This document shows, one piece after another, positions 1 through 42,227 of a DNA stretch of 42,227 nt. The notes beneath the pieces were generated by a model. The model ran no database searches and had not been told where the DNA came from. It saw nothing but the letters and a program-made list of their open reading frames with translations. Source of the DNA: Kiritimatiellales bacterium (lineage in GTDB: Bacteria; Verrucomicrobiota; Kiritimatiellia; Kiritimatiellales; Pontiellaceae); NCBI GenBank assembly GCA_021734345.1, contig JAIPJC010000012.1, forward strand, positions 1-42,227, in the 5' to 3' direction. Numbering within the stretch: position 1 is the stretch's first letter; each line of letters opens with the position of its first letter. The position numbers and the translations under genes are program-made.

Positions 1-153
1 CGCGAGACGCAGGATTTTCATCTTCGCGTACGCGATGGCTACCACCAACTCGCCAGCCGCGAGCCGGAACGCTTTCGCATCATTGATGCGGATCAGGCCA
101 TTGAGGCCGTGGCTTGCAAGGTTTGGAACGCGGTCAAGGAGGCGTTGCTCTAG
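1..153 (+). CDS. tmk: Thymidylate kinase, C-terminal 50 residues (5' end outside window)
   Basis: The reading frame is open from base 1 to the TAG at 151-153. The translated end contains the family's signature FHLRVRDGYHQLA, then EPERFRIIDAD and a C-terminal helix ending KEALL. This is the usual C-terminus of bacterial dTMP kinase, which phosphorylates dTMP to dTDP with ATP in the cytoplasm. The catalytic P-loop and LID lie outside the window. holB starts 2 bp after the stop, and its Shine-Dalgarno (AAGGAGG, 136-142) is inside this gene, so tmk and holB are co-transcribed, a common pairing in bacteria. Confidence 0.88.
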   Translation, partial: RETQDFHLRVRDGYHQLASREPERFRIIDADQAIEAVACKVWNAVKEALL

Positions 154-155
154 CC

Positions 156-1139
156 ATGGATGCGATCGACCAGTATGCCGAAGCGTGGGAGGGAATCCGC
201 AAAAGTTTCGAATCCGGCCGCATGGCCCATGCCTATGTGATCGTCGGCTCGCCGCGCGGCAACGCACTGCAATTTGCCGAAGCCTTCCTGAAACTGCTCT
301 TTTGCGAGAGCGCCGATAAACCGTGCAATGCCTGCCCCAGCTGCCACCGGATCGATTCGCACAAGCATGTCGATACGCTGTGGATCGAACCGCAGAGTAC
401 CGCCCGGCAAATCAAGGCGGATGAAGTCCGCGGCCTGGTGCACCGCATGACGCAAACCTCGTTCGAGGGCGGTTGGAAGGCCGGGATTCTGGTCTCGGCC
501 GACTGCATGAATACGAATTCGGCAAACGTACTGCTGAAAACACTGGAAGAGCCGCCCAAGAAGACCATCCTGCTGCTGCTCACCGATTCGCCCCAGTCGT
601 TGCTTCCCACCATTGTGTCGCGTTGCCAGAAAATCGTTCTTTCCGATGGGAAAGCCGGTGTGCTGGAGGAACTGTGGAGATCGCCGCTGATGGATCTACT
701 GCGCGGACTTCCGCCGAACGGCGGGCTGGCGGCGGCACGGTTGGCCGGAACGCTCAAGTCCATTCTCGACACGGTGAAGGCTGCGATTTCCGATGCCGTC
801 GAGGAAGAGCTGGGCGGCGGCGACGAGGCGCTTGATGAAACCAAGTTGAAGGAGATCCTCGCCGCCCGCACCAACGCACGGCTCAAGGAGGTGCAGGGCG
901 AGGTATTCCGCGTGATGCTTGATTGGCACCGCGACATCCTCATGTTTGTTTCCAAGGTGGATGCCGCGCATTTGATCTTTCCGAAGGATTTGAACGCGCT
1001 TGCCGAACAGGCCAAGCAACACACGCAGCCGTCCGCCTTGCAGGCGATCCAGGTGGTGGAAGGCATGGCGCGCCGCCTCGACCGCAACATCCCGGACACG
1101 CAGATCTTCGACGAAGCGTTCCGGAAGCTTATTCGCTGA
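156..1139 (+). CDS. holB: DNA polymerase III, delta' subunit
   Basis: 327 aa clamp-loader subunit of the AAA+ DnaX/HolB family. The start at 156 is chosen because AAGGAGG lies 13 nt upstream and the product then begins MDAIDQYAEAWEGI, a normal HolB N-terminus; a longer frame from 114 would overlap tmk deeply. The N-terminal AAA+ region shows AHAYVIVGSPRGNA where an ATPase would have a P-loop with Lys-Ser/Thr, so the site is degenerate, as expected for delta'. It continues with a four-Cys zinc module (LLFC, CNACPSC), then the SRC sensor (IVSRCQKI) and LKTLEEPP. It is the second gene of a tmk-holB operon. Its 3' end overlaps the convergent aroQ by 11 bp. Confidence 0.93.
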   Translation: MDAIDQYAEAWEGIRKSFESGRMAHAYVIVGSPRGNALQFAEAFLKLLFCESADKPCNACPSCHRIDSHKHVDTLWIEPQSTARQIKADEVRGLVHRMTQTSFEGGWKAGILVSADCMNTNSANVLLKTLEEPPKKTILLLLTDSPQSLLPTIVSRCQKIVLSDGKAGVLEELWRSPLMDLLRGLPPNGGLAAARLAGTLKSILDTVKAAISDAVEEELGGGDEALDETKLKEILAARTNARLKEVQGEVFRVMLDWHRDILMFVSKVDAAHLIFPKDLNALAEQAKQHTQPSALQAIQVVEGMARRLDRNIPDTQIFDEAFRKLIR

Positions 1140-1575
1140 GTTCGCAGACAAGCGCGCGCAGGGCGAGGATGTAGCCGAAGCCTTGGAATCCCATCAACTG
1201 GCCGATGCACGCCGAAGCCGTCAGGCTCTTGTGGCGGATCTCTTCGCGCCGATGGGTATTGCTCAGATGGACTTCCACGGCGGGCACCGCATCGGCGACG
1301 GCCTTGAGCGCATCGGCCACGCCCAGGCTGGTGTGGGTGAGGGCCGCCGGATTGATGATGATCCCGTCGTATTTCCCCCGCGTGTCGCCGATCCATGTGA
1401 TGAGTTCCGCTTCCGAATTGGTTTGGCGGAAGTCGATTTGGATGTCGGGTCCGAGCTGGCTGGCGCAGGCATTCATTTCCGCCTCGATATCGGCCAGCGT
1501 TTCGTAGCCGTAGATTTCCGGCTCGCGGGTTCCCAGCAGGTTCAGGTTTGGTCCGTTCAACACAAGTATCTTCAT
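1129..1575 (-). CDS. aroQ: 3-Dehydroquinate dehydratase, type II
   Basis: 148 aa, the normal length for the dodecameric type II enzyme that removes water from 3-dehydroquinate in the shikimate pathway. It begins MKILVLNGPNLNLLGTREPEIYG, with the flexible-loop Arg and the catalytic Tyr, followed by the INPAA and VHLSN motifs (catalytic Asn and His). The start at 1575 is preferred over an in-frame ATG 12 nt upstream because that ATG lies within the Shine-Dalgarno (GGAGG, 5 nt before the chosen start). It is a single gene here, tail to tail with holB and sharing 11 bp. It supplies chorismate precursors used by trpE/trpG about 38 kb away. Confidence 0.95.
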   Translation of the reverse strand: MKILVLNGPNLNLLGTREPEIYGYETLADIEAEMNACASQLGPDIQIDFRQTNSEAELITWIGDTRGKYDGIIINPAALTHTSLGVADALKAVADAVPAVEVHLSNTHRREEIRHKSLTASACIGQLMGFQGFGYILALRALVCELSE

Positions 1576-1605
1576 GGCGTCCTCCAAGTCGGGGAGCAGG
1601 TTAGT

Positions 1606-2223
1606 TTACTCCCCGTCGGGAAACAAGGATAAGTCGATCTGCTCGTCGGCCGGTTCGAGGCAGGTGGGATCGTCGTTGGAAACCTTGTTGACGCGGCGGG
1701 AAACGGGGCGTGCAACCAGGGTCGGCGCAGGTCCAAGGGGTTGGAAATCGTCGAAATAGCGCCACCAAAGGTTGGCCGGAACAATGACGGGCATGCGGTG
1801 GTGGATGCCGCGCATATTGGCATCGGCGGCGCGGGTGATGACGACGCATCGGTCGTCGCGCCATAGGCCGGCGAAGGCGAAAAGCGATTTGTCCGGTAGC
1901 TGGAAATAGTAGGGTTCCTTGCCTTTCCATTCGTAGAAGCCATCCGCAGGAACCAGGCAGCGGTTGCGGGTGATAAGATCCTTGAACATCGGCCGCTCGT
2001 TCAGGGTTTCGGTGCGGGCATTGATGACGGGTGCGGTGGATTTCGGATTGGCAAACCCCCAGATGTACGCTTCGACCCGGTTGGGTGCGGCTTGCCGGAT
2101 CATGGCGACCGTCTGGGTCGGGGCGATGTTGTAGCGGCCATGGAAGAGCGGGGGCAGTTCGATTTCTCCGAGTTGCTCCAGCACTTCCTTTCTGCTCTTG
2201 GTTTGTGTAAAGCGTCCGCACAT
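1606..2223 (-). CDS. SRAP-domain protein (HMCES/YedK family), abasic-site DNA-protein crosslink sensor
   Basis: 205 aa. The start is fixed by function: the protein must begin Met-Cys so that Cys2 becomes N-terminal, and the frame from 2223 gives MCGRFTQ. An upstream in-frame ATG would bury that Cys. Conserved family sites are visible: NIAPTQ (about 32-37), Asn68 in VINARTE, Glu98 in GFYEW, and His141 in HHRMPV. The family crosslinks covalently to abasic sites in single-stranded DNA to shield replication forks. No good Shine-Dalgarno is seen before this start. The gap to aroQ is 30 bp, so the two may be co-transcribed from upstream of this gene. Confidence 0.92.
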   Translation of the reverse strand: MCGRFTQTKSRKEVLEQLGEIELPPLFHGRYNIAPTQTVAMIRQAAPNRVEAYIWGFANPKSTAPVINARTETLNERPMFKDLITRNRCLVPADGFYEWKGKEPYYFQLPDKSLFAFAGLWRDDRCVVITRAADANMRGIHHRMPVIVPANLWWRYFDDFQPLGPAPTLVARPVSRRVNKVSNDDPTCLEPADEQIDLSLFPDGE

Positions 2224-2264
2224 GGGGGAGAGGTTGAACCACGGATGGATGCGAATCAACTCCC

Positions 2265-2299
2265 ATTACGAAGTACGTATTACGCAATACGTATTGCGT
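2265..2299. repeat. Heptamer array A1 with 20-bp perfect palindrome
   Basis: Five consecutive 7-nt units can be read: attacga, agtacgt, attacgc, aatacgt, attgcgt. The core at 2281-2300 is a perfect 20-bp palindrome (TACGCAATAC followed by its complement). It lies between the divergent SRAP and FAH-family genes. The same unit family recurs at 37613-37690 and 39159-39219. TTGCGT at 2294-2299 also serves as a plausible -35 box for the downstream gene. Confidence 0.75.
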
Positions 2300-2321
2300 A
2301 TCTTCTCCATCGCGCTACTCT
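2294..2321 (+). promoter_or_regulatory. Probable sigma-70 promoter of the FAH-family gene
   Basis: TTGCGT (2294-2299), a 16-nt spacer, then TACTCT (2316-2321), about 28 nt before the start codon. The -35 box is part of the heptamer array. This is pattern reading only. Confidence 0.4.
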
Positions 2322-2348
2322 GTCGAAAATCACTATTTGGAGGACAAC

Positions 2349-3197
2349 ATGAAACTGGTTCGGTTTGGTGAAAAGGGGAAAGAGCGTCCGGGCGTTTGGA
2401 TGGACGATGGGCGGATTCTGGATGTGCGCGCGCTGGCGTTCCATATCGAGGATTACAACGGGCATTTTTTTACGCACCATGGATTGGCGCAGTTGGCGGC
2501 GCTGGTAAACGATCCCGGCGCAACGTTCATCGATGCCGCCGGCGTACGGCTAGGGTCGCCGGTGGCGCGGCCATCGAAGATGGTCTGCGTTGGGGCGAAC
2601 TATGCCGCGCATGCCAAGGAATTTGGCCGCGATATTCCAAAGGAACCGATCCTGTTTTCCAAAGCCACGACGGCGATCAACGGCCCGAACGATCCGATCA
2701 TGGTTCCGGACGGCGCGCAGGTGGTCGACAGCGAGGCGGAGCTTGCGGTGGTGATCGGAAAAACGGCATCCAAGGTTGGGAAAGAAGATGCAATGGATTA
2801 TGTCGCGGGCTACACGGTCGTCAACGACGTCACTGAGCGGATCGTACAGAAGTCCAATGGCCAATGGTTCCGTGGCAAGGGGTTCGATACCTTTTGTCCA
2901 ATCGGCCCGTTTCTTGTAACGCCGGACGAGATCCCGGATTTGGGTGATTTGCGCGTGTGGCAAAAACTCAATGGCGAAACGCTGCAGGATGGCAACACAG
3001 CCGATCTTATGTTCAGCATTCCGTTTCTGATCGAGTATATCTCGCAAGGAATGACGCTGCTTCCGGGCGATGTCATTTCCACGGGCACGCCGCCGGGCAT
3101 TGGTTCGGCGCGCAACCCGCAGGTGCTGATGAAGGCCGGCGACGTGGTCGAGGTCGGCGTGGATGGAGTGGGGGCGCAGCGCTCCGAGGTTCGATAG
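2349..3197 (+). CDS. Fumarylacetoacetate hydrolase (FAH) family protein
   Basis: 282 aa soluble enzyme. The start at 2349 follows TTGGAGG with 5-nt spacing; an ATG 12 nt earlier overlaps that Shine-Dalgarno. Family motifs are KMVCVGANYAAHAKE (about 75), the metal-binding Glu-x-Glu in SEAELAVVIGK, the Asp in VVNDVTER, KGFDTFCPIGP, and GDVISTGTPPGIG. The whole sequence resembles the subgroup that includes ureidoglycolate lyase and 2,4-diketo-3-deoxy-L-fuconate/rhamnonate hydrolases, which act on beta-diketo acids with a divalent metal. The exact substrate cannot be told from sequence, and no sugar or purine pathway genes are adjacent. It is monocistronic, ending in a terminator shared with the convergent autotransporter. 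Confidence 0.85.
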   Translation: MKLVRFGEKGKERPGVWMDDGRILDVRALAFHIEDYNGHFFTHHGLAQLAALVNDPGATFIDAAGVRLGSPVARPSKMVCVGANYAAHAKEFGRDIPKEPILFSKATTAINGPNDPIMVPDGAQVVDSEAELAVVIGKTASKVGKEDAMDYVAGYTVVNDVTERIVQKSNGQWFRGKGFDTFCPIGPFLVTPDEIPDLGDLRVWQKLNGETLQDGNTADLMFSIPFLIEYISQGMTLLPGDVISTGTPPGIGSARNPQVLMKAGDVVEVGVDGVGAQRSEVR

Positions 3198-3213
3198 CAG
3201 GCGAGACGCCTGC
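3197..3213. repeat. Short palindrome GCAGGCG-aga-CGCCTGC
   Basis: 7-bp perfect arms around a 3-nt loop, beginning in the FAH stop codon and followed by GGTAC. The same GCAGGC...GCCTGC theme and a GGTAC appear in the repeat cluster at 37046-37089, suggesting a dispersed intergenic repeat family. Confidence 0.6.
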
Positions 3214-3220
3214 GGTACGA

Positions 3221-3248
3221 AAAAGGGATCGCCGAGGCGATCCCTTTT
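3221..3248. terminator. Bidirectional rho-independent terminator
   Basis: A 12-bp perfect stem (AAAAGGGATCGC, 3221-3232, with its complement 3237-3248) and a CGAG loop. The A-run on one side and T-run on the other let it work for both the FAH gene (+) and the autotransporter (-), which converge here. Confidence 0.85.
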
Positions 3249-3269
3249 CGTTTCCAGGAATTGGGAATC

Positions 3270-6200
3270 CTAGAACTGGTAGCGGATGGATCCGAACATG
3301 GTGTAGTCGGAATAATCGCTGCCGCGCCGGGTGTCGAGGTCGGCGCGCAGTTCCAGGTATTCGGACATCTTGGCAGACATCCCGATTCCCAGTTTCAGAA
3401 TATCCTCTTCAGGAGCCTGGAGTTCCATGGAGTATGTGCCGGTTCCTCCGATGAGGCTGTAGGGCAGGGTTTCATTGCTGGCATTGAACTCGTGCAGCCA
3501 GTGCGCGCTCAGCTCGGGTTTCAAGGTCATTTCGCCCAGTCCCATGTAGACACCGAGGCTGCAGCCGACCGCGCTTTGGACATACAGCGTATCGAAGCTA
3601 TCGACGCTGCGGCCGACGGCGGTGGTCGATTTTTCCTCGTAGGCGTCCTGCTTGTAGTAGTTGCCCAGGATCGAGGCCTGCGGGGTGATGATCAAATAGT
3701 CGCCGATCATCTCCTTTCCTCCGCCAAGGAAGAAGGCGATGTTTTTCGCATCGTAGCTGGCCGTGGTGTCGAACAGGCTGCCGAGCGTATTGTCGATGGA
3801 GCTGCTGCCATAGATGAGGCTGGTGTCGACGAACCAATCCTTCGTGCCGAGCGATGCGTAGATCGCGCCATACGTGGTTTTGGCATCGCTGCTCGCTCCA
3901 TTGTCCTTGTCCACACTCGAGTCGCCCGATCCGCCCGCGATCCCGACGAGGATATTCTCGGCGACGGAGAGGTCGGTTCCGATGAGGAAGCCGTGGGTGC
4001 TGCCGTCGTATCCGTCGAATCCATCGGACGCGCTCTCGTTGAACCGTGTGCCGAATCCGGCGATCCAACCTTGGAGTTCCTGTCCGGCCGAGTGCGGACC
4101 GGCCGCGCCCGCTGGGGCCGTGGCCGCCATGCGCGCACGGGTATTGTCGCCGCGCATGGTCAACTGGTTCGCGAATCCACCGATGCCTTGGTTGATCAGG
4201 TTGTGCGTCGGGACGGAGCTTTGCTTTTCGCCGTAGTAGTCGTTCATGGCGGTATTTCGGCCGTCGGATCCCAAGTCGTTGAGGATATCCCGCATGACTT
4301 GGGCCACATCGTTGCTTCCATCGGCCATTGCATCGATTTCATCTGCCACAGGTTCCAATGGGGTGCCGATCAGACCGGAGCGGGAGGCGATGGATAGGCG
4401 GATCAGGTTGGCGATTGCGATTGTATCGTTGGTAACGATCAGGTTGACGTCGATAAGACTGTCCGGATTGATTACGATGAGGGCCTCATTGTTGAGGCTT
4501 TCAGTAGTGGCGGTATTCCCGTCTACCTTCAGACCGTCAGTTGCCGATACCAAGGTTTGGGCGTATTTGTTGGTTTCCCCCATCCGGACTTCAGTGTCGC
4601 CGAGATCAATTTTGATGGATGTCCCCTTGGCGAATCCAGCGGTGCCTCCTACGACCAGGTTGGTCGTGGGACTGTTGGTGCTGATACCCAGCACGAGGGT
4701 CGAGAATTCGTCTTGGTCATAGTTCCCGGAAACCGTGACCTGCGATCCCGAACCGATTTCCAACTCACCCTTGGAGAGCGAGAGGTTCCCGTCAATATGC
4801 GCCGTGGCGGCTTCCAGTACGCGGAACGCATTGTCCCCGGAAATATTGGTCGCGGAATTCCCGACGAACAGGTTGTTCCAGACGTTCAGGGTTGAATTGG
4901 AGCCGCTGACGGAGATCCAGTTGTTGCTGGATGCAAACCCGATGTAGGCATCGTTGGTGATGTTGACCAAGGCTCCGCTTTCGGCGGAAAGCGAGTTGAG
5001 GCCGCCTCCATATCCTGCATACAGGTTGCTTGCAACGTTGAAGATGGAATTGGTGCCGGAGACGACAATGGCGTTGTTGCGGCTGTTGGTTCCAAAGCCG
5101 ACGAAGGCATTCCCGTAGACCGTCGTAAGCGCGTCGGTAATTTCCAGTTGGTTGTTGCTGCCTTCCTTGCCTACATACAGATCGTTCGCGATGTTGAGCG
5201 TTGAATTGCTCCCGTAGACACCCACCGTGTTGTCGTGGCTGTTCGTATTCGCGCCAATGATTAGGTCATGGTTCAGATTGGCGGTGCCTTCGCTGATTTC
5301 CAGCTTGTTGTTGCTGGCGGCCTTGGCCCCGACAACCAGGTTGCTTTCCACAGTGAACACGGCATTGGAGCCGGTTAGCTTCAGTGTGTTGTTGTTCGCA
5401 TCGGAGCCGATAGTCGCCAAGGAGAGAACATGGACGGTTGCGTTGCTGGAGATGGTCAACGTGTTATTGCTTCCTTCCGATCCCACAATCAGATTGTTCG
5501 TGATGTTCAGGAAGGAGTTTGTCCCAGCGAACCCCTCTAGAAGACCGGTGTTGCTGCCGCTCTTGAGGCCAAGGACAAGGTTGTTGGCGACGTCGATTTT
5601 GCCGCCGCCAAGAATCTTCATATGGTTGCTGGACGAATCCTTGTTGCCGATGACCAGATCGTTTCCGACAAATACCCGTGAAGCCATCCCGGTTGCCGTC
5701 AGGGTGTTTCCGGTGGATTTGGCGGATTGACCGACAACCAAATTGGTTTCGGTCGTTGCGAAGCCGCCGTTCTTGACGGTCAGGCTATTGGCGCCGGTGC
5801 CATAGCCGACGTGGAGGATATCGGTGCCCGTGTTCCAGATCGCGTTGTTGGTGGCGAGGCTGCCGTTCAGGGCGATTCCAATGCCGCCTTCGACTTGGTT
5901 GGTGTTGCTCAGTGTGCCACCCAGTTCCAAGGTGGATCCTTTTTTAAGAAGGATATTGGTGGAAACGGTTGCGAAGTCCCAGTCGATGGTTTGCAGCGTA
6001 CCGCCGGAATTGACATTGAGTCGGTTGTTGAGGTCGTTTGTTGCTGTGCCAATGCTGATGCCGTTGCCCACAAACAGGGTTCCGCCACTGTTCACATTAA
6101 CCGCGTTGTTAGATCCGCTGTTGGAGCCAATGGCTAGGTTGTTCGTGACATATAGCAGCGAGTTCTTACCGCTGATCGTCACCGTGTTGCCGACCAGATT

Positions 6201-8147
6201 GCTAGTGGCGCCTATGTCGGCATTGAAAGCATTGGCTTTTCCCCCTTGGCTGATTGTAAGGGTGTTGCTGGAGCTGTTCTGGCCTACATAGAAGGCCCCG
6301 CCGACATTGAGTATGGAGTTGGCGCCCGTGACAACAGTCGAATTGTTGTTGCTGGTTGCCCCGATAACCAGGTCGATCCCAATATTGGCGGTGCCGCCTT
6401 TGATCGAGAGGGAATTGTTTTCCCCGTTTTCGCCTACGGTCAGGTTGGCAAGTGCGTTGAAGGTGGAGTTGCTGCCCAGTACATCAAGCAGGTTGTCGTT
6501 GGAGGATTGTCCGAAAACGACATCGTTGGAGAATGTGACCGATGCGCCTTCCTTTAAATAGAATTTATTGCTTCCTCCGGTTTGGCCGACCGTCAGGCCC
6601 GATGCGGTAAGGACGGTATTGCTTCCGGTAACTGTTGCGGTATTGCTGGCCCCTTCGACGCCGATCATCAGGTTCCCGTCTACCGTAGTGGTGCCGCCTT
6701 GGAGCGTCATGGTGTTGCTGCTTCCCAGTTTGCCGACGATCAGGTCGTTGGCAACCGATACGGTTGTATTCGACCCGGAAACGGTCATGGTGTTGCTTTT
6801 GGCTCCGGTTTCACGGCCAATGATAATGTTTTCCTTTGCGACAAGTTTTCCGCCTTCTTCGATATTCAGATGGTTGCTGCTGCCGTTGGCGCCAATTACG
6901 ATATTGGTCTGGACAGAGAGCTGTCCGCCGCTGCGGACATAAACCTTGTTCCCGGATGCTCCAGGGGTGTTGCCGACGTACAAGACGCCATCGATATCGG
7001 CAGATCCGCTTTCTTCGATGGTGAGAGAGTTGTTGTCACTCTTGCTTCCGATGTATGTAGTACCTTGTGCTTTCAGGTGTGAGTTGGTTCCGCTGACGAG
7101 CAGTTCGTTGTTGTTCGACTCGTATCCGACATATAGGGATGTTCCTGCACCATTGGTGATGGCGGCTCCATCCTGAAGGACGAGCTTGTTTCCGTTGGTC
7201 ACGTAGCCGATATACATGTCGCCCGTTGTTGTCCATGATGCGCCCGGTCCGTCGAGAGTGATGTCAATGTTCCTATCGAGGGAGGCTGTTGCCAGGACTC
7301 CTCCGAGTTGCAGCGAAGCGCCGCTACTGATGTTGAATCCGTTGGTGGTGGTGTCGAGATCCATCCCCTCGATAATGCCCAGATGTCCTCCGCTGGCCAC
7401 GTTGATGGAGTTGGGCGCTCCATTGATGGTGGTTGCACCAAGGATGATTGCCGAGCCACCGGAATTGATGAGCAGACGGTTGTTTGTGGAATTGGTTGAT
7501 CCGATTTGGAGTTCGTTGCCGACGGTCAGGGTTGCGCCGCTGTCAACCGTCATCGTATTGTCGGAGCCAGCGGTTCCAATCAGGAGGTCGCCAGCGAGAT
7601 CCAGAGTGGTATCGGTTCCCGAGAGTGTAACCGACCCCGTTTCGTTGGACTGGGTTCCAATGAGGAGAGTTTCTGCTGTTGCCGTAGTTCCGGATCCCAA
7701 GGAAAGGGAGGCCGTTTCGTTTGTGCTTCCGACGGAAATTCCGCCGCCAACCAAGCTGGTGTTCATGTCGCCGACGTAGATGCTCGCACCGTCTTTGATT
7801 ACGAGGGTGTTTCCCGTGCTGTCAACGGATCCAACCACCATGCTGGCCGTGGCGCGCAGGTAGGATCCTGTTCCGGTGATGATAACGGAGTTTTCGCTGG
7901 CATCCTTGGAGCCGATAAAGGCCTTGTCGACGGTGACTGATCCGGCGTTGGTGACGATCAGGCTGTTGCCTTGGAAGTTGATGCCGACATTGAGGGCGGG
8001 GGCATTGGTCGAAGAGTTGTCGATTTTCAGGAATGCTCCACCATCGGCATCCACATTAATATTTGCAAATGCCGTGGATCCAGCGAGAAGTACGATTCCC
8101 AGCAGCAGTGCTTTTGATCCGTGGTGGTAAGGTTTGTTCGGTTTCAT
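3270..8147 (-). CDS. Giant autotransporter (type Va) with N-rich beta-helix passenger
   Basis: 1625 aa. The start at 8147 follows GGGAGA about 10 nt upstream and gives a clean signal peptide (MKPNKPYHHGSKALLLGIVLLAGSTAFA, cut near residue 28); in-frame starts up to 8249 would add a non-signal N-terminus. Residues about 30-1270 are tens of degenerate repeats of roughly 25-35 aa built on the pattern L-x-V/I-G-x(3)-S-N-N-T/S-L-x-I-S/x-G. This is the sequence style of right-handed beta-helix passengers with stacked Asn ladders. Residues about 1350-1625 form the translocator beta-barrel: GWIAGFGTRF near its start, alternating strands, and a terminal GSIRYQF ending in Phe as the BAM machinery requires. 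It is likely a surface-exposed or released adhesin-like protein; no catalytic motif was seen in the passenger. It stands alone, divergent from pyrG. Confidence 0.9.
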   Translation of the reverse strand: MKPNKPYHHGSKALLLGIVLLAGSTAFANINVDADGGAFLKIDNSSTNAPALNVGINFQGNSLIVTNAGSVTVDKAFIGSKDASENSVIITGTGSYLRATASMVVGSVDSTGNTLVIKDGASIYVGDMNTSLVGGGISVGSTNETASLSLGSGTTATAETLLIGTQSNETGSVTLSGTDTTLDLAGDLLIGTAGSDNTMTVDSGATLTVGNELQIGSTNSTNNRLLINSGGSAIILGATTINGAPNSINVASGGHLGIIEGMDLDTTTNGFNISSGASLQLGGVLATASLDRNIDITLDGPGASWTTTGDMYIGYVTNGNKLVLQDGAAITNGAGTSLYVGYESNNNELLVSGTNSHLKAQGTTYIGSKSDNNSLTIEESGSADIDGVLYVGNTPGASGNKVYVRSGGQLSVQTNIVIGANGSSNHLNIEEGGKLVAKENIIIGRETGAKSNTMTVSGSNTTVSVANDLIVGKLGSSNTMTLQGGTTTVDGNLMIGVEGASNTATVTGSNTVLTASGLTVGQTGGSNKFYLKEGASVTFSNDVVFGQSSNDNLLDVLGSNSTFNALANLTVGENGENNSLSIKGGTANIGIDLVIGATSNNNSTVVTGANSILNVGGAFYVGQNSSSNTLTISQGGKANAFNADIGATSNLVGNTVTISGKNSLLYVTNNLAIGSNSGSNNAVNVNSGGTLFVGNGISIGTATNDLNNRLNVNSGGTLQTIDWDFATVSTNILLKKGSTLELGGTLSNTNQVEGGIGIALNGSLATNNAIWNTGTDILHVGYGTGANSLTVKNGGFATTETNLVVGQSAKSTGNTLTATGMASRVFVGNDLVIGNKDSSSNHMKILGGGKIDVANNLVLGLKSGSNTGLLEGFAGTNSFLNITNNLIVGSEGSNNTLTISSNATVHVLSLATIGSDANNNTLKLTGSNAVFTVESNLVVGAKAASNNKLEISEGTANLNHDLIIGANTNSHDNTVGVYGSNSTLNIANDLYVGKEGSNNQLEITDALTTVYGNAFVGFGTNSRNNAIVVSGTNSIFNVASNLYAGYGGGLNSLSAESGALVNITNDAYIGFASSNNWISVSGSNSTLNVWNNLFVGNSATNISGDNAFRVLEAATAHIDGNLSLSKGELEIGSGSQVTVSGNYDQDEFSTLVLGISTNSPTTNLVVGGTAGFAKGTSIKIDLGDTEVRMGETNKYAQTLVSATDGLKVDGNTATTESLNNEALIVINPDSLIDVNLIVTNDTIAIANLIRLSIASRSGLIGTPLEPVADEIDAMADGSNDVAQVMRDILNDLGSDGRNTAMNDYYGEKQSSVPTHNLINQGIGGFANQLTMRGDNTRARMAATAPAGAAGPHSAGQELQGWIAGFGTRFNESASDGFDGYDGSTHGFLIGTDLSVAENILVGIAGGSGDSSVDKDNGASSDAKTTYGAIYASLGTKDWFVDTSLIYGSSSIDNTLGSLFDTTASYDAKNIAFFLGGGKEMIGDYLIITPQASILGNYYKQDAYEEKSTTAVGRSVDSFDTLYVQSAVGCSLGVYMGLGEMTLKPELSAHWLHEFNASNETLPYSLIGGTGTYSMELQAPEEDILKLGIGMSAKMSEYLELRADLDTRRGSDYSDYTMFGSIRYQF

Positions 8148-10029
<1,882 letters not shown>

Positions 10030-10141
10030 CCCCCGTTTTCAAGCCTGCTTTCCGGTTGGAAAACGGCAAATCAGATTGCATCCGCACCCCCCAAAAAAAC
10101 GGGCTTCGGGCTTGGTTCCGCCGAATCGGGTGGGGTATGTT
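10030..10141 (+). promoter_or_regulatory. pyrG-cimA intergenic region with probable cimA promoter
   Basis: TTGGTT (10112-10117), an 18-nt spacer, then TATGTT (10136-10141), followed by TCCTG and CCTTT, resembles the promoters of hisI, trpE, infA and hisF in this window. Upstream, CCGTTTTC (10033-10040) and GAAAACGG (10059-10066) form an 8-bp inverted repeat that may end the pyrG transcript, but it lacks a U-tract. Confidence 0.4.
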
Positions 10142-10170
10142 TCCTGCCTTTGGAAAGTCAGGTGCAATCT

Positions 10171-11766
10171 ATGAGTGCTGAAAACAAGGTTTTTATCTAC
10201 GACACCACGCTGCGCGACGGCGCCCAGGCGGAAGGGGTGACCTTTTCTCCGGTTTCGAAGATCCACGTGGCCAAAATGCTGGACGCGTTCGGGGTGGACT
10301 ATATCGAGGGCGGCTATGCGGCCTCGAATCCCAAGGACATGGCCTTCTTCAAGGACATCAAGAAGGAAAACCTCCAGCACGCCAAGATCGCCGCGTTCGG
10401 CAGCACCCGCCGCGCAAACACGAAGGTCGAGGAAGACAAAGGTACGCTCGCGCTGCTCGAAGCCGGTACGGATGTCTGCACCATCTTCGGGAAAACGTGG
10501 CTGCTGCACGTGACCGAGGTCTTGAAAACCACGCCGGAAGAAAACCTGGCGATGATCGAAGACACCTGCCGCTTCCTGAAGGAACACGGCAAAGAGGTAA
10601 TCTACGATGCCGAGCACTTTTTCGACGGCTACCGCGACGACCCCGAATACGCCTTCCAAACCCTGGCGGCTGCCGCCAAGGGCGGTGCCGACGTGCTGGT
10701 GCTGTGCGACACCAATGGAGGCCGCCTGCCGCAGGAAATGTTCGAGACCACCCAGCTGGTTCGCGAAACCTTTAAGGTTGCGGTAGGCATCCACACGCAC
10801 AACGATTCGGAAATGGCCGTGGCCAACGCCATGGAGGCCGTCCGCGCCGGTGCCGTGCAGGTGCAGGGCACGATCAACGGCTTCGGCGAGCGCTGCGGCA
10901 ACTGCAACCTCGTTTCCGTGGTCGCCAACCTGATCCTGAAAACCGGCAAGACGTGCCTCGGCGATCCGTCGAAGCTGGATGGACTCAAGCAGCTTTCCAA
11001 ATTCGTGAACGAACAGGCCGGATTGCGCGACAACCAGCGCGCGGCATTCGTTGGCGACAGCGCGTTTGCGCACAAGGCCGGCATGCACGTCGATGGTGTC
11101 CGCAAGGTTTCGCAGAGCTTCGAGCATGTGCCGCCGGCGGCGGTCGGCAATGCGCGCCGTATCCTGATTTCAGAGCTTTCGGGCGCGAGCAACGTGATGG
11201 AAAAACTGCTCGAAATGGGCATGGACAACATCGACCGCAAGTCGCCGGAAGTGCGCGAGATCCTCCAGACCTTGGAAAGGATGGAGAAGAGCGGCTATGT
11301 CTACGAATCGGCCGACGCCTCCTTCAAGATGCTGATCAAGAAGGTGCTCAAGGAGCATCGGAGCTTCTTCGAGCTCGAAGGGTTCCGCGTCATTGTCGAA
11401 AAGCGCAGCAAGGATCAGCCCTGCCTTTCCGAGGCGACGCTCAAGCTGAAGGTGAACGGCGAAAGGGCCTTCACGGTCGGCGAAGGCGATGGCCCGGTCG
11501 ACGCGCTCAATTCCGCGTTGCGCCGTGCGCTCACGAAGTTCTATCCAAACATCGATGGCGTGCACCTCGCGGACTACCGCGTGAGCATCCTCGATCCCGA
11601 GGAAGCCACGGCGGCGAAGACCCGCGTGGTGATCGAATCGTCCGACGGCGTGTCGTCGTGGAGCACGGTCGGGGTTTCGGAAAACATCATCGAAGCCTCG
11701 TGGGAAGCCCTCGTCGACGGCGTGGAATACAAGCTGTTCCTTGATGAGGAGCAGCGTGAGGCGTGA
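10171..11766 (+). CDS. cimA: (R)-Citramalate synthase
   Basis: 531 aa DRE-TIM metallolyase. It condenses acetyl-CoA with pyruvate to citramalate, giving a threonine-independent route to 2-oxobutyrate and isoleucine. The start ATG at 10171 has AGGTG 7 nt upstream. The catalytic domain opens YDTTLRDGAQAEGVTFS, the GAQAEG form typical of CimA (isopropylmalate synthase has DGEQ). It continues with YIEGGYAASNPKD, metal-binding HTHNDSEMA and NGFGERCGN. The last about 130 residues are the LeuA-type regulatory dimer domain. Leucine-pathway genes are not adjacent. The last three residues (REA) are encoded by heptamer array C, which runs into the stop codon. Confidence 0.93.
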   Translation: MSAENKVFIYDTTLRDGAQAEGVTFSPVSKIHVAKMLDAFGVDYIEGGYAASNPKDMAFFKDIKKENLQHAKIAAFGSTRRANTKVEEDKGTLALLEAGTDVCTIFGKTWLLHVTEVLKTTPEENLAMIEDTCRFLKEHGKEVIYDAEHFFDGYRDDPEYAFQTLAAAAKGGADVLVLCDTNGGRLPQEMFETTQLVRETFKVAVGIHTHNDSEMAVANAMEAVRAGAVQVQGTINGFGERCGNCNLVSVVANLILKTGKTCLGDPSKLDGLKQLSKFVNEQAGLRDNQRAAFVGDSAFAHKAGMHVDGVRKVSQSFEHVPPAAVGNARRILISELSGASNVMEKLLEMGMDNIDRKSPEVREILQTLERMEKSGYVYESADASFKMLIKKVLKEHRSFFELEGFRVIVEKRSKDQPCLSEATLKLKVNGERAFTVGEGDGPVDALNSALRRALTKFYPNIDGVHLADYRVSILDPEEATAAKTRVVIESSDGVSSWSTVGVSENIIEASWEALVDGVEYKLFLDEEQREA

Positions 11767-11816
11767 AACGTGAGGCGTGATTTTCCCATTCACGCCTCAC
11801 TCATCAATCGTCACGA
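11754..11816. repeat. Heptamer array C (inverted), cimA-valS border
   Basis: Forward units gcgtgag, gcgtgaa, acgtgag, gcgtgat (11754-11781), then a 7-nt spacer, then reverse units ttcacgc, ctcactc, atcaatc, gtcacga (11789-11816). GTGAGGCGTGA (11770-11780) and its complement (11790-11800) make an 11-bp perfect stem with a 9-nt loop. It begins inside the last codons of cimA. It may end the cimA transcript, although there is no U-tract. Confidence 0.8.
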
Positions 11817-11850
11817 CCCTATTTAAAACAAAACAACTTGGATTAAACCC

Positions 11851-14502
11851 ATGGCAGAACTATCGAAAAGCTACGACCCGAAGGACGTTGAGGAAAAGTG
11901 GTACGCGAAGTGGATGGCGGATGGCCGCTTCCACGGCGAGAGCAAGGATGGGGGCGACCCGTTCTGCATCGTGATTCCGCCGCCGAACGTGACGGGCATC
12001 CTGCACATGGGCCACGCGCTCAACAACAATATCCAGGATGTGCTCACCCGCGTGGCGCGCATGCAAGGTAAGAATACCGTATGGGTTCCGGGCACCGACC
12101 ACGCCGGCATCGCGACGCAAAACGTGGTGGAACGCCAGCTGGCCAAGGAAGGCCTGACACGCGACGATCTTGGCCGCGACAAGTTCCTCGAACGCGTTTG
12201 GGCGTGGAAGGAGCAATACGGTAGCACGATCACGAACCAGCTCAAGAAACTCGGAGCCTCCTGCGACTGGGAGCGCGAGCGCTTCACGATGGACGCCGGA
12301 CTTAGCGATGCCGTGCTGGAAATCTTCTGCCGCCTCTACGACAAGGGCCTGATCTATCGGGGCAACCGCATCATCAACTGGTGCCCGCGGTGCCAAACCG
12401 CGCTGTCCGACGAGGAGAGCGAGCATATCGATGTCGAGGGCGCGCTCTACCACCTGCGCTATGCCGTGAAGGGCAAGAAGCAGAAGATCGTGGTGGCCAC
12501 CACGCGGCCGGAAACGATGTTGGGCGATACGGCCGTGGCGGTAAACCCGCGCGACGAACGCTACAAGGATTTGATCGGCCAAATGATCATTCTGCCGATC
12601 ACCAACCGCGAAATCCCGATCATTGCCGACGACTATGTCGACCCGGAGTTTGGAACCGGTTTGGTGAAGGTTACTCCGGCGCACGACCCAAACGACTTTG
12701 AAATGGGGCTGCGCCACAACCTGCCGCAAATCAATGTGATGACCGACACGGGAATCATGAACGAAAACGCCGGGCCGTACGAGGGCATGGATCGCTTCGC
12801 CTGCCGCAAGCAGTTGATGGAGGATTTGAAGGCGGGCGGACTCGTTGAAAAGGTTGAGGTACACCATCATGCGGTCGGGCATTGCTACCGCTGCGATACC
12901 GTGGTCGAGCCGCGCCTTTCGCCGCAGTGGTTCGTGAAGATGAAGCCGTTGGCGCGTCCGGCGATCGAAGCGGTGAACGATGGCCGCATCAAGTTTGTGC
13001 CCGAGCGCTGGAACAAGACCTACATGGGCTGGATGGAAAACATCCGCGACTGGTGCATCTCGCGCCAGATCTGGTGGGGCCACCGTATTCCGATCTTCTA
13101 CTGCGACGACTGCAACCACGAATGGGCCTCGAAGGTTTCCGAAACCGTGTGCCCGAAATGTTCGTCGACCAACGTCCGGCAGGACGAGGACGTGCTCGAT
13201 ACCTGGTTCTCGTCGTGGCTCTGGCCGTTCAGCGTGTTTGGCTGGCCGCAGCAAAACGACGACCTGAAGTTTTATTATCCGTCCAAGACATTGGTGACCG
13301 GCAACGAAATCATCTTCTTCTGGGTGGCCCGCATGATCATGTCCGGACTGGAAATCATGGATGATATTCCCTTCGACACGGTCTACATCCACGGCACCGT
13401 CCGCGACGACCAGGGCCGCAAGATGTCGAAGAGCCTCGGCAATTCCATCGACCCGCTCGACATCATCGAAAAATACAGCTCCGACGCGCTGCGCTTCTCG
13501 CTGCTGATGATCACCGCGACGGGGCAGGACGTCTATATCTCCGACGACAAGTTCGAGATTGGGCGAAACTTCGGCACCAAGATCTGGAATGCCGCGCGGT
13601 TCATGGAGATGCATTCGGAAGGGTTCGATGTAAAGGATCTGGCGTTCAAGAAGGTCGGCCTCTCGCCGGACGACCAGCACTTGCTGGCCAAGCTCAACGA
13701 AGCCATCGCCGCCACCAACGACAACCTTTCGCGCTATCGCTTCAACGATGCGACGCTGGCGATCTACGATTTCCTGTGGGGCAGCTACTGCGATTGGTAT
13801 ATCGAATATGCCAAGCCGATCCTCTTCCAGGGTTCGCCGGAGCAGAAGAAGCATACGCTGCAGGTGATGCACTACGCCTTTTCGAGCGCGCTGCGCCTGC
13901 TGCATCCGTTCATGCCGTTCCTGACGGAAGAGCTGTGGCATGGCATGGGCTACAACCATGCGGTTGAAACCATCATGCTGGCCGAGTGGCCGGAGAAGCC
14001 CGTTGCGACCGGCATCGATGCCGAGATCGTCAAGTATGTGGACGGCAAGCACGACCTGATTCGCGTCGGACGCATCCTGCGTGCCGAATACAATTTGGCG
14101 AACAAGCAGACCGCCTCGTTCAGCGTCCGCGCGTCGAACAAGTCCATTGCGGAGCAGATCGAAGCCGATCAAGCTTCCATCGTTGCATTGCTGAAGGCGG
14201 AAGACCTCCATGTGGATGTCGGCTTCACGCCGGGCAGCGCGATGCCGAGCGGCATGAGCATGCTGGGCACGATCTACATGTCCATCGAAGGACTCGTCGA
14301 CGTCGATGCCGAAATCAAAAAACTGACCGCCGAGTACAACGAAGTGAACGGCCATTTGCAGAACGTGAAGCAGAAACTCTCGAACCAGAACTTTGTCGGC
14401 AAGGCTCCGCGCGAGGTGGTGGCCGTGCAGGAAAAACGGCAGGAAGAGCTGATTGAAAAGAGCGAGAAGCTCAAGAAAATGATCGATATGCTGAAAGGCT
14501 GA
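11851..14502 (+). CDS. valS: Valyl-tRNA synthetase
   Basis: 883 aa class Ia synthetase charging tRNA-Val. The HIGH motif is HMGH at 52-55 in [16 protein letters not shown]. The KMSKS motif is at 524-528 in [20 protein letters not shown]-like editing-domain sequence ([18 protein letters not shown]) and the anticodon-binding domain follow. Residues about 815-883 form the C-terminal coiled coil, rich in Lys and Glu, typical of ValRS. A Cys pair (CDDC...CPKC, about 418-440) is a zinc-like insert. No strong Shine-Dalgarno is present before the ATG. The next gene starts 34 bp downstream. Confidence 0.98.
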
Positions 14503-14536
14503 TCCAAGGTTTTTCCCGATCAGGAGAGGACAACGA

Positions 14537-16048
14537 ATGAACTATCCGTTCTGGGATGTCGAAATGGGCTACGGAATACTCATGGCGCTCATCGCCGTGG
14601 TGCATGTCTTCGTATCCCACTTCGCGATCGGGGGAGGGTTGTATCTGGTTGTCACCGAGCAGTCGGCACGAAAACACGACGATGCGCGCTGGCTCGGATT
14701 CGTCCGGCGGCTCAGCAAGTTCTTTGTCCTGACCACGGTGGTGTTCGGGGCGCTCACCGGCGTCGGCATCTGGTTTATCATCGGCCTGCTGGATCCGGCC
14801 GCCACCGAGGTGCTTATCCATAATTTCGTATGGGCGTGGGCGACCGAGTGGTGCTTCTTCATCGTCGAGATCCTTGCCGCCCTCCTCTACTACAATGGAT
14901 GGGATAGGATGTCGGCCCGCAACCATATGATGGTCGGCTGGATCTACTTTATCGCCGCATGGCTGTCGCTGGCCGTCATCGACGGCATCATCGCCTTCAT
15001 GCTCACGCCCGGCGGCTGGCTTGAAAGCGGCAGCTTCTGGGCCGGGTTCTTCAACCCGACCTATTGGTCGTCGCTGGTCCTGCGGACGGGCATCTGCATC
15101 ATGCTGGCTGGCCTGTACGCCTTGATGGCCGCCTCGCGCGAGAAGGATGCTTCTTTCAAGGCCAGCCTTGTTCGCCACTCCGCCGGGTGGGGGCTCGTCG
15201 GGCTGGCGGTCGTGGCCGCCTCCATGTTCTGGTTTCTGGCCGACATTCCGGCGACCGTCATGGACACAGCCGCCAAGGCGATGCCGATACCGATGGCCGC
15301 GCTCGGCCTCATGTGGCAGCTGGCCCTCGTGCTTGGTGCGATGCTGGTGCTGTTCGGGTTGGTTCTCCCTAAGGCGTACCATCCCTTGGTCGGCGTGGCC
15401 GTTATGGTCCTCGGGCTGGTTTGGTTCGGCTCGTACGAATGGTTTCGCGAATCGATCCGCAAGCCGTACGTCATCAGCGGCTACATGTACGCCAATGCAA
15501 CCGAAGTGGGAAAGGCCGAGGCGTATCAAGCCGACGGCCTGCTCGCCCACATGGCGTATCGCACCGGCGACGATGGCGACGATCTGTTCCGCCACGCGTG
15601 CCGTAGCTGCCATACGATTAATGGCTACAATGCGTTGAAGCCGTTGTTCGACGGCATGGATCGCGACTACATCGACGGGGCCGTGATGGGTACGGGCAAG
15701 ATGCTTGGCAACATGCCGCCGTTCCTTGGAACCAAGGCGGAGGCGGGACTGATCGCCGACCACATCTACAAGCAGGTCGACCACCGGCCGGTTGCCGAAA
15801 TCCACGGATTGAGCGGGGCCGCCCTCGGTCGCAAGGTCTACGAACTCCGCTGCGGCTCGTGCCATGTTCCCGGCGGCCATGGCAGCAATACCGAATCGTA
15901 CGCCGACATGGAGCCGGGGGATTTGGGCGACATGCTCGATATGGCGGCGGACCTCGGCGACCGGATGCCGGCTTTTACCGGCACAAGCGAAGAGCGCCAG
16001 GCGCTGATCGAATACCTTCAGATTCTCGGGAAAGGGGGTGCGCAATGA
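14537..16048 (+). CDS. CydA-like membrane protein fused to a di-haem cytochrome c domain
   Basis: 503 aa; Shine-Dalgarno AGGAGAGG. Residues 1-320 are a multi-helix membrane domain related to cytochrome bd subunit I: His23 and His28 in the first helix, the block E104...E111 then GWDRM (compare E. coli CydA E99, E107 and GWDRL, from memory), and E305-x2-RKPY in the position of the ExGRQPW block. The periplasmic quinol loop of CydA is absent, and no His is seen where CydA has the haem b558 ligand His186. Residues about 335-503 carry two haem c motifs, CRSCH (355-359) and CGSCH (439-443), each followed by a Met-Pro that could give the distal ligand (GNMPPF, RMPAF). It probably takes electrons from cytochrome c or to it, rather than directly from quinol. 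It overlaps the next gene by 4 bp (ATGA). Confidence 0.8.
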   Translation: MNYPFWDVEMGYGILMALIAVVHVFVSHFAIGGGLYLVVTEQSARKHDDARWLGFVRRLSKFFVLTTVVFGALTGVGIWFIIGLLDPAATEVLIHNFVWAWATEWCFFIVEILAALLYYNGWDRMSARNHMMVGWIYFIAAWLSLAVIDGIIAFMLTPGGWLESGSFWAGFFNPTYWSSLVLRTGICIMLAGLYALMAASREKDASFKASLVRHSAGWGLVGLAVVAASMFWFLADIPATVMDTAAKAMPIPMAALGLMWQLALVLGAMLVLFGLVLPKAYHPLVGVAVMVLGLVWFGSYEWFRESIRKPYVISGYMYANATEVGKAEAYQADGLLAHMAYRTGDDGDDLFRHACRSCHTINGYNALKPLFDGMDRDYIDGAVMGTGKMLGNMPPFLGTKAEAGLIADHIYKQVDHRPVAEIHGLSGAALGRKVYELRCGSCHVPGGHGSNTESYADMEPGDLGDMLDMAADLGDRMPAFTGTSEERQALIEYLQILGKGGAQ

Positions 16049-17067
16049 ACATGCTTCCAGAATCCTATTTCTTGTCTGCGCCGTTATGGCTGATTACGGT
16101 TCTTCACGTTCTGACCCTGACGCTGCATTTCGTGGCGATGAATTTCCTGGTGGGCGGCATCATCGTTGTTCTTGCAGGGAAGTTCTCGGACAAATGGAAC
16201 CATCCGGTCGTGAAGCAGTTCGTCAAGCTCTTCCCTGTCGCCATGGCGGCGACCGTGACGATCGGGATCGCGCCGTTGCTGTTTGTCCAGCTGGTCTACC
16301 CCCGGCAGATGTATTCGGCCGCCATCGTCTGCGGCTGGTTCTTCCTTTTGATCGTGTTCGTGGTCATCGCCGCCTACTACCTGCTTTATGGAGGTAGTTT
16401 CGCAAAGGCGGGCAGTAAGCGGGTTCCGGCACTGTTGTTCCTCGCCTTGGCCGGGTTGTTGTATGTGTCGGTGGTCTACAGCAATGTCTTTTCACTGGCC
16501 GAGCGCCCCGGACTGTGCAAGGCGCTCTATGCGCGGAACCAGTCGGGCCTGATGCTGAATCCGGAGGTTGGAAGTTGGATCTTCCGCTGGCTGCACATGA
16601 TGCTCGGAGCGGTGACGGTTGGCGGCTTTTTCGTCGGCCTGCTGGGACGCAAGCATGACGATGCCTTCAAGGTGGGCAAGACATTCTTTATTGGAGGGAT
16701 GGCTGTGGCGATGCTCTCCGGGTTCGTCTACCTGTTCAGCATGATGGATCTCATGAAGCCATTGATGCACTCTGCGGGGGCATGGTGGTTGCTGGGGTCG
16801 ATCGTTCTTGCGCTGGGCTCGCTCCACTTTTTCATGAAACGGAAATTTGCGGCCTCGGGTGGGATGCTGTTCGTGTCGTTGCTGGGCATGGTGGCGATCC
16901 GCCATATCGTGCGGTTGCTACGGCTGGACGGCGCGTATGCCCCTTCCTCGGTTCCGGTCCATCCGCAATGGGATGTGTTCCTGCCGTTTCTGGTTTGCTT
17001 CCTTGTGGCGCTGGGCGTTGTCGGGTATATGCTGAAGCTCTATTTCGGGAGGCAACGGCCCGATTGA
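16045..17067 (+). CDS. Second CydA-like membrane subunit
   Basis: 340 aa, almost entirely hydrophobic, with about 8-9 membrane helices. The start overlaps the previous stop (ATGA) and has AAGGGGGTG upstream, so it is translationally coupled. The first helix has His21 and His28 and NFLVGG, matching the first helix of its neighbour (His23, His28, AIGGG). His184 in RWLHMMLGAVTVGG sits where CydA has RFVHTVASGYVTG, the haem b558 ligand region (from memory). It has no CxxCH. With the upstream fusion it forms a two-gene bd-superfamily complex without a recognisable CydB, CydX or CydCD nearby. Its reaction (oxygen reduction or another electron transfer) is not established by sequence. Confidence 0.7.
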   Translation: MNMLPESYFLSAPLWLITVLHVLTLTLHFVAMNFLVGGIIVVLAGKFSDKWNHPVVKQFVKLFPVAMAATVTIGIAPLLFVQLVYPRQMYSAAIVCGWFFLLIVFVVIAAYYLLYGGSFAKAGSKRVPALLFLALAGLLYVSVVYSNVFSLAERPGLCKALYARNQSGLMLNPEVGSWIFRWLHMMLGAVTVGGFFVGLLGRKHDDAFKVGKTFFIGGMAVAMLSGFVYLFSMMDLMKPLMHSAGAWWLLGSIVLALGSLHFFMKRKFAASGGMLFVSLLGMVAIRHIVRLLRLDGAYAPSSVPVHPQWDVFLPFLVCFLVALGVVGYMLKLYFGRQRPD

Positions 17068-17082
17068 ACCGGAGAAAATTGA

Positions 17083-17967
17083 ATGAACGATACGATTGAA
17101 GGAGTAAGACCTGCCCGTCTGCCGGAATGGTTGCGGCGACCGATCCAGACGGATGTGGCCTATGCGGAAACCCATGCCGCCTTGAAGAAGAACGGATTAA
17201 ACACCGTTTGCGAGGATGCCAAATGCCCCAACCGCCACGAGTGCTGGAACCACGGCACGGCGACGATCATGATTCTCGGCAACATTTGCACCCGCGACTG
17301 CCGTTTTTGTTCGATTGCCACCGGCAAGCCGGAAGGGCTCGATCTTGAAGAGCCGAAACGGGTGGCCGATGCCGTCGAAAAAATGAATTTGAAGCATGTG
17401 GTGATCACCAGCGTTACGCGCGACGACGTGCTCGATGGCGGCGCCGATATTTTTGCCCAGACCATCACGGCCGTCAAGGAGCGCGTGCCCGGCGTCACGG
17501 TGGAGGTGCTGACTCCCGATTTCTGGGGCCGCAAGGAATCCCTCTACAAGGTGCTGGATGCCGGCCCGCTGGTTTTCAACCACAATATGGAAACGGTGAA
17601 GCGCCTACAGCGTTCGATCCGTTCGGGTGCGACGTACGAGCGTTCGCTGTCGGTGCTGAAGATGGCGTCGGAATACGGCGACCGCACGATCAAGGTGAAA
17701 ACCGGCATCATGCTCGGGCTGGGCGAAACCAACGAAGAGGTGATGGAATGCCTGCAGGATATCCATGACCACGGCGTCCGGCTGCTGACGATCGGCCAGT
17801 ACATGGCCCCGACGCGCGACCACGCGCATACCAAACGTTTCGTGACCCCGAAGGAGTTCGAGGATTTCGAGGACGCCGCCTACCGGCTCGGCTTCGATGC
17901 CGTCGCCTCCGGCCCGCTGGTCCGCTCCTCCTACCGAGCGGATAAAATGATCACGGTGAACAAATAG
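17083..17967 (+). CDS. lipA: Lipoyl synthase
   Basis: 294 aa radical SAM enzyme that inserts two sulfurs into protein-bound octanoate to make lipoyl groups. The auxiliary cluster motif CEDAKCPNRHEC (about 44-55) and the radical SAM motif CTRDCRFC (about 67-74) are complete, as is the C-terminal VRSSY whose Ser ligates the auxiliary cluster. Start at 17083 with GGAGA upstream. It sits 15 bp after the bd-like pair. A NifU/Nfu protein, the family known to rebuild the auxiliary cluster of LipA, lies three genes downstream in the same run. Confidence 0.97.
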   Translation: MNDTIEGVRPARLPEWLRRPIQTDVAYAETHAALKKNGLNTVCEDAKCPNRHECWNHGTATIMILGNICTRDCRFCSIATGKPEGLDLEEPKRVADAVEKMNLKHVVITSVTRDDVLDGGADIFAQTITAVKERVPGVTVEVLTPDFWGRKESLYKVLDAGPLVFNHNMETVKRLQRSIRSGATYERSLSVLKMASEYGDRTIKVKTGIMLGLGETNEEVMECLQDIHDHGVRLLTIGQYMAPTRDHAHTKRFVTPKEFEDFEDAAYRLGFDAVASGPLVRSSYRADKMITVNK

Positions 17968-17977
17968 GTCCGGTGCC

Positions 17978-18694
17978 ATGGCTGCGCTCAACAACACGAA
18001 GAAGATTGAAGACATCTGCGTGTTGATCTGCGCGCACAACGAGGCGGAGCATATCGGGGAGGTGGTGCGGACCACGCTTGAGCAGACCGGCTGCAAGGTC
18101 GTGGTGGTCGATGACGGATCGGACGATGGCACGGCGGCTCTTGCGGAACAAGCCGGAGCCTATGTGCTGCGCAATCCGGAAAACCTCGGCAAGGGGGCTT
18201 CGCTCCGGCACGGCTTCGACCTGGTTCGCGAGCGCGGGTGCGATGCCGTGGTGGTGGTCGATGGCGACGGGCAGCACGACCCGCGTGAAATCCAGCGGTT
18301 CCTCGATGCCTATGCGCGAACCGGGATTCCCGTGCTGATCGGCAACCGTATGGCCGACACGCGGGGCATGCCTTTTTCCCGCAAATGGACGAACCGCTTC
18401 ATGTGCTGGGTACTCAACCGTTTGACAAAAATCTATGTGGCCGATCCTCCTTGCGGTTTCCGCTTCTACCGCGCCGATATCCTGCCGTTCATCATGAGCA
18501 ACGAAAAACGGTTTGCGTTCGAGTTCGATATTCTGATCCATGCGGCCCTGCGGCATATCCGTGTCGATTCAGTGCGCATTTCAACGATCTACCACCATGG
18601 GCACCATCAAAGCCAGGTTGCGCCGCTGCGCGACGCCTGGTTGCTGATCCGCACGGTGCTGGACCATTTCTGTGACCGACGATTGATTAAATAA
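17978..18694 (+). CDS. GT2-family glycosyltransferase (polyprenyl-phosphate mannosyl/glucosyltransferase type)
   Basis: 238 aa, soluble or peripheral; no membrane helices seen. The GT-A fold motifs are clear: ICAHNEAEHIGEVV at the N-terminus, VVVVDDGSDDGT, NLGKGASLRHG, and the metal-binding VVDGDGQHDPRE. These are closest in style to dolichyl/polyprenyl-phosphate sugar transferases (DPM1/YfdH type). Acceptor and sugar cannot be determined. It starts 10 bp after lipA with only a weak Shine-Dalgarno, so it probably depends on the upstream operon. Confidence 0.85.
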   Translation: MAALNNTKKIEDICVLICAHNEAEHIGEVVRTTLEQTGCKVVVVDDGSDDGTAALAEQAGAYVLRNPENLGKGASLRHGFDLVRERGCDAVVVVDGDGQHDPREIQRFLDAYARTGIPVLIGNRMADTRGMPFSRKWTNRFMCWVLNRLTKIYVADPPCGFRFYRADILPFIMSNEKRFAFEFDILIHAALRHIRVDSVRISTIYHHGHHQSQVAPLRDAWLLIRTVLDHFCDRRLIK

Positions 18695-18705
18695 ATGGAG
18701 TTTTG

Positions 18706-19389
18706 ATGAAGAGATCCCTTGGTTTTTCTACTGTGGTGCTGTGCGCATTCCTGTTTTTGGGAGCCAGTGCCTTTTCCGCGGAGAGCGTCCGGACTTTGGA
18801 AAAGGGGCCGGAGATGGATCGCGGCGAAAAGATCGCGCGATGGATGGAAGACAAGGGGCTGGGCCAAACGGCTTCGGTCGCCGCGATCTCGACCCTGCCG
18901 ATCGTCGAGCTGCGCGGCGCGGTGCCAGTGGGAATCGTTGCGTTTGGCATGCCATGGTGGAAAGTGTTCCTCGTAGCTGTGGCCGGCAACATGCTCCCCA
19001 TTCCGTTCATTCTGTTGCTGCTCGGTCCGGCATCCAACTTCCTGATGCGGTTTGCCATCGGCAAGCGGTTCTTCGATTGGCTGTTCGCCCGTACGCGCAG
19101 GAAGAGCGCGAATATCGAGAAGTACGAGGAACTCGGCCTCACGATTTTTGTGGCGATTCCGTTGCCGGTCACCGGAGCGTGGACGGGGGCGATGGTGGCC
19201 TTCCTGATGGGGCTACCGTTTTGGAAGTCGATGCTTTATATCCTGCTCGGCGTGATGATCGCCGGGGTGATCATGACGATCCTGTCGCTGCTCGGATGGG
19301 TCGGGGCCTGCATCGCCGGTGCGGTATTGCTTGCATTGACGGCCAGCGCTGTTTTAAAAAGCATCAACAACAAGGGAGAACGGCAATGA
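18706..19389 (+). CDS. COG2426-type small multi-drug export-like membrane protein
   Basis: 227 aa. The ATG at 18706 has GGAG 5 nt upstream; a TTG directly before it is less likely. A signal-peptide-like segment (about 1-24, ending SAFSA) is followed by a hydrophilic stretch, and then a membrane domain with ISTLPIVELRGAVPVGIVAFGMPWW and later IPLPVTGAWTGAMVAFLMGLP. These two re-entrant proline/glycine segments are typical of the DedA-like/'small multi-drug export' family (COG2426, YqgA-like annotation varies). Function is uncertain; transport of lipid-linked or small substrates is possible. It overlaps the Nfu gene by 4 bp (ATGA). Confidence 0.75.
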   Translation: MKRSLGFSTVVLCAFLFLGASAFSAESVRTLEKGPEMDRGEKIARWMEDKGLGQTASVAAISTLPIVELRGAVPVGIVAFGMPWWKVFLVAVAGNMLPIPFILLLLGPASNFLMRFAIGKRFFDWLFARTRRKSANIEKYEELGLTIFVAIPLPVTGAWTGAMVAFLMGLPFWKSMLYILLGVMIAGVIMTILSLLGWVGACIAGAVLLALTASAVLKSINNKGERQ

Positions 19390-19634
19390 CAGACCAGGAA
19401 ATTTTAGATGCGGTGAATGTGGTCATGGACGAAGAGGTCAATCCGGCGCTGGCGTCGCATGGCGGTGGCGGAAACGTCACCAAGGTGGAGCATGGCGTGG
19501 TCTTTATTGAGCTGAGCGGTGGCTGCAAGGGATGCCCCGGGGCACGCATGACCATGAAGAACGGAATCGAAAGCCTCCTCAAGGAGCGCGTTCCGGGCGT
19601 CAAGGAAGTCATCGACGATACCGTCCACATGTAG
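19386..19634 (+). CDS. NifU/Nfu C-terminal-domain Fe-S cluster scaffold
   Basis: 82 aa, consisting only of the Nfu domain. The cluster-binding CxxC is Cys47/Cys50 in LSGGCKGCPGARMTMKNGIE, with the typical GG upstream and the VPGVKEVID end. Nfu proteins bind a 4Fe-4S cluster between two subunits and deliver it to clients, notably lipoyl synthase. It is translationally coupled to the preceding gene and is the last gene of the bd-like/lipA run, followed by a strong terminator. The other Fe-S assembly genes (suf/isc) are not in view. Confidence 0.9.
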   Translation: MTDQEILDAVNVVMDEEVNPALASHGGGGNVTKVEHGVVFIELSGGCKGCPGARMTMKNGIESLLKERVPGVKEVIDDTVHM

Positions 19635-19662
19635 TCGGGCATCCAGTCTTTGGAACCGGGCA

Positions 19663-19700
19663 ACGCATCGGCAACTTCTTGTTGCCGGTGCGTTTTTGTT
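19663..19700 (+). terminator. Rho-independent terminator after the Nfu gene
   Basis: 13-bp stem (19663-19675 with 19681-19693, one G-T pair), a TTCTT loop, then TTTTTGTTT. It closes the run that starts with the bd-like genes. Confidence 0.9.
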
Positions 19701-19821
19701 TGGAATCTGACAGGGGAAAACAATTGAACCCTTGCACGCGATTTGCAACTATCCGCGCCTGAGGAGCCGCCCCGACAGCACGATGCGGATTCGGGGAGGG
19801 GCTTCCGCCGGAGACCGTTCA

Positions 19822-22071
19822 ATGAAGATTTTGATTGCCGAAGACAACGCTTTCTCACGTACGCTGCTCAAGAAGACGCTTGCCAAGGCTGGCTACGAGG
19901 TGATCGCCGCCGAAAACGGCGAGGCTGCCTGGAACGTGCTCCAGCAGGACGATCCCCCCCGGCTGGCGCTGATCGACTGGATGATGCCCGGGCTGAGCGG
20001 GGTCGACCTTTGCCGCCAGATCCGCACCATTCCAAACGCTTTTCCGCTCTATGTCATTCTGCTCACGGCCAAGACCGGGAAGGAAGATGTACTCGAAGGT
20101 TTCGCCGCCGGTGCCGACGACTTCATCAAGAAGCCCTTCGACAGCGGCGAGTTGCTCGCCCGTATCCAGGTCGGCCGCCGCCTCGTGGAGCAGCATGCGC
20201 TGCTGCACTGCCTCATCGATTCGATTCCCGACCCGATCTACTTCAAGGACAACCGCGGCCTGTATCTCGGTTGCAACAAGGCCTATGCCGGATTCGTGGG
20301 CAAAGAGGAGAATGAAATCATTGGATGCACCGACGCCGACATCATGCCGGTGGGTCGTGCCCAGACTTCGCACATGGAGGATCTGCGGGTTCTGGCCAAT
20401 GGCGAATCAACCGAAAAGGAGGGCTGGCATGCCGGGGTGGATGGCCAGAAGGTCTACCTCAGTACGCTGAAAATACCCTATCTTGAGTCGGCGGCAGGTT
20501 CGACCGGCATGATCGGAATCAACCGCGACCTCACCAAGCGCGTCCTGATGGAACAGGAAATGAGGCGGCTGGCCGTTGCAGTCGAGCAGTCTACCGAGTC
20601 GATCATGATTACCGATGTGGACGGCATCATTATCTATGTCAACGCCGCGTTCGAAGCCACGAGCGGCTACACGGCCGCCGAAGCCTTGGGCCAAACGCCG
20701 CACCTGCTCAAGAGCGACCGGCATGAGGCGGGGTTCTTCCAGAAGCTTTGGCAAACCATCTCCCAGGGGAACAAGTGGGAAGGGCGGATCACCAATTGCA
20801 AGAAGGACGGCAGTCTATTCGATGAAGAAGTCGTCATTTATCCGATCCGGGATGAGCACGACAAAGTGGTGAACTATGTGGCCATCAGCCGCGACATCAC
20901 CCAGGAAATGGCCATCGAAAAGCAGCTGCGCCAAACACAGAAGATGAATGCGATCGGCGAGCTGGCGGGTGGGGTTTCGCACGACTTCAATAACATTCTC
21001 ACCGCCATCCTCGGCTACGTGGCCTTGTGCATGAACTCGGTGGCCGAAGAGAGCAAGACCTATGGCTACCTCAAGGAGATCATCAAGGCCGGCGATCGCG
21101 CAACCAAGCTGGTTCGGCAAATCCTCACCTTTAGCCGCCAGGAAGAACAAGATTTCCACGCGGTTGAGCTGCAACCGGTGATCGAGGACTCGCTGAACAT
21201 GGTCAAGACTACCATCAAGTCGCGTATCGCCATCAAAACCGAGATCGCCGAGCAATGTGGCCCGGTCCTCGGCGACACCACGCAAATCCAGCAGATTTTG
21301 ATAAACCTGTGCACCAACGCGATCCATGCCTTGGGCAGCGGTGAAGGCACGTTGAAGGTTGCGCTCAAGCAAGTCGAACTGCTCGGCAGGAAGGATGGCG
21401 AGCTGGTGGTTGATTTGGATCCTGGACTGTACGCCCGCATTACCGTCAGCGACACCGGCTGCGGCATGCCGCCCGAGGTCATGGAGCGTATTTTCGAGCC
21501 GTACTACACCACCAAGAAAAAAGGCGAGGGCACGGGTTTCGGCCTGTCCATCGTGCACGGCATTGTACGGAAGCACCGCGGCCATATTGCCGTTGAAAGC
21601 GAATTGGGGACAGGCACCACCTTCACGCTTTACCTGCCTTTGTTCATCGGCACACCCGAGGAAAAGCAAAGGGCCATCGATGGTTCCACGCCCGAGGGGT
21701 TTGGCCGCATCCTGTTCGTCGATGACGACGCTACCGTGCTTGCCATGGGTTGCGAAATCCTCAAGTCATTTGGATATACGGTCACCACCGCAACCAACGG
21801 CAAGCGGGCGCTGAGCATATTCCGGCAGGATCCCGCTACTTTCGATGCGCTCGTGTCCGACTATAGCATGCCATCCATGAACGGCCATGAATTGATTACC
21901 GAGTGCCTGCGTTTGCGCCCTGGCCTGCCGAGCATCCTGTGCAGTGGATACATGGAGAAGGTCGAGGGGGAAAGCCTGAAGAATCTGGGCCACACGACCT
22001 TCATGCCTAAACCGCTCGACTGGCGCGAACTTAGCCGCACTCTTCAACAGGAAATCAATAAACAGGATTAA
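19822..22071 (+). CDS. Hybrid sensor histidine kinase (REC-PAS-PAS-HisKA-HATPase-REC)
   Basis: 749 aa, no membrane segments, so cytoplasmic. The start at 19822 has GGAGA 7 nt upstream and begins directly with MKILIAEDN. Domains: REC at 1-120 with Asp52 in [12 protein letters not shown] about 130-245 ([16 protein letters not shown]); PAS about 250-370 ([22 protein letters not shown]) with a PAC tail; HisKA with His387 in [17 protein letters not shown]; HATPase with N-box [16 protein letters not shown] and [13 protein letters not shown]-terminal REC with Asp680 in [10 protein letters not shown]. No partner regulator with a DNA-binding domain lies nearby. It precedes the PilT-like gene, which has a probable sigma-54 promoter. 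The HDFNN box resembles NtrB-like kinases of that regulon type, but a direct link is inference. Confidence 0.92.
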
Positions 22072-22091
22072 TTTCGAAGAGGATCGGCGCA

Positions 22092-22107
22092 TGGCATAAG
22101 AGTTGCT
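22092..22107 (+). promoter_or_regulatory. Probable sigma-54 promoter of the PilT-like gene
   Basis: TGGCATAAGAGTTGCT has the GG and GC dinucleotides exactly 10 nt apart, as in the -24/-12 consensus TGGCAC-N5-TTGCW. The predicted transcription start is about 15-20 nt before the start codon at 22136. Confidence 0.55.
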
Positions 22108-22135
22108 TTCATTAACTCCGCATTAGGGGTTCAAT

Positions 22136-23620
22136 ATGAAAAGAATAGATCAATTGCTCGAAGAGATGCTGGCGAAAGGGTCCAGCGATATACATTTATC
22201 AACCAACCACCAGCCCTGCTACCGTATCGACGGTGAAATGCAGTTTCAGCGTGGTGCGGAAAAACTTACGGAAGAAGAACTTAAGGAAATACTCTACGAA
22301 TTCACTCCCGAGCGGAATATCGTAGAGCTGGAAAAGACGTGGGACACCGACTTCGCCTACGAACTACCCGGAGCCGCCCGTTTCCGCGTCAACATTTTCA
22401 GGGATCACGAAGGCATCGGTTGCGTCATGCGCCAAATTCCCTCCCGCGTTCCAACCTTTGAGGAGTTGAACATTCCGGAAGGTGTCCGGTCGTTCTGCTT
22501 CCTGAACAAAGGGCTGGTCATCGTGACAGGGCCGACCGGCAGTGGTAAGTCCACCACGCTGGCCGCCATGGTGGATCTGATCAACCGGACGCGGCGCCAG
22601 CACTTGATCACCGTGGAAGATCCGGTCGAGTTCAAGCACCGTTCCATGGGTTGCCTCGTCAACCAGCGCGAAGTGCACGTGCATACCAAGAGCTTTGCCT
22701 CCGCCCTGCGCGCCGCCTTGCGCGAAGACCCCGATATCGTTCTCGTGGGGGAAATGCGCGACCTCGAAACCATGGAAATCGCCATCGAAACCGCCGAAAC
22801 CGGCCACCTTGTTTTCGGAACGCTGCATACCAATACCGCCGCTACCACGGTCGACCGCATTATCGACAAATTCCCGGCCGACCGACAGAACCAGATCCGC
22901 ACCATGCTGGCGGATTCGCTCAAGGGCGTGATTGCGCAGACGCTCTGCCGGCGCATTGGTGGCGGACGTATCGCCGCTTGTGAAATCCTAGTCGTGACCC
23001 CCGCCGTCGCCGCCAATATCCGCGAAGGGAAAACCCACCAGATTCCATCCCTGATGCAGACCGGCCGCAACGTCGGCATGTGTACCTTTGGCGACGACCT
23101 GCTCAGTCTCGTCAAGCGCGGCATAATCACGCCCGAAGAAGCCTACGCCAACGCCATCGACAAGCCCTTCCTTCAAAAGAAATTCGATGAGGAAAAGATT
23201 GAGCTCAACCTGTCGATGGTGGCGCTCGACGATGCCGAGTTTAATGCTGGACCAGAAGGCGAATTCTCCAAGAGCGAAAAGGCGCGCAAGAAACTGCATG
23301 TCAATCCTCGCGATACCGCCGCCCTGCGCGAAATTATCCTGATCCTGGCGACCGATGAAAATCCCGACGAACGCAACGGCCACGAAGCCCTCGAATATGC
23401 CCAGAAGCTGCTCGACATCACCGGCCAGAACGAAGCGCTCACGCTCATCCTTATCAGCGCGGCCTACGCCGAACTACAGCACTTCACCGATGCCACTGAA
23501 TGGGCGAAGAAGGCGCTTAAAGTAGCCAAGACCAATAGGCAGAAGGACTTGACCCTGCGCATCAACCGCTATATCAACCTCTACAAGCGCAACATCCCCC
23601 TGCGCGGCGAGGCGGCCTGA
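22136..23620 (+). CDS. PilT-family ATPase with a C-terminal helical (TPR-like) extension
   Basis: 494 aa against about 345-370 for ordinary PilT/PilU. Residues 1-360 are a complete retraction-type secretion ATPase: the N-terminal SSDIHLSTNHQPCYRIDGEM, Walker A GPTGSGKST (132-140), the Asp box VEDPVEFKH, Walker B region DPDIVLVGEMRDLETM, and the His box TGHLVFGTLHTN. Residues about 370-494 are an added domain of Glu/Lys-rich helices with repeats of the form A-x-x-Y-A-x-L near the end, consistent with one or two TPR-like hairpins. It may power pilus retraction, with the added domain binding a partner. No other pil gene lies nearby. The start has AGGGG about 7 nt upstream. Confidence 0.85.
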   Translation: MKRIDQLLEEMLAKGSSDIHLSTNHQPCYRIDGEMQFQRGAEKLTEEELKEILYEFTPERNIVELEKTWDTDFAYELPGAARFRVNIFRDHEGIGCVMRQIPSRVPTFEELNIPEGVRSFCFLNKGLVIVTGPTGSGKSTTLAAMVDLINRTRRQHLITVEDPVEFKHRSMGCLVNQREVHVHTKSFASALRAALREDPDIVLVGEMRDLETMEIAIETAETGHLVFGTLHTNTAATTVDRIIDKFPADRQNQIRTMLADSLKGVIAQTLCRRIGGGRIAACEILVVTPAVAANIREGKTHQIPSLMQTGRNVGMCTFGDDLLSLVKRGIITPEEAYANAIDKPFLQKKFDEEKIELNLSMVALDDAEFNAGPEGEFSKSEKARKKLHVNPRDTAALREIILILATDENPDERNGHEALEYAQKLLDITGQNEALTLILISAAYAELQHFTDATEWAKKALKVAKTNRQKDLTLRINRYINLYKRNIPLRGEAA

Positions 23621-23635
23621 TTTTCAAGGTTTTGG

Positions 23636-23684
23636 AATTTACCGCAGGTGGAATCTTCGGTTCCAATGGCCGGAAATTTTATTT
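23636..23684 (+). terminator. Probable terminator after the PilT-like gene
   Basis: Nested inverted repeats: AATTT-a-CCG (23636-23644) pairs with CGG-AAATT (23671-23678), and TGGAA (23649-23653) pairs with TTCCA (23661-23665), followed by TTATTT. The stem is interrupted, so efficiency is uncertain. Confidence 0.45.
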
Positions 23685-23741
23685 ACATAAAACATGATCG
23701 GGTTCATAACGTATCTTCGTATTTAACACGGAGGTATAGTC

Positions 23742-25706
23742 ATGGCAGATCGATCCAATGCACCGAGTTTATTCGCACCGCCCAAACGGGTCAGTGAAGA
23801 CGCTTATTTCCCAACCTTTGAAAACTACGAGAAGCTTTATGCCGAAAGCATGGCAGATCCCGAAACATTCTGGGGGAGCCAAGCCGAAGAGCACATCGAC
23901 TGGTACCACAAATTCTCGCAAGTCAGCGACTGCGACTTTTCCAACGGCATGGTTTCCTGGTTTCTTGGCGGAAGGCTGAATGTCTGCCATAACTGCGTCG
24001 ACCGCCATTTGCTTACGCGCGGCGACAAGGTGGCGATTATCTGGGAAGGAGACGAGCCTGGCGATGTCCGGCGTATCACCTACCGCGAGCTGCACCGCGA
24101 AGTTTGCCGGCTGGGCAATGTCCTCCGCCACAATGGAATCCGAAAGGGTGATCGCGTAGCCATCTATATGCCCATGATTCCCGAAGCTGCCTTCGCCATG
24201 CTCGCGTGCGCCCGCATCGGGGCGGTACACAACGTAGTCTTTGCGGGCTTCAGCGCCGAGGCCTTGCGCGACCGGATCCAGGACGCCCGTTGCCGGGCGG
24301 TCATCACGGCCGACGAAGGGATGCGGGGCCGGAAGGTTATTCCTTTGAAACGGCCGGTGGATGAAGCCGTCATGGCCTGCCCGACCGTCAAACACGTTTT
24401 CATGGTGCGTCATACCGGAAACAAGGTTCCGTTCTACGAACCGCGCGACATTGACCTTGGAGTCGCCATGAAGAATGAGCGTCCCTACTGCCCGATCGAG
24501 CACATGGGCAGCGAAGATACACTCTTCCTCCTTTACACCTCTGGCTCGACCGGCAAGCCGAAAGGCATCGCGCACACCAGTGCAGGCTATCTACTCTACA
24601 CGATGCTGACGCACAAGTATGTCTTCGACTACCGCGAGGACGACGTCTTTGCCTGCGTCGCCGACATTGGCTGGATCACCGGCCACAGCTACGTGGTCTA
24701 CGGTCCGCTGGCCAACGGTGCAACCACGGTGATGTTCGAGTCGATCCCCACCTATCCCGACGCCGGGCGCTACTGGGACATGGTCGAGCGCCACAAGATC
24801 ACCCAGTTCTACACCGCGCCGACCGCCATCCGCGCGATCGCCCGGATGGGCAATAAGTTCGTGAAGAAATACGACCGCTCCAGTCTGCGCGTGCTGGGAT
24901 CTGTCGGCGAGCCCATCAATCCCGAAAGCTGGAACTGGTACCATAGCGTGGTGGGCGAAGGCCGCTGCAACATTGTCGACACCTGGTGGCAGACCGAAAC
25001 CGGCGGAATCATGATCACCCCGTTGCCGGGCGCGACGAGCACCAAGCCGGGTTCTGCCACATTTCCTTTCTTTGGAATCGAACCGGTGCTGCTCGATGAC
25101 CAGGGACAGGAAATCAAAGGCAACGGCGTGTCCGGTCTTCTGGCGATCAAGAGTCCATGGCCGGGAATGGCCCGCACCATCCAAGGCGACCATCAACGCT
25201 TTACCCAAACCTATCTCGACCCGTTTCCGGGCTACTATCTTACCGGCGACGGCTGCCGCCGCGACGAAGACGGCTACTACTGGATCACGGGACGTGTCGA
25301 CGACGTGATCAACGTGTCCGGACATCGGATGGGTACGGCGGAAGTCGAGAGCGCACTGGTCAGCCATCCGGGCTGCGCCGAGGCGGCTGTGGTCGGCTAT
25401 CCGCACGACATCAAGGGGCAGGGCATCTTTGCCTATGTCATCCTCAAGGAAGGCTTTGAAGGCGATGCGGAACTGATCGGCGAACTGCGCAACGAAGTGC
25501 GCACGCATATCGGCCCGATCGCGGTGCCGGACCAGATTCTGATCGCGCCCGGCCTGCCCAAGACACGGTCCGGCAAGATCATGCGTCGCATCCTGCGCAA
25601 GATCGCCAGCATGGAAACCAGCGACTTGGGCGACATCACGACGCTGGCCGATCCGATGGTGGTCGAGCAGTTGATTGAACGTCGGGCGGAATTGCCGGCA
25701 CATTGA
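23742..25706 (+). CDS. acs: Acetyl-CoA synthetase (AMP-forming)
   Basis: 654 aa, full length. It activates acetate to acetyl-CoA through acetyl-AMP. The phosphate loop is [19 protein letters not shown]; the acetate pocket and TWWQTETGG motif follow; [31 protein letters not shown] covers the hinge. Lys612 in [12 protein letters not shown] is the catalytic Lys and the site usually controlled by acetylation in this family. Shine-Dalgarno GGAGG is present. The region before it is AT-rich compared with the rest of the window (23674-23730), suggesting its own promoter. No pat/cobB-type modifier gene is in view. Confidence 0.97.
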
Positions 25707-25727
25707 TTTGCGCCTTTGGTTATAGGG

Positions 25728-25755
25728 TTGCAATGCCGGTTTTTCCGTGTAGCAT
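25728..25755 (+). promoter_or_regulatory. Probable sigma-70 promoter of infA
   Basis: TTGCAA (25728-25733), a 16-nt spacer, TAGCAT (25750-25755), then GCT and CCTTTT. It lies 33 nt before the infA start. Confidence 0.5.
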
Positions 25756-25787
25756 GCTCCTTTTGTAATTTTCAGGAGGAGTATTTT

Positions 25788-26009
25788 ATGGCTAAAGAGG
25801 AATCAGTCGAAGCGGAAGGTGTGGTCAAAAAAGTACTGCCAGCCACCATGTACCGGGTCGAGTTGGAGAATGGGCACGAAGTGCTCGCGCACATTTCCGG
25901 GAAAATGCGCAAGCACTTCATCCGTATCGCCGTGGGCGACCGGGTGACGGTTGCGATCTCGCCGTACGATCTTGAAAAAGGGCGCATCACCTTCCGCCAC
26001 CGCACGTAA
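25788..26009 (+). CDS. infA: Translation initiation factor IF-1
   Basis: 73 aa single S1/OB-fold protein. It begins [18 protein letters not shown] and contains [34 protein letters not shown], the core signature of IF-1 that binds the 30S A site. The start ATG at 25788 has AGGAGG 9 nt upstream; in-frame codons further upstream have no support. It is not in the ribosomal protein operon here but sits between acs and a symporter with its own promoter. Confidence 0.97.
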
Positions 26010-26021
26010 TGGAATTGGAGC

Positions 26022-27560
26022 ATGTCGAAGCGGAGTCTGTGGGGTAGCAAAGCCGGGTTCCTGCTGGCCGCCATCGGATCGGCTGTCGGGCTGGGCAACA
26101 TCTGGCGCTTCGGCTACATGGCCTACGAAAATGGCGGCGGCGCGTTTTTGGTTCCCTACACGGTCGCGTTGCTGCTGGCCGGGATTCCGCTGATGATCCT
26201 CGAATATGCGCTTGGCCACCGCGAAAAAGCTTCGCCCCCGCTGGCCTTTGCCCGCATCAACCGCAAGTGGGAAATGATCGGGTGGTGGATGCCCACGATC
26301 GCCTTCTTCGGAATCAACCTCTTCTATGCCGTCGTAATCGGATGGTGCATCAACTACTTTGTCTTTTCGTTCAATCAGGCGTGGGGCGCGGATACCGGCG
26401 CGTTTTTCATGCAGAACTTCCTTCAAGTATCGGACTCCCCGTTTAATCTGGGAGGGATCTGCTGGCCGATTCTTGCCAGTACGGTGCTGGCTTGGCTGGT
26501 CAGCTGGGCCATCTGCTACCGCGAGGTGAACCACGGCATCGAAAAAGCCAGCATGGTCTTCATGCCGTTGCTGGTGGTGCTGACCCTGGTTCTGGTGGGA
26601 TGGTCGTTGCGGCTGGAGGGGGCTTGGGATGCGGTCAAGACCCACTATCTCTCGGCCGACTGGAGCAAGATCAATCCGTTGTCGGCCGGTGGCGGCAAGG
26701 TCTGGGTGGCGGCGTTCGGCCAGATTTTCTTCACCCTGTCGCTCGGCTTCGGCATCATGATCACCTATGCGAGCTACCTGCCGAAAAAAACGGACATCGT
26801 CGGCAACGCGCTGATCACGTCCATCATCAACTGCCTCTATTCCTTCGTGACGGGCTTTGCCGTGTTCGGCACGATCGGCTTCATGGCCCTCTCGAAGGGC
26901 GTGCCGTTTGCCGAGGCCATCAAGAGTGGTCCGGGGCTGGCGTTCGTGGTCTATCCCGAGGCGATCAACCAGTTGCCCGCCGGGAAGACGATTTTTGGAC
27001 TGCTCTTCTTCCTCGTGCTGATCATGGCCGGGCTCTCCTCCGCCATCTCGCTGGTGGAGGCGTTCTGCTGCTCGCTCATCGACAAGTTCAATTTCGACCG
27101 TAAAAAAACCGTGACGGTCGTTTGCATGGTGGGTTGCCTCGGCAGCGTGGTATTCACCACGCGTGCGGGTTTGTTGATCCTCGATATCGTTGACCACTTT
27201 GTAAACAACTACGGTCTGGTCACAGGCGGAATCGTCGAGTGCCTGCTAGTGGGTTGGGTACTTAAGGCCTCCGTTGCCCGGCGCCATGTTGGCGGGGCGG
27301 GCGGTGTAAGGTTGCCGAAGTTCTGGGATGTGCTGGTCCGCTACATTACGCCTGCCATGCTCTTGGTTGTGATCGGCTTTGCGCTCTACAGCGAGTTTGG
27401 CGGGAACTATGGCGGCTACTCCACCCGCATGTTGCTGTGCATCGGCGTGGGCTGGCTGGTTGCCGCGCTGGTGCTTTCCGTCGTTCTCCTGCGCTACCCG
27501 TGGCCGTACAACAAGCTCGCTCGCGAGCACCAGCCAGAAGAAGACCACCTGCTGGTCTAG
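26022..27560 (+). CDS. Neurotransmitter:sodium symporter (NSS/SNF) family transporter
   Basis: 512 aa with about 11-12 hydrophobic helices. The N-terminus carries the family's TM1 signature GSKAGFLLAAIGSAVGLGNIWRFGYMAYENGGGAFLVPY, which in LeuT-type proteins forms the Na+ and amino-acid site. It likely imports an amino acid or related amine by sodium coupling; the substrate is not readable. It starts 12 bp after infA. It converges on the M14 gene with a shared hairpin covering both stop codons. Confidence 0.93.
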   Translation: MSKRSLWGSKAGFLLAAIGSAVGLGNIWRFGYMAYENGGGAFLVPYTVALLLAGIPLMILEYALGHREKASPPLAFARINRKWEMIGWWMPTIAFFGINLFYAVVIGWCINYFVFSFNQAWGADTGAFFMQNFLQVSDSPFNLGGICWPILASTVLAWLVSWAICYREVNHGIEKASMVFMPLLVVLTLVLVGWSLRLEGAWDAVKTHYLSADWSKINPLSAGGGKVWVAAFGQIFFTLSLGFGIMITYASYLPKKTDIVGNALITSIINCLYSFVTGFAVFGTIGFMALSKGVPFAEAIKSGPGLAFVVYPEAINQLPAGKTIFGLLFFLVLIMAGLSSAISLVEAFCCSLIDKFNFDRKKTVTVVCMVGCLGSVVFTTRAGLLILDIVDHFVNNYGLVTGGIVECLLVGWVLKASVARRHVGGAGGVRLPKFWDVLVRYITPAMLLVVIGFALYSEFGGNYGGYSTRMLLCIGVGWLVAALVLSVVLLRYPWPYNKLAREHQPEEDHLLV

Positions 27561-27578
27561 GCTCGTTGCCTAGATCAG
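27552..27578. terminator. Hairpin spanning both stop codons of converging genes
   Basis: An 11-bp stem with one G-T pair (27552-27562 with 27568-27578), loop TCGTT. TAG of the NSS gene and TAG of the minus-strand M14 gene lie symmetrically in the two arms. There is no U-tract, so its action as a terminator is a guess, but the hairpin itself is clear. Confidence 0.6.
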
Positions 27579-28616
27579 CGGCGGCTCTGTACTCTCCACC
27601 GTGTCGGTTTCGGGATCGAACGCATCCTGGAATGTTTCGATGGATACCGCCGCCTCGGAAGGTTGCTCGAACTTGGCGATGTGGAAGATGGCTTCGCCTT
27701 CGTGCACCAGTGGAACCTTCGAGCGGCCAATCACGATGCCGGCGGCGGTGCTGGTTGCGGCGGCTTCGTGCTCGCCGAACGGGTCGCTGATATAGGCCAG
27801 TACGTCACCGGCCGACACCCGCGCGCCAAGCGCCACCAGCGACCGCGCCACACCGCTTTGCGGCGCACGGATCCATTGCGTACTCTTTGCAATCAGGGGG
27901 GTGTGTTCCTTGTGCCGTATGGCGCGGCGCACCATGTCGAGGTGGACCATCACATTGAGGATACCCGCGACGCCGGCCCGGATCGAAACCTCGTCGAAGC
28001 GCAGCGCTTCGCCGGCTTCGTAGACCAGCGTCGGGATGCCGCGGCCATGCGCCGCCGCGCGGAAGGTGCCTTCCCGCAGGGCGGCATCGAGGATGACCGG
28101 TGCGCGAAAGGCTTTCGCCAGCGCTTTCATGGCCGGGTCTCCGTTGAGCTTGGCGCGGATTTGCGGAAGGTTTTCGCGGGCGACCGCTCCGGTGTGCAGG
28201 TCGATCACATGCGTGCAAAGGGGCAGGATTTCGGTCAAAACCAGATTAGCGAGACGCGCAGCCATCGAGCCTTTGGGCGAGCCGGGGAACGACCGGTTGA
28301 GGTCGCGCCGGTCGGGGAGGTAGCGCGATTGGGCCACGAACCCGAAGACGTTGACCACGGGAATCAGTATGAGCGTGCCCTTGAGCCGGTTGATCGATTT
28401 GTTCCCGTGCAGTCGCCGGATGATTTCAATCCCGTTGATCTCGTCGCCATGGAGCGCGGAAGTCACGAGCAAGCAGGGTCCGGCCTGTTTTCCGCGTACG
28501 ACATGCACGGGCATGGTGGTGGGGGAATGGGTGTAGAAGAACGGCAGGGGCAGATGGATCGTCTTGCGCGAACCCGCCGGGATGGTTTGGCCACCGATAG
28601 AGAAGGAGGGTTGCAT
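27570..28616 (-). CDS. AstE/aspartoacylase-family zinc carboxypeptidase-like enzyme (M14 clan)
   Basis: 348 aa. Zinc ligands are visible as His56 and Glu59 in SALHGDEINGIE and a later His in THVIDLHTGA; the Arg/Asn substrate-binding DLNRSFPG is present, and a Glu in TLVYEAGEA can act as catalytic base. The C-terminal third is a beta-rich domain (RAPQSGVARSLVALGARVSAGD) like the biotinyl-like domain of AstE relatives. It is the last gene of purN-rimB-rimK, only 3 bp after rimK. In several bacteria such enzymes accompany RimK and RimB, so removal of an acyl or glutamyl group from a RimK product is plausible, but the substrate is unknown. Confidence 0.8.
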   Translation of the reverse strand: MQPSFSIGGQTIPAGSRKTIHLPLPFFYTHSPTTMPVHVVRGKQAGPCLLVTSALHGDEINGIEIIRRLHGNKSINRLKGTLILIPVVNVFGFVAQSRYLPDRRDLNRSFPGSPKGSMAARLANLVLTEILPLCTHVIDLHTGAVARENLPQIRAKLNGDPAMKALAKAFRAPVILDAALREGTFRAAAHGRGIPTLVYEAGEALRFDEVSIRAGVAGILNVMVHLDMVRRAIRHKEHTPLIAKSTQWIRAPQSGVARSLVALGARVSAGDVLAYISDPFGEHEAAATSTAAGIVIGRSKVPLVHEGEAIFHIAKFEQPSEAAVSIETFQDAFDPETDTVESTEPPLI

Positions 28617-28619
28617 CGG

Positions 28620-29525
28620 CTAGCCGTGTCCCTTCGTTTTGGTCTTGCCCTGCTTGGCGTTGGTTTCGATGTAGTGGATGATCTGTCCGGCGATGTCCTT
28701 TCCCGTGGCGGCTTCGATGCCTTCGAGCCCGGGGCTTGAGTTGACTTCCATCACCACCGGGCCGTGGTTGGAGCGCAGCAGGTCGACCCCTGCCACGCTC
28801 AGGCCCATGATTTTCGCGGCGCGTACGGCGGTGGAGCGTTCTTCGGGCGTGATGCGGATCAGGGAGGCGGTGCCGCCCCGGTGCAGGTTGGAGCGGAATT
28901 CGCCTGCGGCCGCCTGCCGCTGCATGGCGGCGACGACTTTCCCGCCAATGACGAAGCAGCGGATGTCGGCGCCCTTGGCTTCTTTGATGTATTCCTGAAC
29001 GAGGATGTTGGCTTTCAGCCCCATGAAGGCCTCGATCACGCTTTCCGCTGCTTTTTGCGTTTCCGCCAGCACCACGCCGATGCCCTGCGTGCCTTCGAGC
29101 AGCTTGACGACCAGCGGTGCGCCGCCGACCATCTTGATCATATCCTTGATGTCGTCCGGCTTGTTGGCGAACCCGGTGAGCGGCAGGCCGATGCCGCGGC
29201 GCGCCAGTAGCTGGAGCGACCTCAGCTTGTCGCGCGAGCGGGTGATGGCCACCGATTCGTTCAGCGGGTAGACGCCCATCATCTCGAACTGGCGGAGAAC
29301 CGCCGCGCCGTAGAAGGTGACCGACGCGCCGATACGGGGAATGACGGCGTCGAACCCGTGCAGATCTTCGCCTTTGTAGTGGATGCTCGGTTTGTGCGAG
29401 GCAATGCTCATGTAGGCCCTGAGCACGTCGATCACCTGGATCTCGTGGCCGCGTTCACGGGCCACTTCCACCAGGCGGCGGGTCGAATAGAGTTTGCTGT
29501 TTCTGGATAGCAGGGCAATTTTCAT
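28620..29525 (-). CDS. rimK: RimK-family ATP-grasp alpha-L-glutamate ligase
   Basis: 301 aa, equal to E. coli RimK. It begins [20 protein letters not shown] and has [31 protein letters not shown], the ATP-grasp core [39 protein letters not shown], and Mg2+ ligands in [15 protein letters not shown]. The enzyme adds glutamates to the C-terminus of ribosomal protein S6 in E. coli and can make poly-glutamate. Start at 29525 overlaps the RimB stop (ATGA), so the two are translationally coupled. Confidence 0.93.
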
Positions 29526-29998
29526 AATGGCTTCTTCTTTTTCAAAATACCGTACAGCGCCTTGGCCTTCACTCGTCCATTCAGGTAGGCCGCGGCAGGA
29601 ACCACTACCGTGTTTCCACCCATTGCCCGCCGCCCCAGCAACATGCGGAAGCGCATCGTGTCGCGGTTGGTCAGCGACATCTCGATCGGCCAAGTCCGTC
29701 CGCCGATGCTCACTTGGGTTTCGATGATATAGCGCATTTCCTGATGTCCGCCGGAGTCGGTTACCATGCGCTGTTCCTTGATCGGCGCGGTGCATTCAAC
29801 CTGGAAGGTCTCGTTTTTCTGGATGGGATGCACCAGAAAGCGCACAAAGGCAACGCCATTCTGTTCGAAAGGTTCGATGTGGAAGGTATGCAGCGCCGAG
29901 GTCTTTGCACCCGAATCGACCTTGGCCTTGATGGCCGGCAGACCCAGTTGCGGCAGGGCGCACCATTCCCGCCATCCCAGTTTGAGTGGTTCTTCCAT
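29522..29998 (-). CDS. RimB-type retropepsin-like protease ('ATP-dependent zinc protease' family, PF05618)
   Basis: 158 aa. The start [20 protein letters not shown] at 29998 is 5 bp after the purN stop; an in-frame extension upstream would overlap purN and has no support. The core [21 protein letters not shown] has the DSGA aspartyl-protease-like triad, followed by [17 protein letters not shown]. RimB of Pseudomonas is reported to trim the glutamate tails made by RimK. Here rimB overlaps rimK directly, which supports the same ligase/protease pair. RimA is not seen. Confidence 0.85.
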
Positions 29999-30003
29999 GC
30001 CGC

Positions 30004-30612
30004 TTATTTCAGCGTTATGCGCCGACCTTCGAAGTTGATGCGACCCTCGGCGATCCATCGGAGCGCCTCCGGATAGGCAATGTGCTCCTGCGCGTGGATC
30101 TTGCCCATCAGCGAGTCGAGCGTATCGTCGTCTTCGATCATCACGCACTTCTGGTTGATGATCGCCCCGGTATCGACGCCCGCGTCGACGAAGTGGACGG
30201 TGCAGCCGGTAAACTTGACGCCATACTCAAACGCCTGCTTCCCGCCATCCAAACCCGGGAAACTCGGCAGCAGGGACGGGTGGATGTTGATGATCCGTCC
30301 GGCGTAGGCGTTGAGCAGGTCGTCCTTCACGATCCGCATAAAGCCCGCCAGCGCGACAAAGTTGGCGCCGTGTTCCGCCAAGGTTTGGAGAACCTTCCGC
30401 TCCGCCTCGCCATCGAGCTTGGTCTTGAACGGGGCGCAGTCGAACCAGATGGCCGGAATGTTGTGCTTGCGGGCGCGCTCCAGGATGTAGGCGTCTTCAA
30501 CGTCCGACAGAATGCACGCAATCTCCGCGTCCAGCGTGCCCGCCTCGATGGCGTCGATGATCGCCTGGCAGTTCGTTCCAGATCCCGATCCAAAAATGGC
30601 CAACTTCAACAT
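30004..30612 (-). CDS. purN: Phosphoribosylglycinamide formyltransferase
   Basis: 202 aa. It transfers the formyl group of 10-formyl-THF to GAR, the third step of purine synthesis. The GAR phosphate loop is FGSGSGTNCQAI. The catalytic Asn/His are in IINIHPSLLPSFPG and the catalytic Asp in VHFVDAGVDTGAI. The start at 30612 has AAGGAG 7 nt upstream. It is first in a tight four-gene minus-strand operon (purN-rimB-rimK-M14), an unusual partner for the rim genes. Confidence 0.96.
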   Translation of the reverse strand: MLKLAIFGSGSGTNCQAIIDAIEAGTLDAEIACILSDVEDAYILERARKHNIPAIWFDCAPFKTKLDGEAERKVLQTLAEHGANFVALAGFMRIVKDDLLNAYAGRIINIHPSLLPSFPGLDGGKQAFEYGVKFTGCTVHFVDAGVDTGAIINQKCVMIEDDDTLDSLMGKIHAQEHIAYPEALRWIAEGRINFEGRRITLK

Positions 30613-30642
30613 ACACCTACTCCTTGTCGTTTGAGGTTCGAA

Positions 30643-30671
30643 AAGATACTATGCCGCGGAAATTTTAACAA
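30643..30671 (-). promoter_or_regulatory. Probable sigma-70 promoter of the purN-rim operon
   Basis: On the minus strand TTGTTA (30671-30666), a 17-nt spacer, then TATCTT (30648-30643), 30 nt before the purN start codon. Confidence 0.5.
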
Positions 30672-30690
30672 CCAAAGACAGGGACATACC

Positions 30691-31128
30691 ATGCAACTGA
30701 AAATCAAGCCGCTCAATAAAACCGCCCGCGAAACCTACGCCGACCACGGCCACTTCCACGAAGGCGACGCCGGACTCGACCTCTATGTGCTCGAAGACAT
30801 CACCATCGCCCCCGGCGAAACCAAGGCCATCAAGCTCGGCATCGCCTGCGAGCCCGAGGACGGCCGCGCCTATTTCCTCATGCCGCGTTCGAGCATCTCC
30901 AAAACCCCGTTGCGCCTCGCCAACTCCATCGGCCTCATCGACGGCGGCTATCGCGGCGAACTCATGGCCATGTGCGACAATATCAAGGATTTTCCCTACA
31001 CCGCCGAAAGGGGGCAGCGCCTCTTCCAGGTCGTCGCCTGCGACTGCTCCCCGATCTTCTATGAAATGGTCGAAGAACTTTCCGAAACAACGCGTGGCAC
31101 CGGAGGATTCGGCAGTACAGGGAAGTAA
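30691..31128 (+). CDS. dut: dUTP diphosphatase (trimeric)
   Basis: 145 aa. It hydrolyses dUTP to dUMP, keeping uracil out of DNA and feeding dTMP synthesis. All five motifs are readable: GDAGLDLY (1), MPRSSIS (2), GLIDGGYRGEL (3), ERGQRLFQVV (4) and RGTGGFGSTG (5). The start at 30691 has AGGGA 7 nt upstream; the open frame upstream is antisense to purN and not used. It is divergent from purN. A short ATAACGAGTAATACGTAG stretch after the stop resembles heptamer family A but is too short to call. Confidence 0.95.
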   Translation: MQLKIKPLNKTARETYADHGHFHEGDAGLDLYVLEDITIAPGETKAIKLGIACEPEDGRAYFLMPRSSISKTPLRLANSIGLIDGGYRGELMAMCDNIKDFPYTAERGQRLFQVVACDCSPIFYEMVEELSETTRGTGGFGSTGK

Positions 31129-31159
31129 CCATAACGAGTAATACGTAGCGGAGAGAGCC

Positions 31160-32260
31160 ATGCCGGATAAGCCAATCGCCTCGGGGAATGCTGAAATGTT
31201 CGAGCGTGTTGTTTCGATTCTGGAATCGGCCCGCACCAATGTTGTTCGCTCCATTAATTCCGAGATGGTAGCCGCCTATTGGTTGATAGGGCGTGAAATC
31301 GTCGAGGAGGTTCAGAAAGGTGCAGAGCGGGCGGAGTATGCCATGCAACTTGTCGAAAACCTTTCTCTTCAACTCAACGAGCGGTTTGGCAAAGGGTTTT
31401 CAACCACGAATCTAAAGTATTTTCGGCTGTTTTATTTGGCTTTTCCCGCGAGAGATCCTGGTGGCTATGTAGCGGGCCATGAATTGGTCACACAGTGTGT
31501 GACCAATTCGGTAGGGTTCATGCCAAATCTTGGATGGTCGCATTATCGGGTTCTGATGCGGGTGGAGCATCCCGATGCCCGCGCATACTACGAGCGTGAA
31601 GCCGCGAACAATGGCTGGAGCGTCCGCCAGCTTGAACGGCAGATCCATTCGCTTTTTTTTGAACGGTTGTTGAAGAGCGTAGAGAAGGAAAAGATGCACG
31701 CCCGGTTGGCCGCCATGAAGGCGGAACTGAGGCCGATCGACATAATCAAGGATCCTTATGTGCTGGAGTTCCTCGATCTGCCCGAATCGCATGAGCTCAC
31801 CGAGTCGGCGCTGGAGCAAGCGCTGATATCATCCCTTCAACAATTCCTGCTGGAACTGGGCGGCGGCTTCGCATTTGTAGCCCGGCAGATGCGGATCACG
31901 CTGGAAGGGGAGCATTTCTATCCCGAGCTGGTTTTTTATCATATCCGGCTCAAATGCTATGTAGTTGTAGATTTGAAGATCCGGAAACTGATCCATGGCG
32001 ATGTGGGGCAGATGCAGTTGTATGTGAACTATTTTGACCGGGAAATCCGGGGGGCGGATGACCAGCCAACCGTCGGGCTCCTGCTCTGCACCGAGAAAAA
32101 CGACTCCATGGTGCGCTATATTCTCGGCGAGGACAACGAACAGGTTTTCGCCGCGAAATACAAGTTGGCGTTGCCTACCATGGAGGAACTGGAAGCAGAG
32201 CTGCGCAAGGAAAGATTGCTGATCGAGGAAGCAACGGCGCGATATGGACAGTCAATTTAA
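31160..32260 (+). CDS. DUF1016 (YhcG-type) PD-(D/E)xK nuclease-family protein
   Basis: 366 aa. The N-terminal half is the DUF1016 helical domain (YWLIGREIVEEVQKG, GFSTTNLKYFRLFYLAFP, LGWSHYRVLMRV). The C-terminal half is the nuclease core EHFYPELVFYHIRLKCYVVVDLKI, then GDVGQMQLYVNYFD. The acidic residue of the first motif is Glu (PEL), where most relatives have Asp (xDLLFYH). These proteins are scattered among bacteria, often with mobile or defence genes; here the neighbours are dut and radC. A 29-nt perfect palindrome interrupts the coding region (31481-31509) between the two signature blocks of the N-terminal domain. No transposase or attachment site was seen. Start 31160 with GGAGAG upstream. 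Confidence 0.88.
   Translation: MPDKPIASGNAEMFERVVSILESARTNVVRSINSEMVAAYWLIGREIVEEVQKGAERAEYAMQLVENLSLQLNERFGKGFSTTNLKYFRLFYLAFPARDPGGYVAGHELVTQCVTNSVGFMPNLGWSHYRVLMRVEHPDARAYYEREAANNGWSVRQLERQIHSLFFERLLKSVEKEKMHARLAAMKAELRPIDIIKDPYVLEFLDLPESHELTESALEQALISSLQQFLLELGGGFAFVARQMRITLEGEHFYPELVFYHIRLKCYVVVDLKIRKLIHGDVGQMQLYVNYFDREIRGADDQPTVGLLLCTEKNDSMVRYILGEDNEQVFAAKYKLALPTMEELEAELRKERLLIEEATARYGQSI
31481..31509. repeat. 29-nt perfect palindrome inside the DUF1016 gene
   Basis: 14-bp arms (31481-31494 and 31496-31509) around a single central G; the arm is GAATTGGTCACACA. It encodes in frame ELVTQCVTNS in a variable segment between the conserved LAFP and LGWSHYR blocks. Confidence 0.9.
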
Positions 32261-32273
32261 CAGGGAACGTCCA

Positions 32274-33026
32274 ATGTCTGAAAAAAACGAACCAATCGAA
32301 TATTCCATCGCCAGCCGCCCCCTGACGGTGAAGGAGTTGCCTGCCCAAATGCAGCCGCGGGAGTCGTTCGACCGGCTCGGTGCGGAGCACGTTCCGGATT
32401 CCGTGCTGCTGGCCATCCTGATCCGCAGCGGGGTGCCTGGGCAAAATGTATCGGAGCTTGCGCAGCAGATGTTGATCCATTACGGCTCGCTGACCGCGAT
32501 GGCACGGGCCTCCGCCAAGGATCTTCAGCAGTTTAAAGGAATTGGATCCGTGACCGCCCAGTTGCTCAAGGCGGCGCTTGAACTCGCGCAGCGGCTGTCG
32601 CGCGAGAGCGTCGGTGAACGTCCGTTGATCACAACACCGGAGCAGGCTGCCGCCGTCCTGCGTGAACGCGCCCGCGTGTTGCAGCACGAGGTGTTCTGGG
32701 CGCTGATGCTCGATACCAAAAACCGCCTGATCGGCGAGCCTCAAAAGATCAGCGAGGGCACGCTCAACAGCAGCCTCGTCCATCCGCGCGAACTGTTTAA
32801 GAAGGCGCTCGAGCATTCCTGCGCGGCGATGATACTGGCGCACAACCACCCGTCCGGCGATCCGTCGCCTTCGGCCGAAGACATAAAAGTCACCAAACAA
32901 CTGATCGGCGCGGGCGAAGTGATGGGCATCAAGGTGCTCGACCATATTGTCATTGGCCACCGCAAGCACACCTCCGACACCGACTTCCTCAGCCTGCGCG
33001 AAGCGGGCTTGGTCGAATTTAGATAG
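32274..33026 (+). CDS. radC: RadC/JAB1-MPN domain protein
   Basis: 250 aa. An N-terminal UPF0758 helix-hairpin-helix region (LAILIRSGVPGQNVSELAQQML, QFKGIGSVTAQLLKAALEL) precedes the JAMM metalloprotease-like site HNHPSGDPSPSAED with the His-x-His...Asp zinc ligands. The start at 32274 has AGGGA 7 nt upstream; an ATG at 32244 would overlap the previous gene by 17 bp and lacks a Shine-Dalgarno. Its cellular role in the family is unsettled, and a role in recombinational repair has been questioned. It is closely spaced with DUF1016 before it and larC after it (11 bp). Confidence 0.92.
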   Translation: MSEKNEPIEYSIASRPLTVKELPAQMQPRESFDRLGAEHVPDSVLLAILIRSGVPGQNVSELAQQMLIHYGSLTAMARASAKDLQQFKGIGSVTAQLLKAALELAQRLSRESVGERPLITTPEQAAAVLRERARVLQHEVFWALMLDTKNRLIGEPQKISEGTLNSSLVHPRELFKKALEHSCAAMILAHNHPSGDPSPSAEDIKVTKQLIGAGEVMGIKVLDHIVIGHRKHTSDTDFLSLREAGLVEFR

Positions 33027-33037
33027 AAGGAACCACG

Positions 33038-34243
33038 ATGAAAAAACAAACACTGCATTTTGAAAGCATCGGCGGGGCGAGCGGCGATATGATTCTCGGC
33101 GCGCTGATCGGGCTGGGCGTACCGGTCGAAGAGTTGAACGAGGAGCTTAAGTCGCTCAACGTAGATCCGTTCGAGATTGTCGCCGAGGAGGTGGTGGAGC
33201 AGGGTATGGGCGGCATCCGCGCGCGGGTGGACGTTCACGAACATCACCACCACCACGACCATGGGCACGACCACCACCATGGCCGCCACTTGAGCACGAT
33301 CCTGAAGTTGATCGGAGCGAGCGGGCTTCCAGAGTCTGCAAAAGTCCAAGCTTCGGAGGTGTTCCGACGTATCGGACAGGCCGAGGCCGAGATTCATAAC
33401 ATTGAGATCGAGAAGATCCACTTCCACGAAGTCGGGGCGATGGACTCGATCATCGATATCGTCGGCTGCTGCCTCGCATTGCATAAGCTGGGTGTGGACG
33501 GGGTTTCGATCCGCAGCCTGCCGCAGGGGCATGGAACGATTGAATGCGCGCACGGAAGCTATCCGAACCCCGCACCCGCCACTCTCAAGCTGTTGAAGGA
33601 TTTCCCGACCGAGCAGGTCGATGAGCCATTTGAACTGGTGACGCCGACTGGCGCGGCGCTACTATCCGCTTGGCGGACGGCGGCCGCACCGACTTCTGGA
33701 AGCCGCGCTCTGAAGACCGCCTACAGCTTTGGCCACCGCAAATTGAATGGCCGGCCCAACCTGCTGCGTGCGACGCTCTATGAATCGGTCGAAGACCAGA
33801 CTGCCGACGAATGCCTCGTGCTGGAGTGCAACCTCGACGATACTACGCCGGAGTTGGTCGGTTGCCTGTTCGACCAACTGCTCGAAGCAGGGGTGCTTGA
33901 CGTGTTTACTACGCCGGTCTTTATGAAGAAGCAGCGGCAGGGGATCCTGCTGACGGTACTGTGCCTTCCGTCCGATCGGGAACGGATGCTGGATCTGGTC
34001 TTCCGCGAATCCTCCACCTTTGGTATTCGCGAGCACCTGTCCAAACGTACGGTGCTCGTTCGTTTTTTTGAACGTGTGGCAACCCCGTACGGGGAAGTCC
34101 GGGTCAAGATCGGCAAGCGCAACGACGAAGTGGTTTCCAACTCCCCGGAAATCGAGGACTGCCGAAAATTGGCGAAGGAACATGGAGTGCCGGTAGAGAA
34201 GGTGTATCGTGCGGCCTTGTCGAAAGCGGATGCGATCAAATAA
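33038..34243 (+). CDS. larC: LarC-type nickel insertion protein (nickel-pincer cofactor)
   Basis: 401 aa. LarC loads nickel into the pyridinium bis-thiocarboxylate cofactor of lactate racemase and relatives, at the expense of CTP in the Lactiplantibacillus protein. The sequence opens HFESIGGASGDMILGALIGLG and has the His-rich run of residues about 67-83 (11 His), HFHEVGAMDSIIDIVG, the LPQGHGTIECAHG block and VTPTGAALL. The C-terminal part includes ECNLDDTTPE and FMKKQRQG. It is one uninterrupted frame, whereas LarC of L. plantarum needs a programmed frameshift. larA, larB and larE are not in the window. Shine-Dalgarno AAGGA. Confidence 0.88.
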   Translation: MKKQTLHFESIGGASGDMILGALIGLGVPVEELNEELKSLNVDPFEIVAEEVVEQGMGGIRARVDVHEHHHHHDHGHDHHHGRHLSTILKLIGASGLPESAKVQASEVFRRIGQAEAEIHNIEIEKIHFHEVGAMDSIIDIVGCCLALHKLGVDGVSIRSLPQGHGTIECAHGSYPNPAPATLKLLKDFPTEQVDEPFELVTPTGAALLSAWRTAAAPTSGSRALKTAYSFGHRKLNGRPNLLRATLYESVEDQTADECLVLECNLDDTTPELVGCLFDQLLEAGVLDVFTTPVFMKKQRQGILLTVLCLPSDRERMLDLVFRESSTFGIREHLSKRTVLVRFFERVATPYGEVRVKIGKRNDEVVSNSPEIEDCRKLAKEHGVPVEKVYRAALSKADAIK

Positions 34244-34257
34244 CAGGAGGTAGTATT

Positions 34258-35811
34258 GTGAGAAGGTTTGTTGTTGGAACGATAGGATTTTTGCTGGCCA
34301 TGGCTTCATACGCGGAGTTGAAGCTTCCGGCTGTGTTTTCGGACGGCATGGTGCTGCAACGGGAACAGAAAGTGCCGGTGTGGGGTTGGGCCAATCCGGG
34401 TGAAGAGGTGTCGATTTCGTTTGCAGGACAGGAACAAACCGTCAAGGCGGACAAAGACGGAAAATTCATGGTTCGGCTGAAGAAGCTGGATGCGTCCAAG
34501 GAACCACGTTCGTTGAAGGTGGCTTCCGGCACCGAGTCGCGCGAAGTGAAGGATGTCCTTGTTGGCGAAGTATGGCTTTGCTCCGGGCAGTCGAACATGC
34601 AGATGCCGGTGTCCGGCGCCATGGATTTCGACAAGGAAAAGGACGCCGCCGACCATCCGTTGCTCCGCATGTTCCTCACGGACCAGAACACCAGCCTCGC
34701 AGCGTTGCCGGATTGCACGGGAGCGTGGAAGGTTTGCACGCCGGACAACGTCGGCCAGTTTTCCGCCACCGCCTACTTCTTCGGGCGCGAACTCCAAAAG
34801 GAGCTGGATGTGCCCGTTGGACTGATCCGCTCCTGCTGGGGCGGCACGCGCATCGAGTCTTGGAGCCCCATGGCGTCGCTGGAACAATTTCCATCGGTGA
34901 TGGAGTACAAGGCGCAGGAAGATGGCCGGGCGGAAAGTTTCGATCAGGCCGCCGTCGACGAACGCTTTGCCAAGCAGTTTGAAACGTGGAAGCAGAACGT
35001 TAAGCAGGCCAAGGCGAATGGTAAAAAGGAACCGAAACGCCCGAAGAAACCGACCAATCCGCACGCGTCGCACAACTATCCTGCCAACCTCTACAACGCC
35101 ATGATCAACCCGCTGGTGCCGTACGGCATGCGCGGCGCCATCTGGTACCAGGGCGAAGCGAACTCCAAGACCCTCGGAAGCGCGATCCTCTACCGCGACT
35201 TGCTTGAAAACCTGGTGGTTCAGTGGCGCAAGGATTGGGATCAGAAATTCCCCTTCTATGCCGTGCAACTGCCCAACTTCAAGGCGCCGCAAGTGAAGCC
35301 TGTTGAAGATTCCACTTGGGCGTTCATTCGCGAGAGCTTCCTTGATTTCAGCAAGGAGGTTCCCAATACCGGGATCGCCATCACGATCGATATCGGCGAA
35401 GAGAAGAACATCCATCCGAAAAACAAACAGGCCGCCGGCTATCGCCTTGCACAGCAGGCGCTGGCCAAAACCTATGGCAAGAATGTCGTGCCTGGCGGGC
35501 CGATCTACAAGTCGATGAAACGGGATGGAAACAAGATCATCATCAAATTCACCGACATCGGATCCGGCTTGGTGGAACAGGGTGGCACTCCGCTCAAAAC
35601 CTTTGCCGTTGCCGGTGCGGACAAGAAGTTCGTGTTCGCGCAAGCCGCGATTGTCGACAACACGGTTATTGTCAGTTCCACCGAAGTTCCCGAGCCGGTT
35701 GCCGTGCGCTATGCCTGGGCGGATAACCCGGTCGGTTGCAACCTCTACAACAAGGAAGGTTTCCCGGCTTCCCCGTTCCGTACCGACGACTGGCCGCCGG
35801 CGGGGGAATAG
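34258..35811 (+). CDS. Sialate O-acetylesterase-family secreted SGNH esterase
   Basis: 517 aa with a GTG start at 34258, chosen because AGGAGG lies 7 nt upstream and it yields a signal peptide ([19 protein letters not shown], then ELKLP). The N-terminal beta domain ([23 protein letters not shown]) is the usual lead-in of this family. The SGNH nucleophile is Ser112 in [19 protein letters not shown] and [11 protein letters not shown] supply the Gly and Asn blocks, and the catalytic His is His386 in [18 protein letters not shown]. It removes O-acetyl groups from sialic acids or other acetylated glycans outside the cytoplasm; the specific glycan is unknown. An insert of Lys/Pro-rich sequence near residue 260 is unusual. 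Confidence 0.9.
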
Positions 35812-35824
35812 CCCGAAAACCCGT

Positions 35825-35853
35825 TTGCGTTTTGGAAGTCCCCGGATTATCTT
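35825..35853 (+). promoter_or_regulatory. Probable sigma-70 promoter of hisF
   Basis: TTGCGT (35825-35830), a 17-nt spacer, TATCTT (35848-35853), then CGAC and CCTCTT. It lies 31 nt before the hisF start and overlaps the left arm of the stem-loop at 35839-35878. Confidence 0.5.
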
Positions 35854-35878
35854 CGACCCTCTTGAAGCAATCCGGGGA
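35839..35878 (+). promoter_or_regulatory. Stem-loop covering the hisF ribosome binding site
   Basis: 10-bp perfect arms TCCCCGGATT (35839-35848) and AATCCGGGGA (35869-35878), with a smaller CTTC/GAAG pair inside. The right arm contains CCGGGGA, the best Shine-Dalgarno for hisF (start 35885). It could end the upstream esterase transcript (ATTTTCT follows) or mask the hisF site in read-through RNA. RNA starting at the predicted promoter would lack the left arm. Confidence 0.5.
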
Positions 35879-35884
35879 TTTTCT

Positions 35885-36643
35885 ATGTTGGCAAAACGAA
35901 TCATACCCTGCCTGGACGTAACGGGCGGGCGCGTCGTGAAGGGCGTGAATTTCATCGATCTGCGCGACGCGGGCGATCCGGTGGAGTGCGCCAAGGCCTA
36001 CGAAGCGCAGGGCGCCGACGAACTGACCTTCCTCGACATCACCGCATCAAGCGACGGACGCGACACGATGGTCGACATTGTCCGCCGCTGCGCCGAACAG
36101 GTTTTCATGCCGCTGACCGTGGGTGGCGGCATCCGCTCCTCGGCCGATGTCCGCAAGATGCTCAACGCCGGAGCCGACAAGATTTCGTTCAATACGGCGG
36201 CAATCATCAATCCCGACATTCTCAACGAATGCTCAGACATGTTCGGTTCGCAATGTACGGTGCTGGCCATCGACGCGCGCCGCAACGGCGACGGAACCTG
36301 GGGCGTTTTCACGCACGGAGGCCGCAACCCGACCAAGCTCGACGCGATCCAATGGGCCATCGAAGGCACGCAACGCGGTGCAGGGGAAATCCTGTTGACC
36401 AGCATGGATGCCGATGGCACCAAGGACGGCTACGACCTCGAACTCACGCGCGCCATCTCCGACGCCGTCGGCGTACCGGTCATCGCGTCCGGCGGCGCGG
36501 GCACGCTCCAGCACATGGCCGACGCCGTCACGCTCGGCAAGGCCGACGCCGTGCTGGCCGCTTCCATCTTCCACTTCGGCCAATTCACCATCCGCGAAGT
36601 GAAGGAATACATGCGCGAAAAAGGAATTGAAGTCAGATTGTAG
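35885..36643 (+). CDS. hisF: Imidazole glycerol phosphate synthase, cyclase subunit
   Basis: 252 aa TIM barrel. It turns PRFAR plus ammonia from HisH into IGP and AICAR. It begins [20 protein letters not shown] with catalytic Asp11; the second catalytic Asp130 is in LAIDARRNG; phosphate-binding motifs are [10 protein letters not shown] and IASGGAG. The long open frame upstream belongs to the esterase region and is not used. hisH and the other his genes are not adjacent; hisI is the next gene 544 bp downstream. Confidence 0.97.
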
Positions 36644-37134
36644 ACACAAGGATCAAAGGATCCCTTTTCCTAAAATGACGAATTAGGCAGTCCTCAAATT
36701 TAAGCATTTTCCTTCCGCCCCAGCCATTTGTGCTCCTTCTCTGTTCCCGCCATTCTTCCAATCTTTGAAAAAGCTTCTACCGGATTGCTTCGGTTGGGGG
36801 ACGGCATTTGCGTGCGAAAGCGAGGAGATCTGGTTCATTGGCACCCCGGTGGTTTCTGCACCATAAAGGTGTAGCGCGTGCCTCCCGGAGGGGGCGCGCC
36901 CTCTGCGCGCAGAGAGGTGCGCACTGTTGTCGAAGGACAGCGCTTCCAGCCTGTCTGCGGTGGTTCGATCCTTTGCGTGTGCCGACAGGCTGGAAGCGCT
37001 GTTGCTACTTTGCTTTGCATCCGCGAAAACCGATTAACTTAGAAGGCCGCCAAGATGGCGGCGGTACGTCCCGCAGGCATGCGGCCTGCAAAAAACCGAA
37101 CCAAACCGAAGATGGCATAAGCGGTTTTGCGGGG
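36644..37134. repeat. Gene-free repeat cluster between hisF and hisI
   Basis: About 490 bp with no credible gene, packed with inverted repeats. A 14-bp palindrome CTCTGCGCGCAGAG lies at 36901-36914. A 19-bp perfect inverted repeat (36937-36955 with 36984-37002, arm ACAGCGCTTCCAGCCTGTC) has a 28-nt loop. GCCGCCA-aga-TGGCGGC lies at 37046-37062, and GCAGGC-atgcg-GCCTGC at 37073-37089. The first 150 bp are AT-richer with no clear structure. It looks like a landing area of REP-type elements. Confidence 0.75.
36937..37002. repeat. 19-bp perfect inverted repeat, 28-nt loop
   Basis: Arm ACAGCGCTTCCAGCCTGTC at 36937-36955 and its exact complement at 36984-37002. It has the size of a REP-like or small RNA-forming hairpin and no coding potential. 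Confidence 0.85.
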
Positions 37135-37163
37135 TTGGCAACGCGGGGCCGGATACGTATAGT
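37135..37163 (+). promoter_or_regulatory. Strong sigma-70 promoter of hisI
   Basis: TTGGCA (37135-37140), exactly 17 nt, TATAGT (37158-37163), then GCCAG and CCTTTT. It is the best promoter match in the window; the 5' untranslated leader would be about 18 nt and ends in AGGAGG. Confidence 0.7.
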
Positions 37164-37187
37164 GCCAGCCTTTTAGAAGGAGGAACT

Positions 37188-37604
37188 ATGAGCAAGGAAC
37201 TTGAAGAAGGATTGGAACTGGCGCTGGACTGGAACAAGCTGGAAAAGGCTGTGGCCGGCACAAAGGGCATTATTCCCGTGGCGGTGCAGCACGCCGACAC
37301 CAAGGAAGTGATTCTGGTGGCCTACATCAACCGGCTCGCCTTCGAGGAGTCGCTCAAGCGCAAGATGCTGGTGCTGTGGAGCTCGTCGCGGCAGGAGTTG
37401 TGGATCAAGGGGCTGACCTCCGGCGAAACCTTCGAGCTGCTCGAAGCCTACGTCAACTGCGAGCAAAACTCGCTGCTGTTCGTCGTCCGCCCAAATCGCG
37501 GCGGCATCTGCCACACGAAGAATGCAAAAGGCGAACCGCGCAACTGCTACTATCGTCGGATCGATTTGGAAAATCCTGCGAAGCTGATCAATATTGACGA
37601 GTAG
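37188..37604 (+). CDS. hisI: Divergent phosphoribosyl-AMP cyclohydrolase
   Basis: 138 aa. HisI opens the purine ring of PR-AMP in histidine synthesis. The fold is clear: LDWNKLEKAVAGTKGIIPVAVQHADTKEVILVAYIN, then LWSSSRQELWIKGLTSG. Three zinc Cys survive (VNCEQN, GICHT, RNCYYRR). But the Mg2+-binding DxDxD around the first Cys is Asn-Cys-Glu-Gln-Asn here, and an insertion of about 7 residues separates the last two Cys. It could be an active variant, since hisF is its neighbour, or a paralogue with another role. Shine-Dalgarno AGGAGG at 5 nt and a strong promoter indicate good expression. It has no fused HisE domain. Confidence 0.8.
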   Translation: MSKELEEGLELALDWNKLEKAVAGTKGIIPVAVQHADTKEVILVAYINRLAFEESLKRKMLVLWSSSRQELWIKGLTSGETFELLEAYVNCEQNSLLFVVRPNRGGICHTKNAKGEPRNCYYRRIDLENPAKLINIDE

Positions 37605-37612
37605 ATTGCGCC

Positions 37613-37690
37613 GCGTATTGCGTACTACGTATTGCTTGACTGGATCCCGTCAGGCAGGACAAATACCCGCAATACGCAATACGCAATACG
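37613..37690. repeat. Heptamer array A2 (inverted), between hisI and the phosphohexomutase
   Basis: Left units gcgtatt, gcgtact, acgtatt, gc (37613-37635) and right units gcaatac three times exactly plus g (37669-37690), in opposite orientation, separated by 33 nt that include a TGAC...GTCA pair. It starts 9 nt after the hisI stop and reaches the Shine-Dalgarno of the next gene. Confidence 0.8.
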
Positions 37691-37700
37691 GAGAAACCCC

Positions 37701-39158
37701 ATGAAAATCAAAATCAACGACCTGATGCAGCAGAGCGGGGTGAAGTTCGGCACGAGCGGCGCGCGCGGGCTGGCGGTGGAGATGACCGACAAGGTTTGCT
37801 ACACCTACGCCAAGGGCTTTCTCCAATATCTGGAAGAAGACGGCCAGCTGAAGAAACGCGGCGAATCCGTGGCGATTGCCGGCGATCTGCGCCCGAGCAC
37901 CGGGCGGATCATGGCGGCAGTGGCGAAGGCGGCGTCCGACATGGGCTATGTTCCGATCAACTGCGGCCGTATTCCGTCGCCGGCCGTGGCGCTCTATGGA
38001 CTCGAAAACGCCTGTCCGTCCATCATGGTGACAGGCAGCCATATCCCGGCCGACCGCAACGGAATCAAGTTCAACAAGTGCACCGGTGAGATCCTTAAAC
38101 ATGATGAGGAGCAGATCCGCGAGCAGGTGGTTGAAGTCGACGATACCATCTTCGGTGGAAGTGAATTTACGTTGCCGGAGGAAAACATCGATGCGCGGAC
38201 CAACTATGTGAAGCGCTACACTACAACCTTTCCGGATGATTGCCTGAACGGAAAAAAGATCGGCATCTACCAGCACTCGGCCGTCGGACGCGATGTGCTG
38301 ATCGAAATATTTTCCGGGCTCGGCGCGGACGTTACGCCGCTCGGATTTTCCGACACGTTCATTCCCGTCGACACCGAAGCGATCCGCGCGGAGGATGTGG
38401 CGCTGGCGCGCGAATGGTCGACCGAAAACAAATTCGACGCCATCATTTCAACCGATGGCGACAGCGACCGCCCGCTCATCAGCGATGAAAAGGGCGTATG
38501 GCTGCGCGGCGACGTGGCTGGAATTCTCGCCGCAAAATACATGGGAGCGGATTCGGTCAGCACGCCGGTCAGCTGCAATACCGCGCTCGAAAAATGCGAA
38601 TGGTTCGAGGATATCCGCCGCACCAGGATCGGCTCGCCGTTCGTGGTGGCTTCGATGATCGAAGCCTCGTTCGCCGGTCGCAAGGGCGTCGTAGGCTACG
38701 AAGCCAACGGCGGCTTCCTGACCAATAGCGATTTTGCCATCGCCGGCAAGGAGTTGCGCGCCCTGCCGACGCGCGACGCGGTGTTGCCGGTGCTCGCCAT
38801 CATTCTGCTCTCGATCCAGGAGCGCAAGACGATCTCCGCGTTGCTCGCCGGCTTGCCGCAACGTTTCACCGCCAGCGACCGCATCCAGGATTTCCCGACC
38901 GAAAACAGCCGTTTGATCCTCCAAAAGTTCGAGGATATTTCCGCGATCAACGAAGCCTTCGGCGAAAGCTTTGGACCGATCAAATCCATCGACAACACCG
39001 ATGGCCTGCGCATCACCTTCCAATCCATGGAAGTCCTGCACATGCGGCCATCCGGCAACGCTCCCGAGTTCCGCTGCTACAACGAGGCCGATTCCGAAGA
39101 GCGCGTGCAGGAGATGCAGGGAATTTCGATGGAGATTTTGCTGAAATTGAAGGGGTAG
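37701..39158 (+). CDS. Phosphomannomutase/phosphoglucomutase (alpha-D-phosphohexomutase family)
   Basis: 485 aa. It interconverts hexose 1- and 6-phosphates through a phosphoserine. The active Ser is in VTGSHIPADRNGIKF (about residue 112), the Mg2+ loop is STDGDSDRP, sugar recognition is EANGGFL, and the phosphate-binding loop is RPSGNAPEFR near the C-terminus. The GSHIP form is closest to bacterial phosphomannomutases. The start at 37701 has GGAGA; an in-frame start at 37632 would lie inside the heptamer array. It is flanked on both sides by family A arrays and isolated from other sugar nucleotide genes. Confidence 0.92.
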   Translation: MKIKINDLMQQSGVKFGTSGARGLAVEMTDKVCYTYAKGFLQYLEEDGQLKKRGESVAIAGDLRPSTGRIMAAVAKAASDMGYVPINCGRIPSPAVALYGLENACPSIMVTGSHIPADRNGIKFNKCTGEILKHDEEQIREQVVEVDDTIFGGSEFTLPEENIDARTNYVKRYTTTFPDDCLNGKKIGIYQHSAVGRDVLIEIFSGLGADVTPLGFSDTFIPVDTEAIRAEDVALAREWSTENKFDAIISTDGDSDRPLISDEKGVWLRGDVAGILAAKYMGADSVSTPVSCNTALEKCEWFEDIRRTRIGSPFVVASMIEASFAGRKGVVGYEANGGFLTNSDFAIAGKELRALPTRDAVLPVLAIILLSIQERKTISALLAGLPQRFTASDRIQDFPTENSRLILQKFEDISAINEAFGESFGPIKSIDNTDGLRITFQSMEVLHMRPSGNAPEFRCYNEADSEERVQEMQGISMEILLKLKG

Positions 39159-39219
39159 TATTGCGTACTGCGTATTACGTATTGCTCAGGAAGATACGCA
39201 GTACGAAATACGCGATACG
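39159..39219. repeat. Heptamer array A3 (inverted), phosphohexomutase-trpE border
   Basis: The clearest array: tattgcg, tactgcg, tattacg, tattgct (39159-39186), a 5-nt spacer cagga, then agatacg, cagtacg, aaatacg, cgatacg (39192-39219). It begins directly after the stop codon of the upstream gene. Confidence 0.85.
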
Positions 39220-39230
39220 TGTCATTTTGG

Positions 39231-39258
39231 TTGCGAAGCAACGCTAAAAAGCTACCAT
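39231..39258 (+). promoter_or_regulatory. Probable sigma-70 promoter of trpE
   Basis: TTGCGA (39231-39236), a 16-nt spacer, TACCAT (39253-39258), then CCGG and CCTTT; 27 nt before the trpE start. No leader peptide with Trp codons and no attenuator was seen. Confidence 0.5.
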
Positions 39259-39285
39259 CCGGCCTTTAATCAACGAGAACGAACC

Positions 39286-40839
39286 ATGGCTGTAGTACCC
39301 GATAGAAAAACATTCTTGGAAAAAGCGAAGCTGGGAAACCTGGTGCCGGTGTGGAAGGAAATCCTCGCCGACCAGGAGACGCCGGTTTCGGCCTACGAGC
39401 GCGTACGCACCTATCTGCGGCAACGCGAACACGCCTCGCACACCTATCTGCTCGAAAGCGTCGAAGGCGGCGAAAAGATTGGGCGCTACTCCTTCATCGG
39501 CGGCACGCCGCGCACGATCATCCGCGCCTATGGCCGTCGCGTGGAGATCGCCAACAACGGCGATGCGGTGCAGGTGATCGAAGACATCGATCCGCTCGAC
39601 GCGCTGAAAAACCACATGAAGCAGTTTTCACCGGTGGTGGACGACCCTTCGCTGCCGCGCTTCATTGGCGGGGCGGTTGGCTTTCTCGGATACGACCTCA
39701 TTTCCCAGTTCGAGCCGCGGGTTCCCATCATTGGCAACGACGAGATCGGCAATCCGGACATGGTGTTCATGGTAACCGACGGGCTTATTGTTTTCGACCG
39801 GGTGAACCATACTCTCAAGGTTGTTGCCAATGCGCACATCAATGGCGATCCGGACGCGGCCTACGACAGGGCGCTGGCGCAGATCGACGAGCTTTGCGAA
39901 GCCTTGCAGACGCCGGTCAAGCGGGTGTTGATCGATACGCATGATGAAGTCGAGCCGCTGGAGCCGAAGTCGAACACGACCAAGGCGGAGTTTCTCGGCA
40001 TGGTGGAAAAGGCGCAGGAATACATCCGCGCCGGCGACATTATCCAAACCGTGCTTTCCCAGCGCTTCGAAGTGGAGAACACCGCCGACTCGCTCGATGT
40101 CTACCGCGCGCTTCGCACGATCAACCCTTCGCCGTACATGTACTGTCTCGACATGGGCGAAAGCTCCATCGTCGGGACATCCCCGGAAATCCTTGTCCGT
40201 TGCGAAGACAAGCACGTCGAAGTGCGCCCGATCGCCGGAACCCGTCCGCGCGGCAAAACGCCAGCCGAGGACCTGGCTTTCGAAAAGGATTTGCTGGCCG
40301 ACCCGAAAGAACGGGCGGAGCATATCATGCTGGTCGATTTGGGCCGCAACGACATTGGCCGCGTTTGCGATTTTAATTCGATAACCGTGTCCGACCTGAT
40401 GGTGATCGAGCGCTATAGCCACGTCATGCACATTGTTTCCGACGTGACCGGCCATCTGTCCGACGACCACGATGAATACGACGTCATGCGGGTCGCCTTC
40501 CCGGCCGGCACCGTGAGCGGCGCGCCGAAGATCCGCGCGATGGAAATCATCGCCGAACTCGAAAAGAGCAAGCGCGGGCCGTATGCCGGCGCGGTGGGCT
40601 ATTTCAACTACAACGGAAACTTCGATTCGTGCATCACCATCCGCACGGTGATTCTCGACAAGAACAAGGCCTACGTCCAGGCCGGGGCGGGCATCGTTGC
40701 GGACTCCGTGCCGATCAGCGAATACGAAGAGACGCGCAACAAGGCCCGCGGCATGATGAAGGCCTTGGCTCTTGCGCGGCACTATGCCGCGGCAAGAACC
40801 AAGGGAAGCGTGAAACCTGAAACTGGAAACCTGAATTAG
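39286..40839 (+). CDS. trpE: Anthranilate synthase component I
   Basis: 517 aa chorismate-using enzyme, first step of tryptophan synthesis. The N-terminal lobe carries the tryptophan feedback motif LLES (55-58) in [22 protein letters not shown], which argues for TrpE rather than PabB. The chorismate-binding lobe has [59 protein letters not shown] and [18 protein letters not shown]. The last nine residues (VKPETGNLN) are encoded by heptamer array B and are not part of the normal family end. trpG follows after 65 bp. Confidence 0.96.
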
Positions 40840-40904
40840 GGGCAGAGTCAGATGAGAGGTATTTTCAAGTTTCACATTTCAGGTTTCACATTTCAGGTTT
40901 CATT
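40810..40904. repeat. Heptamer array B (inverted), trpE-trpG border
   Basis: Left units gtgaaac, ctgaaac, tggaaac, ctgaatt (40810-40837) lie inside the trpE coding end. Right units tttcaag, tttcaca, tttcagg, tttcaca, tttcagg, tttcatt (40863-40904) run without a break up to the trpG ATG. The spacer is 25 nt. The last CAGG is the only visible trpG Shine-Dalgarno (7-nt spacing). Confidence 0.85.
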
Positions 40905-41468
40905 ATGATTTTAGTGATCGATAACTACGACTCGTTTACCTACAACCTCGTGCAGTATCTCGGCGAGCTGGGCGCGGAGATGCGCGTATTCCGCAACGAC
41001 GAGATTACCGTGGAGCAGGCGGTTGCGCTCAAGCCCGAAAAGGTGCTGGTCAGTCCCGGTCCGTGTACGCCGAAGGAGGCCGGAGTTTCGTGCGACATCA
41101 TCCGCGAGTTCGGCCCGCGCATTCCGTTGTTCGGCGTCTGCCTCGGCCACCAGGCGATTGGCGATGTCTATGGCGGGAAAGTCATCCGTGCCGACCGCCT
41201 GATGCACGGCAAGACGTCGCCCATGATCCACGAGGGTGAAAGCGTGTTCAAAGGACTGCCGAGCCCATTTGATGCGACCCGCTACCACTCGCTCATCATC
41301 GAGCGCAAATCGATTCCCGACTGCCTGAAGATTACGGCATGGACGGCAGAAGGCGAAATCATGGGGGTCCAGCATAAGCAACATCCGGTACACGGCGTCC
41401 AGTTCCATCCCGAATCGATCCTGACGGTCGAAGGCAAGAAGCTGCTGCAGAACTTTTTGGATCTGTAG
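40905..41468 (+). CDS. trpG: Anthranilate/aminodeoxychorismate synthase component II (glutamine amidotransferase)
   Basis: 187 aa class I glutaminase that feeds ammonia to TrpE and possibly PabB. It begins [23 protein letters not shown]. The oxyanion/PGPCTP loop is present, the nucleophile is Cys79 in [11 protein letters not shown], and His/Glu are in [11 protein letters not shown]. The start is directly at the end of heptamer array B. No other trp genes follow; nadE converges from the right. Confidence 0.95.
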
Positions 41469-41514
41469 GATGCAACTCCAGCTGCGTCCAGTCGATGCTG
41501 GAGCATCAACCTAC
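41465..41514. terminator. Imperfect inverted repeat between trpG and nadE
   Basis: An 18-nt arm 41465-41482 pairs at 14 of 18 positions with 41497-41514 (CTCCAGC and GCTGGAG are perfect), loop 14 nt. It overlaps the trpG stop and ends 1 nt before the nadE stop, so it could end both transcripts, but there is no U-tract. It may be another REP-type element. Confidence 0.5.
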
Positions 41515-41515
41515 G

Positions 41516-42227
41516 TCAGTTCCGATACCGGTTCACGATCGGCATGCGGCGGTCGCGATCAAACGACTTTGGTGTGATCTTCACGCCGGGCGGAGATTGA
41601 CGGCGCTTGTATTCGCTCAACTCCACGGCATGCACCACACGGCGGACGATCGCTTCGTCGTACCCTTTGGCAATCAATCCGGCGATGCCCATGTCGTTTT
41701 CCACATAGTCCGCGAGGATCGGATCGAGCACATCGTAGGGCGGTAGCGAATCGGTATCTTTCTGGTCGGCACGCAGTTCGGCGGACGGTGGGCGCTCAAT
41801 GATGCTAGGCGGTATGACGAGGGACTGTTCGTTGCGCCAGCGGCAGAGATCGAATACCAAGGTTTTGGGAACATCCTTGATGAGGGCAAATCCGCCGGCC
41901 ATGTCGCCGTAGAGGGTGCAGTAGCCCATGGCCATTTCGCTCTTGTTTCCGGTGGTGAGCACCAGCCAGCCATATTCGTTGGAAAGCGCCATGATTAGGT
42001 TTCCGCGGATGCGCGCTTGCAGGTTTTCCTCGGCCAGTCCGGCCTTCTTGCCGGTACCCCAAACCGTGGAAAGTTCCTGCTCGAAACTGTTGTAGAGGCC
42101 TTTGATTGGAATGTTGTGGAATTCGACGCCAAGGAGGTCGGCCATCTTGCAGGCATCGCCGAGGGTTCCGTCGGAAGAATATTGAGAAGGCATGGTGACG
42201 CTGGCAACACGGTCTTTGCCGAGTGCA
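41516..42227 (-). CDS. nadE: Glutamine-dependent NAD+ synthetase, C-terminal part (5' end outside window)
   Basis: The last 236 residues of the ATP-dependent amidotransferase that turns nicotinate adenine dinucleotide into NAD+. The frame continues to the right edge: ALGKDRVASVTMPSQYSS is the normal entry to the synthetase domain. ARIRGNLIMALSNEYGWLVLTTGNKSEMAMGYCTLYGDMAGGFALIKDVPKT is the family's strongest block (NaAD and ATP contacts). PPYDVLDPILADYVE and KRRQSPPGVKITPKSFDRDRRMPIVNRY form the end typical of the long, glutamine-using type. The nitrilase domain is therefore expected outside the window. Confidence 0.94.
   Translation of the reverse strand, partial: ALGKDRVASVTMPSQYSSDGTLGDACKMADLLGVEFHNIPIKGLYNSFEQELSTVWGTGKKAGLAEENLQARIRGNLIMALSNEYGWLVLTTGNKSEMAMGYCTLYGDMAGGFALIKDVPKTLVFDLCRWRNEQSLVIPPSIIERPPSAELRADQKDTDSLPPYDVLDPILADYVENDMGIAGLIAKGYDEAIVRRVVHAVELSEYKRRQSPPGVKITPKSFDRDRRMPIVNRYRN

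Follow-up and report, generated by a model that had tools for sequence, protein, structure and literature searches.

Heptamer repeats known as STRRs occur in filamentous cyanobacteria. Three heptanucleotides of Calothrix are mentioned in the available passages of PMC4692102, along with GGGAATC and GGGGA(C/T)T heptamers in Xanthomonas and Nostoc, and inverted heptamer pairs are counted there at 70 cases in Xcc and 75 in Xac. The Xanthomonas and Nostoc heptamers resemble the arrays described here in their 7-nt units, their intergenic location, the presence of several units per array, and their position close behind the upstream gene. However, in those passages the repeats are treated as simple sequence repeats or G-quadruplexes, and the main text of PMC4692102 has no occurrence of “S23” or “four-helix.” TAACTGA heptamer repeats are reported from Beggiatoaceae, Cyanobacteria, and Bacteroidetes (PMC4679880) and are likewise intergenic, with a scattered occurrence that points to transfer; in contrast to the present arrays, the accessible part of that paper describes them as mostly direct repeats of one word and possible sites of translational control, and names no mobile gene.

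Another related system is the intervening sequence (IVS) of 23S rRNA, which is termed a selfish element of patchy distribution in the available part of PMC4990558 and which shares with the present elements a protein of the S23p/IVP family and complementary ends round one ORF. The present elements differ from the IVS in lying at protein-gene borders, often in operons, instead of in rRNA helices, and in having arms of iterated 7- or 8-nt units, many gene-less copies, and a target duplication. The ORF-in-stem layout of the IVS is seen in the gene-bearing relatives of the arrays studied here and is absent from the arrays themselves, which are situated between long open frames and apparently not in a 23S rRNA helix. 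Inverted Xanthomonas heptamers, TAACTGA heptamers, and S23 ORFs in rRNA intervening sequences are thus already known, and the belief of the first-pass annotation that heptamer repeats were not known as mixed-word inverted arrays needs correction in view of the GGGAATC inverted pairs in print for Xanthomonas (PMC4692102). No paper among the open-access matches listed connects heptamer arrays with IVP genes, although sources beyond this scope, such as subscription papers and bioRxiv, may do so. REPs with their RAYT transposases and MITEs also have short inverted ends, lie in intergenic DNA, and have more gene-less than gene-bearing copies. The present elements differ from both in that their sole gene is the IVP gene, the words follow the protein lineage, and the spacers of gene-less copies are unrelated by eye.

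The window, by which we mean the whole stretch of DNA that was analysed, is a complete contig of 42,227 bases from a draft host genome of 3.25 Mb (176 contigs, 85% complete). Reading of each site and TRF both identified 7-nt periodicity at all five gene borders for which the first-pass annotation had claimed heptamer arrays, and its description of forward units, a spacer, and reversed units at four sites, with the fifth centred on a 20-bp palindrome, agrees with what is seen. Its “strict register” holds for the spacing of the units and not for their sequence, which is degenerate. In the first array (2265..2301; no strand assigned; TRF and lag runs), which is of the GTATTGC type, the arms are swapped so that the reversed word precedes the word, and the palindrome TACGCAATACGTATTGCGTA at 2281-2300 forms the centre. 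Joining of both ends of an element would be expected to give such reversed polarity, which is seen in one case only. At the second border, a left arm of the word GCGTGAG (GTGAGGC) on the forward strand (11754..11780; TRF) encodes the final codons and stop of the upstream frame 10150-11766, and a right arm with the GTGAGGC-type word reversed lies on the reverse strand (11790..11815; read by sequence). The third border has three GTATTGC units on the forward strand (37615..37635; read by sequence) and 3.3 perfect units of reversed GTATTGC on the reverse strand (37668..37690; TRF). At the fourth border, the first base of a left arm of four GTATTGC units (39158..39185, forward strand; TRF) is the last stop-codon base of the upstream gene (frame end 39158), and the right arm is degenerate and of the reversed GTATTGC type (39194..39219, reverse strand; TRF). 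The fifth border carries a left arm of the word TGAAACC (40811..40835, forward strand; TRF) within the final codons of the frame 39286-40839 and a right arm of reversed TGAAACC that is strongest at period 14 (40863..40902, reverse strand; TRF and lag runs) and stops just 5' of the start codon at 40905. Spacers in the window measure at most 32 nt and no IVP gene lies between the arms. The arrays probably belong to a family of small mobile elements of the IVP/S23 type, for which the evidence is given below, and as members of it they can only be gene-less copies or remnants. The outer ends of the five window arrays have no 5-8 bp repeat that could represent a target duplication.

All five arrays fold more strongly as RNA than shuffled sequences do (z of −3.5 for the 2265 array, −5.3 for 11750-11820, −3.9 for 37608-37695, −4.0 for 39156-39222, and −5.9 for 40806-40905), although inverted arrays necessarily fold strongly as RNA and recognition at the DNA level and at the RNA level is therefore indistinguishable here. 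Strong hairpins and a location at stop codons (39158) would also suit transcription terminators or boundary hairpins that are kept for the benefit of the host. We regard this explanation as extremely unlikely, as a single terminator-like match touches an array (39210-39222, 5 pairs), a scan of 37000-41500 (4.5 kb) gave 3 matches against 5.4 in shuffles, i.e., fewer, the orthologous borders of relatives are often free of arrays, and the link between protein and word described below would be left unexplained.

Period 7 stands out both in the window and in the host genome. Based on a criterion of at least 17 of 21 matches, the window has two runs at lag 7, two at lag 14, and one, in coding sequence, at lag 18, with none at the other lags from 4 to 30. 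In 1.03 Mb of the host genome there are 25 runs at lag 7, 11 at lag 14, and 10 at lag 21, compared to one at lag 6, none at lag 8, and six each at lags 15, 18, and 30, so that the excess of period 7 over periods 6 and 8 named as a check in the first-pass annotation is present. The lag-7 runs are mostly non-coding in 11 of 25 cases under a crude coding mask that may have called many borders coding. The sequence TAYTRCGTAYTRCGTAYTRCG has 63 matches in the genome, some of them overlapping, and its reversed control has none. Array words in the host genome are many and include GTATTGC, GTAATGC, TGAAACC, CCTAAAG, GTGAGGC, and CGGCAAT, among others. Like the repeats called STRRs, the host-genome arrays are tandem heptamers, intergenic, and dispersed in many copies; the 1.03 Mb sample lists 37 array sites, a few of which are in coding DNA and probably reflect chance. 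The spacers of the gene-less arrays in the host genome are dissimilar among themselves by eye, which argues that these arrays are not simple copies of one master, and MITE-like copying from a single master was judged improbable on this ground. The arrays were not found to be copies of one transposed element, the outcome by which the first-pass annotation would have withdrawn its proposal. Long arrays were seen at or near contig ends (G000 C114:17-142, G008 C201, G002 C320, and G017 C412), which suggests that assemblies may break there and that array counts in draft genomes are lower bounds.

A candidate agent is indicated by an array pair of the host genome, C3:11573-12115, which encloses a broken gene of PF05635 (“23S rRNA IVP,” S23, or four helix bundle protein; the NCBIfam name for three tested homologues is TIGR02436, four helix bundle protein). 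By eye, inverted arrays of 7- or 8-nt words surround eight of the nine PF05635 matches in the host genome, each with a different word (GTCAGAC, CTTTAGG, GGTTGTT, the octamer GGGGAGTG, GCAGGAT, CCGATTG, GAACGTT, and GTATTGC). Seven of these eight loci reach at least 16 of 21 matches at lag 7 or 8 on one side at least, and the eighth (L116) reaches 14; one locus (L120) additionally has 17 at lag 9. The ninth PF05635 match is weak, lies within a larger frame, and has no array. None of the nine matches in this 85% complete genome is a gene-bearing element with the TGAAACC or GTGAGGC word.

The association extends far beyond the host genome. We compared IVP loci with their own far flanks at a threshold of at least 15 of 21 matches at lag 7 or 8. 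The first set held 118 loci, nine from the host genome and 109 from relatives up to the same class (29 + 80 from the matches listed, with four rows left out for contig ends or a long frame), and 97 of them had an array on at least one side and 47 on both sides, compared to 4 and 1 for the far flanks. Lags 6, 9, 10, and 11 at IVP loci were close to control levels. The second set of named loci, which are the best 80 of at least 585 and were picked by protein pattern alone, represents Nitrospirae, Bacteroidota, Proteobacteria, Clostridia, Planctomycetes, Acidobacteria, Cyanobacteria, Chloroflexi, candidate phyla, and others; here 75 loci had an array on at least one side and 54 on both, against 11 and 1 for the far flanks. 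Arrays were below the threshold at 21 of the 118 and 5 of the 80 IVP loci.

The two arms of an element share a word in inverted orientation. After exclusion of one locus with no upstream flank (L157), an inverted word common to both arms exceeded the 95% mismatched-pair control at 71 of 117 loci, compared to six for the direct orientation, and the same test on the named loci gave 53 of 78 and four, respectively. In the inward direction, G outnumbers C within the word in 61 of 64 elements of the relatives' set and in 58 of 65 of the named set, and AG recurs at a fixed position in 55 of 67 strong named words (followed in frequency by TA in 34 and GG in 32, with CT in 10). Among the window words, AG is found in GTGAGGC only. 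An exact stem under selection was considered as well and was rejected, as unit-permutation tests, which took in 50 elements in one run and 55 and 56 in another, gave an excess of in-register copying between arms in the relatives' set only (9 of 400 shuffles reach the observed value) and none in the named set (92 of 400). Because the arms are hardly in-register copies of each other, a precise stem does not appear to be kept. This bears on an RNA-level element similar to the 23S rRNA intervening sequences, in which the arms would pair in the transcript, RNase III would excise the stem, and binding by the IVP would be irrelevant to movement. The protein family and the layout of a stem plus ORF, as described in the available part of PMC4990558, speak for such an element, as does the stable folding of all five window arrays. 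However, the arms share a word and hardly any further in-register complementarity, and a stem as such would have no need of a word that depends on the protein, as this one does; we therefore consider an RNA-level element unlikely.

The word is inherited and diverges with the IVP protein, also among copies in unrelated surroundings. Pairs of loci in unrelated surroundings were compared by protein identity, based on the 97 of 117 loci whose better arm reached 15 of 21 or more, and the word was shared in 69 of 3638 pairs below 40% identity, 29 of 598 at 40-50%, 10 of 148 at 50-60%, 17 of 62 at 60-70%, 9 of 22 at 70-80%, and 9 of 14 above 80%. For pairs of more than 60% identity, the word was shared in 35 of 98, whereas 2000 permutations gave 4.5 on average and never more than 13. 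The relatives of the host's broken IVP form a series. By eye, ten at 70-81% identity have GTATTGC-type arms, some of them mixed with other forms, and eleven at 57-67% identity have arms of the GTAATGC type (six) or GTGAGGC type (five). The GTGAGGC word type brackets IVP genes in relatives (L277, L279, L285, and L293; only the left arm was read in L278), and TGAAACC brackets a second IVP subfamily (L439, L447, and L448, mutually 79-89% identical), so that each window word type has a gene-bearing partner within the same genus. The first-pass annotation had described three unrelated words, and two of these belong to one protein subfamily because the identity series carries GTATTGC, GTAATGC, and GTGAGGC, whereas TGAAACC does belong to another subfamily.

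One orthologous border, located 5' of a gene that by eye is response-regulator-like, has a GTATTGC or a GTAATGC array depending on the species, from which it seems that something changes the words in concert. Both arms were read at this border in L282-L284 and have the same word; in L281 and L294 the right arm was not seen after the frame. The first-pass annotation had proposed a common process that writes or maintains 7-nt iterations. A shared agent behind arrays of different words is supported by the present results, but an anonymous writing of 7-nt iterations has no evidence in its favour. Of the 14 genomes of genus g1 that have the protein subfamily, 11 contain TATTGCG arrays, compared to 0 of the 14 that lack it, so that three genomes have the protein without the exact motif and 14 have neither; the subfamily cut-off of E < 1e-25 was chosen after the list was seen. 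The array/subfamily table over all 58 genomes reads 11, 1, 8, and 38, and shared ancestry inflates these counts. Some genomes speak against a tight link: in three with TATTGCG arrays (G001, G008, and G021), those subfamily proteins that were read carry GTAATGC or GTGAGGC words instead, and one (G028) has a TATTGCG array with the subfamily absent.

Comparison of the window-gene borders across species shows an array, another word, another hairpin, or none, at an identity of about 80% that makes a finer reading impossible. Upstream of a pgm-like gene, relatives (L087, L089, L095, and L097) have hairpin repeats of the CGTAGTTCCGCCTTTAGGCGG and GTAGACGGAGCTTCCA types at the same border, which may therefore be a hotspot of repeat insertion. 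The evidence for mobility comes from cyanobacterial plasmids and not from the window's own genus. Here, the gene and its arrays move as one unit, which related plasmids either have or lack at the corresponding position. Six plasmid IVP elements were used as queries and gene-free relatives were found for five, the sixth (L390) matching only itself. At site 1, Trichormus plasmid C (NC_007412) reads GTAAT-[arrays and IVP]-GTAAT, where four 97%-identical plasmids (those read of six empty relatives listed) have a single GTAAT; a Nostoc plasmid has a truncated element, and a Brasilonema plasmid (L401, 1160-1260) has a gene-less array with the same word as the relatives' element and the centre GGAAACCCGCCCACGGCGCTGCCTCC. 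Site 2 has diverged, so that a target duplication is not readable. At site 3, about 40 bases of the empty spacer are missing, and a Nostoc plasmid (L474) has arrays without the gene. At site 4, the insertion is within the final codons of the upstream gene, and about 16 nt of the empty site are unaligned. At site 5, TTCTA is duplicated in Nostoc ATCC 53789 pNsp_a and single in C057 p057_H, with one G differing, and two further empty relatives read TTTTA. A 5-bp target duplication is thus readable at two of the five sites, and array-free plasmids are among the gene-free relatives at all five. Elements with the word CAGGAGT are found at three different locations (L389, L463, and L466), and the alignment of L463 to L389 (416 bp, 83%) extends only from about one arm to the other. 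The cyanobacterial heptamer repeats that the first-pass annotation offered for comparison are an apt parallel. In a Nostoc plasmid and a Calothrix plasmid, the IVP gene is bracketed by GGGAGTA and GGGTGTA heptamers, respectively. Among four IVP genes inspected on plasmids, one (L391) has no array by eye. Phages were considered as carriers and rejected, with a single weak match. In a Picosynechococcus plasmid (L462, 1480-1836), the annotation places an IVP gene within a type III-B CRISPR locus, between cas10/cmr2 and cmr3.

The plasmid sites also address the reverse order of events, in which polymerase slippage would first produce heptamer repeats that then serve as landing sites for IVP genes. 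Gene-less arrays do outnumber gene-bearing ones, PF05635 matches adjoining 3 of the 37 array sites in 1.03 Mb (at two genes), one relative each at plasmid sites 1 (L401) and 3 (L474) has an array without the gene, and perfect arrays such as those of GTAATGC can be lengthened by slippage. Nevertheless, the array-free, gene-lacking relatives at each of the five sites largely refute this order, and we judge it to be very unlikely: the word travels with the protein to unrelated locations, slippage yields direct and not inverted arrays, and it has no reason to favour 7 and 8 around one protein family across many phyla.

The structure of the IVP protein suggests how an iterated word could be recognized. 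The AlphaFold2 model of one homologue (L327; pLDDT 97) is similar to the solved IVPs 2gsc and 2rld (TM 0.95 and 0.88, respectively), each of which has five chains, and the Xanthomonas IVP is reported as a toroidal homopentamer in the available part of PMC4990558. Residues W6, P24, Q34, R37, S41, N45, I46, A47, E48, G49, R52, S68, and E71 (numbering of L327) are invariant among 61 proteins from many phyla, in an alignment that left out 19 of the 80 named loci because of stop codons, short length, or a match off the standard place. The model also resembles Avd of diversity-generating retroelements (DGR), with TM of about 0.8 to Avd 4dwl and the DGR complex 8ube (Foldseek E of 0.007 and 0.011, respectively), and PF05635 is stated to resemble Avd in the part of PMC10053308 that was available. 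However, Avd works beside a reverse transcriptase and a template repeat, neither of which is seen in the IVP element. These similarities, together with the concerted change of words at one border, would be compatible with a retroelement, in which the Avd-related IVP and a reverse transcriptase acting in trans would write the iterated words during cDNA synthesis. As the RVT_1 reverse transcriptase has no match in the host genome (85% complete) and no partner gene is seen in the element, a retroelement appears decidedly improbable.

We favor instead a family of small mobile elements, of which the window arrays are probably gene-less copies or remnants. A full element consists of two arms around a single short gene for the IVP/S23 four-helix bundle; the first arm reads inward and has some 3-8 units of a word of 7 nt, or less often 8 nt, and the second has the same word reversed. 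The IVP ring, homopentameric and with an Avd-like fold, may bind the repeated word on single-stranded DNA or RNA and could thereby mark and pair both ends, which would enable the movement of gene-bearing and gene-less copies alike. TRAP is one ring-shaped protein that recognizes iterated words in a single strand. A ring of this kind would explain the period, the free positions of the units, the loose copying between arms, and why the word depends on the protein. No transposase or recombinase was seen inside the element, and the enzyme for cutting or copying could be either the IVP itself or a host enzyme. Insertions at gene borders would cause the least harm, and the window arrays may either have moved without the gene or have lost it in place.

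A broader proposal, which is plausible although we hold it to be somewhat less probable than its negation, is that IVP/S23 genes, together with their arrays, are a transposable-element class in their own right that occurs across bacteria. A pentamer without a known catalytic domain would recognize an iterated 7- or 8-nt word on either side of the gene that encodes it, with about one unit to each subunit, would move copies with or without this gene while duplicating 5 bp of the target, and would rewrite all units in step with its changing specificity, and heptamer repeats including STRRs would be the footprints. If true, this would explain where the heptamer repeats of cyanobacteria, Xanthomonas, and other bacteria come from, and it would give a testable role to the IVP/S23 family, whose members are now annotated as “ribosomal” or “intervening sequence” proteins with no known function. 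Should the IVP move DNA although it has no known catalytic domain, it would represent a new kind of mobile-element enzyme. Moreover, the many natural pairs of protein and word constitute a code-breaking set for the question of which residues read which word.

The GxxExxY family (PDDEXK_3, PF13366) may be another protein family whose genes have this layout. GxxExxY genes bracketed by short inverted repeated units were observed in relatives (L402-L431) and in the host genome itself (L125 and L127). At the threshold, lag 9 passes in just 4 and 3 of 30 flanks, compared to 1 and 2 in the controls, so that the 9-nt arrays of GxxExxY genes are a lead only. Octamer units were considered for these elements and rejected, as the units look to be 9 nt long by eye. 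The units are, by eye, of 9 nt (CACAGAG.., CACGAAATA, and ACAGGAT..) or of the GCAAAGACGC types. A trpE-trpG-like border, at which the repeats are absent in some relatives, has GxxExxY genes in others (PF13366 matches in L088, L106, L109, and L113, and by eye in L090).
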